Shown: one piece after another, positions 1-48,294 of the stretch | How the letters are laid out: every line of letters starts with the position of its first letter | How positions within the stretch are numbered: position 1 is the first letter of the stretch | Source: Myxococcales bacterium | GTDB lineage: Bacteria; Myxococcota_A; Polyangia; Polyangiales; Polyangiaceae | Length of the DNA: 48,294 nt | Reading direction: 5' to 3' | Assembly: GCA_023248745.1 (NCBI GenBank) | Contig: JAHFDZ010000007.1 | Location: 1-48,294, forward strand | The notes under the pieces: generated by a model | What the model saw: the letters and a program-made list of their open reading frames with translations, nothing else | Told to the model about the DNA's origin: nothing | Databases searched by the model: none | Position numbers and translations under genes: made by a program

Positions 1-1239
1 CGCGGGTGTGGGCGCATTCGCGGTGAGCTCGACCGCGAGCTTGCGAAGACGTTCGGACAGCAGCGGTGGGAGCGTCAAGTATCGCGCTACGCGGTCGCTC
101 GACGTGAAGTCAGCACGACGAACCGCGTCGCGACCGATGCTCACTTCGTAGCGCAAGCCGCGCATGTCTTGGTTGATGTATCGAAGATCTTGCTCGTGGC
201 CGCGACTCAATTCGACAGGTTGGTTGACTACAACTTGGTGGGCGATCAACGTGAGATCAACGGTTCCTTCCGGAAGGAAGATGACGGGCGGATCGATGGG
301 CTCGAGATCAATCGTAAGTTTTGATGTGCTCTTGCCTTGCGCGAGCACCGAGCGAACCGTGTTTTCACCGAGATTGCGATCGCGCGTTGGATCGGAACGG
401 AGCCAAGCGCGCCCGTCGTAGGTATCGAAAGCTGCGCCGCGAAACCGAACGGGATAGCGAGGTGGCGGCTCGACCAGACCTTCAACTTCGAACCGAAGTG
501 CGAGCGCCGAGTCGCTGCGAAGCACGCCAACCTGACCGAGATCAACATGGTCCGAGAAACCGATCATCGTGCCGCTCTTTCCGTGATTCACGCTGAAGAG
601 CGAGAGGCCGACGCGTGGGAAGAGCACGAACAGAAGCGCGGTAAAGACCAGAACGGGCAACGCGAGGGCCATGGTTGCCGCGAGAAACGATCGCCCCACA
701 ACCCTGCGACTTCGAAGGATGCGCGGCACGTCGACCGGAAGACCCGTGCGATCGCGTGCACCTTGTCGATAGTTACCTTCGACCTCGCGCCGCAGGTGGC
801 TCAGCATCAGCGCACCAGGGACGATCAACACGAAGGAGACGAAGCAGACGCCGTAGGCGAAGCTTCCGCCAAGGACCGTTCCGGCGACGAAATGTAACAA
901 TGCGAGTAATATGATTTGTTGATCGTGGGCCGCGCCTCTGCGCGTCACCAAGCGAACAATTTGAAGTAGCGCCGCAAACTCAACCGCGACCTCAACCGCC
1001 GGTGCGCCGCGGACCAGATGAACAAGCTCGTTCGCGAGCACGCCGAGGGGGGCGAACGTTGCGACCGTTTGCATGTGTGGCTTTTGAGCCCACGATTCGG
1101 GCACAAACATCGCCGCGCCTAACCCGACGAGAAGCACGATGTTGGTGACCTGCGACAACGACGATGTACTGATGATTGCAAGCACACCCAATGCGGCAAG
1201 CGCATTGGTGAAGAGGCGGTGCACGGCGCCGAAACGCAT
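1..1239 (-). CDS. TgpA-like membrane protein (DUF3488/transglutaminase family), C-terminus outside window
   Basis: This frame reads without a stop from an ATG at 1239 to the left edge, giving 413 residues; the gene continues beyond the window. The start ATG overlaps the stop of the DUF58 gene (TAATG), so the two are translationally coupled. The first ~190 residues hold several hydrophobic segments. They are followed by an extracytoplasmic part with the family hallmarks GFSDHVDLGQVG (about residue 224) and RFRGAAFDTYDGRAW. In known TgpA proteins this region precedes a periplasmic transglutaminase core, which would lie off the left edge. TgpA-type proteins are inner-membrane proteins commonly found with MoxR and DUF58 partners, exactly as here. 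The family call is firm; the catalytic domain itself cannot be seen. Confidence 0.88.
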   Translation of the reverse strand, partial: MRFGAVHRLFTNALAALGVLAIISTSSLSQVTNIVLLVGLGAAMFVPESWAQKPHMQTVATFAPLGVLANELVHLVRGAPAVEVAVEFAALLQIVRLVTRRGAAHDQQIILLALLHFVAGTVLGGSFAYGVCFVSFVLIVPGALMLSHLRREVEGNYRQGARDRTGLPVDVPRILRSRRVVGRSFLAATMALALPVLVFTALLFVLFPRVGLSLFSVNHGKSGTMIGFSDHVDLGQVGVLRSDSALALRFEVEGLVEPPPRYPVRFRGAAFDTYDGRAWLRSDPTRDRNLGENTVRSVLAQGKSTSKLTIDLEPIDPPVIFLPEGTVDLTLIAHQVVVNQPVELSRGHEQDLRYINQDMRGLRYEVSIGRDAVRRADFTSSDRVARYLTLPPLLSERLRKLAVELTANAPTPA

Positions 1240-2288
1240 TAGGCGACCGGCCCGTCGACGGGTTCAACGAGCGCAAGGAATCGCAAAACGGGATCGACGC
1301 CTTGACCCCGATCCGCCTCGACGCGACCGCGCGCCGTCGTTGTCACGGTGACGCGATCTCCGCGGCGAATGTGAGCGAGCGCTCGAGACGCGACATCGCG
1401 AATCCGCTGTTCGAAGGCGACGATCCACTCGGTTTGATCGCCAATAGGCCTCACGACTTCGAGCTCAATGGAGACTTCGGGATGGGCTTCGGCCGCGCGT
1501 TCTTTGAGCACGAGCTGCCCGATCGCGGCGGATTTTCGCCAGTAGATATTCCGAACTTCTTCGCCCGTGCGATGACCGCGAAGGCCGATCACTTCTTGGC
1601 TTGTGCCCACGCGCGCTGCGGTCGAATACCCATCGGCGCTTCGTGGCGACGGCGGGGGTAGAACAACATTGTCGACCGCCGGGTAGATAATGAGCTCTTC
1701 CTCGGCGGCAATTTCGCGCGACTTTTCGAACAGCCCGAAAGGAAAGCGTGTCGCGACGCGAAAGCCGACGTGCCGCTCGCGACCGCGGCGACTCGGCGTA
1801 CGCCTGTAAGCGGCAACCTGCGACGAGCGCGGACTCACCTTCAAAAAGAAGCAGCGCTTGTCCGCTGGCTGGCCCGCTCGAAGATCCTCGACCTCGATCG
1901 CATACGACGGCATTTGCAACTTTGCGTTGTAGATTTCGATTTCTACAAGATGCGGCCGACCGACTTGCGCGCGCGTTGGCAACTTGCGCTTCACCACAAG
2001 GTTACGGAGCGCCATCTCGCTCAGAATGCCGCTCACGATAATGAGGGAAAGAAGCACTCCGAGGAGAAGATAGAGCAGGTTGTTGCCTGTGTTGACCGCC
2101 GCAAAACCCACACCAAGAGTGATGCTGACAAGAAACTTACCTTCTCTTGTGAAGCGCAATTTGCGCGGCGAGCGGAATCGATCGCGAAGCTTCTTGAACG
2201 TCAACCATATTGACGAAGCCTTTGGATCGGCAGCTGTGGAAGATAGTGCTGCAGTCATGGCGCGCTTTCTGTGGGACGGCGCCCGCAT
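1239..2288 (-). CDS. DUF58 domain protein
   Basis: The protein has 349 residues. Two adjacent hydrophobic segments near the N-terminus (starting about GKFLVSITLGVGFAAVN) form a membrane anchor. A cytoplasmic region follows with the DUF58 signature HRTGEEVRNIYWRKSAA, which corresponds to the common G(D)xxRxIxWxxSA motif. The gene begins 12 bp after the moxR stop and overlaps the next gene by one base pair of the stop codon, so it is the middle gene of a three-gene unit. An internal ATG at 2258 (sequence MTAALSS) with a weak AGAAAG upstream is an alternative start. DUF58 proteins are often vWA-related partners of MoxR ATPases; the exact role here is unknown. Confidence 0.88.
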   Translation of the reverse strand: MRAPSHRKRAMTAALSSTAADPKASSIWLTFKKLRDRFRSPRKLRFTREGKFLVSITLGVGFAAVNTGNNLLYLLLGVLLSLIIVSGILSEMALRNLVVKRKLPTRAQVGRPHLVEIEIYNAKLQMPSYAIEVEDLRAGQPADKRCFFLKVSPRSSQVAAYRRTPSRRGRERHVGFRVATRFPFGLFEKSREIAAEEELIIYPAVDNVVLPPPSPRSADGYSTAARVGTSQEVIGLRGHRTGEEVRNIYWRKSAAIGQLVLKERAAEAHPEVSIELEVVRPIGDQTEWIVAFEQRIRDVASRALAHIRRGDRVTVTTTARGRVEADRGQGVDPVLRFLALVEPVDGPVA

Positions 2289-2300
2289 TGAACGACGGGC

Positions 2301-3266
2301 TCAGAGCGGAACGGGAATTCGACCTATCAAGTCACGAACGATCGTTTCGGCCTCATCGCGTGAGGTCGAGTAGCCATCGCCAGAGGCAGCAAGGCGAACG
2401 CGGTGCGCGAGAACCGCGAGAGCGCTGTCTTGCACGTCATCGGCGATGCAGTACGCACGGCCTCGAATCGCGGCCCGAGCACGTGCCGCACCCGCAAGCG
2501 CGAGCGCGCCACGCGGTGACACGCCGAGCGACAGCATCGACGACGACCTCGTGGATTGAACGAGTGCCTGAATGTAATGCGCGAGCGCCGGATCGAGCGA
2601 TACGCGTGCGGTCTGGCGCTGCAACGCAACGAGCGTATCGAGTTGCAGTGCAGGTTTCGCACTTGCGCCCTCACTGCGACGCGGCCCATCGACCAGAAGG
2701 CGGGCCTCGACGGCGGGCGGCGGGTAGCCAATCCGAATGCGGACAAGAAACCGATCGAGTTGCGATTCTGGAAGAGGGAACGTTCCGGCGAAGTCACTCG
2801 GGTTTTGCGTCGCGATCACAAAGAAAGGATCGGGCAAAAGGAGGGTCTGCCCTTCGAGTGAAACCTGCCCCTCGTTCATCGCTTCGAGCAGCGCCGACTG
2901 GGTGCGCGGGCTTGCTCGGTTGATCTCGTCGGCGAGCACGACATTGCCAAAAATGGGTCCTTGGCGAACGACGAAATCGCTCGTTCGTTGATCGAAAACG
3001 GACACGCCGAGAATGTCGCTCGGAAGCATGTCGCTCGTGAATTGGATACGCCGCAGCTCTCCACCGACGGCGTGCGCAAGAGCACGTGCGAGCGTCGTTT
3101 TGCCTACGCCGGGAACGTCTTCGATGAGCAAGTGGCCGCGCGCGAGTAGCGCAACGAGTGCGAGCTCGACGGCTTCTTCTTTGCCCTCAAGCGCGGACGA
3201 AACGGTATCGCGGAGTCGGCGAATCGCTTCGAGTTCGTTGTTCGCCATGGCGGCGGCGGCCGTCAT
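2301..3266 (-). CDS. MoxR-family AAA+ ATPase
   Basis: From the ATG at 3266 (MTAAAAMANNEL) the protein has 321 residues, the usual MoxR length. The frame is open further upstream, but that extension is not MoxR-like and runs into the divergent promoter region. Visible motifs are Walker A VPGVGKTT (residues 51-58), Walker B VVLADEINRA (109-118), and the sensor-like FVIATQNPSD with downstream LPESQLDRF, all typical of the family. MoxR ATPases act as chaperone-like remodelers for vWA/DUF58 partners. The gene heads the moxR-DUF58-TgpA unit and is divergent from the ABC ATPase gene. Confidence 0.93.
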   Translation of the reverse strand: MTAAAAMANNELEAIRRLRDTVSSALEGKEEAVELALVALLARGHLLIEDVPGVGKTTLARALAHAVGGELRRIQFTSDMLPSDILGVSVFDQRTSDFVVRQGPIFGNVVLADEINRASPRTQSALLEAMNEGQVSLEGQTLLLPDPFFVIATQNPSDFAGTFPLPESQLDRFLVRIRIGYPPPAVEARLLVDGPRRSEGASAKPALQLDTLVALQRQTARVSLDPALAHYIQALVQSTRSSSMLSLGVSPRGALALAGAARARAAIRGRAYCIADDVQDSALAVLAHRVRLAASGDGYSTSRDEAETIVRDLIGRIPVPL

Positions 3267-3381
3267 AAAAGAAGGGTAGCAGCTGGAGTCGGCCCCTTGC
3301 GTGATCATTTTCACGCGCCCGATTGACCCTACGCGCATGTTGCGCTGTCGGAGAACGTCGGTGCAGCGCTACGCTGAATGC

Positions 3382-4014
3382 GTGGGCGTTCTTGTCGTGG
3401 CCACCAATGTGAGCAAGTTCTACGGAACGACCCGAGCGCTGCGCGAGGCAAGTGTTCAAGTCGGGACGGGAGAGGTCGTCGCGTTGTCGGGATCGAATGG
3501 ATCGGGCAAGTCGACGTTACTTCGCGTATTGTCTACACTAACGATGCCGACCCGAGGAACAGTGCGATTTCCGGCGCTCGGGGGTTCGAAGGAAAGTGCG
3601 CGCTCGCAGCTTGGATACGTTGCCCACGAAGCCATGGGTTACGCGGATCTCTCCGCGCGTGAGAATGTTGCGCTTGTCGCCGACCTCTTGGGCGGCATGG
3701 CGCACGAGAGAGTTGAGGCCTCTTGCGCGAGACTGGGGATCACCGAGTTTGCGGACCGGCCGCTCAAGGCTTGCTCGCGAGGGCAACGGCAGCGGGTCGC
3801 GATCGCGCGCGCGATGGTAGGGGAGCCCAAGTTGCTGCTCCTTGATGAGCCCACGACAGGTCTCGACGAAGCAGGCGTCGAGGTGCTGCGTTCGCTCTTG
3901 CTTGAGCTGCGGGAGCGAGGCGTGGGGATCGCGCTCGTCGTTCACGAACGTGGGTGGGCAAGCGGACTCATCACACGGGACGTGAGATTAGAGCGGGGTC
4001 GAGTGCTTCAGTAG
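3382..4014 (+). CDS. ABC transporter ATP-binding protein (CcmA-like size), orphan
   Basis: A single nucleotide-binding domain of 210 residues from the GTG at 3382; GTG 3397 is also possible. It carries Walker A GSNGSGKST, an atypical signature CSRGQRQRVAIARA (LSGGQ replaced by CSRGQ), Walker B LLLLDEPTTGLD and a switch histidine in VVHERG. No permease or binding protein gene lies next to it. Small size and overall look recall haem-exporter CcmA-type ATPases, but that is only resemblance. The 3' end overlaps the convergent bioD gene by 44 bp. The open frame extends upstream to 3301, but this part overlaps the moxR promoter region and is unlikely to be translated. Confidence 0.85.
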   Translation: MGVLVVATNVSKFYGTTRALREASVQVGTGEVVALSGSNGSGKSTLLRVLSTLTMPTRGTVRFPALGGSKESARSQLGYVAHEAMGYADLSARENVALVADLLGGMAHERVEASCARLGITEFADRPLKACSRGQRQRVAIARAMVGEPKLLLLDEPTTGLDEAGVEVLRSLLLELRERGVGIALVVHERGWASGLITRDVRLERGRVLQ

Positions 4015-4657
4015 ACCGCTGAAGCCAAAGCGCGAGCTTTGCGGCACGTTCTTCAATGGGCGCAAAGGGAAGCGGCCCGAGAATGGGTATCGACGCGAAT
4101 CGGGCGAGCTCTGACGCGTTGAAGAGCGACGCAGATGCCGCGGTCGACTGGTTCAAAAGGACAAAGTGGGGCGCGGCGTTTTTGATCTTCGCTGCGGTGA
4201 GGGACGCGATCGCGTCATGAAGGACGCCAAGCCTATCGGGCGCGACGAGGATATGGCAGTCGGGCTTCAACATCGCGACGAGGTCGACATTGAGCTGTGA
4301 ATCGGTCAACGGCGTGAACAGCCCACCCGCGAGCTCAATCACCAAGTGGCACGTTGCACGGAGTTCGTTCGCGTGGCGAACCCATGGTTCGAGCTGGAGC
4401 TCGATCCCCGCAAGGCGTGAGGCCAGATGTGGCGACACCGCGGGTAAGAAAGAACAGTGCAGCTTGTGTTTCACGTGAAACGTGCTCTCCGAAAGAAGGG
4501 CCTCCTGGTCAGCGCCAAGCTGCCCTGCCACCACGCCTGTCTCCACTGGTTTCCACCCAACCGCAGCAGCGCCCTTGGCACGAAGCGTCCGCACAAGCGC
4601 TGTCGCCGCCGCCGTCTTTCCGATACCCGTCCCCGTTCCGCTTACAACCCAAAGCAC
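3971..4657 (-). CDS. bioD: ATP-dependent dethiobiotin synthetase
   Basis: BioD closes the ureido ring of 7,8-diaminopelargonate with CO2 and ATP, the penultimate step of biotin synthesis. The N-terminus shows the family P-loop in SGTGTGIGKT followed by VGWKPVETGV, and the later ELAGGLFTPL motif fits the family as well. The GTG at 4657 puts the P-loop about ten residues from the start, as in known BioD proteins, and gives 228 residues; a GTG at 4690 is the alternative. The start overlaps the bioF stop by 16 bp, so the two genes are coupled. A parS-like palindrome (4467-4482) lies inside the coding sequence and is read as residues TFHVKHK. The C-terminus overlaps the convergent ABC ATPase gene. 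Confidence 0.9.
   Translation of the reverse strand: MLWVVSGTGTGIGKTAAATALVRTLRAKGAAAVGWKPVETGVVAGQLGADQEALLSESTFHVKHKLHCSFLPAVSPHLASRLAGIELQLEPWVRHANELRATCHLVIELAGGLFTPLTDSQLNVDLVAMLKPDCHILVAPDRLGVLHDAIASLTAAKIKNAAPHFVLLNQSTAASASLFNASELARFASIPILGPLPFAPIEERAAKLALWLQRSTEALDPALISRPV
4467..4482. promoter_or_regulatory. parS: parS-like ParB-binding site 1
   Basis: The sequence TGTTTCACGTGAAACG contains the perfect 14-bp palindrome GTTTCACGTGAAAC and matches the widely conserved bacterial parS consensus TGTTTCACGTGAAACA at 15 of 16 positions. It lies inside bioD. ParB loads at such sites, usually near the replication origin, and spreads to form the partition complex. No parA or parB gene is in the window. 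The match is seen directly; the role is inferred from the consensus. Confidence 0.85.
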
Positions 4658-5733
4658 GCAAACGCCTCCCGGATAAGGCCAGCAGCCCACACCAACTGAT
4701 CAGGAGTCATGCACGCGTTGATCGCCAATCTCAACCGAGCCTGTCCCCGCGCTACCGTTGGGTACCGCATCGGGTAGAGCGCAAGCCCTCGCGTTCCAAG
4801 CCATTCGGCCATGTTCGCCGCACGCACTTCATCCCCCACCCAAACGGGGACAATATGACCTGACCCAAGGCACCGCACGTTTGCTTCGGCAAGGCACGCG
4901 CGAATCAACTTCGCGTTCTTCTCCAACGTTGCCCGCGCACCGTCCGCCGATCGCGTGCGTGCGACCAGGTCACCAAGCGCGACCGCCGTCGCGTCTCCAA
5001 TGGCAGTCGAAAACACGAACGCGCGGCCTCGATTCCATAGAAGGTCCGTGAGCCATGACGAACCTGCCACGAACCCACCAACGCCACCGATCGCCTTCCC
5101 AAGCGTCCCGATAAGAACGTTCGGCTTCACTTCCTCCGCCGCACAAAGGCCTCTACCTTTCGGACCGAACGCGCCAAGCGCGTGCGCCTCGTCGACGATC
5201 AACCCGGCATCCGACGTGTCACAAAGCGCGGCAAGTGCACCCATCGCGGGACGATCCGCGTCCATGCTAAAATACGACTCGGTGACCATCCACGCCCTCT
5301 GATGCGGGCGCCTGTCACTGAGCGCCGCCGCTATCGCCCCCAAATCAAGGTGCCGGGCAATCACAACGTCCGCCTTCGCGAGCCGAAGACCGTCAACAAT
5401 TGACGCGTGATTGGACGCGTCGCTCACAACGCGATCGCCCGCGCGCACGACCGCCTGCATCACAGCAAGGTTCGCTGCGTATCCACTCGAAAATATCAGG
5501 GCATCCTCAAGCCCCACCCACGCCGCGAGCTCGTGCTCCAGAGAACGAACAGCAACGGAGTCGCCAACAACCGCTCTCGAGCCTCGAACCCCGAAGTCGC
5601 CCTCTTGCGCCAATCCCAAATAGTCGTTCGTATGGAAGGCTACGCCGGAGAGCGGGGCATGTCGGCGCCGCAACAATCCGTCCGCCTCCCGCTCGCGCAG
5701 CGCCTCGGCGAACCACTGCTCAACATGTTTCAC
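4642..5733 (-). CDS. bioF: 8-amino-7-oxononanoate synthase
   Basis: This PLP enzyme condenses pimeloyl thioester with alanine to form KAPA in biotin synthesis. The 363-residue protein is a little shorter than typical BioF (about 385). It has HTNDYLGLA near the N-terminus, SNHAS with His109, the PLP-contacting DEAHALG (Asp181, His184) and the Schiff-base lysine K213 in GTLGKAIGGVGG. The only start upstream of the conserved region is the GTG at 5733; an in-frame TAG lies just above it. That GTG is part of a parS-like palindrome, and no good ribosome binding site precedes it, so translation may rely on coupling to the gene upstream, whose stop is 6 bp away. Other acyl-CoA:amino acid synthases look similar, but the neighbour bioD supports BioF. 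Confidence 0.9.
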   Translation of the reverse strand: MKHVEQWFAEALREREADGLLRRRHAPLSGVAFHTNDYLGLAQEGDFGVRGSRAVVGDSVAVRSLEHELAAWVGLEDALIFSSGYAANLAVMQAVVRAGDRVVSDASNHASIVDGLRLAKADVVIARHLDLGAIAAALSDRRPHQRAWMVTESYFSMDADRPAMGALAALCDTSDAGLIVDEAHALGAFGPKGRGLCAAEEVKPNVLIGTLGKAIGGVGGFVAGSSWLTDLLWNRGRAFVFSTAIGDATAVALGDLVARTRSADGARATLEKNAKLIRACLAEANVRCLGSGHIVPVWVGDEVRAANMAEWLGTRGLALYPMRYPTVARGQARLRLAINACMTPDQLVWAAGLIREAFACFGL

Positions 5734-5741
5734 GTGAAACT
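5726..5741. promoter_or_regulatory. parS: parS-like ParB-binding site 2
   Basis: The sequence TGTTTCACGTGAAACT carries the same perfect 14-bp palindrome as the site at 4467 and differs from the parS consensus only at its last base. It spans the junction between the barrel-like gene (stop at 5740-5742) and bioF, and contains the bioF GTG start. The two copies are 1259 bp apart. Confidence 0.85.
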
Positions 5742-6348
5742 ACTTAGTCGCCGACGCCACAAGAAGGAACGGGAACGCCAAAAAGGACGCGTCGAGCTGC
5801 ACTCCGCCGACCACTTCGGTTGGCGCATACCCGACGCCAATGCGCCCCTCGAAAAACACCCCCACCGTCGTGCCGTAAACTTTATGGAAATTGAAGCTTC
5901 TCGAACCCCAAAACACGCGCGCCGTCGCCATCGGGCCCCAACCCTCGGGGCCCTTTCTTGCTGTCACGCCCCCTGAAAGCACGAAGGGAAGTTCATCTGC
6001 GATTATGGGAATGAGCCACGCAACGCCTCCCCCGACCTGAATCGAGCTCAAGTTCGTGGTGAGCACCTCGGCGTATGGACCGAAAGCCATGTCGCCACCC
6101 CTTCGGCGAAAGAAGAGGACGTCGCTATATGCGCCGAGCCGGAATGCTCCTTGAGCACTTGTTCGAAGCTCGTGCGCACCGCCGCCGATCGTCAGACCGA
6201 CGGTGACCTGCGGCTTCATCGGCGCCCGCAGTTCGAGTGCCCTGGGCGCATCCTCTGCCAGCGCACCCGCCTCGACAAGAAAGGCCCCAAGCAGAAAAAG
6301 CGGCACCCACCCTCGGCCACCAAAGAGCCCGATTAGCTCGGTTCGCAC
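5740..6348 (-). CDS. Exported barrel-like protein of unknown function
   Basis: About 202 residues from the GTG at 6348 (an in-frame GTG at 6366 is also possible). The first ~35 residues form a signal peptide with a hydrophobic core (WVPLFLLGAFLVEAGALA) and likely cleavage before EDAP. The mature part alternates polar and aromatic/hydrophobic residues with many glycines (TVGLTIGGGAHEL, VGVFFEGRIGVGY), which resembles a small outer-membrane beta-barrel. I do not recognise the family. The start overlaps the end of the lipoprotein gene by about 16 bp, and bioF starts 6 bp after its stop, so it is co-transcribed with shikimate and biotin genes without an obvious link to either pathway. Confidence 0.7.
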   Translation of the reverse strand: MRTELIGLFGGRGWVPLFLLGAFLVEAGALAEDAPRALELRAPMKPQVTVGLTIGGGAHELRTSAQGAFRLGAYSDVLFFRRRGGDMAFGPYAEVLTTNLSSIQVGGGVAWLIPIIADELPFVLSGGVTARKGPEGWGPMATARVFWGSRSFNFHKVYGTTVGVFFEGRIGVGYAPTEVVGGVQLDASFLAFPFLLVASATK

Positions 6349-7082
6349 ACGCTGAAGCCCTGACACGATGAACACGATACCACCTGATCTTGCCCAAGAA
6401 CGCACGGTACGATCGCATCGGTCGACGTTGTCGCCGTGCCTTTGCAATCCGCTCCCGGAATCGTGGGATCGTCAATCGCGGCCGCAAACGAAACGAGGCA
6501 GCCTTTGCAGACATCGATCGGGAATTGGAAGACGTTGGTCTCAACTTCTCTGCCGCCAAGTGAGTGGCCAAACAGCGAGACCTTCACGATGAGCCGGCGG
6601 GTCTCGGTCCGCGACTTGATGTCGGCCGCAGCCTCGCGAATCGATACCCCATCGAGCACATCAACCTGAACCGTGCTGTAGCCAGGCGTGCTGCCGTCAC
6701 CCGGATCGATTGTCCCGGTCGCGAGTCTTGTGAACGCTCGGAGCTCCTTGTCCTTCGCGTCGAAGACGTGAACCTCTGCGCCCTCGATGAGCACGCGGCT
6801 CGACTCGGCTCGCACCTGCTCGACGCTCGCTTGGGCCTTCATCTGATTGCCGACAAGGAACACCGCGCGGTACGTATCCCGAAGACCGAAGTCGACGATG
6901 CCAGAGGAGAGCTGCGACTGGGATACTTCCGCCGTGTAAATACAGCCGGAACTTCCGGCGGCAACAGGCGGCGCCACGACCTGGCGGATGAACATCGACT
7001 GCTCGTTCCGTGCACAGGCCACGAGCGCAATCGCCGCTACTGTCGCCACGCTCCACCATCGGCTTGCTCGTCGCTGACCCAC
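6333..7082 (-). CDS. Lipoprotein of unknown function
   Basis: The GTG at 7082 is preceded by a strong ribosome binding site (AGGAGG, 7087-7092), which decides the start; it gives 249 residues. The signal peptide ends in the lipobox LVAC with Cys23. The mature protein has six further cysteines, four of them clustered toward the end (CVLG, CSSCQGFSVC), suggesting disulfides in an exported domain. No known domain is recognised. It lies 44 bp after the aroKB stop and overlaps the following barrel-like gene, so the lipoprotein/barrel pair may work together in the envelope; this is inference from position only. Confidence 0.78.
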   Translation of the reverse strand: MGQRRASRWWSVATVAAIALVACARNEQSMFIRQVVAPPVAAGSSGCIYTAEVSQSQLSSGIVDFGLRDTYRAVFLVGNQMKAQASVEQVRAESSRVLIEGAEVHVFDAKDKELRAFTRLATGTIDPGDGSTPGYSTVQVDVLDGVSIREAAADIKSRTETRRLIVKVSLFGHSLGGREVETNVFQFPIDVCKGCLVSFAAAIDDPTIPGADCKGTATTSTDAIVPCVLGQDQVVSCSSCQGFSVCEPS

Positions 7083-7086
7083 GATT

Positions 7087-7092
7087 CCTCCT
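7087..7092 (-). promoter_or_regulatory. Ribosome binding site deciding the lipoprotein start
   Basis: On the minus strand AGGAGG precedes the GTG at 7082 by four bases. It is one of the strongest Shine-Dalgarno matches in the window and rules against the longer open frame reaching 7136, which would overlap aroKB. Confidence 0.75.
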
Positions 7093-7126
7093 ACCAATGA
7101 GATCGAAGGGTAACGACCTTCGCGTC

Positions 7127-8719
7127 CTACGCCCAATTCCTGGCGACTTCTTCGACAGCGCGTTGAAACGCGGCGAGCGGCACGCGCACCATTCGCCCAC
7201 GGCCCGCCTCGCTGGGAACCGGCAGGGCGAGCTCTTCGCCCCTCCGCTTTTTGTCCGCGGCCAGATGCCGCGACGCCGCCGCGAGATCGCCACCGGCAAC
7301 CCGAGGCGCCAAGCCCACTGCCTTAACATCGGCCTCGTTCGCCGCAGCAACCCCTTTGGGAACAAGCCCCATGATCTCGAGCGCCGCGAGCTCGGCGACC
7401 ATCCCGACGGCAACCGCTTCACCATGGAGCCAACGTTGGTAGGCCCCGTGCGCTTCGAGCGCGTGCCCGACGGTGTGTCCAAAGTTAAGCAGCGCACGCG
7501 GCCCCGATTCTCGCTCGTCGTCGCGCACAACTGATACCTTCGCCGCAATCGCGCCGCCAATCATCGCGATCAGTCTCGCGTCGATGGGACAGCCCTCTCT
7601 CACCCATTCGATCGCCAATCGCACAAGCTGCCGATCCACGATCCAACCCGCCTTGAGCACCTCGGCGAGGCCTGCCCGCTGCTCTCGCTCCGGAAGGGTT
7701 GCCAGGTGCGCTACGTCAACCACAACGGCACTTGGCTGATGAAACGCACCGATCAAATTTTTGCCTGACGCGTGATCGAACCCCGTCTTGCCACCGACCG
7801 AAGCATCCACCATCGCGAGCAATGTCGTTGGGACCATGACCCAGCGAATGCCGCGCAAAAGAGTGGCCGCTGCAAACCCCGCCATATCGCCGACGACGCC
7901 GCCTCCAAACGCGACGACCACCGCATCGCGGTCAATGCCACACCCAAGCGCGACGTCCCAAATCATGGATACGCTGTGGTGCGTCTTTCGCGACTCACCC
8001 GGAACGAGTACCGCTTCGGCATGCGGTATTGTGAGCGGTGCGATCGCGCGGTGAAGGGAAGGACCACGGGCCCTTTTTACATTTGTATCTGTTACAATTA
8101 CAATTGACGATGGCGTGCAGGTCGCAACGTGATCGGTCGTCATCCCTGGCTGACCAACACACAGCTCGACGCCATAGCTGCGATCACCAAGCGACATCAC
8201 AATGCGCTGATGCCTTAGGGCCAACTCAATCGCATCCGCGACCATCTCGGCCTCAAGATCATCGGTCGTAAACGTCCAATGCGCCTCTGCGTAGACGGAA
8301 GCACGCGCCTCGAGGATCTCGGACAGGCGGACCGCCACGTCTCCACCTTGAAGAAGAGGTCGATCCGACGACTCTCCGATCCGCCGAGCGAGCACCGAAG
8401 GCGACGCCGTCAACGTGAACACGGTCGCCTCGTCAAGCGCGCGATACCGATTCGTGCGATCGACGAGCGCGCCTCCCCCAACAGCGATCACACACGGCGT
8501 AGAACGCCCGAGCGCTTCTGCGACAACGTTCCGCTCGGCTTCGCGAAATGCACGTTCGCCCAATTCGCGATAGGCCATCGCGATCGTCTTTTCGAGCCGC
8601 TGCTCAAGAAGCGCATCGGTGTCGACCAATGGCACGCCCAAGCGAAGACTGAGCACCCGCCCAACCGTCGTCTTGCCGGCACCCATAGGGCCACTGAGAA
8701 CAACGTGCCGCTTGATCAT
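7127..8719 (-). CDS. aroKB: Bifunctional shikimate kinase / 3-dehydroquinate synthase
   Basis: A 530-residue fusion. Residues 1 to about 170 are shikimate kinase: Walker A GPMGAGKTT, the DTD of the nucleotide/shikimate site, the GGGAL loop, and the lid SSDRPLL. Residues from about 175 are dehydroquinate synthase: FGGGVVGDMAGF, TTLLAMVDASVGGKTGF, KNLIGAFHQP, and the metal-site motifs LNFGHTVGH and HGEAVAVGM. The two halves catalyse steps 5 and 2 of the shikimate pathway. All expected active-site motifs are present in both halves. The start lies 3 bp after the aroC stop, so aroC and aroKB form a shikimate operon. The same domain order is known from other fused AroKB enzymes. Confidence 0.95.
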   Translation of the reverse strand: MIKRHVVLSGPMGAGKTTVGRVLSLRLGVPLVDTDALLEQRLEKTIAMAYRELGERAFREAERNVVAEALGRSTPCVIAVGGGALVDRTNRYRALDEATVFTLTASPSVLARRIGESSDRPLLQGGDVAVRLSEILEARASVYAEAHWTFTTDDLEAEMVADAIELALRHQRIVMSLGDRSYGVELCVGQPGMTTDHVATCTPSSIVIVTDTNVKRARGPSLHRAIAPLTIPHAEAVLVPGESRKTHHSVSMIWDVALGCGIDRDAVVVAFGGGVVGDMAGFAAATLLRGIRWVMVPTTLLAMVDASVGGKTGFDHASGKNLIGAFHQPSAVVVDVAHLATLPEREQRAGLAEVLKAGWIVDRQLVRLAIEWVREGCPIDARLIAMIGGAIAAKVSVVRDDERESGPRALLNFGHTVGHALEAHGAYQRWLHGEAVAVGMVAELAALEIMGLVPKGVAAANEADVKAVGLAPRVAGGDLAAASRHLAADKKRRGEELALPVPSEAGRGRMVRVPLAAFQRAVEEVARNWA

Positions 8720-8722
8720 GCC

Positions 8723-9892
8723 TCAGTACTCCATCAGCTGCTTATTGTAACCTTCAACATTACGAATCAATTCTGTCAGCGAATCACCAGCGAATTTTTC
8801 AAGCACCGCGTCGGCGAGCACCACAGCCACCATCGCCTCACCCACCACCGACGCTGCCGCCACAGCACAGATGTCGCTTCGCTCATGCGCGGCTTCGTAC
8901 GCTTGCTTTGACCGGACATCGACACTTGCTAGGGCCTTCTTCAAGGTCGCAATCGGCTTCATCGCGCCTCGAACGACAACAGGCTCACCGTTGGTGATCC
9001 CGCCTTCGAGACCGCCCGCGCGATTCGTCGGTCTCGAAAATTGGTGACGCTGCTCGTCGTAGAAAATCGCATCGTGGACCTGTGAGCCACGGACGCCTGC
9101 CGCTCCAAACCCGAGACCGATCTCGACGCCCTTGATCGCCTGAATGCTCATCAGCGCCTGCGCCAATCGGCCATCGAGTTTGCGATCCCACATCACGTGA
9201 CTGCCGAGCCCCGGCATCACCCCTGTCGCGATAACTTCGAAAACGCCGCCGAGCGTGTCGCCTGCGTGCGCCGCTGCGTGGATCGCCTCGCGCATTTTGG
9301 CTTCGGCATTGGCGTCGGCACATGCCAAGTCAGACGAGCGAGCGCTGGCTCTGAGCGCTTGGAGCTCGATGCTCTCGTGCGCAGTCGCGATGACGTCGCC
9401 GATCGACACAACATGCGCAAACACGTCGATGCCAATCGACCGCAGGAGCGCTTTGCACACACCGCCGACGGCGACGCGGGCAGCCGTTTCACGCGCACTC
9501 GCCCGCTCGAGAACGTCGCGCAGATCCTTGCGGTTGTATTTAAGGCCACCCGCAAGATCGGCATGTCCTGGCCTTGGCCGTGTGACGGGCTCAGGCTCCT
9601 CGGCGAGTGGCTCAGGCGCCATGCGCGTCGTCCAATTGGCATAGTCCCGATTCTTGACCGTCAACGCAATTGGCGACCCAAGCGTCTCGCCATTTCGAAC
9701 GCCACCCGCAAAGAGCACGGCGTCGGTCTCAATTTTCATCCGCCCGCCACGACCGTAGCCACGTTGCCGGCGCGCGAGATCTTCGTTCACATCACTCGCG
9801 AGCAAGCGCAAACCGGCCGGAATCCCCTCGAGCACGGCAGTCAGCTCCGGACCGTGCGACTCGCCAGCAGTCACCCAACGCAAACGCGACAT
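8723..9892 (-). CDS. aroC: Chorismate synthase
   Basis: The enzyme converts 5-enolpyruvylshikimate-3-phosphate to chorismate using reduced FMN. The 389-residue protein carries family motifs throughout: [20 protein letters not shown] at the N-terminus, [46 protein letters not shown], and the C-terminal [12 protein letters not shown]. Length matches the family. It is the first gene of the minus-strand run aroC-aroKB-lipoprotein-barrel-bioF-bioD; the short gap 9893-9929 to the divergent DUF167 gene must hold both promoters. Confidence 0.96.
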
Positions 9893-9929
9893 CGCGCCAG
9901 CGTATCAGCCACGCGCTACACTTCCATCG

Positions 9930-10250
9930 ATGACCGAAGACGCCCTACACATCACCGCATTCGGCTCCGCATGTCGATTCGAGGTACACGCCAAGCCGAA
10001 AGCCAAAACGAGCGCGATCGTTGGCGTCACAGAAGGCCGCCTCGAAGTCGCAATCGCAGCTCAACCCAACGACGGCGCCGCCAACGAAGAGCTCGTGAGA
10101 TTTCTGTCCAAAGCGCTCAATCTCAAGCAGCGCGACGTCACAGTCGTTCGAGGCCAAAACGCACGCATCAAGCTAATTGAACTGAAGACCCTCTCCGCCG
10201 AAACCGCCCGTACGCTCCTCAGCGTTGAGCTGAGAGCCACTCAGCCGTAA
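9930..10250 (+). CDS. DUF167 / YggU-family protein
   Basis: A 106-residue protein with the family pattern VHAKPKAKTSAIVG, then AIAAQPNDGAANEELVRFLSKAL and VRGQNARIKLI. DUF167 proteins are small widespread cytoplasmic proteins of unknown function, often found near pyrroline-5-carboxylate reductase or cell-division genes. Here the gene precedes dapF with a 12-bp gap, so the two are likely one transcription unit. Confidence 0.9.
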   Translation: MTEDALHITAFGSACRFEVHAKPKAKTSAIVGVTEGRLEVAIAAQPNDGAANEELVRFLSKALNLKQRDVTVVRGQNARIKLIELKTLSAETARTLLSVELRATQP

Positions 10251-10262
10251 GAGGTTTCTGTC

Positions 10263-11060
10263 ATGCAGTTTTCCAAGTTCGAGGGTCTCGGAAACGACTT
10301 CGTCGTGGTCGCATGCGAGGACCCCGAAGCCATTGCAACTTCCGATGTCATCGCCCTTTGCGATCGAAGGCGCGGCGTCGGCGCCGACGGCGTGCTGATG
10401 GTGCTCCCGCCGAGAACGCCCGACGCCCTCGCTCGCATGCGTGTCGTCAACGCCGACGGTTCCGTACCCGAAATGTGCGGCAACGGCCTTCGATGTGTGG
10501 CACTCGCACTCGCTTCGAGCGGCGCGCCCAATGAGTTCGTCGTGGACACGGATGCCGGACCGCGTACCTGCCGAGTTGAAACCAGCGACTCCGATACGGT
10601 CGTCTCCGTCGACATGGGACTCGTCAAGTTTCTTGGCGATGTTCATCTCGACATCGACGGCAAGCCTCACACTTTTCACCGAGGCGACGCCGGCAATCCA
10701 CATGCGATCACGTTCGCCACGGGCAGTCGTGCCGAAATGGAACACATCGGCCTCGCTCTTAATGCACACGCGGCTTTCCCTAACGGTACGAACGTCGAAT
10801 TCGCGACCTTGCGCGAGCGCTCTATCGATCTCGTTGTCTTCGAACGTGGCGTGGGTTTCACCGAAGCGTGCGGCACCGGGGCTTGTGCGACCGTTGCGGT
10901 GGCGTGTGCGTTAGGCAAGTTTGTTTACGGTTCGCCGGTGGTTGTGAATCTTCCTGGCGGGCCACTTTCGGTGAGCGTTGCGACCGATGGGAGGACGCAG
11001 ATGCGTGGCCCTGCGCGGTTTGTGTTTCGGGGGGAATGGCCTCGACCTTGCCTCGCGTGA
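10263..11060 (+). CDS. dapF: Diaminopimelate epimerase
   Basis: DapF interconverts LL- and meso-diaminopimelate for lysine and peptidoglycan synthesis. The 265-residue protein has FEGLGNDFVVV, GVGADGVL, NADGSVPEMCGNGLRC with catalytic Cys72, GNPHAI, FPNGTNVEF, and EACGTGACA with the second catalytic Cys203. An AGAGG stretch just after the DUF167 stop is a plausible ribosome binding site. The 3' end faces the convergent lipoprotein gene with only 5 bp between stops. Confidence 0.96.
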   Translation: MQFSKFEGLGNDFVVVACEDPEAIATSDVIALCDRRRGVGADGVLMVLPPRTPDALARMRVVNADGSVPEMCGNGLRCVALALASSGAPNEFVVDTDAGPRTCRVETSDSDTVVSVDMGLVKFLGDVHLDIDGKPHTFHRGDAGNPHAITFATGSRAEMEHIGLALNAHAAFPNGTNVEFATLRERSIDLVVFERGVGFTEACGTGACATVAVACALGKFVYGSPVVVNLPGGPLSVSVATDGRTQMRGPARFVFRGEWPRPCLA

Positions 11061-11065
11061 AACAC

Positions 11066-11737
11066 TCACGAGACACACGTTAGTTTGGCGGTTGCCGCAA
11101 GCGACATTGGCGCCGCGCCTATGACCTCAAATACGACCGTCTGGTTGCAGAGCACCGTCGGCTTTTTGTATCCGGCATTCAGCGTTGCAGCTCCCCATGG
11201 GTGCAGCTTTGTTGTCTCGCTGGTGCCCGCCGCGACACTTGCGACCGTGGAGTCGGAGTAGAGGCTAAACGTCGCAACCGGGGTCGACGTGCTATCCAAC
11301 ACGGCGCCAGACCGGATCGTAATCGCACCCAGTTTGCTTGTGCCGTTGTTGTGAACGGTGAACGATGCTCCGTTGAGGTGGAGAGGGATAGCCCCAGCCG
11401 TTTCGCCCAACAGATCGGCGGAAAATGTATTCCACTTTATTGTGATGACCACGGCACTCGAGCTCGCATCCTTGGCGGCGGTATCTGCACTCGCGTCGGT
11501 TGCAACGGCGTCCTTGGCGGCGTCGGTTGCAGCACCGTCCTTCGTGATCACCGCGGCATCGGTTGGTGGCTCTGTCTCGGCTGCGCCCGCATCCATGACG
11601 GCAGCCGCTCCTGAGTCCTCGACGGGCGCGTCGCCGCTCTCGCTACCCGGTGGCTTTGCCGTTTCGCCGTCGCTGCAGGCGCCCAGATGAAAGGCCGCAC
11701 TGACGAGAAATCCCCAAATCAATTTCTTCGAATCCAT
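11066..11737 (-). CDS. Lipoprotein with Ala/Asp-rich linker
   Basis: A 223-residue protein. The start at 11737 is supported by GGAGG at 11743-11747. A short signal peptide ends with lipobox LGAC (Cys21). Residues about 22-93 are a low-complexity linker rich in Ala, Asp, Thr and Pro, typical of myxobacterial lipoproteins. The remaining ~130 residues form a compact domain predicted by eye to be beta-rich (ITIKWNTFSADLL, SFTVHNNGTSKLGAITI), recalling an Ig-like or choline-binding-type sandwich, with two cysteines near the end. No family is recognised. Confidence 0.75.
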   Translation of the reverse strand: MDSKKLIWGFLVSAAFHLGACSDGETAKPPGSESGDAPVEDSGAAAVMDAGAAETEPPTDAAVITKDGAATDAAKDAVATDASADTAAKDASSSAVVITIKWNTFSADLLGETAGAIPLHLNGASFTVHNNGTSKLGAITIRSGAVLDSTSTPVATFSLYSDSTVASVAAGTSETTKLHPWGAATLNAGYKKPTVLCNQTVVFEVIGAAPMSLAATAKLTCVS

Positions 11738-12270
11738 CCTGTCCTCCCGTTCTCACACGGGTATTGTTTCTGACATTGAGTGTGTCAAGGCATCCAATGC
11801 CTTTATATGCGATCAAGGGGCGGTATGTCTGAATCATGCCGTCAAGAACGTGAACTTGCGTCCGCTCGTTGACGAACCCCACGTGCGATCGATGTCGCGA
11901 ACGCGCACCTCAATGTCGCTCGAACGGCTTAAGGTTGACGCGTTCATCGCAGGCAACAACGCCGTTGTGCGCGACGTCGTCAATGCGCAAATGCGCAAGG
12001 GCTTCCGCCTACAGAAGCTGTCCTTCGGCCAGTTGATTCGAAACCTCAAGGTCAACATATTTGACTGTCAAGTTTTTTGACTATTCAAGCTCCGACGAAG
12101 TCGGCTCTGCAAGCCCGGCTCAGTGACTGCTGGGTTACTGGTTACAAAGTTCGCAACCAGCGCGAAACGTTCTTCCGTTGGCTTGACCAAGCATTGCTCG
12201 CGCTTCATACGACTGCCCGCTCAAGACCATATTGCAGAGGTGGACTCTCGAGCCCCAAAGGTCATGGTCC
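11738..12270. other. Gene-poor interval between divergent lipoprotein genes
   Basis: This 533-bp stretch separates the lipoprotein genes starting at 11737 (minus) and 12271 (plus). Apart from the promoter candidate near 11760-11788 I see no conserved gene. A 76-codon plus-strand frame (GTG 11850 to 12080) has protein-like composition but no ribosome binding site and no recognisable family, so I do not call it. No tRNA-like or strong terminator structure was found. Confidence 0.5.
11760..11788 (-). promoter_or_regulatory. Candidate promoter for the 11737 lipoprotein
   Basis: On the minus strand a perfect -35 hexamer TTGACA lies at 11783-11788. A weak -10 (CAATAC or AATACC) follows 16-17 bases downstream, and the gene start is ~25 bases further. 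The -35 also forms half of an inverted repeat TGACA-N7-TGTCA. This is a tentative call because the -10 is poor. Confidence 0.35.
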
Positions 12271-13527
12271 ATGAAATCAACAGTCTTGTTTTCTTGTTTG
12301 GCATTCGGAGCGACGTCTGTTTTTGCGACGGGATGCAGCGGTTCGACATCAAGCGACGAATCAATCAACGGTGACGATGTTTCCGTCGAGGAGGCACTCA
12401 AGGCGAACGTCACCGCTGGAAAGTTCAATCTCTATCTCAAACCCGCGCCTGCCTGCGACCTCTACACGGCGCTCGAACTTAAGGCGGATTACTATTCAAC
12501 CGCGACTCTCGAAGAGGTCAACGGTGGTAGCTGCAGAATCCACGTGGCGCGGAACACGCGCACCTATCGCCTTCGTGCCGACGGCACGAGCTGCGGCTCT
12601 CGTATGTTTGCCGGTAGCGTGACGAAGAACGGCAATCGTTCGACGATCAAGATCACCGACCATCGCAGCCGCACGTGCCGCGACATCGTGCCAGCGAAGA
12701 TCATTGTTGAAGAAACCACTGCCAACGGCATCACGACGAAGAAGTACAGCAACGACAGCGCACTCCGTGCCGTGTGGCCGACAGACGCGACGACGCTCAT
12801 CGCCGAGACCAACGGTGGCGGCTTTACGCCTACGCCTCCAGCCGGATCGACGTGCACGTTTGGCATGGCGAAGTACACACTCGACGTGAAAAAAGCGTCG
12901 CTCGCTTGGAAAGAATGCGAGTTCATCAATTGGAACACTCCGCTTACGCCGAAGTCAGGCACGCTTGCCCTCGGTGCAGCAGCCATGGAAGCGATCGCGG
13001 CGGCGGCGTCAGAAGTCCAGGTCAGTAGCTCCACAATCTGCGGGACGGATAAGCCGCTCCTCACCATGACCGTAAAGTCACCGTCGCAGGGCACGACGAC
13101 GTACAAAGACAGCTTTTACGCTTGCTCAGGCGACGGTCCCTTCGTCGATAACATCGGCGCGGTCTTCGGAGCGTTTCGCAAAGCAGTTGCCGAAGGCGAA
13201 GCTGCAGCGACGCGCAAGATCACCGATGCCGACAACGGGAAGACGTTCACCTTCAAGCAGGGTCAAGATGTAGGAGTCGCGCTCTCGCTCGGCTCGTCTC
13301 CGGGCTACAAGTGGTCAGTGACGCAAACCGATCGTTCGTTCGGCTATCCACGGGACTCGTTTGTTACCTATCCCGGTAACGGTACGGAGCTCACAGCTTT
13401 CCAATCGTTTGTTTGGGACACGAAGAATGACTTCGCCCTTGGCGAGCACACGGTCGTTTGCTCATTTGCACGCGCCGGTGAAGCTTCGGTGAAGAAGTTC
13501 GTGTTCACCGTGAACGTCGTGAATTAG
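12271..13527 (+). CDS. Lipoprotein with chagasin-like C-terminal domain
   Basis: From the ATG at 12271 (MKSTVLFSCLAFGA) the protein has 418 residues; this start places a good signal peptide with lipobox ATGC (Cys22). The frame is open further upstream to 12232, but that part is not signal-like. The middle region has paired cysteines (CDLY, CRIHV, CGSRM, CRDIV, CTFGM, CEFIN) and no recognised domain. The last ~100 residues match the layout of chagasin-type cysteine protease inhibitors (family I42): a SSPGYKW loop equivalent to NPTTGYxW, a GNGTELTAF stretch, and a final G-containing strand EHTVVCSFARAGE. The inhibitor reading is inference. A plausible role is protection against, or control of, secreted cysteine proteases. 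Confidence 0.78.
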   Translation: MKSTVLFSCLAFGATSVFATGCSGSTSSDESINGDDVSVEEALKANVTAGKFNLYLKPAPACDLYTALELKADYYSTATLEEVNGGSCRIHVARNTRTYRLRADGTSCGSRMFAGSVTKNGNRSTIKITDHRSRTCRDIVPAKIIVEETTANGITTKKYSNDSALRAVWPTDATTLIAETNGGGFTPTPPAGSTCTFGMAKYTLDVKKASLAWKECEFINWNTPLTPKSGTLALGAAAMEAIAAAASEVQVSSSTICGTDKPLLTMTVKSPSQGTTTYKDSFYACSGDGPFVDNIGAVFGAFRKAVAEGEAAATRKITDADNGKTFTFKQGQDVGVALSLGSSPGYKWSVTQTDRSFGYPRDSFVTYPGNGTELTAFQSFVWDTKNDFALGEHTVVCSFARAGEASVKKFVFTVNVVN

Positions 13528-13871
13528 TCAGCGAGCCCGAATTCTTGATGTGATCGCGGCAACCGCATAGCGCGTTCTGCAGGTTCACGGGCCGAATCGC
13601 GCAGCGTCCGATCGTCCAACGATTCTCGAAATGCTCGCCCTTCGTTGTACGGCCACTTCGGTGCCGTCACTGCTCGACACCGGCGCCACGTAGCGCGCGC
13701 CTGTGGGTGCGCACGTCGTAAACGGCGTTGATGGTCAATGACGTTGACATTGCGCGGAAGCCAGTGATCTCCACGCTCGAATGCCCTTTGACCCTTGCAC
13801 TCTTGCGAATTGGTTGCTCTCCTTAAGGTTCAGCAGCCGCGTGCAAGCGTGCGCGAGGGGGACACACACAC
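13528..13871. other. Intergenic interval before the giant secreted protein gene
   Basis: 344 bp without a credible gene. A TTGACA at 13744-13749 is present but has no good -10 partner. GAGGGGG at 13855-13861 sits about ten bases before the ATG at 13872 and is the likely ribosome binding site of the next gene. Nothing else is apparent. Confidence 0.5.
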
Positions 13872-16800
13872 ATGCGAAGTCAGTTCGTGGCTACGGGCTT
13901 TGCCCTGACCATTGCACTTGTTGATTTTCGGTCACCTGAGGCGGGTGCAGCGCCCGCCAAATCGATCAGCCCGACGTTGCCCGCAGCGACGAATGGTGTC
14001 GACATTCTGATGCGCTGGGCGCCCCATCGCGAACATCCGACGTTTGCGGTTTGCCGTAAGTCGGGTAGCGATGCATTCGCCCAAGTTGCCGCTGTCGCGG
14101 CGATTACGGACGCGAAGAAGATCGAAGAGGCCTTTGCTTCGGAGTGGCCGAAGGTTTCGCAGCTTCTTGGTGGGCATGGTGTTGCGAAGGCGCGGTGCAC
14201 TTCGCAGGAGTGCAAGGCCGTCTTCACACGATGCGATAACCCGGTTCCTGGTCGTTGCTTCGCGAGCTCAGCGCCGACAGAGAAGCCGGTGCCTGCGAGC
14301 CTGTTTCACTTCGTCGTCAACTCGCAAGCGGGAGGAAGTACCTCCGCCGACAACGCCGATCTTCGCCTCGGCCTCCCGATCGCTTCATGGCGTGCCGCGA
14401 TCGTTCTTGGTTACGCGTTTGAGGACAAGCACGTCTTCAAGACCAAAGACGAAGTGCTCGCGAGTCCCCTGACGTATGAAGTGCACGGCGGAAAAGACTG
14501 TGGCGGAAAGGCGTTGTTCAAGCCGCTCGTGGTGAGTTCGGCAGGGCAGCTTCGTCTCGAGACGCCTCAAAAAAATCAGCTCGTCGACATCACCAATAGC
14601 GAGGAGATCAAGGGGAAGGACGCGTTTGGCGAGCGCAGTCATGCAACGGTCTTTCTGCGTGTCGAGGCCGCGACCAAACTCGCAAACAAAAGTCCCATTC
14701 CCGAGGGGCAAGTGCCGTTTGGGTACGACATTCAACGCTGCACGAAGGGTACGAGTTGCAATCCCAACGACCAAGACAATGACGGCAAAGCCAGTGGCTG
14801 GAAAACAGTCAATGGAGCGCCGATCTTTCCTCGCCCGGTCGGACGGCCCGCAAAGCCGCTCGACTTAGGCAAGGAACTTACCGAAAGCCTATCGAAGAGC
14901 GCAACCGGCAAAACGCTTCCGAACCAAGCGCAACTCGTCGAGAGAGCAAAGGCGCGTATCAACAAATACCACCAAGCCAACTTCTCCTTTGCCGAGCAGT
15001 TCGATCCAAAAGATCCGGACAGCGGCCCGAAGGTCGGAGAGCCGTATCTTTATCGCCTCGCTGTTCGCGATCTGTACAACCAGCGAAGCAAGTGGTCCGT
15101 CCCAATCGAGGCGCGATCCTACGATCGCCAAGCGCCCCTCGCTGCGACGAATCTCAAAGCCACGCTTGCAGCCGACGCAAGTTCGGTCGCGCTCACTTGG
15201 AATGCAGCAAGTGACTTGCCGTCAAAAAGTCCGAACTCGATCAGCAAGTATCGGGTTTATCGCAATACGAAGTTTGACCCGCAGAACAACAACACGAATT
15301 GGTCGCTTATTGCGACGAGCTCTACGCCGAACGCCATCGACAAGTCGCCACCGCAAGGCACGCGCATTTGGTATCGCGTCGTGTCGGTTGACGCCGCAAA
15401 CAACGACAGCATGCCGTCGGGTCCAGCGTTCGTCCTTACGCCGATCAAGTACAGCAAGACGGATCAAGCGTGGGGCAGCCTGATCGTTGGACCGTATGGG
15501 CTTCGCGAAGGAAGCGTTAAGGTGACGTGCAACCAATCGAAGAACGTGACGTTCAACGATCAGCAAGTCACCGTTTGTGACCCGACGAAGGGAAAAACAA
15601 CAGTGCGCTGGGAGGCGCCGGTGACGTCGCCGTTTGGGCCACCGAAGGGCTATCGCATCTATCGGCTTTTCCTGCCGAACTCCAAGCCACACTTCATGGC
15701 GCAGGTTGCAACGGTCAGCGGCAAGCTTGAAATTCAAGACGACTACGCTCCGTCACAAACCACCGCGGCTGCGTATCAAGTTCGCGCGCTCGACCCGCAA
15801 CGCAATTTGGCCGCGCCAATGACGTCGCAGAAAGTGCTGATTGCCGGGAAGGGGCCGCCAGCGACTCCGCTCTTGAGGAAAGCCGCGTTGAGCGGTACCG
15901 ACAAAGACAACAACGTGCATGTTGATCTCACATGGGACGTGCCCGCCTCGACGATCGCGACGTTTCGCGTACTGCGTACGGCGTCGCCTAACGCGACTTC
16001 CAGCGTCGATCTTCCTCCCGTGGCCACCATTTCGGCGAATCCATTGAAGGCTGACGGCCTGCGTTCGTTTGATCACAAGGACGAGAATCCAAACGCGCAA
16101 GGCAAGCCGCAAATCGCGATTGTCGTTCCGAGGCTCACGGAGACGAGTCTGTTTGAATATGTGATTGTTGCTCACGATCCTGCGACCGATCGAACTTCAC
16201 GCTCAGGACCGCTGAGCACAGCCATGCTGATGAGCGCAACTGGCATTGGCGGCGACGATCTGCACGCGCCCGTTGGCGTCATGCAGTTTGATGCGAACGA
16301 TCCTCCTAAGTACGAACCAATCGCGAAGGACGGAAAAGGGCGTCAGGTTTCGCTTGCATGGAAAGAGCCCTCTGCGTGGACGTTGCAATTCAAGCAAGGC
16401 CTGCGCGGTCGGTTCGTCGTATTTCGGAGCGAATCGCCCGACAAAAATTTTGTTCAGGTGAGCAAGCCACTCCAGGGCTTGAGGTTCTCTGATCCCGACG
16501 ATTCGAACGTCAAGCGTGCGCCGCTTCAACCGAACACGAAGTACTACTATCAAGTCCTCGCACTCACGCCCGAAGGTGAAATCGGTTGGGCAACGCCAGT
16601 CACCTCGATCGCGACGACAGAAACGCTTGCGCAACAAGGGGTGTCGCCGTGCACGCTCATCAAGCCTCCGAAGCTTCTGAAGGTGGGCACCTCGAACTTC
16701 GGCATCGTGCAGGCGAGCGGCTGCATGATCGCCACAAATCATAAGTTTGCTGGATCCATTAAGCTTCCAAATGGGACTGAGGCATCGTTCCACGATCTTG

Positions 16801-19800
16801 AAGTAGTGCCAGGCGGAGCTCTGACCGCGGTAGGTTTGGAGTCGACCGCAAAGGGGCCCTTGCCACAGCTACAGTGGCAAACTGCGCTCGAGGTTGTCAC
16901 GCTAAAGAACGTGCAGGAGAGCGGCGCAAGCTTCGTTGCGGACATCGAGATCGAACTCAAAACGCATCCCCTTCGCGTGAAGGGCAAGACAACCCTCGGC
17001 AAGAGCAAGGAGTTCAAGCTCACCAACGTCACGACCGAATTCACAGGTCCGTTGGTCAAGTACCTCAAGGGAGTTAAGCCGGGCGGGGCTGGAATCCCCA
17101 GTGACGCTCCTGCTACGAATGACGGCTATCTCGGCGATGCCTTCACCGTAGAAGGTTCGAGCCAAGTCGTGCTGACGGAGAGCGGCCTTTCCGCGACATT
17201 CAACCGCGCGACGGAAGTCAACACGGTTTACCTTCCGACATTTCCTGCTGCGTTCAAGGGACTTGCAACCAACAACTCGCTCGAAGCGCGCATTCTTGCA
17301 TTTGCGCGTGGCATGAAGCTCACGCTCAAGAACAGCCGAATCGAATCAGGAGAGATCGCATCGGGTGGGCTCACGATGGAGGTGACATCGGGAGGTTGCG
17401 GCACGGAGCAGGTGCTCTATGCCTCGGGCGCGCTGTCGGTCTCGCCCGAAACAGGTGCGGTATGGGGCGACGTCGAAGTGAGGCGAAGCGCTTCGCTCAA
17501 CGGTGGTACGTTTTCGGGAAACGAACACGAGCTCTCGTGGAGCGCGTTCATCCTCAAGTGGGAAAAAGCGCAGAAGGCCGTCCTGTACGTTCCCGGCGGA
17601 ACGACGAGCGGCCCAGATGTACCGAAGCACATGCTCACGCACGTGGCCCCGAGCACCACGCCGAACAAGCATCTCGCCTACTTGACGACCGCAGGCGGCA
17701 AGGGACTCGACGCTGGAATTAACTTTGGTCAAGGCGCTTCACCACTTGAATTTTTGATGAAGCTGCCCGGCGCCGCGAAGAAGCTCGACCCGACTTTTGT
17801 CGACCTCTACGTGCGGCCATCGGGTGTCGGCGGACTTCTCAAGACTCCGGGCTTCAAGGACCCGTACTCGCTCTATGGATTTCCGACGCTGTTCTCAAGC
17901 ATCGGTGGTTCGTTCCTGCAAAACGAGCTCGCAAAATCCGAGATCAACGCAAGCGTCAAAGTTCCGCATCCGAGGGATCTGAACCAGAAAGGCGCAACGT
18001 TTGACGTTGTGGGTTGGCGGCTCAATTGCGCGTGTCTTGGCAATGGCCCCACCGCAAAAACGCCCACGCCGCTTCCCTATTGGGGCGCGAAGCTCACACC
18101 AGCGACGTTGGCGTTCAAAACCGTGGAAGGAAAGGGCTGTCCAGCGGTCGGTGATGACGTTCGGCTTGCCGTGACCACCGGTCTCGAACTTGAGTCGCAG
18201 TCAAGCGAGGGCGTTGCCGTTCGTCGCCTAAGGGATGCACAGACCACCACTCTCGGCTTCACCAACAAGGGGCGCATCCCCGAACCAGCCATGCTTACCG
18301 GGTCACCCGAGACGCAACTCTATGTAGGGCTCGGCGGTGACGGCAACGCGGGCAAGGAAAAGGACTACGCGTTTACCTACCTTCCCACCGAGATGAAGTT
18401 CAGCGATCCCGACGTGCAAATTTGTTCGCAACCGTGGGCGAAGGAGGCGTGCACTTCAACGATGGAGCCCGACGTGGTTTGCTCCGGTGGAGGCATCCCC
18501 GTGTCGCATGACGTGTTCGCGCCCGGTTACAAACTAAAGTGCTCCATGTCGGTCGACGCGAACAAAGCCGGAAGCCTCGATCACAAGAAGGCTGGCGTTG
18601 TTGGTGTCACCGGCGAGATCAAGTTTCCGTCCTTCCCCGTCGCGAAGACGACCGCGTTGGTGGTGCCTGCCGCGGGTGGACTGAAGAAGGACTTCGTTTT
18701 CTTCGACAAGAAAATTCACATCAACAGCACGTTCGGCGATGCCGAGTTTGACTATGACGTTGTCTACGCGCCGCCGGTCGCGGGTACCGCTCCGCAGTTT
18801 CTCGCGACAAAGGCGATCACGCTCGCGGGCATGTCAGTCGACAGTGTGGTTGTCGTCACCGCGCGTGCGAACAAGACTCCCACAACGAGCCTAGCCCTCG
18901 ATGCTGCGACGCTTCCTGCGCTTGCATGGAGCGTCGGCACGAAACTCCAGACGTGGACCTCGAAGGACTACGGCGACTCCTTCGAGAGTGCGATGAACAA
19001 GCTGCCGAGCGGGTTCGAGAATTTTCTCAAAGCGCACAAATCGATCAGCACGGAATCGAGCGAGGTTCAGCAAGAGGCGTATCGGAAGTCAGGCGACACC
19101 GCTGAAGCGATCTACTTTGGCCTGAAGGCGGCGAAACAATATGTTCTCAACCATCTTGACTACGCCACGGTTGATGGGCTCTACGGCTACGGCATCGCGA
19201 GTGAAGAAGCGAATGGAGATGCTCTCGAGGGGCTCGGCGGCAAGCTCACACTCAGCGTAAAAAATGTATTCAAGAAAGGGTATGCGTCTTTCGATTGGCG
19301 GAAGAGTGGCTACTTCGGGATCGAATTCTCTACGGGTGCCAGCGACAAAGCGGACCCAAAGGACGAGGCGAAGAAAAAGTCATTTCAGGTGTTCGGAACG
19401 AAGGTCGAGACCGCGACGTTTGGAATCATCGTCGACCCAGAACATGAAGCCATCAATGGCAGCATGAACCTGACCGGGCTCAGTCTTCCTGCAGCGGAAC
19501 CGGTGGACGGCAAGAAGTCGTCGTCGTCGAACGGCGTGAAGGTCACGCAACTTGGCGGCATGATCGGCATCGGAAGCAAGCCAGTGATGGCCTATGTCGG
19601 CGCGTCGGTTGGGATCGAGACACAAGGCTATTCATTCGTCGGGCGCTTTCTGCTGGGCGGCAACATCCCAACGGCCTTTGCAATGAACAGCGGCATTCTC
19701 GATTCAGATTCTGCCGAGATCCTTTCAGAGGCATTGCTCAGCGACGGACAGGCGGCTGAGTCGACGCTCACCGGTGTTTATACGGCAGCGGGAATGTCGA

Positions 19801-20168
19801 TGCCGCTACCGACGTCGCCCATTACTTGCGGACCCATGCCGGCTCTGTTCAAGGCGGTCGTTGGCGCTGAAACCGCGTTTTGGGTATTCGGCGATTCTGC
19901 GGGCCAAGCCAACGTTGGCGCGCGACTCTATGGCTACGTGAATGCAGAAGCCGCGTGCGTCCTTAGCGCCACCGGCGGCGCTGGATTTGCAGTGAACGCC
20001 GGGAAGGACTTTCTCATGAGTGGCCGCGCGCAAATCGAGCTCGCGATTAATTTGCTTCTCGGCACCTGGGATCTCGGAGCGTCTGTGAAAGCGCTTTACT
20101 CGCCAAGTGGAAGCGTGAACGTCCAAGACTCGTCCGCGACGAGCGAATGGACCTGGGCGTGGGACTGA
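13872..20168 (+). CDS. Giant secreted protein with fibronectin type III-like modules
   Basis: A 2098-residue protein. A signal peptide is followed by likely cleavage at AGA-AP around residue 27. Fibronectin type III-like modules are visible at about residues 420-525 (VALTWNAAS, YRVYRNT, WYRVVSVDAANNDS), 577-653 (VRWEAP, YRIYRLF, YQVRALD), 661-781 (VDLTWDVP, FRVLRTAS, YVIVAHD) and 823-912 (VSLAWKEP, FVVFRSES, YYYQVLALTPEG). The C-terminal ~1150 residues are glycine-, lysine- and beta-rich with no recognised domain. They end in an aromatic stretch EWTWAWD rather than a sorting tail. The likely location is outside the cell or at the surface. It is followed by the tandem hairpin repeat. The function is unknown. 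Confidence 0.88.
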   Translation: MRSQFVATGFALTIALVDFRSPEAGAAPAKSISPTLPAATNGVDILMRWAPHREHPTFAVCRKSGSDAFAQVAAVAAITDAKKIEEAFASEWPKVSQLLGGHGVAKARCTSQECKAVFTRCDNPVPGRCFASSAPTEKPVPASLFHFVVNSQAGGSTSADNADLRLGLPIASWRAAIVLGYAFEDKHVFKTKDEVLASPLTYEVHGGKDCGGKALFKPLVVSSAGQLRLETPQKNQLVDITNSEEIKGKDAFGERSHATVFLRVEAATKLANKSPIPEGQVPFGYDIQRCTKGTSCNPNDQDNDGKASGWKTVNGAPIFPRPVGRPAKPLDLGKELTESLSKSATGKTLPNQAQLVERAKARINKYHQANFSFAEQFDPKDPDSGPKVGEPYLYRLAVRDLYNQRSKWSVPIEARSYDRQAPLAATNLKATLAADASSVALTWNAASDLPSKSPNSISKYRVYRNTKFDPQNNNTNWSLIATSSTPNAIDKSPPQGTRIWYRVVSVDAANNDSMPSGPAFVLTPIKYSKTDQAWGSLIVGPYGLREGSVKVTCNQSKNVTFNDQQVTVCDPTKGKTTVRWEAPVTSPFGPPKGYRIYRLFLPNSKPHFMAQVATVSGKLEIQDDYAPSQTTAAAYQVRALDPQRNLAAPMTSQKVLIAGKGPPATPLLRKAALSGTDKDNNVHVDLTWDVPASTIATFRVLRTASPNATSSVDLPPVATISANPLKADGLRSFDHKDENPNAQGKPQIAIVVPRLTETSLFEYVIVAHDPATDRTSRSGPLSTAMLMSATGIGGDDLHAPVGVMQFDANDPPKYEPIAKDGKGRQVSLAWKEPSAWTLQFKQGLRGRFVVFRSESPDKNFVQVSKPLQGLRFSDPDDSNVKRAPLQPNTKYYYQVLALTPEGEIGWATPVTSIATTETLAQQGVSPCTLIKPPKLLKVGTSNFGIVQASGCMIATNHKFAGSIKLPNGTEASFHDLEVVPGGALTAVGLESTAKGPLPQLQWQTALEVVTLKNVQESGASFVADIEIELKTHPLRVKGKTTLGKSKEFKLTNVTTEFTGPLVKYLKGVKPGGAGIPSDAPATNDGYLGDAFTVEGSSQVVLTESGLSATFNRATEVNTVYLPTFPAAFKGLATNNSLEARILAFARGMKLTLKNSRIESGEIASGGLTMEVTSGGCGTEQVLYASGALSVSPETGAVWGDVEVRRSASLNGGTFSGNEHELSWSAFILKWEKAQKAVLYVPGGTTSGPDVPKHMLTHVAPSTTPNKHLAYLTTAGGKGLDAGINFGQGASPLEFLMKLPGAAKKLDPTFVDLYVRPSGVGGLLKTPGFKDPYSLYGFPTLFSSIGGSFLQNELAKSEINASVKVPHPRDLNQKGATFDVVGWRLNCACLGNGPTAKTPTPLPYWGAKLTPATLAFKTVEGKGCPAVGDDVRLAVTTGLELESQSSEGVAVRRLRDAQTTTLGFTNKGRIPEPAMLTGSPETQLYVGLGGDGNAGKEKDYAFTYLPTEMKFSDPDVQICSQPWAKEACTSTMEPDVVCSGGGIPVSHDVFAPGYKLKCSMSVDANKAGSLDHKKAGVVGVTGEIKFPSFPVAKTTALVVPAAGGLKKDFVFFDKKIHINSTFGDAEFDYDVVYAPPVAGTAPQFLATKAITLAGMSVDSVVVVTARANKTPTTSLALDAATLPALAWSVGTKLQTWTSKDYGDSFESAMNKLPSGFENFLKAHKSISTESSEVQQEAYRKSGDTAEAIYFGLKAAKQYVLNHLDYATVDGLYGYGIASEEANGDALEGLGGKLTLSVKNVFKKGYASFDWRKSGYFGIEFSTGASDKADPKDEAKKKSFQVFGTKVETATFGIIVDPEHEAINGSMNLTGLSLPAAEPVDGKKSSSSNGVKVTQLGGMIGIGSKPVMAYVGASVGIETQGYSFVGRFLLGGNIPTAFAMNSGILDSDSAEILSEALLSDGQAAESTLTGVYTAAGMSMPLPTSPITCGPMPALFKAVVGAETAFWVFGDSAGQANVGARLYGYVNAEAACVLSATGGAGFAVNAGKDFLMSGRAQIELAINLLLGTWDLGASVKALYSPSGSVNVQDSSATSEWTWAWD

Positions 20169-20196
20169 ACCTTCGCGCGCGCAGTGCGGCTACCCG

Positions 20197-20614
20197 CTCG
20201 AAGCCGCACGCAAGTCATCGGTATCCGCTGAGCGCTTGCGAGTAACGCGTCCCGCCGCCCTAGTGCCTTACCGTCAAGCATCCTGACCATCCCCGCCGCG
20301 AGCAAACAATTTCTGTGCCCTCACCCCGGGAGGGGCACAGAAATTGTACGCGTCTCCCGAGGGAAGGATGCGCCCGTGAGCCCCGGCTGGGGGAGCTCGA
20401 GGGGCCTCGAAGCCGCACGCAAGTCATCGGTATCCGCTGAGCGCTTGCGAGTACCGCGTCCTGCCGCCCTAGCCCCTCACCGTCAAGCATCCCGACCATT
20501 CTCCGACGCGAGCAAACAATTTCTGTGCCCTCACCCCGGGAGGGGCACAGAAATTGTACGCGTCTCCCGAGGGAAGGATGCGCCCGTGAGCCCCGGCTGG
20601 GGGAGCTCGAGGGG
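20197..20614. repeat. Tandem direct repeat, two ~209-bp copies, each with an internal hairpin
   Basis: Copy 1 spans 20197-20404 and copy 2 spans 20406-20614. They are near identical from CTCGAAGCCGCACGC to GGGAGCTCGAGGGG, with a handful of substitutions mainly around 20260-20300 and 20470-20505. Each copy contains a perfect 14-bp inverted repeat CAATTTCTGTGCCC / GGGCACAGAAATTG with a 12-base loop (20307-20346 and 20517-20556). No gene lies here. Position right after a large gene suggests a transcription end or a copy of a dispersed intergenic element; the second is inference. Confidence 0.85.
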
Positions 20615-20638
20615 GGAGGCCTTGCTCCCCCCTCGAGC
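20605..20638. terminator. Bidirectional hairpin terminator candidate
   Basis: A perfect 14-bp inverted repeat, GCTCGAGGGGGGAG (20605-20618) and CTCCCCCCTCGAGC (20625-20638), with a 6-base loop, lies 5 bp from the pccB stop and downstream of the plus-strand giant gene. It could stop transcription from both sides. There is no clear T-tract, so it is a strong hairpin rather than a classic intrinsic terminator. Confidence 0.6.
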
Positions 20639-20642
20639 GCAA

Positions 20643-22205
20643 CTAAAGAGGAATATTCGTGTGCTTGCGGGGCGGATTGACGTCACGCTTGTCCTTGAGC
20701 ATTTCGAGCGACTGGTAAAGGCGCTTACGCAATTGCCTTGGGTGAATGACTTCGTCAACGAAGCCGAGCTCGGCAGCCTTGTAGGGGTTGGCGAATTTTT
20801 CTCGGTAGTCTTCGACGAATTCGCCACGCATTGCGGCTGCGTCGGCAGCCTTTGAGATTTCACCACGGTAAATAATGTTGACGGCTCCGTCAGCCCCCAT
20901 CACGGCGATTTCAGCGGTTGGAAACGCGAGGTTCACGTCGGCTCGAATGTGCTTCGAAGCCATGACGTCGTAGGCGCCGCCGTACGCCTTGCGCAGGATG
21001 ACGGTCACTTTTGGAACCGTCGCTTCGGCAAACGCGAAGAGGAGCTTGGCACCATGCTTGATGATGCCGCCGTATTCTTGCTTGGTACCGGGCAAGAAAC
21101 CGGGAACGTCCACGAGGGTGACCAACGGGATGTTGAAACAGTCACAAAACCTGACAAATCGCGCGGCCTTCATCGACGAATCGATGTCGAGCACACCCGC
21201 AAGGACGCGCGGCTGATTGGCCACAATGCCCACACTGCGGCCGCCAATGCGCGCGAAGCCGACGACGATGTTCGCGGCGTACTGCTCGGCAATTTCGAAG
21301 AACTTTGCATCATCAACGACGGCTTCGATGACACGTTTGACGTCGTAGGGCTTGTTCGACTCGATTGGAATCATCGTGTCGAGCTCTGGCACCTCGCGCA
21401 TCGGATCGTCGTCTGAGGAGACGCGGGGAGCGTCCTCTTGGTTGTTCGAAGGTATGTAACTAAACAGGTTGCGAATCTGCGCGAGGCATGCTTTGTCGTC
21501 AGGAGCGGTAAGGTGCGCAACCCCGCTCTTGCTCGCGTGGGCGTGGGCACCACCGAGATCTTCTTTGGTGACCTCTTCGTGCGTGACGGCTTTGATGACG
21601 TCGGGCCCAGTAATGAACATGTAGCTCGTGTTTTCGACCATCGTGATGAAGTCGGTGATGGCCGGTGAGTACACGGCACCGCCCGCACAGGGCCCCATAA
21701 TGGCGCTGATTTGGGGCACGACACCGCTCGCAAGCGTGTTGCGCAAGAAGATATCGGCATAGCCAGCCAGCGACTCGACGCCTTCTTGAATGCGCGCGCC
21801 TCCGGAGTCGTTGAGTCCGATGACCGGGGCACCGACCTTCATGGCGAGGTCCATCACCTTGCAAATTTTCTCGGCATAAGCGCCGCTGAGCGAACCGCCG
21901 AAAACGGTAAAATCCTGAGAAAAAACGACAACTTTGCGACCGTCGATCATGCCGTAGCCGGTGATCACGCCGTCTCCCAAAACCCTCTGGTTCTCCATGC
22001 CAAAATCGGTGCACCGATGCATGACGAAGCGCCCCGTTTCGACGAACGAGCCGTCATCGAGCAGAAACTCGACCCTCTCGCGGGCGGAGAGCTTGCCTTG
22101 CGCGTGCTGCTTGGCAATGCGCGCGGAGCCGCCGCCTTCGAAGGCGCGGGCGTTCATATCGTCAAGTTTATTGATTAGGAACTCGTGCGTGCGCGGATTG
22201 GCCAT
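20643..22205 (-). CDS. pccB: Propionyl-CoA carboxylase beta-type carboxyltransferase
   Basis: This subunit transfers the carboxyl group from carboxybiotin to an acyl-CoA, most likely propionyl-CoA. The 520-residue protein shows the usual layout: [17 protein letters not shown] near the N-terminus, [13 protein letters not shown], the acyl-CoA oxyanion motif [27 protein letters not shown], the second-domain [44 protein letters not shown] and a C-terminal [13 protein letters not shown]. No biotin carboxylase or biotin carrier gene is adjacent. It is divergent from the kinase gene. Acetyl-CoA or methylmalonyl-CoA substrates cannot be ruled out by sequence reading alone. Confidence 0.92.
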
Positions 22206-22303
22206 TGGGGATGCGCGAGAGTACTACCGACGGCGCGCAAAGACACGGCCCCCCGATTGTTCGGGGCGCGCGTCCCGGGTTCTTGGTAAGATGCCCCAGA
22301 GCC

Positions 22304-23899
22304 ATGACCCAAACCTTCGGTCTTCCCATGGGATACCCCCAAGCGGGAGAAGTCCTCGACGGCAAGTACCAGATCGAGCGACTGCTCGGTGAAGGCGGCA
22401 TGGGCGCGGTCGCACGCGCGACGCACCTTTTGAGGCGCGCACCGGTTGCACTCAAATTCATGAGCCCGGCGGTCATGATGCTGACGGGTGCGGTCGAGCG
22501 CTTCATCAATGAAGGCGTCGCGGCCTCGCAGATCGACAGCGACCACGTCGTGAAGGTCTACGATGTGGGCCAGCTTTCCAACGGCGCGCCTTACCTCGTC
22601 ATGGAGTACCTCGAGGGGCAAGACCTCTCGGACCTTCTCCTTCGTGAGGGGACGCCCGGCTTACCCGTCGAGCGCACGATCCACTTCACGCTGCAGATTC
22701 TGCGGGGCCTTCAGGTCGCGCATCAGGCCAACATCGTTCATCGCGACATGAAGCCGTCGAATTGTTTTGTGGTTCGCAAAGAGGGCGAGGCGGACTTTGT
22801 CAAGTTACTTGACTTTGGCATCAGCAAGGTCTCGCAACCGGGTGGCGGCAACATCACGCGCACAAACTCCGCACTCGGCACGCCGCTCTACATGTCGCCT
22901 GAGCAGGCTCGTTCACCAAAGGACGTCGATCGGCGCACAGACCTCTTTTCGGTTGGCGTCATTGTTTACGAGCTCCTTACCGGACGAACGCCGTTTCATT
23001 CGGACTCGGGTGAGTTCACCGAAATTCTGTTTAAGATCTTCACGCAAGATCCACCGTTCATCGGCCAATTCAGACCCGACTTGCCTGACGATCTGTGCGC
23101 GGCGATCCACAAGGCGCTCGCGCGCAATCCCGACGATCGCTACGCAACCGCGTACGACATGGCCGAAGGCTTAGCGCCATTCGCCGACGAACGAAGCACG
23201 CAGGTCATCGTTCGATCGCGCGCGGTCCAGCAAGGCCACATGTCACAACTGCCGCCTGCGGCCGAGTCGGCGCCTACCGCTGCAGGCATCCCGCAGCTTG
23301 CGCCGGTGCGGCCAAACTTCGCGCAGCCCGAAACGAAGGCCGCGCCGAACATGCCGCCCCAAGAATTCACGGCGCAACTGCCGCCAGGCGCAAAAGCGCC
23401 TTCGCCTTCAACAGCGCCTGTTCGTCAAGAAACTGCACCTTTTCGCCAAACGCCTGGGCAGCACGCGAGCGGTCCTCAGCTCACAACCCCGCTCGATCAA
23501 GCGCTCGGCGGACGCCGCCCGTCAGGGATCCCCGCCGCCGTGCCCTCAACCGACGCAGGTCTCGCGCGCGAGACCGCCGCAATGCCGAACCGCACGCCAG
23601 CTTTCGTCCTTGTGATGGGGCTCCTCATCAGTGGATCGATCGTGGCCGTGGGCTTAGCGGCCAAGTACCGCTCCGGTGCGAACCCAATTGTCGTCGACGC
23701 TGCACCGCCTCTTCTTCCTTCAAGCGCGCCGCCGGCTTCAGTATCTGCAGCGGCAGCACCTCCGTCGGCGAGCTCAGCGGCGCCCCTCCTCCCTCTTAAG
23801 CTCGATGCCGCGCCACCCCTTCACCAGACAACGAGAACCCCTCCTTCCGCCACAGCCCCGACAACGGTCGTCGGGCCTGACGGAGTCCCACCCCGATGA
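22304..23899 (+). CDS. Transmembrane Ser/Thr protein kinase (Hanks type)
   Basis: From the ATG at 22304 (MTQTFGLPMGY) the protein has 531 residues. The frame is open from 22205, but the extra part is not kinase-like. The kinase domain (about 20-290) has the glycine loop LLGEGGMGAV, catalytic Lys51 in VALKF, HRDMKPSN (146-153) with Asp148, DFG (170-172), and GTPLYMSPEQ of the activation/P+1 region. A Pro/Ala-rich linker leads to one membrane segment (about 431-454, VLVMGLLISGSIVAVGLAA) and a short Ala/Ser/Pro-rich tail outside. All catalytic residues are present. Its stop overlaps the start of the PEGA gene (ATGA), so the two are coupled. Confidence 0.94.
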   Translation: MTQTFGLPMGYPQAGEVLDGKYQIERLLGEGGMGAVARATHLLRRAPVALKFMSPAVMMLTGAVERFINEGVAASQIDSDHVVKVYDVGQLSNGAPYLVMEYLEGQDLSDLLLREGTPGLPVERTIHFTLQILRGLQVAHQANIVHRDMKPSNCFVVRKEGEADFVKLLDFGISKVSQPGGGNITRTNSALGTPLYMSPEQARSPKDVDRRTDLFSVGVIVYELLTGRTPFHSDSGEFTEILFKIFTQDPPFIGQFRPDLPDDLCAAIHKALARNPDDRYATAYDMAEGLAPFADERSTQVIVRSRAVQQGHMSQLPPAAESAPTAAGIPQLAPVRPNFAQPETKAAPNMPPQEFTAQLPPGAKAPSPSTAPVRQETAPFRQTPGQHASGPQLTTPLDQALGGRRPSGIPAAVPSTDAGLARETAAMPNRTPAFVLVMGLLISGSIVAVGLAAKYRSGANPIVVDAAPPLLPSSAPPASVSAAAAPPSASSAAPLLPLKLDAAPPLHQTTRTPPSATAPTTVVGPDGVPPR

Positions 23900-25101
23900 T
23901 GACGAATACACGCTCACAAATTCGCAACCTCATTTGCACACTTTCACTCGCGCTCGCGAGTGGGTCTGCGTTCGCTGCAACGTGTCCTGCCAGCGACACG
24001 ATGTGCGCGAAACTTCCTGAAGCCGCGGTACCGGCTTGGCTTCGCGCGCAAGCGATGCGAACCGCCAAAACGGGCGCGAGTCCCGAAGGCGCCATCGCAG
24101 AGTACCAACGCGTCTATGACCTCGCCGGCAAGGATGTGCGCGTTCTCGTCCTCTACTACATCGCGCTCTGCGAAAAGCAAGGCGGCCACTACGCACGCGC
24201 CACCGAAGTCTTCGAGCGCGAACTCCAAGAGGGTGGTCCCAACTTGAGCGCCACCGAGCGCGCCGACATCGACAAAGCACTCAAGGCGCTCAAAGAATTC
24301 TACACCACGGTCGAAGTCACCGCGAACGAGCTAGGGGCAACGCTCCTCATCGACGGCCGCGACGCCGGCAAGACGCCATTCGCCGGGCCCCTTCGCGTTG
24401 ACGCCGGCAAGCGCCTGCTGACGCTTCGCAAGGAAGGCTTCAAGGACGAAACAGCCGAGATTCCGTTTACGCCTGGCAAGCCCGCGCGTTACTCGTTCCG
24501 GCTTGAGCAGCTCGTCAAGATGAGCACGGTCTCGATCTCCGTCTCAGGTGTGCCGAGCGCGCTCATCTTCATCGATGGTAAAGAGTCTGAACCAACGAAC
24601 GCGACTGGGCAGCAATATTCGGTCACCGCCGGCAAGCACACGTTCGAAGCGCGCGCCGAAAATTTCACCTCCGCGCGTCAAACCCTCGACGTGAAGTTCG
24701 GCGAAAAGCTGAGCATCGTCCTGTCGCTCTCAGCACAACGTCGCGAGGGTAAGGTGACCATCACAGCTGAGCCAGCCGGAGCGCTCATCGAAATCGACGG
24801 CCGAGTCGTCGGACAGACCATGTGGGAAGGCATCTTGCCTACCGGCGGGCACCAGCTCGTCTTCAAAAAGACGGGGTACGATCCAGTCACGCAAGAACTC
24901 GTCGTGCAAAACGACCAGGTCCGCAAGGTCAATGTCACCCTTTTGGAGACCAGGTCAAACAGCTGGATATGGTGGACAATAGGAACTGTGGCAGTCGTCG
25001 GCGCCGGAGCGGCAGTGAGTTACTACGTCTTCAAACCCAACAATGGTTCGCCATACACCGGCACGTTCGCCAATGGGCTCGTGACGGGGTCATTCCGATA
25101 A
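23896..25101 (+). CDS. PEGA-domain membrane protein with TPR-like N-terminus
   Basis: A 401-residue protein with a signal peptide cleaved near AFA-AT (residue 27). Residues about 50-130 look like TPR helices (AIAEYQRVYDLAGKDV, YARATEVFERELQEGG). Three PEGA-type beta modules follow at about 135-195, 205-275 and 283-350, with hallmarks such as ATLLIDGRDAGKTPF and ALIEIDGRVVGQTMWEG. One membrane segment (WIWWTIGTVAVVGAGAAVSYYVF) lies near the C-terminus. PEGA modules are surface/periplasmic beta domains often associated with Ser/Thr kinases and S-layer-type proteins. Coupling to the kinase by a 4-bp overlap suggests they act together. Confidence 0.88.
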   Translation: MMTNTRSQIRNLICTLSLALASGSAFAATCPASDTMCAKLPEAAVPAWLRAQAMRTAKTGASPEGAIAEYQRVYDLAGKDVRVLVLYYIALCEKQGGHYARATEVFERELQEGGPNLSATERADIDKALKALKEFYTTVEVTANELGATLLIDGRDAGKTPFAGPLRVDAGKRLLTLRKEGFKDETAEIPFTPGKPARYSFRLEQLVKMSTVSISVSGVPSALIFIDGKESEPTNATGQQYSVTAGKHTFEARAENFTSARQTLDVKFGEKLSIVLSLSAQRREGKVTITAEPAGALIEIDGRVVGQTMWEGILPTGGHQLVFKKTGYDPVTQELVVQNDQVRKVNVTLLETRSNSWIWWTIGTVAVVGAGAAVSYYVFKPNNGSPYTGTFANGLVTGSFR

Positions 25102-25137
25102 TCCGCGTGAGGGTAGCCCACGCAGCGTCTTAACCAG

Positions 25138-25143
25138 AAGGAG
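25138..25143 (+). promoter_or_regulatory. Ribosome binding site of the 25151 lipoprotein
   Basis: AAGGAG lies seven bases before the ATG at 25151 and fixes that start. The 49-bp gap after the PEGA gene shows no terminator, so the three genes are probably one unit. Confidence 0.7.
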
Positions 25144-25150
25144 CAGGGAG

Positions 25151-27067
25151 ATGCGCAAGTTCACAACACTCATCATCACAACGGCAGTCATCACAAGCGC
25201 GTGGGTAGGCTGTAGCGGCAAGAACTCGACAGAACTCGTTCCCGGTGTCTCGACGCAAATGCAGATCCCACGCGATCTGAAAACGGTGCGCATCGATTTG
25301 GCGCCAGCAGGCGAGCAATCCCGCTGCGTGATTGAAAACGTCAATCAATTTGACAATGGCCGCGACTTGCCGCGCACCCTTGGCGTCCTCAACGAGGTTG
25401 AGCGCGCGCGCGTCATCACCATCACCATTTGGGGATACGACGTCAGCGAGTTCGAAGCCCCGTCGCTTCAGGACTGCCTTGTCACGCCGATGTCCGACAC
25501 CAAGCACAAGCCTCGCATTTTGCGACGTGCGAGGCTCTCTTACGTCAACGGCAAAATCCTGTTTTTGCCAATGCCTCTTCGCTACTCTTGCTACGACAAG
25601 GTCGATTGTAAAGAGGACCAAACATGCAAAGCCGGCGAGTGCGTGAGCGCCGACGTCGATTCCGCGACGCTACCCGAATTTAACGCGAGCATGTTCGACG
25701 GCACCGACAATCTCTGCTTCAGCCCGAAGACATGCGCCGGGCTGCTCATCCCCGCAAAGACCGTGAACGCGACAGATTGCACGTACACGTTCTCCGTTGA
25801 CACGCCTGCAGCCCTCACGGGAATGAACGTCAAGATTTTTTACGATGGTGGCGAAGCCGAAATTCTCGACCTCGACAAGGAAGAAGGCTTCGAGCTCGTC
25901 GACAGCAAGACGGTCAAGCTAGCGCCTGGCCTCTGCAAAATTGTCAAAGGACAAGTGCCTGGCAAGGCGATCAACACCGTCATGCTATCGCCTGCCTGCG
26001 CGCCAAAAACGGTCTACCGGCCGCTCTGTAAAGAAGAGCTCCTCAAGCTTCCGAACTTGCCCGACGGTGGGTACACGAGCGATGGCATTTGCAACGTTGC
26101 CAAAGAACTTCAGCCTGCTCCAAGTTTGCTCTACGTCGTGATGGACGACGCGCAAAGTATGGCGCCTGTATACGGTCCTGATGGGCTGAAGCAAGTGCTG
26201 TCGTTCAACTTGACCGATCCTTCATTTAGAACAACCTACGTTGCATTTCGAAGGCTCGGCCACGACGCCGCAAATTGCACGAGCGATCCCAATGTCCTCG
26301 CAACACCCGAGGTTGCATTCAAGCTTGCTCCCGAAAATCAGGCGGCCGTCGCAAACGCTGTTGGCAACGCCTCAAGCGTCCAAGCGGCAAACCCGCCATT
26401 TTACATCGACGCAGCCTTGCGCGGAAATGGCGCCTACAAGACGCTCAAGGACTTCAGCGGATCGACAGCGTTCAATCGCCGCGCCGTCATGCTCATCGCA
26501 AACCGACGGATCGGTCCCGCTGTTCAGGGCAACGCAACGACGGAAGGCGGCACCTGCAACTTGGGTGCTCTCAACTCAGCCGAACTTGCAAAGACCGCGC
26601 GCACAACCGACAAAATTTACACCTACGTAGTCATGCTCGGAAACGTAGGCGGCACTCCTGGCATCGACGAAGCGACGACCATTGCACAAGAGGGCGGGAC
26701 GAGCGTCCTCGACGCGCGCAGCGGAGGCGCAAGCGCAGCGACAGTCTTCAACAAAGTTGTCGCCGACCTTGGCAGCTGTCTCTACGAAACGCCGGTGGGC
26801 CTCGTTCCCGACAACGCGACCAAAATTAGTTACCTCAATCCCATCAGCGTGGCTGAAACGTCAATTCCGTTTAGCGCCGAATGCTCGGAGACTAACCAAC
26901 TCAGTGCCAACGGTTGGAACGCGGACGGCAATCGCATTCGTGTGTGTGGCCAAGCGTGCACAACGCTGCGCGATACGCTCGTCACGATATCAAGCGCTTA
27001 TCAAGCGCAGAACAAGACGCCACCCACCCTTCCGCTCTACGCCACGAAGGCTTGCGCCTCAAACTAA
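25151..27067 (+). CDS. Lipoprotein with vWA-like region and degenerate MIDAS
   Basis: A 638-residue protein with a short signal peptide and lipobox WVGC (Cys21). The N-terminal third is beta-rich (TVRIDLAPAGEQ, ARVITITIWGYD). A cysteine cluster around residues 146-165 (SCYDKVDCKEDQTCKAGEC) resembles an EGF/disulfide-rich insert. From about 325 the sequence LLYVVMDDAQSMAPVYG starts a region with the order and hydrophobic pattern of a vWA domain (later RRAVMLIANRRIG, YTYVVMLGNVGGTPGIDEATTIAQEGG). The MIDAS motif DxSxS reads DDAQS, so one serine is missing and metal binding is uncertain. It probably acts at the envelope with the PEGA protein and kinase. Confidence 0.78.
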   Translation: MRKFTTLIITTAVITSAWVGCSGKNSTELVPGVSTQMQIPRDLKTVRIDLAPAGEQSRCVIENVNQFDNGRDLPRTLGVLNEVERARVITITIWGYDVSEFEAPSLQDCLVTPMSDTKHKPRILRRARLSYVNGKILFLPMPLRYSCYDKVDCKEDQTCKAGECVSADVDSATLPEFNASMFDGTDNLCFSPKTCAGLLIPAKTVNATDCTYTFSVDTPAALTGMNVKIFYDGGEAEILDLDKEEGFELVDSKTVKLAPGLCKIVKGQVPGKAINTVMLSPACAPKTVYRPLCKEELLKLPNLPDGGYTSDGICNVAKELQPAPSLLYVVMDDAQSMAPVYGPDGLKQVLSFNLTDPSFRTTYVAFRRLGHDAANCTSDPNVLATPEVAFKLAPENQAAVANAVGNASSVQAANPPFYIDAALRGNGAYKTLKDFSGSTAFNRRAVMLIANRRIGPAVQGNATTEGGTCNLGALNSAELAKTARTTDKIYTYVVMLGNVGGTPGIDEATTIAQEGGTSVLDARSGGASAATVFNKVVADLGSCLYETPVGLVPDNATKISYLNPISVAETSIPFSAECSETNQLSANGWNADGNRIRVCGQACTTLRDTLVTISSAYQAQNKTPPTLPLYATKACASN

Positions 27068-27074
27068 GCCGCGC

Positions 27075-27818
27075 TCAGCCGCGCGTTGGCACCTTGCCGC
27101 CAACCTCGCGCGCGATGTGCGCGACAACGTCACGACTGATCGGAATACGCGACTCGGCTTTGTCGCTGAGGACGGCGTATTCTGTTCCGTCTTTTCCATA
27201 CTCAAGAAACTTGACGTGTTCGCGGTTCACTATCGCATCGGCATGCACCCGCAAAAACTGCTTCGAATCAAGACGCGCAAGCCAACGTTCAAAAGGCTCG
27301 TCGCAAAAACGGGACGCGCTCTCGGCGAGCACTACGCTGCCTGCCCCATGTCTCGTAATGGCAGCAAGCTTCGCGATCGGCAGTGTGAAGTAACGACCGG
27401 TATCTCGCACAACGCACACAGGCTTACCGACGAGCAAGGGCGGCGGCACCTCACGCGGGCCGGAGCCAAGCCGCACCCTTGCGAGTGCAACTCCAATGCG
27501 CTGCATCGTAACAGGTTTAGTTACATGATTGAGATCGGCTGCAATGAGCAACCGACGCAAGTTCACGTCGTCGCCAACCGAAAATACGAAGCTCGGCGCG
27601 CCAGCAGGAATGGCTGCCGCAATGCTGAAGCCATCGATACCGGGAAGGCTCGCGTCGATGAACAAAACGTCTGTTGCGACAGTCTCGAGCAGCCGCAATA
27701 CGCCAAGGCCATCTTGCGCTTCGGCAACGATCTCGAGATCGACTCGCCCGACCAGCAGCCGCCGCAATCGTTCCCTCGCAGCCGCATCTCCGTCCGCGAC
27801 GAGCATTCGCGTAGGCAT
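27075..27818 (-). CDS. LytTR-family response regulator
   Basis: From ATG 27818 the protein has 247 residues. The receiver domain (about 1-115) shows VADGDAAARERL with acidic residues, the phospho-acceptor Asp in VLFIDASLPGIDG, and K in HVTKPVTMQRI. The LytTR DNA-binding domain (about 140-240) has RYFTLPIAKLAAI, FLRVHADAIVNREHVKFLE and SRIPISRDVV. Such regulators bind direct repeats upstream of target genes. No histidine kinase lies in the window, so the sensor is elsewhere. The gene is convergent with the lipoprotein at 25151, with only 7 bp between the stops. Start alternatives are GTG 27824 and ATG 27806. Confidence 0.92.
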   Translation of the reverse strand: MPTRMLVADGDAAARERLRRLLVGRVDLEIVAEAQDGLGVLRLLETVATDVLFIDASLPGIDGFSIAAAIPAGAPSFVFSVGDDVNLRRLLIAADLNHVTKPVTMQRIGVALARVRLGSGPREVPPPLLVGKPVCVVRDTGRYFTLPIAKLAAITRHGAGSVVLAESASRFCDEPFERWLARLDSKQFLRVHADAIVNREHVKFLEYGKDGTEYAVLSDKAESRIPISRDVVAHIAREVGGKVPTRG

Positions 27819-27934
27819 GTCCACAAGTTACGAAACGCGAACGCGTTGGTCCAATTCGTAACTTTTCGTGCTCAGTCTCACTGAGCACCCTATGCGTGCT
27901 TTTGCGGCTTCTGCACAAATAGACCCACTAACCC

Positions 27935-29665
27935 TCACGGACCGAACATCATCCCGATGTAAGGTCCAAGGAATAATTGAGTGCCACTCGAGAGCGTGTA
28001 ACCCGGCGTTGGAATTGTGCCCACGGGAGCACCATTTTTCACGATGTAGCGCGCCGCATCGCGCGACGTCACCGCCCCATCGCCCGAGTTCTCGGCCCAA
28101 AGTTGAGCACCGACTGCAAGCGTCGCGCTGCGTGCGACACGCCAGTGCGTCGAGAGGTCAAAAGACGCCGCGGGCGCGAAATAGGTAACTGCGCTAGGCA
28201 CAAACCTGTCGCTTGCACCATCGGGTGTTTCGGCCTGTCGCTGCATCGCAAGCACGCGCACGGCCCCACCGAATCCGGCCGCAAAGCTGATGCGAAAACC
28301 TCGAGTCTGCGCGCTGAGGCGCAAGCGGATTGCGCCATATCCACCGGCGCGGAACATCGTGAACGTCTCGGTTCGAATGGGCGTCGCGAACAGTGGATTG
28401 CCGCCCTGCGGCACGTTGCCGTCGAACTTCGCCTTCTGTTCGGTCACGTAGGTACTTCCACCGAGCATCAACTCGAAGCCAACGGGGTTCCATGTATACC
28501 CCACGTATCCTTGCAGGCCGCCGCCCATCGGACCCGGAGTCTCGCAACTTGCTGCACTGAGCGCGTTGCACTTGAGATCGAGCTCTGTGCCCGTGCTTCC
28601 GATGCCCTTCAAGAACATCAGATTGAACCCACCATAAACGCCTTGAAACAAACGCTCGGCGTCCGTTGTGATGTCGGTGAACGACTCGCCAGGTCGGTGC
28701 AGCGTGACCGTCTCTGTCGGCGATTCCTTGTCCTTTAGCGTCACCGACTTGTGAAAAGGCTCAAAGCCCTCCCGCGTGACGTCGATGTTGTGAGGACCAA
28801 TCGGCAAATCGCCGCTGAACGAACCTTCGCCTACAACTTTACCGTCGATCGAAATCGTGCCCGCGCCATCGCTTGTTCGCACTTCGAGGTGCGCGGTGGC
28901 CTCCTTTGCCGATAGTACAACTTCTTGACGTTGCCCGCGAACGATCTCGACGGTTTGGGTATCAGAGCCCAACGTATCTCCGCGCAACATCACAGAGTGC
29001 TTGCCGGGATCGAGTTCGCCTTCCCAAGGCGCGGCGCCGACGTCGTTTCCGTCAACGATCACGCGAACGTTTTTGCCAGTCGCCTCGCGCGCGGCGAGCT
29101 TGCCGCGAATAGCCTCGCGCACGAGTTTCGCTTCGATCGTAACGGTTGCGTTTGCACCCACTGAGCGAGACTCTTCGACGGGCAAAAAACCGTCTTTGAC
29201 GATGCGAACGCGACGCGTGCCCGCGCTCACGCGCTTGAACATTGGCATCGGCGTTGTGCCGACATTCACGTCGTCGACGAGGACGCTCGCCCCGGCTTCG
29301 TCCACGCGAATCGAAAGAGAACCCGTCTTCGCCGCGAGGTCTTTCAATCGCGACTCAGCTTCCGTCTGTTGCGCACGACTCAGCTTTGCGCCGTAAGTCT
29401 TGAGTAGCTCGTCATAGGCTTCATAGGCTTCAACCGTGTGTTGCAATTGGTAGTGCGCGTTCGCAACGCCAGCCTGAGCCGCAGCCGTTGGCTTTGCAGC
29501 AAGGGCCTCACTGTAAGCCGTCAACGAGGTTGACCATTCGCGCTTTTTGTCGGCTTGTTGACCACGCGTCAGCGCCGGCCCGTCCTTTTTGGGTTGCGCC
29601 GAAGCGCTCATCGGCGCCGATAGCGCGATCACCGCAAACGCCCACCAACGCACTGTTCTCGTCAT
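27935..29665 (-). CDS. PEGA-domain protein with C-terminal barrel-like region
   Basis: From ATG 29665 (MTRTVRWWAFAVIAL) the protein has 576 residues; a TTG at 29671 is less likely. The signal peptide is cleaved near SASA-QP. TPR-like helices (about 30-105) are followed by three PEGA-type modules (about 115-185, 190-255, 258-325; for example ASVLVDDVNVGTTPMP and GTISIDGKVVGEGSF). The last ~240 residues have short alternating strands with many glycines and aromatics (GLQGYVGYTWNPVGFELMLGG, FFLGPYIGMMFGP-like end), consistent with an outer-membrane beta-barrel. It starts 2 bp after the aminomutase stop. A barrel joined to PEGA modules could link the outer membrane to periplasmic partners. Confidence 0.82.
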   Translation of the reverse strand: MTRTVRWWAFAVIALSAPMSASAQPKKDGPALTRGQQADKKREWSTSLTAYSEALAAKPTAAAQAGVANAHYQLQHTVEAYEAYDELLKTYGAKLSRAQQTEAESRLKDLAAKTGSLSIRVDEAGASVLVDDVNVGTTPMPMFKRVSAGTRRVRIVKDGFLPVEESRSVGANATVTIEAKLVREAIRGKLAAREATGKNVRVIVDGNDVGAAPWEGELDPGKHSVMLRGDTLGSDTQTVEIVRGQRQEVVLSAKEATAHLEVRTSDGAGTISIDGKVVGEGSFSGDLPIGPHNIDVTREGFEPFHKSVTLKDKESPTETVTLHRPGESFTDITTDAERLFQGVYGGFNLMFLKGIGSTGTELDLKCNALSAASCETPGPMGGGLQGYVGYTWNPVGFELMLGGSTYVTEQKAKFDGNVPQGGNPLFATPIRTETFTMFRAGGYGAIRLRLSAQTRGFRISFAAGFGGAVRVLAMQRQAETPDGASDRFVPSAVTYFAPAASFDLSTHWRVARSATLAVGAQLWAENSGDGAVTSRDAARYIVKNGAPVGTIPTPGYTLSSGTQLFLGPYIGMMFGP

Positions 29666-29667
29666 CT

Positions 29668-30831
29668 TCAAAGAGTCCTCGTCGCCTGTGAAGCCGCATT
29701 ATCGCCCTCGCCGCGCGGCGGATCTACGTAAACCACTTCACGTCCTCGAAACGTCCGCAACGTCGTTCGACCCGCCTCTCGATGCACGACATATTCAGGC
29801 AAAAGCGGCACCTTACCGAAACCGCCAGGGGTATCGCAGATGAACTTCGGAAGCGCAATGCCGCTGAGCCTTCCTTGAAGCATCCCGACAATGGCAAGGC
29901 TCTCATCGAGCGTTGTGCGCAAGTGAGCGGTGCCCTTCACTGGATCGGCCTGCAAAAGGTAATATGGCCGAACCCGCACGCGGACAAGCGCACGGAATAG
30001 GGTTTCGAGCACCTCGGCATTGTCGTTGATTCCGCGAAGAAGCACCGTTTGGTTCATGACGGGAAAGCCGGCATCGGCCAGACGCTCGCAAGCGGCTCGG
30101 GCCTCACGCGTCACTTCACGTGGGTGATTGAAGTGGGTCATCACCCACAAAGGGTGGTGCGGGCGAAGCGCACGCAGGAGCTCGTCGGTGATGCGCATCG
30201 GCAACGTCACGGGCACACGCGTCGCTAGCCGAATGGTCTCGACCGTCGGGATGCTGCGAACTGCCGAGAGGAGACGCTCAAGCCGCTCCGTCGCCATCGC
30301 AAGCGGGTCGCCACCGCTCACGATGACATCGCGAATTTCCGGGTGCGCACGAATGTAGTCAAGCGCTGGAAGCAATTGTTCCAACGACGCCACACCGCCG
30401 CCGTCGCCGACCATGCGCGAGCGGGTACAAAAGCGGCAATAGACGGCGCAGCGATCGGTCGCGAGCAAAAGGACCCGGTCCGGATATCGCTGCACGAGAT
30501 GCGGCGCGACCTCGTGCGCCACTTCTCCGAGTGGGTCATCGAGATCACCAGGTGCGGCGTCCGCCTCGGCGATCGTCGGAACGCACTGCATGCGAATGGG
30601 GCACTGCGCATCGCCTTGACTTGCGAGCGAAAGGTAATACGGCGTGATCGCAATTGGCAGCCCTTGCCGCTCGGCACGGCGTGCACCCTCGAGCTCCGCC
30701 TGTGTAAGCGACAGGGATTGCGCAAGGCTATCGACGCTCGTGACCGCATTGCGAAGCTGCCATCGCCAATCGCTCGCACTCTCCTCCTCAACAGGCGCCG
30801 TGCTCTTTGCGACAACGAGATGACGGGTCAT
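29668..30831 (-). CDS. kamA: Lysine 2,3-aminomutase-family radical SAM enzyme
   Basis: From ATG 30831 (MTRHLVVAKS) the protein has 387 residues. It has the radical SAM cluster motif CAVYCRFC (Cys128, Cys132, Cys135), SGGDPL for SAM binding, the substrate-binding aspartates in LLQADPVKGTAHLRT (Asp296) and FICDTPGGFGK (Asp333), and the PLP lysine K340. These fit lysine 2,3-aminomutase or the related EF-P beta-lysylation enzyme EpmB; the intact PLP site and C-terminus favour the former group. AGGAG about 10 bases upstream and an ATGA overlap with the isomerase gene support the start. No beta-lysine acetyltransferase (ablB) is visible nearby. Confidence 0.88.
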   Translation of the reverse strand: MTRHLVVAKSTAPVEEESASDWRWQLRNAVTSVDSLAQSLSLTQAELEGARRAERQGLPIAITPYYLSLASQGDAQCPIRMQCVPTIAEADAAPGDLDDPLGEVAHEVAPHLVQRYPDRVLLLATDRCAVYCRFCTRSRMVGDGGGVASLEQLLPALDYIRAHPEIRDVIVSGGDPLAMATERLERLLSAVRSIPTVETIRLATRVPVTLPMRITDELLRALRPHHPLWVMTHFNHPREVTREARAACERLADAGFPVMNQTVLLRGINDNAEVLETLFRALVRVRVRPYYLLQADPVKGTAHLRTTLDESLAIVGMLQGRLSGIALPKFICDTPGGFGKVPLLPEYVVHREAGRTTLRTFRGREVVYVDPPRGEGDNAASQATRTL

Positions 30832-31868
30832 GGCTTGCCGGCTCCTGCATCCTTCGCTTGCTCGGCTTCGATCTCTTTGGCAATGCGCTTGACCATTTCG
30901 GCGTCGACCGTGACGGGATACTTTTTCTTTAGCGCCTCGATAAGCAGTCGTTCGTTCTCTTCGAGTTTTTGCTGCACGAGCTTCAAGCGAATGGAACGTT
31001 CGGCTTCTTCGTAGCTGCGCGCGCGCGGCTCGTTCTTTTGCGCGACGTTCACGACGTACCACTTGCCATCGTTGACGATGGCGTGGTCGAGCACGCCGGT
31101 AGAAGGCGCCTCAAACGCGGCCTTTCGAACGGCATCGGGGACGCGTGTGTTCGGACCACGCGCATCGCCAGGTGGGCTCACAAAACCGAAGTCGCCGGCG
31201 AGATCGATCGGCACGTTGCTCTTGGCTTGCGCATCGACCGAGCGCGTTTTGACGAGCTGACCCCAACCTTGTGGCGACCCATCCTTCTTCAGCGCAGTGA
31301 GCACGTCTTTGGCGGTCGCTTCGTCTTTCACCACGATGATCGACAGTCGCCTTCGCTCGGGATCGCTAAATTCATCGCGATGCGCTTCGAGGAAAGCCCT
31401 GACCTCAGATTCTGGAAGATCGCGAGGTGCCGGGACTCCCGCCCTGGCGCGCTCGAGCACCGAGTCTCGAAGGATTTCTCGAATCTCTTGTGCGACGATC
31501 GGATCTTTGTCGTAACCGCGTCGCTTGGCCTCTTGGGCAAGTAACTTGACGTTAATCATCTCCTCGAGGAGCTCTTTGCGCTTCTCGGGGCCTTGGTACC
31601 GCAAGCGGTCAAATTGATTCATGTGATCAAGCGCCGCAGAAAATTCGCCAAGCGTAATGGTCTCGCCCCCCACCTCAACCAGAACCTGATTGGCTTTGGG
31701 ATCGGCACCTGCGCGCTGCGCGTCGGCCTGACCCGAGCTCGATTTGCTGCAGCTTAGACTCGAAAATGCCGCCGCCAAAAGCGCCGCACCCAAAAGCACC
31801 ACACTAACCGTGCATGTGCCAAGAACCCGCTCTCCGTGATTGCCCTGTCTAAACACCGCCTGTAACAC
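30828..31868 (-). CDS. Lipoprotein peptidyl-prolyl isomerase (parvulin/SurA-like)
   Basis: A 346-residue protein with a signal peptide and lipobox SLSC (Cys40 from GTG 31868; the GTG at 31856 is a plausible alternative). A SurA/PrsA-type N-terminal region follows: VLVEVGGETITLGEFSAALDHMNQF and MINVKLLAQEAKRRGYDKDP. Then comes a parvulin domain (about 180-285) with RRRLSIIVVKDEATAKDVLTALK, DLAGDFGFVSPPG and VLDHAIVNDGKWYVVNVAQK. Such proteins assist folding of exported and outer-membrane proteins. It is the first gene of the unit isomerase-aminomutase-PEGA/barrel and divergent from pyrH with ~12 bp between starts, so the promoters overlap the coding starts. Confidence 0.86.
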   Translation of the reverse strand: MLQAVFRQGNHGERVLGTCTVSVVLLGAALLAAAFSSLSCSKSSSGQADAQRAGADPKANQVLVEVGGETITLGEFSAALDHMNQFDRLRYQGPEKRKELLEEMINVKLLAQEAKRRGYDKDPIVAQEIREILRDSVLERARAGVPAPRDLPESEVRAFLEAHRDEFSDPERRRLSIIVVKDEATAKDVLTALKKDGSPQGWGQLVKTRSVDAQAKSNVPIDLAGDFGFVSPPGDARGPNTRVPDAVRKAAFEAPSTGVLDHAIVNDGKWYVVNVAQKNEPRARSYEEAERSIRLKLVQQKLEENERLLIEALKKKYPVTVDAEMVKRIAKEIEAEQAKDAGAGKP

Positions 31869-31880
31869 TACCAGATCGCT

Positions 31881-32666
31881 ATGCCAGACCCGATCCTTGA
31901 GCGCCCCAATGTGTCGATGGCCCCCCCGCCTGCCAACATCCCTCCACCCGACCCCAACCTTCGGTATCGACGCGTCGTGCTGAAGCTCAGTGGCGAGGCA
32001 CTATGTGGCGCCAATGGCTTCGGCATCGATCCCGACATCATGCGAGCAACGGCAAGCGAACTCGCCGAAGTGCATCAACTTGGCGCGCAAGTTGGCGTTG
32101 TCGTCGGCGGAGGCAACATCTTTCGCGGCCTCAAAGGCGCAAGCATCGGCATGGACCGAGCTCAAGGCGATGCGATGGGGATGCTCGCGACGGTTATCAA
32201 TGCGCTCGCTCTGCAGGACGCACTCGAAAAGGCGGGCGTTCCGACGCGCGTGATGACCGCGATCGAGATTCGTCAAGTTGCTGAATCTTACATTCGCAGG
32301 CGGGCAATTCGCCACCTCGAGCATGGCAACATGGTCATTTTCGCCGCCGGTACAGGCAATCCATATTTCTCCACCGACACTGCAGCGGCGCTGCGTGCGA
32401 TGGAAATTCAAGCCGAAGCGCTCTTCAAGGCGACCAAGGTCGAAGGCATCTACGACAAGGACCCGGTCAAGCACCCTGACGCGACGATGTTTAACGCGAT
32501 GACCGCCGATCAGTTTATTGAACGCAAAATTGGCGTCATGGACACCACAGCCGTAACGCTTTGCCGTGAAAACAAGATGAGCATCCGCGTCTTCAAATTG
32601 ACCAATCACGGTAACATTCGGCGTGTTCTACTCGGCGACAGCATCGGCACCGTCGTCACAAGTTAG
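31881..32666 (+). CDS. pyrH: UMP kinase
   Basis: PyrH phosphorylates UMP to UDP. The 261-residue protein has the core motifs RVVLKLSGEAL, VVVGGGNIFRG, GMDRAQGDAMGMLATVINALALQDAL, FAAGTGNPYFSTDTAA, ATKVEGIYDKDPVKHPDA and the C-terminal GNIRRVLLGDSIGT. About 26 residues rich in Pro precede the core; an internal ATG at 31917 would shorten this. PyrH is often encoded with rpsB-tsf and frr, none of which is here. A G-rich or A-rich ribosome binding site is not obvious. Confidence 0.95.
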   Translation: MPDPILERPNVSMAPPPANIPPPDPNLRYRRVVLKLSGEALCGANGFGIDPDIMRATASELAEVHQLGAQVGVVVGGGNIFRGLKGASIGMDRAQGDAMGMLATVINALALQDALEKAGVPTRVMTAIEIRQVAESYIRRRAIRHLEHGNMVIFAAGTGNPYFSTDTAAALRAMEIQAEALFKATKVEGIYDKDPVKHPDATMFNAMTADQFIERKIGVMDTTAVTLCRENKMSIRVFKLTNHGNIRRVLLGDSIGTVVTS

Positions 32667-32758
32667 CGACTTGCTTCTCGGGCAGGGGGTAAGCTCGACG
32701 CTCAATCTCCGTCTCGGCGCGCGAGGCGCAATTGCCAGCCTCAGTGGCGCCAGTAGAG

Positions 32759-32798
32759 TGCGAAGACGGCCTTAGTAGGCCGCAATGGGGTCTTCGCA
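32759..32798 (+). promoter_or_regulatory. Two-level stem-loop directly before the protease start
   Basis: TGCGAAGAC (32759-32767) pairs with GTCTTCGCA (32790-32798). Nested inside, CGGCC (32767-32771) can pair with GGCCG (32778-32782). The outer stem ends one base before the ATG at 32800, and the G-run that would serve as ribosome binding site (32787-32790) lies in or beside it. It may be the pyrH terminator, or a leader structure that limits translation of the protease. Confidence 0.5.
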
Positions 32799-32799
32799 C

Positions 32800-34146
32800 A
32801 TGTCCAAAGCTCCTGCTAGCAGGCCGACGCTGCTTGCTTCGCTCGTTGTCGCGTTCGCCGCTGCGACCGTTGCGGCCTGCGCCACAAGCACGACTTCGCA
32901 AGAGCAAGTCGGCAGCTCTTCCGCACCGATTCAAAACGGCACGATCGACTCGACTCACACCTATGCGGTGGGGATTATGCGATCGCAGGGACGCGCGACC
33001 TACTCGTGTTCGGGCACGCTCATCGCGCCGAACCTTGTGCTCACCGCGCGTCATTGCGTGGCCGAACTTGATCAAAAATCGTCAAAGGGCGTCGACTGCA
33101 AAACCGACTATTTTGGCGCGACAGTGTCGGCTTCAACCGTTTCCGTCACGACGAGCACGACGTTTTCGGACGCGAACACGGCGAAAACTTGGTACCAAGC
33201 TTCACAGTTGCTCGTGCCCAGCGGAACCGCAGCGTGCGGCACCGACGTTGCGTTGATCATTCTGTCGAAGAGCATTCCATCAACCGTCGCAACACCGGTC
33301 GCACCCGCGATCGACCACTTCTTGACTGAGTACAAAATTTACTCGAGTTACTACACCGCCATTGGCTACGGCCTCACTGCGCCCGATACGGACACATCAG
33401 GCACGCGGCACATCGTTCAAAACATGCACATTGCATGCTTGCGCGGACTGTCGGTCCTCGACTGTTGGGCGAACACAACGACCGCACCGAGTGGATCGGG
33501 TTTCTTAGAGACTGAGTTCATCGGTGCCGACGGTGTGTGTTCGGGTGATTCTGGTGGCGGGGCCTACGAGCAAGTGTCCTTCTCGGCAGGAACGCCCAAG
33601 GTTGTTGGCGTCGCGGCGCGCGCAGGATCCTCAAACGGACAATGCGTCGGAAGTATCTACGAGCGAGTCGATCACCAACGTGACTTCTTGATTTCGGGTG
33701 CGACGCAAGCTGCAACGCTTGGCGGATACTCCGTGCCCGCTTGGACACTCGCACCGCCGCCTTCCGATGCGGGGCCCCCTTCGAGCGTACCCGACGCAGA
33801 GCCGCAGGCACCCGATGGCGGAGCGACGGCTGCACCGAAGGGTGAGATTGGCGACCCCTGCGTCGACAACGATGATTGCAACTCGGCTTTGTGTGCCGCC
33901 GAATCCGCCGGCAAACCTTTTCTGTGCACGATGGACTGCGCCGACGACAGCGTGTGCCCTTCGGGCTTCAGCTGTCGTAGTGGCATCTGCCTCGCCGCGA
34001 TCGAGGCGGCACCCGTCACCACAACCAACACCACGGGTTGCAGCATGGCCGATCCGTCAAAGCCCGTACCTTGGCGCGGAACGACTTGCCTCCTTGTGGG
34101 CCTTGCGCTCTTTGCACGAGCTCGCGCGAAGCGCACGTTAGTCTGA
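32800..34146 (+). CDS. Trypsin-like serine protease, lipoprotein with MYXO-CTERM-like tail
   Basis: From ATG 32800 the protein has 448 residues. The signal peptide ends with lipobox VAAC (Cys27). The S1 protease domain (about 43-315) shows the triad His85 (LTARHC), Asp149 (TDVALI) and Ser251 (GDSGGG), and QNGTIDSTHTYAVGI resembles the mature N-terminus of trypsins. A Pro/Asp-rich linker follows, then a short cysteine-rich module (GDPCVDNDDCNSALC, CTMDCADDSVCPSGFSC). The tail TTGCSMADPSKP, a hydrophobic stretch LLVGLALFA and terminal RARAKR resemble the MYXO-CTERM sorting signal, which directs surface anchoring after cleavage in myxobacteria. The likely location is the cell surface. Confidence 0.9.
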   Translation: MSKAPASRPTLLASLVVAFAAATVAACATSTTSQEQVGSSSAPIQNGTIDSTHTYAVGIMRSQGRATYSCSGTLIAPNLVLTARHCVAELDQKSSKGVDCKTDYFGATVSASTVSVTTSTTFSDANTAKTWYQASQLLVPSGTAACGTDVALIILSKSIPSTVATPVAPAIDHFLTEYKIYSSYYTAIGYGLTAPDTDTSGTRHIVQNMHIACLRGLSVLDCWANTTTAPSGSGFLETEFIGADGVCSGDSGGGAYEQVSFSAGTPKVVGVAARAGSSNGQCVGSIYERVDHQRDFLISGATQAATLGGYSVPAWTLAPPPSDAGPPSSVPDAEPQAPDGGATAAPKGEIGDPCVDNDDCNSALCAAESAGKPFLCTMDCADDSVCPSGFSCRSGICLAAIEAAPVTTTNTTGCSMADPSKPVPWRGTTCLLVGLALFARARAKRTLV

Positions 34147-34150
34147 GCCT

Positions 34151-34978
34151 GTGCAGCGCCGAGAGTTTGTAACCGCTTGCGTTCTATTTGCGGGTGCTTG
34201 CAAACGCAACGTCGCTTCAAACGGTGTGCGCGTTGTGTCGCTTTCGCCTTCGACGACCGAATCTCTTTTCGCTGTTGGTGCGGGCTCGTTCGTGGTCGGA
34301 CGCTCTCGCTATTGCAATTATCCAGAGAGCGTTTTGCGCCTTCCACAAGTCGGTGGCTACGTCGATCCAAACCTCGAAGCGATCTTATCGCTCGCGCCTA
34401 CACTCGTTACCGGCGCTCGCGGTCCCCTTGGAAGAAACTTTGTCGACAAACTCGAAAGCATGCGCATCGAAACGTACTTTCCGGAGACTGAGAGTCTCGC
34501 GCACATCGAAGAGATGCTGCGCGGGATCGGCGATCGCACGGGCCATAGAAGCGACGCTGACGTAGTCGTCAAGAAACTGAACGACCGCTTGCGCGCCAAC
34601 GTCGAAGCGATCCACGCCACAACTGCGCCGCGCGTACTGCTCCTATACGGCGCGACCCCTATCGTCGCCGCTGGCGTCGGATCTTTTGCTGACGAAATGC
34701 TGCGACTCGCCAAAGCAAAGAACGCTGTCACAGCCGGAGCGGGCTACCCCACGATGGGATTCGAGCACGTTGTCATGCTCGACCCCGACGTGATCGTTAA
34801 CGCGTTTGCCGAAGGAATGGACAACGCGGGCAAGCTCGCTGACCGCGCGGGATGGAACACGATCAGGGCCGTGCGCGAGGGACGCGTGTTCGACTTGCGC
34901 GACGAATCTGTGCTCCGGCCAGGCCCGCGATTGCCCGAAGCCGTTCGGGCGCTTGCCTCTCTTATTCATCAGCGCTGA
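34151..34978 (+). CDS. Periplasmic-binding lipoprotein, BtuF/FepB-like
   Basis: A 275-residue protein from GTG 34151. A short signal peptide ends with lipobox AGAC (Cys17). The family motifs VVSLSPSTTESLFAVGAG, VVGRSRYCNYPESV, VGGYVDPNLEAILSLAPTLV and later PDVIVNAF place it in the cobalamin/iron-siderophore binding protein family (PF01497). No permease or ATPase gene is adjacent, so its transporter is unknown. It starts 4 bp after the protease stop and directly abuts tlyA. Confidence 0.88.
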   Translation: MQRREFVTACVLFAGACKRNVASNGVRVVSLSPSTTESLFAVGAGSFVVGRSRYCNYPESVLRLPQVGGYVDPNLEAILSLAPTLVTGARGPLGRNFVDKLESMRIETYFPETESLAHIEEMLRGIGDRTGHRSDADVVVKKLNDRLRANVEAIHATTAPRVLLLYGATPIVAAGVGSFADEMLRLAKAKNAVTAGAGYPTMGFEHVVMLDPDVIVNAFAEGMDNAGKLADRAGWNTIRAVREGRVFDLRDESVLRPGPRLPEAVRALASLIHQR

Positions 34979-35743
34979 GTGCTCGTGTACACCAGAAGTG
35001 TGCAAAAGCAGCGACTCGATATTTTGCTGGTCGAACGCGGCCTCTGTGAGTCACGCGCTCGAGCACAAGCCGTTATTCTCGCGGGGCGCGTGCAAGTGGA
35101 TGGCAGTCGCGTAGACAAGGCCGGAACGCTCATCTCTGAGAGCGCAACCGTCGAAGTGATTGGAAACTCGCTACGTTACGTTTCTCGCGGCGGAATCAAA
35201 CTCGAGGGCGCGCTCGACACGCTCGGCGTTTCCGTCATTGGTCTACGCTGTCTCGATGTAGGCGCCTCGACAGGTGGCTTCACCGACTGCCTGCTTCAGC
35301 GCGGCGCAGCCTCGGTCGCAGCGGTCGACGTTGGATACGGCCAGCTAGCTCAAAAGCTAAGAAACGATGCACGTGTCCACGTTCTCGAACGCACGAACGC
35401 TCGCACTCTCGAGCCCGAAGCCATCGGCGGCAGCGTCGATCTCACGGTGGTCGACGCTTCGTTCATTGGTTTGGGCAAGTTACTTGACGCTATAGTCCGA
35501 TGCACCAAGCCCGGCGGTGCCTTGCTGGCGCTCATCAAGCCCCAATTCGAATCTGGACGGGCGGAGGTCGCCAAGGGCCGCGGCGTCATCGTCGATCCTG
35601 AAGTGAGGCAAGCCGCGATCGACGGAGCGATCGACGCCGTAAGGGCGCACGGGCTCAAAATCGAGGGCACGTGCGACAGCCCCATCGCTGGACCGAAGGG
35701 AAACCTCGAAGCCTTCGTCTACGCGCGCAAATTGACAAAGTAA
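34979..35743 (+). CDS. tlyA: TlyA-family rRNA 2'-O-methyltransferase
   Basis: The 254-residue protein begins with an S4 RNA-binding domain (QRLDILLVERGLCESRARAQAVILAGRVQVDG). A FtsJ-like methyltransferase domain follows with RGGIKLEGAL, the SAM motif CLDVGASTGGFTDCLLQRGA, VDVGYGQL, VVDASFIGL, LIKPQFE and a C-terminal PKGNLEAFV. TlyA proteins methylate ribose in 16S and 23S rRNA. The first in-frame GTG directly follows the BtuF-like stop; the GTG at 35000 (VQKQRLDI) matches the usual N-terminus better. Confidence 0.93.
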   Translation: MLVYTRSVQKQRLDILLVERGLCESRARAQAVILAGRVQVDGSRVDKAGTLISESATVEVIGNSLRYVSRGGIKLEGALDTLGVSVIGLRCLDVGASTGGFTDCLLQRGAASVAAVDVGYGQLAQKLRNDARVHVLERTNARTLEPEAIGGSVDLTVVDASFIGLGKLLDAIVRCTKPGGALLALIKPQFESGRAEVAKGRGVIVDPEVRQAAIDGAIDAVRAHGLKIEGTCDSPIAGPKGNLEAFVYARKLTK

Positions 35744-35749
35744 ATTTGC

Positions 35750-37051
35750 TTAGATTTTTGGACGTTTGATGACTTCGGTGCGCTCATCGTCTGCAAATGG
35801 CGATTCGGTTACCTGCAAGTTTGGCTCGCTTCTAAGATCAACGAGTTCCAAATTGGTCGACCTGAGGCGATCAGAAAGACCGAGCGCGAGCACCCATAGA
35901 ATTTTGACAGCGATGATCGGATCTTGGCGCATGAGCGCAAGCATGTCTCGTTGGGCAATCGCAAGCATTCGGACTGGCGTGATGGCGCGAACCGTCGCCG
36001 AACGTGGTCGCGATTCGAGCAACGACATTTCGCCGAAGTGCCGGCCCGGAAGCAGCTCGGCGATCGATACGCCATTTTTTTCGACGCGAAGCTTTCCGCT
36101 CAAGATGAGATACAAATCGGTGTCGCTACCGCCCTCCCGCACGATCTCGTCGTCGGTTGACGCTCCACGCTCACGCGCAACGCCGAGAACCGCCATCTGC
36201 TCTTTGTACGTAAGGTGCGCAAATAGGGCGAGCTTGCGAACAGTTTCGATTCGCGTGATGAGCGCCTGGGTCTCTTCGTCGGACTCTGCACTCCCGACCT
36301 GAAGAACGACGACACTGATGTTGTCGTCACCGCCTCGAACGTTCGCACTTCGCACGAGTGATTGGTCAAGATACTGAACGGGCCCGGTTCGAAATGCAGC
36401 CTCGAGTTCGCTGTCTTCGAAGTACTGATAAAGACCGTCCGAGCAAAGGAGGAGGACGTCTTCTGGAAGCAAGTCGAGGACAAGCGTGTCGACTTGCACA
36501 GCGGCTTGAGACCCTACGCTGCGCGTGAGCACGCCGAGGTGAGGACTCAGGTGAACCTGATCAGGCTTGAGGACTCCGGCCTTGATTTGCGCTTCAACAA
36601 GCGTGTGATCTTCGGTAAGGCGGTGAAGCTTGCCTTGGCGAAACAGATAGATGCGACTGTCGCCAACATGACCAATCACCGCAACCTGGCCCGCACGCAC
36701 GAGGCATGAAGCCGTCGTTCCCATGCCGCGCTTGGAGGCTGTCCGTTGTCCTTCTTCGAAGATTCGTGCAGAGGCAGTTACAATTGCTTCCTCGACAACT
36801 TTTGTGACGGCGGCGCGTCGATCAGGGCTTGGATTGCTCGCGAGGTCGCGGACAACTTTCGCTTGAGCCGTCATCACTTCGCGGATCGTCTTGACGCACA
36901 ACTGCGACGCTTGATCGCCCGCCAACGCGCCCCCCATTCCGTCAGCGACGACGAATAGCCCAAGGTCATCGTCGATCAGCATGCTGTCTTCATTGCGCTC
37001 ACGGCGCATGCCAACGTCGGAGAGTCCCACTGCACGAACTTCTAGGTCCAT
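35750..37051 (-). CDS. PP2C protein phosphatase fused to a cyclic-nucleotide-binding domain
   Basis: From ATG 37051 (MDLEVRAVGLSDVG) the protein has 433 residues; the frame extends to 37300, but the extra Gly/Pro/Arg stretch is not family-like. The PP2C part (1 to about 245) has RNEDSMLIDDDLGLFVVADGMGG, VGDSRIYLF, LLCSDGLYQYF and GGDDNISVVVL with the metal-binding aspartates. The cNMP-binding part (about 270-390) has TDLYLILSGKLRV and the phosphate-binding cassette FGEMSLLESRPRSATVRA. PP2C enzymes remove phosphate from Ser/Thr of kinase targets; ligand binding may gate activity. It is convergent with tlyA and divergent from the TPR/HEAT gene, with a 76-bp promoter region. Confidence 0.9.
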   Translation of the reverse strand: MDLEVRAVGLSDVGMRRERNEDSMLIDDDLGLFVVADGMGGALAGDQASQLCVKTIREVMTAQAKVVRDLASNPSPDRRAAVTKVVEEAIVTASARIFEEGQRTASKRGMGTTASCLVRAGQVAVIGHVGDSRIYLFRQGKLHRLTEDHTLVEAQIKAGVLKPDQVHLSPHLGVLTRSVGSQAAVQVDTLVLDLLPEDVLLLCSDGLYQYFEDSELEAAFRTGPVQYLDQSLVRSANVRGGDDNISVVVLQVGSAESDEETQALITRIETVRKLALFAHLTYKEQMAVLGVARERGASTDDEIVREGGSDTDLYLILSGKLRVEKNGVSIAELLPGRHFGEMSLLESRPRSATVRAITPVRMLAIAQRDMLALMRQDPIIAVKILWVLALGLSDRLRSTNLELVDLRSEPNLQVTESPFADDERTEVIKRPKI

Positions 37052-37127
37052 CCAAGCCATGTTCGCCGCGAACACGATTTCCTGCAATCGGCCACGCAGC
37101 GGCCAAACCTCCGCTACACTTTGTCTT

Positions 37128-40100
37128 GTGCGTGCTCGTTCCTTATTCGCAAGAGTGGTTCCTGGCGTTGCTTTCTTCGCGCTGCTCGTCGCAGAAGCAT
37201 CGGCCGATTTCAACGCGGGTTCGCGAAGGCCAAGGCCTCGCCCACAGCTCGGACCAGGACCGGCAAGGCCACCGGGACCTGCAGTCCCGCATCGACCCAC
37301 ATCACCGCCTGACGCGAAAGGCCAGATCCCGCGCTATGCGGCGATCGTACTCGCACAGCCCGGTGCCGCCTTTCCGTTGCAGCGACTCGCGCAGCTCTAT
37401 CGCGAACGTGATGGCAATCTCGAAAAGGCCATCGCTGAGTTTTTGGCGCGCTCTAACGTAACCGGCGACGATCAATATACCGTTACCCTCGCGCTCGCGG
37501 GCCTCTATCGCCTCGACGGCGATATCGACAAAGCAAAGGCAGCATTCGAAAAGGCCATCGCACAAAAGCCCAACGATCCCGCGGGGCACCTTGCGCTTGC
37601 ACGCACCTTTCACGATCGTGGCGACCTCGGCAACGCACGCACCGCTTACGAGCGAGCGCTCGAAAAGCAAAGCGCCGCCGTCGATCGCGAACAGACCGTG
37701 CGCACGCTGATGACGATCGTCCTTGATCTCAAGGACTTCACGGCGGCAAAGACCTTTCACGACTCTCTCGTCAAGATGCAGCCGCGCAACTTGTTCCTCA
37801 AAGCGGAGCTTGGTCGCGAACTCTACAATCGCAACGAATTCGAGCGTGCCGCAACCGAACTCGAAGGACTTGTCTCGGCCGCTTCAGGCGACAACCGTGC
37901 GCTCGCACCCGCCCTTAAAGATTGGGGACGTGCACTCGCAAAGGCGGGCAAGCGTGACAAGGCACTCACAGCGCTCAAGCGTGGGCTCTCGGTAGCCGGA
38001 GCCGACGCCGCGGTGCGCACTGAGATCTTTGAAACGATCGCGGAAATCTATCGCGCGAGCCAGCAACTTGCTGAGCTCGTTCGCTTGCTCGAATCAGAGC
38101 ACCCATCAGACTTTGCGCGGCTCGCATTGCTTGGTGGCCTCTACGACGAAACAGGCGACGCGGATCGCGCAATTGCAACTTACCGAAAGGCGCTCGCAGT
38201 CAACCCGAAGCACACCGACCTGCACGTGCGCATGGTGCGATTGCTGCAGGCTGCTGGTAAACTCGATGAGGCGATTCGCGAGTACGAAGGCCTGATTCGC
38301 GCCTCAAAGAATAACCCCACGTTTGTATTCGAACTGTGCGAAGTGCTGCTGCAACGAGGCGAACGTGAAAAGGCGCTGCGCGAGCTCACCGGCCTCGAAT
38401 CGCGCCTTGGAACCGACGAAGACAACCTCGCGCGACTCGCCGACTTCTACGGCAAAATCGAAGAAACCGATCGATCGTTACGCATTTTGCAACGGCTTGC
38501 GCAAATGTCGAACAACGACCCTGCGCATCTTGTGGATCTTGGTGATCGCTACTTTCAGGACGGCAAAAAAGACCTCGCAGTTCAAACCTGGAAGCGCATC
38601 CTCACCGCCATTACGCCTCGCGCGTTGGCACTCGCTGCGCTTGGAGAGGTCTACGTCGAACACGATATGGGCCGCGAAGGTGTGGCCACGCTTCGCGAAG
38701 CCGTTTCGCTTGATCCAAAATCGATCGTTTATAAAAAGCAACTCGCCGCTGCTCTCGAACACAGCAAGGGATACGCAGAGGCGCGCAATCTATACCTCGA
38801 GTTGATTACGATCGCGCGAGACAAACAAGATCGCTTGCTCGCCCGTGAAGCTCGTTCGCGCCTCGTCCTCTTGTGGTCACTTGAACACCTACTCGAGTCG
38901 CAAATCGCCCCGCTAACGGCGCTGTTCTCAGCATCGCCTGGCGACGTCGAAGCGGGCCGCACGCTCGCCGAAGTATACAACTACCTGAAGCGTCCTGCGG
39001 AAGCCGAAGGCACGCTCAAAAAACTAACGGACCTTGTGCCTGGCGATGCTGACGCGCTCCTTGGACTCGAACGCGTGTATTCACAGACGGGTAAGCTCGA
39101 CCAAGCGATTCTGGTCCTCGAAAAGCTCGTGAAGCTCGATCCGAAGCTCGCGCGCGATTCGTATCAACGCATGGCACAATACGCGACCAAGCTGTTTCGC
39201 GAGGACGACGCGATCCGTTACGCCGCGAAAGCGGTCGAGCTCAATCCTGAAGACGCTGAGGGTCATCGCAGACTCGGCGACATGTATCGAGCGCGGCGCG
39301 ATGACGAGAAGGCAATTTTTGCCTACCGTGCCGCGCTCGCGAAGAATGCGCGACTCTTCCCCGTGTACTTTCAGCTCGCCGAGCTGTTCCTGGTCAAGGG
39401 TCAAATCGACGACGCTGATCGTCTCTTTCGGCAAGTCGTCCGTTCCTCACCTGACGAAGACTTCGTCGCACGCGCAGCGCGCGCATCGATGCAAATTCAC
39501 ATGGGCAACGCCACGCTCGAGGCCCTCGAGCAAGATCTGCTGCCGCTCACGATCGCCAACCCCCGCAAACTTCTCTATCGGAAGTTGCTGCTCGACATCT
39601 ACGGAAGTCTCACATTCGAGCTCGTGCAACGCGCTCGCTTTGGCTCGCCCACAGACGCGATGGCGGCACGCAATACGCTCGCAAGCATTGGGGCACGCGC
39701 CATCAAACCGTTGCTCGATGCGCTTCTTGACAACGAAGGCGGACAGCAACGCACTGCGATCGAGGCGCTCGGCTTTGTGAGCAATCGTAACGCCGCTGTA
39801 CCTCTTTTCACGTATGCGACAAGCAACGCTGATCAGGGACTTCGCGTGAAGGCCATGGCTGCGGCTGCAACGCTTGCGTCGCCCGATCTGCTGCCACGAC
39901 TTGAAGAGCTCTTCGCCGGCAAGCTCGATGGCAAACACGAAGGCGCAACGCGAGCGATCCTTCCGGCCGCAACGTGGGCCGTCGCACGAAGCAACGATCG
40001 ACGCGCAATGCCGCTCCTTACGAAGTTGCAGACGCACGAGAACACAGAGGTGCGCGCGATCGCAACGGTCGGGTTGAGCCTCTTAGGAGATGATAAAACT

Positions 40101-41135
40101 GTCTCGACACTGGGCGAACTTGCACTCGACCCCAGCGCTGAAAAGAACGTTCGCATCGCGGCGCTACTTGGGCTCGCAGCGCGAACACCAGCCAAACTCG
40201 GCAAGCTTGCGAATCGCTTTTCGCAACACCAAGACCCGATCGTCCGATCTCTTTTTCTCGGCCTTTATGCCCAAACAGAACCAAGCGTTCGCAGTTCGCT
40301 TCTCGACGGCCTGCTTGTCGACTTCGTCATGGGTGATCGAGAAGCAAGTCTGCGAGCACTCTCCGAAGCGCTTCGCACAGACGATACAGTAACGCCGCTG
40401 CTGCCACGATTGCGCTCGGCCGCTCTCACTTCGATCGAACTCCATTCGCCTGCGGAACTCGCAAGAATCGCGCTTCCCAATTCGATCTCTGCGCGAGAGG
40501 CCTTGCCTCGATTGCTCCAGCATCATCGCGCTGCATTCACTGCGGCCTGCGCAAAGGGACTTGCTGCCACCAACGCCGAGGCGACGCTCGCGCTGCTCGA
40601 CGAAGCGTCACACCAAGAGGACGCCGCCTTCCAGTCGCGTCTTGGCGAAACCCTTGCCCAGCTCGGCGGTAGCATTGCAAAGCACACGAACTCAGGCTCG
40701 TCTAACGCGCGCGCTGCGGCGTACAGGCTACTCACGCGCGCGACCGAAAATCGCGATGCGGCGGACGCACTCGTCAAGGGTCTTGCCGTTCGCTCTGAAG
40801 CGGCATCGCTTCTCATCGAGAGCATGCCCGCGCCCTTACCGCTCGTTGCGGAAGCGCCAATTGAACGCCTGGTGACGTCCGATCCACGGTGGGAAATAAG
40901 GCGTCTCGCTGCGCTTGCACTTGCCAAGCACGCCGGCGGCCGCCGAGAGGAAATCGCGCAAACCTTGGCACGATCCGCAAAAGAAGATCCTTTCGCAATC
41001 GTACGCGATGCGGCGCTTCAGGCGCTATCGACCCTTGACCACGCACAGGCAAGAAAGCTCGCAACCCTCTTGGCGGTAAGCGATCCAGAACCTAAGGTGC
41101 GCGCGCGCGCAGCTACAATTCTCGAAAAGCTATGA
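37128..41135 (+). CDS. Exported TPR and HEAT-repeat giant protein
   Basis: From GTG 37128 the protein has 1335 residues. The signal peptide (VPGVAFFALLVAEASA) has likely cleavage at ASA-DF. A Pro/Arg-rich stretch leads to a long run of TPR repeats (about 65-830; for example AIAEFLARSNV, AKAAFEKAIAQKPNDPAGHLALARTFHDRGD, AIATYRKALAVNPKHTDLHVRM). From about 845 HEAT-like repeats follow (GARAIKPLLDALLDNEGGQQRTAIEALG, NTEVRAIATVGLSLLGDDK, IVRDAALQALSTLDHAQARKLATLL). Such solenoids act as protein scaffolds. It overlaps the next lipoprotein gene (ATGA) and leads the transcription unit ending in tsaD. Start alternatives exist because no clear ribosome binding site is visible. Confidence 0.88.
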   Translation: MRARSLFARVVPGVAFFALLVAEASADFNAGSRRPRPRPQLGPGPARPPGPAVPHRPTSPPDAKGQIPRYAAIVLAQPGAAFPLQRLAQLYRERDGNLEKAIAEFLARSNVTGDDQYTVTLALAGLYRLDGDIDKAKAAFEKAIAQKPNDPAGHLALARTFHDRGDLGNARTAYERALEKQSAAVDREQTVRTLMTIVLDLKDFTAAKTFHDSLVKMQPRNLFLKAELGRELYNRNEFERAATELEGLVSAASGDNRALAPALKDWGRALAKAGKRDKALTALKRGLSVAGADAAVRTEIFETIAEIYRASQQLAELVRLLESEHPSDFARLALLGGLYDETGDADRAIATYRKALAVNPKHTDLHVRMVRLLQAAGKLDEAIREYEGLIRASKNNPTFVFELCEVLLQRGEREKALRELTGLESRLGTDEDNLARLADFYGKIEETDRSLRILQRLAQMSNNDPAHLVDLGDRYFQDGKKDLAVQTWKRILTAITPRALALAALGEVYVEHDMGREGVATLREAVSLDPKSIVYKKQLAAALEHSKGYAEARNLYLELITIARDKQDRLLAREARSRLVLLWSLEHLLESQIAPLTALFSASPGDVEAGRTLAEVYNYLKRPAEAEGTLKKLTDLVPGDADALLGLERVYSQTGKLDQAILVLEKLVKLDPKLARDSYQRMAQYATKLFREDDAIRYAAKAVELNPEDAEGHRRLGDMYRARRDDEKAIFAYRAALAKNARLFPVYFQLAELFLVKGQIDDADRLFRQVVRSSPDEDFVARAARASMQIHMGNATLEALEQDLLPLTIANPRKLLYRKLLLDIYGSLTFELVQRARFGSPTDAMAARNTLASIGARAIKPLLDALLDNEGGQQRTAIEALGFVSNRNAAVPLFTYATSNADQGLRVKAMAAAATLASPDLLPRLEELFAGKLDGKHEGATRAILPAATWAVARSNDRRAMPLLTKLQTHENTEVRAIATVGLSLLGDDKTVSTLGELALDPSAEKNVRIAALLGLAARTPAKLGKLANRFSQHQDPIVRSLFLGLYAQTEPSVRSSLLDGLLVDFVMGDREASLRALSEALRTDDTVTPLLPRLRSAALTSIELHSPAELARIALPNSISAREALPRLLQHHRAAFTAACAKGLAATNAEATLALLDEASHQEDAAFQSRLGETLAQLGGSIAKHTNSGSSNARAAAYRLLTRATENRDAADALVKGLAVRSEAASLLIESMPAPLPLVAEAPIERLVTSDPRWEIRRLAALALAKHAGGRREEIAQTLARSAKEDPFAIVRDAALQALSTLDHAQARKLATLLAVSDPEPKVRARAATILEKL

Positions 41136-41665
41136 ACCGTCCGTTCTTTGCATTTTTGGCCCTCGTGACGTTGCCATTGGTCGCCTGCAAGGACCTGGCG
41201 CGGTTCGACACCATCAATGATCACTACGAAGGCACCGTCCTCGAGAGTCGATTTGTGCGCAACGGAACCGATGTCGGAACGAAGGCGTGCCTCACGCTCG
41301 ATACGCTTCGATTGCAAGATGGCCCGGGAACTATCTCGACATCCGACGGCCGTTTTCGTAAAGTTGCTTTACGACCTATCCCTCAGGTATGGCACGATAA
41401 ACTCTCCACGATGTCGCTCGGCGAAGACGACGAGCGGTCGATTATTTATGCCACAGCGCCATTCGTTCCAGCGGTCGACGGTGGCTTTTCGGCCCAGCGC
41501 GATGCCGACACGTTGACGGTCGTTTCGCTGCTCAAGAACGGCGACGTTGAACTGCGCATCATGCGGGGTGCGCCGCTTGATCTCAACACGTCCCGCACCA
41601 CGCCCGAAACGTCACTCTTTGCGATCTATTATCTGACCCGCGCGCCAGGACCATGCTCGTTCTAG
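41132..41665 (+). CDS. Small lipoprotein of unknown function
   Basis: A 177-residue protein with a signal peptide and lipobox LVAC (Cys19). The mature part starts KDLARFDTINDHYEGTVLESRFVRNG and looks like one small beta-rich domain with cysteines at KACL and GPCSF. No family is recognised. It overlaps the TPR/HEAT gene by 4 bp and tsaD by 13 bp, so all three are translationally linked. Confidence 0.8.
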   Translation: MNRPFFAFLALVTLPLVACKDLARFDTINDHYEGTVLESRFVRNGTDVGTKACLTLDTLRLQDGPGTISTSDGRFRKVALRPIPQVWHDKLSTMSLGEDDERSIIYATAPFVPAVDGGFSAQRDADTLTVVSLLKNGDVELRIMRGAPLDLNTSRTTPETSLFAIYYLTRAPGPCSF

Positions 41666-42708
41666 GAATTGAGTCCTCGTGCGACGAAACTGCCGCTGCT
41701 GTCGTTGATCACACGGGGCTTGTTCTCAGCGACGTCGTTCATTCGCAAGTAAACCTCCACGCTCAATATGGCGGCATCATCCCCGAACTCGCGTCGCGGG
41801 ATCATTTGCGCAACATCGAGCCTGTGGTCTCCGAAGCGCTCGCCCGCGCATCGACAACTATTCATCAACTTGACGGTATTGCGGTTACGCAACGCCCAGG
41901 ACTCGTGGGCGCCTTGCTCGTGGGCGTACAAGCCGCCAAAGGACTTGCGTGGGGATCGGGAAAACGTCTTGTGGGCGTCGATCATCTGGTCGGTCATTTG
42001 CTCGCCGCCTACTTGCAGCGAAGCGAACTGCGCGTCGAGACACCGCAATTTCCTTACGTTTGCCTTCTCGCGTCCGGCGGTCACACCGGGCTCTATCGGC
42101 TTGAGTCGTCAAAGCCGGAAGATATCGTCGAACTCGGAGCCACGCGCGACGACGCAGCGGGTGAAGCGTTCGACAAGGTAGGCAAGTTGCTTGACCTTGG
42201 GTACCCAGGCGGACCGACGATCGACCGCTTGGCGAAGGCCGGCAACCCTTCTCGATATTCGTTCACCGTTCCCATGCAGGCGAAGGACTCTTTGGAGTTC
42301 AGTTTCTCGGGAATCAAGACGCAAGTTGCGTCGCATGTCGAGCGACACGGTAAGCCAACCTCTGCAGCGGACCTCGCCGACCTGTGCGCCGCATTTCAAC
42401 GAACGGTTGTGACGTCGCTTACCCGCAAGCTCTTTGCCGCTGCGGCGCGCGAAGGCGTCAGTGACGTTGTCATCGGCGGAGGTGTCGCAGCCAATCGAGA
42501 GCTTCGCGAAACTGTACTCGCGCAGGCACAAAAGCGGGGCGTACGGGCCTTCGTACCCGATATCGCAAGCTGCACCGACAACGCGGCGATGATCGCGTAC
42601 GTGGGACTTACGGCGCTCGAACGTGGTGAGTCATCCGGGTGGGACCTGGCAGCGACGAGTCGCACGGCCCTCGCGCGAGCAACGCGCAAGGGACGGGGCA
42701 TGCGCTAG
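41653..42708 (+). CDS. tsaD: tRNA t6A37 threonylcarbamoyltransferase
   Basis: TsaD transfers the threonylcarbamoyl group to A37 of ANN-decoding tRNAs. The 351-residue protein has the N-terminal GIESSCDETAAAVV, GGIIPELASRDH, the metal site VDHLVGHLLA (HxxxH), LASGGHTGL, EAFDKVGKLLDLGYPGGPTID, FSFSGIKT and GGVAANRELR, and the late DNAAMIAYVG. Length is typical. It overlaps the preceding lipoprotein gene by 13 bp. Confidence 0.96.
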   Translation: MLVLGIESSCDETAAAVVDHTGLVLSDVVHSQVNLHAQYGGIIPELASRDHLRNIEPVVSEALARASTTIHQLDGIAVTQRPGLVGALLVGVQAAKGLAWGSGKRLVGVDHLVGHLLAAYLQRSELRVETPQFPYVCLLASGGHTGLYRLESSKPEDIVELGATRDDAAGEAFDKVGKLLDLGYPGGPTIDRLAKAGNPSRYSFTVPMQAKDSLEFSFSGIKTQVASHVERHGKPTSAADLADLCAAFQRTVVTSLTRKLFAAAAREGVSDVVIGGGVAANRELRETVLAQAQKRGVRAFVPDIASCTDNAAMIAYVGLTALERGESSGWDLAATSRTALARATRKGRGMR

Positions 42709-43035
42709 CTGTCCGAATGACAGCGCGACGCGAATCGTGACAATCGCGGAGGCACTCTTTGCGGGACTTCTCGCAGGCACGGGTCTTGCGGGGTCAACTG
42801 CGCGCGCGCAGTTTGTGAGTACGCTTCGGGACGAGGATGGATGGGCGGGACAATCGACGGGGCATGGTGATGCCAACACCAAGAATTTATGGGTGCGTCG
42901 TTAAACTGACCTCAAAATAAAATGGCTCTTTCTACGCAACGTTGATTTTTCTCGAAAGTCCGGGAAAGCCGGGAGGAGAAAGCTCTGCGCCGCGCCCGGG
43001 AAGCGAGTCAATGCCCGGTCACGTGCTCGGCCGCC
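42709..43035. other. Interval between tsaD and the minus-strand envelope operon
   Basis: 327 bp. The first half can encode a 55-residue secreted-like peptide (42737-42904, listed separately). The rest (42905-43022) is AT-richer around 42910-42960 and shows no gene. A stem formed by GTGCTCG (43023-43029) and CGAGCAC (43047-43053), with inner GCCTC/GAGGC, spans the stop of the minus-strand gene and might contribute to its termination. Confidence 0.45.
42737..42904 (+). CDS. Possible small secreted protein (55 residues)
   Basis: A GTG at 42737 opens a frame to the TAA at 42902-42904. The first ~24 residues look like a signal peptide (IAEALFAGLLAGTGLAGSTARA) with cleavage before QF, followed by a short polar tail with DEDGWAGQSTGHGD. 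GGAG-like support upstream is lacking and nothing recognisable is encoded, so this may be a remnant of a larger exported protein or chance. Confidence 0.3.
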   Translation: MTIAEALFAGLLAGTGLAGSTARAQFVSTLRDEDGWAGQSTGHGDANTKNLWVRR

Positions 43036-44514
43036 TCACCGAGGCACGAGCACCTCAATCGACGCCGCCGCCCGCTCCGCGACCTCCCCCGTCGCGAATC
43101 GCGCCGGATCGATCCCATATAAGTCCCGAGCCCGCTCGGTAATCTTCTTCGCGCTGATGCCCTTCTTCACGCCGATCTTAAACCGCCCTCGTGGAAAGAC
43201 TTCCGCGAGCAGGCCCGCCTCGGCAATCAGCGCCTCGTCACTAACCTTCTCCGAAAATCGCATGTAAAATGCATGCTTTACCTCCGCGGACGAAACGATC
43301 GCGAAGCGCTCATCGGATGGCTCTGGCGGATTCTTCTGCACCATCGTCAACACAAAGCTTCCGTCAAGCCAATCGTGCTCTGGCAAGGAGACGCCCAAAG
43401 TTCCCACACCATGAAACAAGTCGAAAAATCGCAAACCAAGTGCACGAAGTGAAGCGCCAAACGGTGACCCTGTTTCGAAGAGCCGTGCATTGTCGGCAAG
43501 CGTCGCGTAGCGCATGTACCCAAAGCGTTCGACCAGCGACGCAGGTTCAACCGATCCATCGATGCCCGCCAGCGTTTGAGCGGCCACATGTATGTCACGC
43601 GCGAGCTCACCGAGACCCGCCACGAGACCCTCAATCCACAACGCAGTCGTGCGCGGGTGCTGCTCCACAAATGCGCGCGGCGCCACAACGACCCAAGGCG
43701 CCCAACGCGCCGCTTCGACCGTCGTGAACACAAGGTGATTGGGCCCTTCGGCTGAAGTCAAAGCCGTAAATGGTCTTGACTGAACACCAAACTCCGCATT
43801 CTTGAGCTGCGGCGTCTGACGAACCTTACTTAGCGTGAGCCCTTCGGCATCTGCAACAAAGAGCGCCAGTGCCGTCGACGCATCACCACCCGAAACAAAC
43901 ATTTTCGCTTGGTCGGCGGACCCTTCGAACAAGTTGTCGTGCTTGCCAAGCAAGAAACCTTCTCGCCCTCGCGACCACGCCGTCGCGTAGATCACCTCGA
44001 GCGCCAGCGCACGTGTGCGCTCGTAGCCCCCAACAACCGCCGCGAGCGGAACAACCGCAAAGTCGCATCCCGCCTCCTCCTGTCCGCCGCGCGCGATCTG
44101 CTTCTCGACGTCAGCGAGACCGTCCGCAATCTTTACGACAACGTTTACTCCGCGCGCCGAGAACAGACTCTGCGGCATCGCCTTGTACCCGCGATTCGCA
44201 AGAAGCACCGGAGCGGCGGCTTCCCACCCAAGTGCGGAGACTCGAACGGCGCGCTGCAATTCCACCTTTGGTTGTACTGGAGCCTTCGCGCCTCCATCGG
44301 CGTGTGACGATGACGGCGTGGGTGAGCTCGGCCTCGGCTCGGCTGAGTCACTCGGCAGAGGAACGTTCGTCGGCGTACTCGACACAATGGGCGTGGTCGC
44401 TTTTGCAACCGTTCGCGTTACGACAATGGGTTGACCGTTGCGAACGAGTGTCACCGTCGCGACGATGAGAAACAGGATCGTCAAGATGCTGCCGAAAATG
44501 GCTTCGCGTCGCAT
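43036..44514 (-). CDS. Membrane-anchored periplasmic-binding-like protein
   Basis: A 492-residue protein. A single membrane anchor near the N-terminus (AIFGSILTILFLIVATVTLV) is followed by a Pro/Ser-rich linker and, from about 90, a region resembling type 2 periplasmic binding domains such as those of NMT1/aliphatic sulfonate binding proteins (RVSALGWEAAAPVLLANRGY, VKIADGLADVEKQIARG, FAVVPLAAVVGGYERTRALALEVIYATAWSRG). The last ~80 residues (AFYMRFSEKVSDEALIAEAGLLAEVF to ASIEVLVPR) resemble a reduced OmpA-type peptidoglycan-binding fold, which is tentative. It starts right after the stop of the pseudo-trypsin gene with no gap. No transporter genes are nearby. Confidence 0.72.
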   Translation of the reverse strand: MRREAIFGSILTILFLIVATVTLVRNGQPIVVTRTVAKATTPIVSSTPTNVPLPSDSAEPRPSSPTPSSSHADGGAKAPVQPKVELQRAVRVSALGWEAAAPVLLANRGYKAMPQSLFSARGVNVVVKIADGLADVEKQIARGGQEEAGCDFAVVPLAAVVGGYERTRALALEVIYATAWSRGREGFLLGKHDNLFEGSADQAKMFVSGGDASTALALFVADAEGLTLSKVRQTPQLKNAEFGVQSRPFTALTSAEGPNHLVFTTVEAARWAPWVVVAPRAFVEQHPRTTALWIEGLVAGLGELARDIHVAAQTLAGIDGSVEPASLVERFGYMRYATLADNARLFETGSPFGASLRALGLRFFDLFHGVGTLGVSLPEHDWLDGSFVLTMVQKNPPEPSDERFAIVSSAEVKHAFYMRFSEKVSDEALIAEAGLLAEVFPRGRFKIGVKKGISAKKITERARDLYGIDPARFATGEVAERAAASIEVLVPR

Positions 44515-45738
44515 CTAGGGCCATCTCCGCTTTACGTCCGAAAAGTGCAGAAGCTCCCGAACGTCCGCTGCGTTGACCACTTCGACAAAGTCGCCCTGCT
44601 TCTCGCGCGTGCTCACTGCGCCAAGTAACTCGCCCCGACCATCGACCAAGAAGCCGCCGCTCGCAGAAAGTAAGCTCGACACACCCTCATCAACTTTCGC
44701 AACAACACGTTCGTCAACTAACTGCACCATCGCCTCAAACCACAAAGGACTCTTCGTATTCGTTGGCACGAGATAGGCGACGCTAAGCGCCGTCTTCGTA
44801 ATTGCCTCGGGACTCAGCTTGAGCGGCTGAGCACCAAGCGAGTCGGCACGCAAAAGCGCAACTCCGCCACCGTCGCGTGTGCCCAGCCATGCAACGTTAC
44901 GTACAACTTCACCACGCGCTTCGAGCTGCACATCCTCAGCACCTTCGAAACCCACATCCGTCGCAATCCACAAACCACTGCTGTCCACAAGCACTGCACT
45001 TGCGGCGCGCGTTCGCGGCCCCTTGCGCACAAGAACGCGGCCAAGCGAAACGCTTGCGAGCTTCGACGCTTCATCGAGCGACTTCTTTGGTGCGCGCGCA
45101 GGCGCCGCTACCTTCTTGCCTCCATCGAACTTGCCCGCTTCAGGCTTCACGTCTTCCGCATCTTCCGCCACGTTGCCGGCGTCGACTGCACTAACCGAAG
45201 TTTCGGCAACACTTGCGTCCACCACAGGCGCGGACGCGTCGACACTTCTTTCGTCAACCGTTGGTACTATCGGCTCTACCGGCGGAACTTCAACGAGGCG
45301 GACGCCGGCAAACGTAAAAAACGGCTTGGCCGCTGAAACGTAACCGAGATCATACAATTTCTCGCCTTCAAGCCGCAGCGAACGTCTCGTAAACGAGGCC
45401 CCGCCCACTAGAAACAGCGACGCAACAGCAACCGAGAACAACGCAAAGAGCTCTGCGGTCACACCTGCGCGCGGCACCTGCAATCGACGCAGCAAACCTT
45501 CGAGCAGCAAGAACGGCAACCCAAGCGCGACGACAAAGCCGCCGATTGCGTGCAGCGCGATCCACGGAGCAACTCGCCCCATCATCGACATGACGACGCC
45601 AAACGTGATGCCGCTGCCGACGAAACTCGCAACCCACACGAATACCAAATAGGCAGCGCGCCCCCCACCCAGCCGCTCCCCAGGAGGAAGCTGCCGCATA
45701 GGACGCGCGCTATCGGACGGTGGTGTTGGAGTCGTCAC
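44515..45738 (-). CDS. Multi-pass membrane protein with degenerate trypsin-like domain
   Basis: A 407-residue protein from GTG 45738. Residues about 29-115 contain three hydrophobic segments (AYLVFVWVASFVGSGITFGVV, ALHAIGGFVVALGLPFLLL, LFALFSVAVASLFLVGG). A long Asp/Val/Ala-rich linker follows. Residues about 225-400 have the strand order of an HtrA-like trypsin fold (SLGRVLVRKG, SAVLVDSSGLWIATDVGF, GGVALLRADSLG, ASGGFLVDGRGELLGAVS). The catalytic His and Asp positions are not conserved (TDVGF and GGVALL); only the Ser in SASGGF remains. It is therefore probably not a protease but a binding domain. It overlaps the PilZ gene by GTGA. Confidence 0.75.
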   Translation of the reverse strand: MTTPTPPSDSARPMRQLPPGERLGGGRAAYLVFVWVASFVGSGITFGVVMSMMGRVAPWIALHAIGGFVVALGLPFLLLEGLLRRLQVPRAGVTAELFALFSVAVASLFLVGGASFTRRSLRLEGEKLYDLGYVSAAKPFFTFAGVRLVEVPPVEPIVPTVDERSVDASAPVVDASVAETSVSAVDAGNVAEDAEDVKPEAGKFDGGKKVAAPARAPKKSLDEASKLASVSLGRVLVRKGPRTRAASAVLVDSSGLWIATDVGFEGAEDVQLEARGEVVRNVAWLGTRDGGGVALLRADSLGAQPLKLSPEAITKTALSVAYLVPTNTKSPLWFEAMVQLVDERVVAKVDEGVSSLLSASGGFLVDGRGELLGAVSTREKQGDFVEVVNAADVRELLHFSDVKRRWP

Positions 45739-47336
45739 TCGTTCGCGTGCTTCGCCTTGTGGTGCTTCTTTCCCTTCTTGGCGGCTTTCTTCTCGCTCTT
45801 GCTCGTGGCGAGTACGAGCTCGAGCTTATCGCCGCGCGCTCGTACCTGATAGTTCGGTACGCCATCCTTGAAGGTCACCGCAAGTTCGGCCCCCTTCGCA
45901 TCATTGGTAACTTTGATTGCCGCAATTCGCGAATCGCGCTGTGCGAGCGCGCTTGCCGCTTCCGTCGACTTGCGACCCGGAATGTGCACCACAAACCCCG
46001 TGGGTTGTTGCGCGCCCTGGATGCTGGAGATAGGCCCGTCCATTTTGATCGATAGCAGGTTGCCCTTTTTGACCGGACCATTGCTGAACGGCGTGACCTT
46101 GGATCCTTTGGCGTGCGGCGCTTCATTATCTGACGCCAATCCGCCTGAACTCCCGCTGATACCAACAGCTGGCATCATAACCGGTGGTGGCTGCGCATCC
46201 GCAAGCGCGGCTCGGCTCTGCGCTTCGATTTGCTCGACGCCTTTTTCGATTTCCGCGGCCACGATCTGACTTACCGGCGTCTCATCCTTCGGTTTCGCAA
46301 AAGCGAACGATGTCATCATGATGCCAATCGCAACCGCTCCACCGACCGCAATCTTCTTGCGATGCGTACGAAGAGAGCCAACCCATCCCGGATCGACTTC
46401 GTCTGTCGCCACGGCGCTCTCGCCTCTCACAACACGTCGACCGGCAGTCTGAAGCACTCCGTTGGGCGCAGGTGATGTTTGACGTCGCGGCATGTCTTGT
46501 TCCTTGCGATCACGGTTTGCTTTGCGGTCGCTCCACATGAGCTTCGCGGTTGTTGCCACCCGCTTTGAGAGTGATTCAAATTTGTCGTGCGCTGCTGAGA
46601 ACGCACGCGCGACTGGACTTCGCAGTCCTTTCACGTCGATGTCGTCGTCGTCTTGTGGCTTGCTTTCAGGCTTTTCGTCGTTGGTCAATCCCATTGACGA
46701 ACGATCCGGATCAGCCATCGAAACAGAGTCGGCGTAGCGCAAGCGCACCACGAGCTGGGGTACTTGCGAGCCTGAATCGACCTCGACTTGTACGGTATCG
46801 ATACGCGCCGCTCTTCGCTTTCCGGAGTCGACATCTTCAAGGTCAAGACTCTTACCTACTTGCAAAAATCCCAACTCACTGCCGACAACAACGTCGTCGT
46901 CCTTCGCGTCGCGAATGCGCGCGCGCATCGGGGCACTCAAACCTCCGATGTGCAATCGCACCTTTGACCCAATGAGCGCGACCGGCTCTGCTGACTCGTC
47001 GCCGGCCCGATCAAGACCCAAAAGGCCTCGAAGCGTCGTGACACTCTCCGGTTCGAGATCAGCAAAACGAATGCCGAACTCACCGCCTTTGCCACTCTGA
47101 TTGATCCACACCACTTCGCCGGAAGCGAGAATCGGCTCCCCAGCGCCCACGTCAAATCTGCACGTGAGCGGTTGGCCCAATTCGGGCAGGTACGCCGTTC
47201 GCAACAACATTCCTTCTTCAGACACGTTCACCGCTTGCGCTTCGAATCCGGGCCCCATGGCCCCGCCGACTTCTACGAGTGCTTCGAAGGGAATGCGAAT
47301 CGCGCCTGGTGCACGCCGCTCAATCTCTGTGCTCAT
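45735..47336 (-). CDS. PilZ-like protein with one membrane segment and periplasmic AMIN-like domain
   Basis: From ATG 47336 the protein has 533 residues; GGAGG at 47343-47347 fixes this start. Residues 1 to about 105 form a PilZ domain with degenerate c-di-GMP motifs: the RxxxR region reads ERRAPGAIR and DxSxxG reads NVSEEG (37-42). Residues about 118-205 look like a second PilZ/YcgR-N-type barrel. An Asp-rich linker and a basic stretch precede a membrane segment (328-347). The periplasmic part ends in an AMIN-like domain (about 425-511: LLSIKMDGPISSIQGAQ, GDKLELVLAT), the module found in PilQ and amidases, then a Lys-rich tail. It likely joins cytoplasmic signalling to the cell wall or type IV pilus machinery. 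It is first in a three-gene unit. Confidence 0.8.
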   Translation of the reverse strand: MSTEIERRAPGAIRIPFEALVEVGGAMGPGFEAQAVNVSEEGMLLRTAYLPELGQPLTCRFDVGAGEPILASGEVVWINQSGKGGEFGIRFADLEPESVTTLRGLLGLDRAGDESAEPVALIGSKVRLHIGGLSAPMRARIRDAKDDDVVVGSELGFLQVGKSLDLEDVDSGKRRAARIDTVQVEVDSGSQVPQLVVRLRYADSVSMADPDRSSMGLTNDEKPESKPQDDDDIDVKGLRSPVARAFSAAHDKFESLSKRVATTAKLMWSDRKANRDRKEQDMPRRQTSPAPNGVLQTAGRRVVRGESAVATDEVDPGWVGSLRTHRKKIAVGGAVAIGIMMTSFAFAKPKDETPVSQIVAAEIEKGVEQIEAQSRAALADAQPPPVMMPAVGISGSSGGLASDNEAPHAKGSKVTPFSNGPVKKGNLLSIKMDGPISSIQGAQQPTGFVVHIPGRKSTEAASALAQRDSRIAAIKVTNDAKGAELAVTFKDGVPNYQVRARGDKLELVLATSKSEKKAAKKGKKHHKAKHANE

Positions 47337-47342
47337 GACGAC

Positions 47343-47347
47343 CTCCG
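47343..47347 (-). promoter_or_regulatory. Ribosome binding site of the PilZ-AMIN gene
   Basis: GGAGG on the minus strand lies six bases before the ATG at 47336. The longer frame starting at 47351 would contain this site within its coding sequence, so the shorter start is preferred. Confidence 0.65.
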
Positions 47348-47431
47348 TCACCGCGCAACGCGCGCGGGGCTCTCATTCGCGGATAGAGAATCGCGACGAG
47401 CCGGGCCAAGTTTTTTCGGCCCAAGAGCCCA

Positions 47432-47445
47432 TTCGAACGTTCGAA
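47432..47445. promoter_or_regulatory. 14-bp palindrome upstream of the PilZ-AMIN operon
   Basis: TTCGAACGTTCGAA is a perfect palindrome, 96 bp upstream of the PilZ-AMIN start and 54 bp past the prenyltransferase stop. It could be an operator. It contains GAACGTTC without the spacer of known LexA boxes, so I do not assign a regulator. Confidence 0.4.
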
Positions 47446-47499
47446 CGATAGCTACTTATCGATGAACGGCATCGTCATCGAGCGAATCGCATGCGAGCA

Positions 47500-48294
47500 C
47501 TACGGATGTGGCTTGAGGCGGTACACAACGACCACAACCACAACCACCCAGCCCAAAAGGTTGGACACAAAGGGTGCATCCCGCAGCATTTCTTGCGTCG
47601 GCGATTCTGCTTTGAGACCGCGGCCAGCTTTGCCCGACACGAGCTGAAGGAAGCGGAAAATCCCGTAGACCGTGAAGGGCGCGGTTATCCACAGCCAGTC
47701 CGTGTGGAAGGCGGCGCGCGTGCTTGGATCGACCGTGTAAGCGATGTAGACCGCGACCGTCGCAATACCCGTAATCGCAAGTGCAATGTTCAGTGCCGTG
47801 GCGGTGTAGAACTCGAGAGCGGCGCGTTGCTTGCCCGCATCTTCGAGCGCAAGCTCATGCCTTCGCTTCCCAAAGCCGAGGAAAAGCGCGAGGAGCGCCG
47901 TGCACGCAAGCATGTATCCGCTGACGTGAACGGACGTCGCGTAGCCACCGGCGAGCACGCGGAGAACGAAGCCAAAGGCAATGAGCCCCACGTCGAGATA
48001 CGCAATCTTTTTTAGCCTAAATGAGTACGCGAGGTTCTCGACCAAGTAGACCAACGCGACCAACGCGAACATGGCGTTAAGGCGCCACGCGGCGAAGAGT
48101 GACGCGACGACGAGCCCGACCGCCATGACGCGCGCAACGCCCACGGGGACCTCGCCACTTGCGATCGGCCGCTCTCGCTTGACGGGATGAATGCGGTCGG
48201 CCTCGACATCGACAAGATCGTTGATGGTGTACACGGCACCCGCAAGCAAGCAAAACACAAGGGTTGCGAGCGCGGCATGACTTGTGGCGCGCAG
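47500..48294 (-). CDS. UbiA-family prenyltransferase, decaprenyl-phosphate phosphoribosyltransferase-like, N-terminus outside window
   Basis: The frame is open to the right edge, so the N-terminus is cut off; 264 residues are visible. The first Asp-rich motif NDLVDVEADRIHPVKRERPIASG is typical of the UbiA superfamily, and the HPxKRxRPIASG ending is characteristic of the phosphoribosyl-decaprenyl-phosphate group. A second motif region FGKRRHELALEDAG is present, and about seven hydrophobic segments cross the membrane. The C-terminus has a run of eight valines encoded by alternating GTG/GTT/GTC codons. The likely reaction moves a phosphoribosyl group onto polyprenyl phosphate for envelope arabinan-type sugars; another UbiA activity is possible. 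Confidence 0.85.
   Translation of the reverse strand: MRATSHAALATLVFCLLAGAVYTINDLVDVEADRIHPVKRERPIASGEVPVGVARVMAVGLVVASLFAAWRLNAMFALVALVYLVENLAYSFRLKKIAYLDVGLIAFGFVLRVLAGGYATSVHVSGYMLACTALLALFLGFGKRRHELALEDAGKQRAALEFYTATALNIALAITGIATVAVYIAYTVDPSTRAAFHTDWLWITAPFTVYGIFRFLQLVSGKAGRGLKAESPTQEMLRDAPFVSNLLGWVVVVVVVVYRLKPHP

Follow-up and report, generated by a model that had tools for sequence, protein, structure and literature searches.

Does the gene under study encode a protein that directly ties intracellular c-di-GMP signalling to the peptidoglycan or to the PilQ secretin of type IV pili? This question was raised by the original prediction for the window (the whole stretch of 48,294 nucleotides analysed here, from a Myxococcales bacterium of the family Polyangiaceae), which proposed a cytoplasmic double PilZ region with degenerate c-di-GMP motifs, then a single membrane-spanning helix and, in the periplasm, an AMIN-like domain. 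We followed the protein from its reading frame to its domains, its distribution and its possible relation to the pilus.

Gene Structure and Conservation

An intact open reading frame of 533 codons was read from the minus strand, starting with the ATG at position 47336 and ending with the stop at position 45735, in exact agreement with the coordinates originally proposed. The GGAGG sequence placed 5 nt before this ATG identifies it as the start, rather than the GTG at position 47351. The features of the gene and its product are collected in Table 1.

Table 1. Features of the 533-aa protein and its gene, with positions in the window.
Feature	Residues	Positions (nt)	Strand	Basis or remark
CDS, 533 aa		45735..47336	minus	PilZ, unassigned domain, linker, transmembrane helix, Pro/Ala-rich periplasmic linker, AMIN-like domain, basic tail
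Shine-Dalgarno sequence GGAGG		47342..47346	minus	5 nt upstream of ATG 47336; seen directly in the sequence
Arginine motif RR-x5-R	7-14	47295..47318	minus	Replaces canonical RxxxR; spacing variable in relatives
PilZ domain, cytoplasmic	14-106	47019..47297	minus	Pfam PF07238, E=1.6e-13
Second c-di-GMP motif NVSEEG	37-42	47211..47228	minus	Fits [D/N]xSxxG
Domain 2, cytoplasmic, beta-rich, conserved, without assigned family	118-206	46719..46985	minus	Conservation
Conserved linear motif RRQTSPAPNGVLQTAGRRVVR, cytoplasmic linker	284-304	46425..46487	minus	RRx[ST] conservation
Single transmembrane helix IAVGGAVAIGIMMTSFAFA	329-347	46296..46352	minus	Hydropathy in 51 homologs and flank charges
Ala/Pro-rich periplasmic linker	348-410	46107..46295	minus	Fast-evolving
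AMIN-like periplasmic domain	411-513 (approx.)	45798..46106	minus	Profile and fold comparison
Lys/His-rich C-terminal tail	514-533	45738..45797	minus	Poorly conserved

That the frame is a real gene, far beyond chance, is seen in its orthologs across the order and in a dN/dS to a genus relative of 0.076 for the whole protein, the lowest value (0.036) being that of the AMIN-like part; the protein is thus under strong purifying selection. Matches to the whole protein were found in 137 of the 144 genomes of the window's order, and the AMIN-like domain was detected in 133 of them (103 of the 106 good ones), always as a single copy per genome with the exception of one fragmented assembly. Within the order, this gene belongs to the core set. 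Among about 240 sampled genomes from the rest of the phylum, this AMIN-like domain was found in none.

The frame 44515-45738, adjoining the gene and overlapping its stop by 4 bp, appears to encode a membrane-anchored, trypsin-like protein (Trypsin_2, E=0.03), apparently without the catalytic His. Both this frame and the following one, 43036-44514, are missing at the equivalent locus of L034, a genus relative of the window according to gene content and gene order, where tsaD lies directly next to the gene.

PilZ Domain, c-di-GMP Motifs and Domain 2

The search with PF07238 located one PilZ domain in the protein, with 51.3 bits against a cut-off of 22.5, and this model matched all of the 51 homologs. 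In addition, an hhalign comparison of this N-terminal domain with the 11 further PilZ domains that this genome encodes gave 98.4%, and a match was obtained to TIGR02266, a Myxococcus paralog domain, but below its cut-off.

A double PilZ region, as originally proposed, was not borne out, as PilZ could be demonstrated only once. Domain 2 scored 12.4 and 14.6 against PilZ in hhalign, inside the null given by shuffled controls (maximum 16), and no Pfam or NCBIfam family covers its residues; its reading as a second PilZ was dropped after this comparison, although a relation at the level of the fold is conceivable. The AlphaFold model of aa 1-215, built from two sequences, had a pLDDT of 36, too poor to judge the fold of this domain.

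Outside the order, domain 2 was matched in two more genomes of the class. One protein from another order of the class (L116:4500-6000) carries domain 2 (E=6.7e-9), a transmembrane segment and a periplasmic domain without PilZ, and the architecture described here may have evolved from such a protein. Its C-terminus matched the AMIN profiles no better than shuffled copies did, and it was not counted as independent support for AMIN. Another frame of the same class (L115:1-1300) shows a PilZ-like N-terminus and domain 2, as well as a hydrophobic stretch whose end is acidic, and no AMIN-like domain in frame. Finally, a short paralog consisting of domain 2 alone was seen in L117, L118 and L119, in frames of about 170-230 codons.

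Regarding the c-di-GMP motifs, NVSEEG had been described as degenerate, but it fits the customary pattern [D/N]xSxxG, which is retained in 46 of 54 homologs, the serine of this second motif being missing in 8 of the 54. The departure lies instead in the arginine motif, which in relatives takes the form RR-x(2-6)-R and does not meet the canonical RxxxR spacing. This weakens the case for canonical c-di-GMP binding, not for membership in the PilZ fold, and given how variable the spacing is, binding by this PilZ may have been lost.

An alternative that draws on this variable spacing is that c-di-GMP binding by the PilZ domain has been lost, and that the protein works as a protein-protein scaffold anchoring a partner to the wall under regulation by Ser/Thr phosphorylation at RRxT. 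The PilZ protein of P. aeruginosa is likewise a protein-protein scaffold. The strong conservation of the RRxT motif would also suit such a scaffold: RRx[ST] occurs in the linker of 38 of the 51 homologs, compared with a mean of 9.9 and a maximum of 17 after shuffling, and it belongs to a longer motif, RRxT-[A/S]-P-x-P-GGGL...GR-x-VVR, located between domain 2 and the transmembrane helix. The segment RRxT[A/S]PxP may be a phosphorylation site for Ser/Thr kinases or a docking site. However, the retention of [D/N]xSxxG together with the near invariance of R7, R8, R14 and R46 among homologs is what would be expected if ligand contacts had been kept, and we regard a pure scaffold as rather unlikely. 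GGDEF proteins were encoded in all eight genomes tested, with 5 to 16 per genome.

Membrane Topology

The single membrane helix that had been predicted was confirmed as one strong hydrophobic segment (KD19=1.98), found about 60% along the chain in all of the 51 long homologs, where in nearly every case no other segment is stronger. By the same measure, a comparable segment was absent from the genome's other PilZ proteins. The mean net charge of the flanks was +3.1 on the N side and +0.1 on the C side, with agreement in 44 of 51 homologs; following the positive-inside rule, the N-terminus is therefore placed inside and the C-terminus outside, which leaves PilZ in the cytoplasm and the C-terminal domain in the periplasm. 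This placement of PilZ agrees with what its function would require.

The C-Terminal Domain as a Probable Divergent AMIN

The Pfam model of AMIN (PF11741) was over its cut-off in none of the 51 C-terminal domains, and scans of this domain with Pfam and NCBIfam gave chance hits only; by itself, the model search proposed as a check would have missed the likeness to AMIN. The likeness emerged from profile comparison, in which the alignment of the C-terminal domain to the AMIN profiles of the order by hhalign scored 28.6 over 86 columns (probability 48%), whereas 200 column-shuffled versions reached a mean of 10.3 and a maximum of 17.5. As a yardstick, two accepted AMIN subfamilies scored 15.7 against each other and the AMIN of PilQ scored 40-42 with both, so that accepted AMIN comparisons spanned 15.7-41.7. 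In addition, when a profile of the 51 C-terminal domains was run against all PDB sequences, the top match was PilQ of M. xanthus, with an E of 0.07 that lies below normal significance.

The structure model of the domain, built from two sequences only, reached a pLDDT of about 80 there. Of the 50 top-ranking matches in the fold comparison, only three proteins aligned over 80 residues, namely the PilQ of M. xanthus (Z 7.4, 88 residues), AmiC (Z 6.2, 89 residues) and the PilQ of N. meningitidis (Z 5.0, 83 residues), all with Z values under 8, a range that can reflect a common arrangement. By Foldseek alone, no match reached significance (best E 0.37), and the B2 domain of PilQ ranked second.

These results can also be read as a different small alpha/beta domain, in which case the protein would be a PilZ receptor with some other periplasmic output, in the manner of Alg44. 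The failure of PF11741 favours this reading, as do the RNA polymerase subunit L and ArgR folds, which reach Z values equally high. These two folds, like the remaining top matches, align over just 49-69 residues, however, while the three matches that span the domain are all AMIN proteins, and the profile score stands far above its shuffles, which makes a non-AMIN domain very unlikely. Taken together, the profile, PDB and fold lines, each of moderate weight, indicate that the C-terminal domain is very probably a divergent AMIN, in support of the periplasmic AMIN-like domain originally predicted. The AMIN repertoire of the order would then exceed what the Pfam model detects.

Relation to the Type IV Pilus

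If the AMIN-like domain docked on PilQ, or shared its polar wall site, the protein could be an accessory of the type IV pilus whose PilZ relays c-di-GMP to the pilus machine. The closeness of the domain to the AMIN of PilQ speaks for such a role, as does the presence of PilQ over its cut-off in 130 of the 144 genomes of the order, among them that of the window, where PilO- and PilP-like genes adjoin it. Moreover, without its AMIN domains the PilQ of M. xanthus is not placed at the poles (PMC10653833).

Against this role, five near-complete genomes (G119, G125, G135, G001 and G026) have neither PilQ nor PilM over the curated cut-offs, and all of them keep an intact ortholog with the AMIN-like domain; the protein therefore has no general dependence on the PilQ secretin, and strong selection can maintain an AMIN-like domain even after the loss of PilQ from a genome. 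In addition, pilus genes were found beside the gene in none of about 50 loci. A component of the type IVa pilus would be encoded with the pilus genes and lost with them, and neither was seen here. The tie to the secretin that formed part of the original prediction is weakened in consequence. A PilQ-independent link to PilT is conceivable, since a PilT-family ATPase is encoded in four of the five genomes, and the protein may also work together with pili in members that have them; even so, we consider a role as pilus accessory quite unlikely.

Three of the five genomes (G119, G125 and G135) are single-contig assemblies of 12-14 Mb that belong to one genus; the type IVa pilus has apparently been lost from these large, myxobacteria-like genomes.

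Across the neighbourhoods of the family members, no conserved operon partner was found. The gene adjoins tsaD in about a third of them, and others have histidine kinases or a DegP-like protease close by, without a consistent set.

Proposed Function

The reading that we prefer, with a probability of about one half, is that the protein would be a bitopic c-di-GMP receptor of the inner membrane, anchored through its AMIN-like domain to the peptidoglycan of the septum or the poles. A tie to peptidoglycan is plausible because the AMIN domains of PilQ and AmiC bind septal and polar peptidoglycan (PMC10653833). We infer c-di-GMP binding, peptidoglycan binding, septal or polar location and the direction of signalling within the following scheme. 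The cytoplasmic PilZ would sense c-di-GMP, whereas the AMIN-like domain, on its flexible Ala/Pro-rich tether of about 60 residues, would bind peptidoglycan, most likely of the denuded septal or polar kind recognised by the AMIN of PilQ and AmiC. Such binding to the wall would localise the protein to septum and poles, where the binding of c-di-GMP could switch recruitment by the cytoplasmic part (PilZ, domain 2 and the RRxT motif), or the reverse. The role would be a general envelope function of the order rather than a task specific to the secretin of the type IV pilus.

A bolder version of this receptor model, which we put forward tentatively and hold to be rather doubtful, is that of an order-wide, possibly essential landmark protein through which c-di-GMP would directly control assembly at septal or polar peptidoglycan, with recognition of the wall as output or anchor instead of polysaccharide export or the flagellar motor. 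In this large order, for which hardly any c-di-GMP output is known, one near-universal gene would allow a direct link from c-di-GMP to the wall to be tested.

Comparison with Known Systems

The combination of domains had been new to the original prediction, and a search of the open-access literature likewise found no description of a protein with PilZ, a transmembrane helix and an AMIN-like domain, nor any paper that combined a PilZ domain with an AMIN domain. The one whole-word match concerned aerotaxis.

Alg44 of P. aeruginosa, which has a single transmembrane helix, shares with the 533-aa protein the order PilZ, membrane helix, periplasmic module. It is a PilZ receptor (PMC12564702) whose periplasmic module is membrane-fusion-like and which is encoded with the alginate genes, whereas the module described here is AMIN-like, its gene adjoins no polysaccharide genes, and the RxxxR spacing differs. 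The PilZ proteins of M. xanthus, among them PlpA, PixA, PixB and Pkn1, come from the same phylum, but none of them has been described with an AMIN: the 24 known are PilZ-only or carry signalling, DnaK/DnaJ (chaperone) or acetyltransferase domains (PMC8316039).

On the periplasmic side, the AMIN domains of PilQ from M. xanthus and P. aeruginosa are the nearest in profile and fold. They bind septal and polar peptidoglycan and thereby position the pilus machine at these sites (PMC10653833); PilQ, however, is a secretin of the outer membrane that has several AMIN domains, and the 533-aa protein would be an inner-membrane protein with one AMIN-like domain at its end. The amidase AmiC of E. coli shares the AMIN fold and binds septal peptidoglycan through it (PMC10653833), but it is a soluble periplasmic enzyme, whereas no amidase domain is present here. 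Finally, FliO of C. jejuni and some Myxococcota, a single-pass inner-membrane protein with a cytoplasmic beta domain, acquired a periplasmic AMIN as an envelope anchor (PMC12403147), although its AMIN is N-terminal, in the opposite orientation, and its cytoplasmic part is not PilZ. In conclusion, our best reading is that PilZ, a transmembrane helix and an AMIN-like domain form a new combination, which would work in the manner of Alg44, the AMIN of PilQ or the AMIN of FliO.
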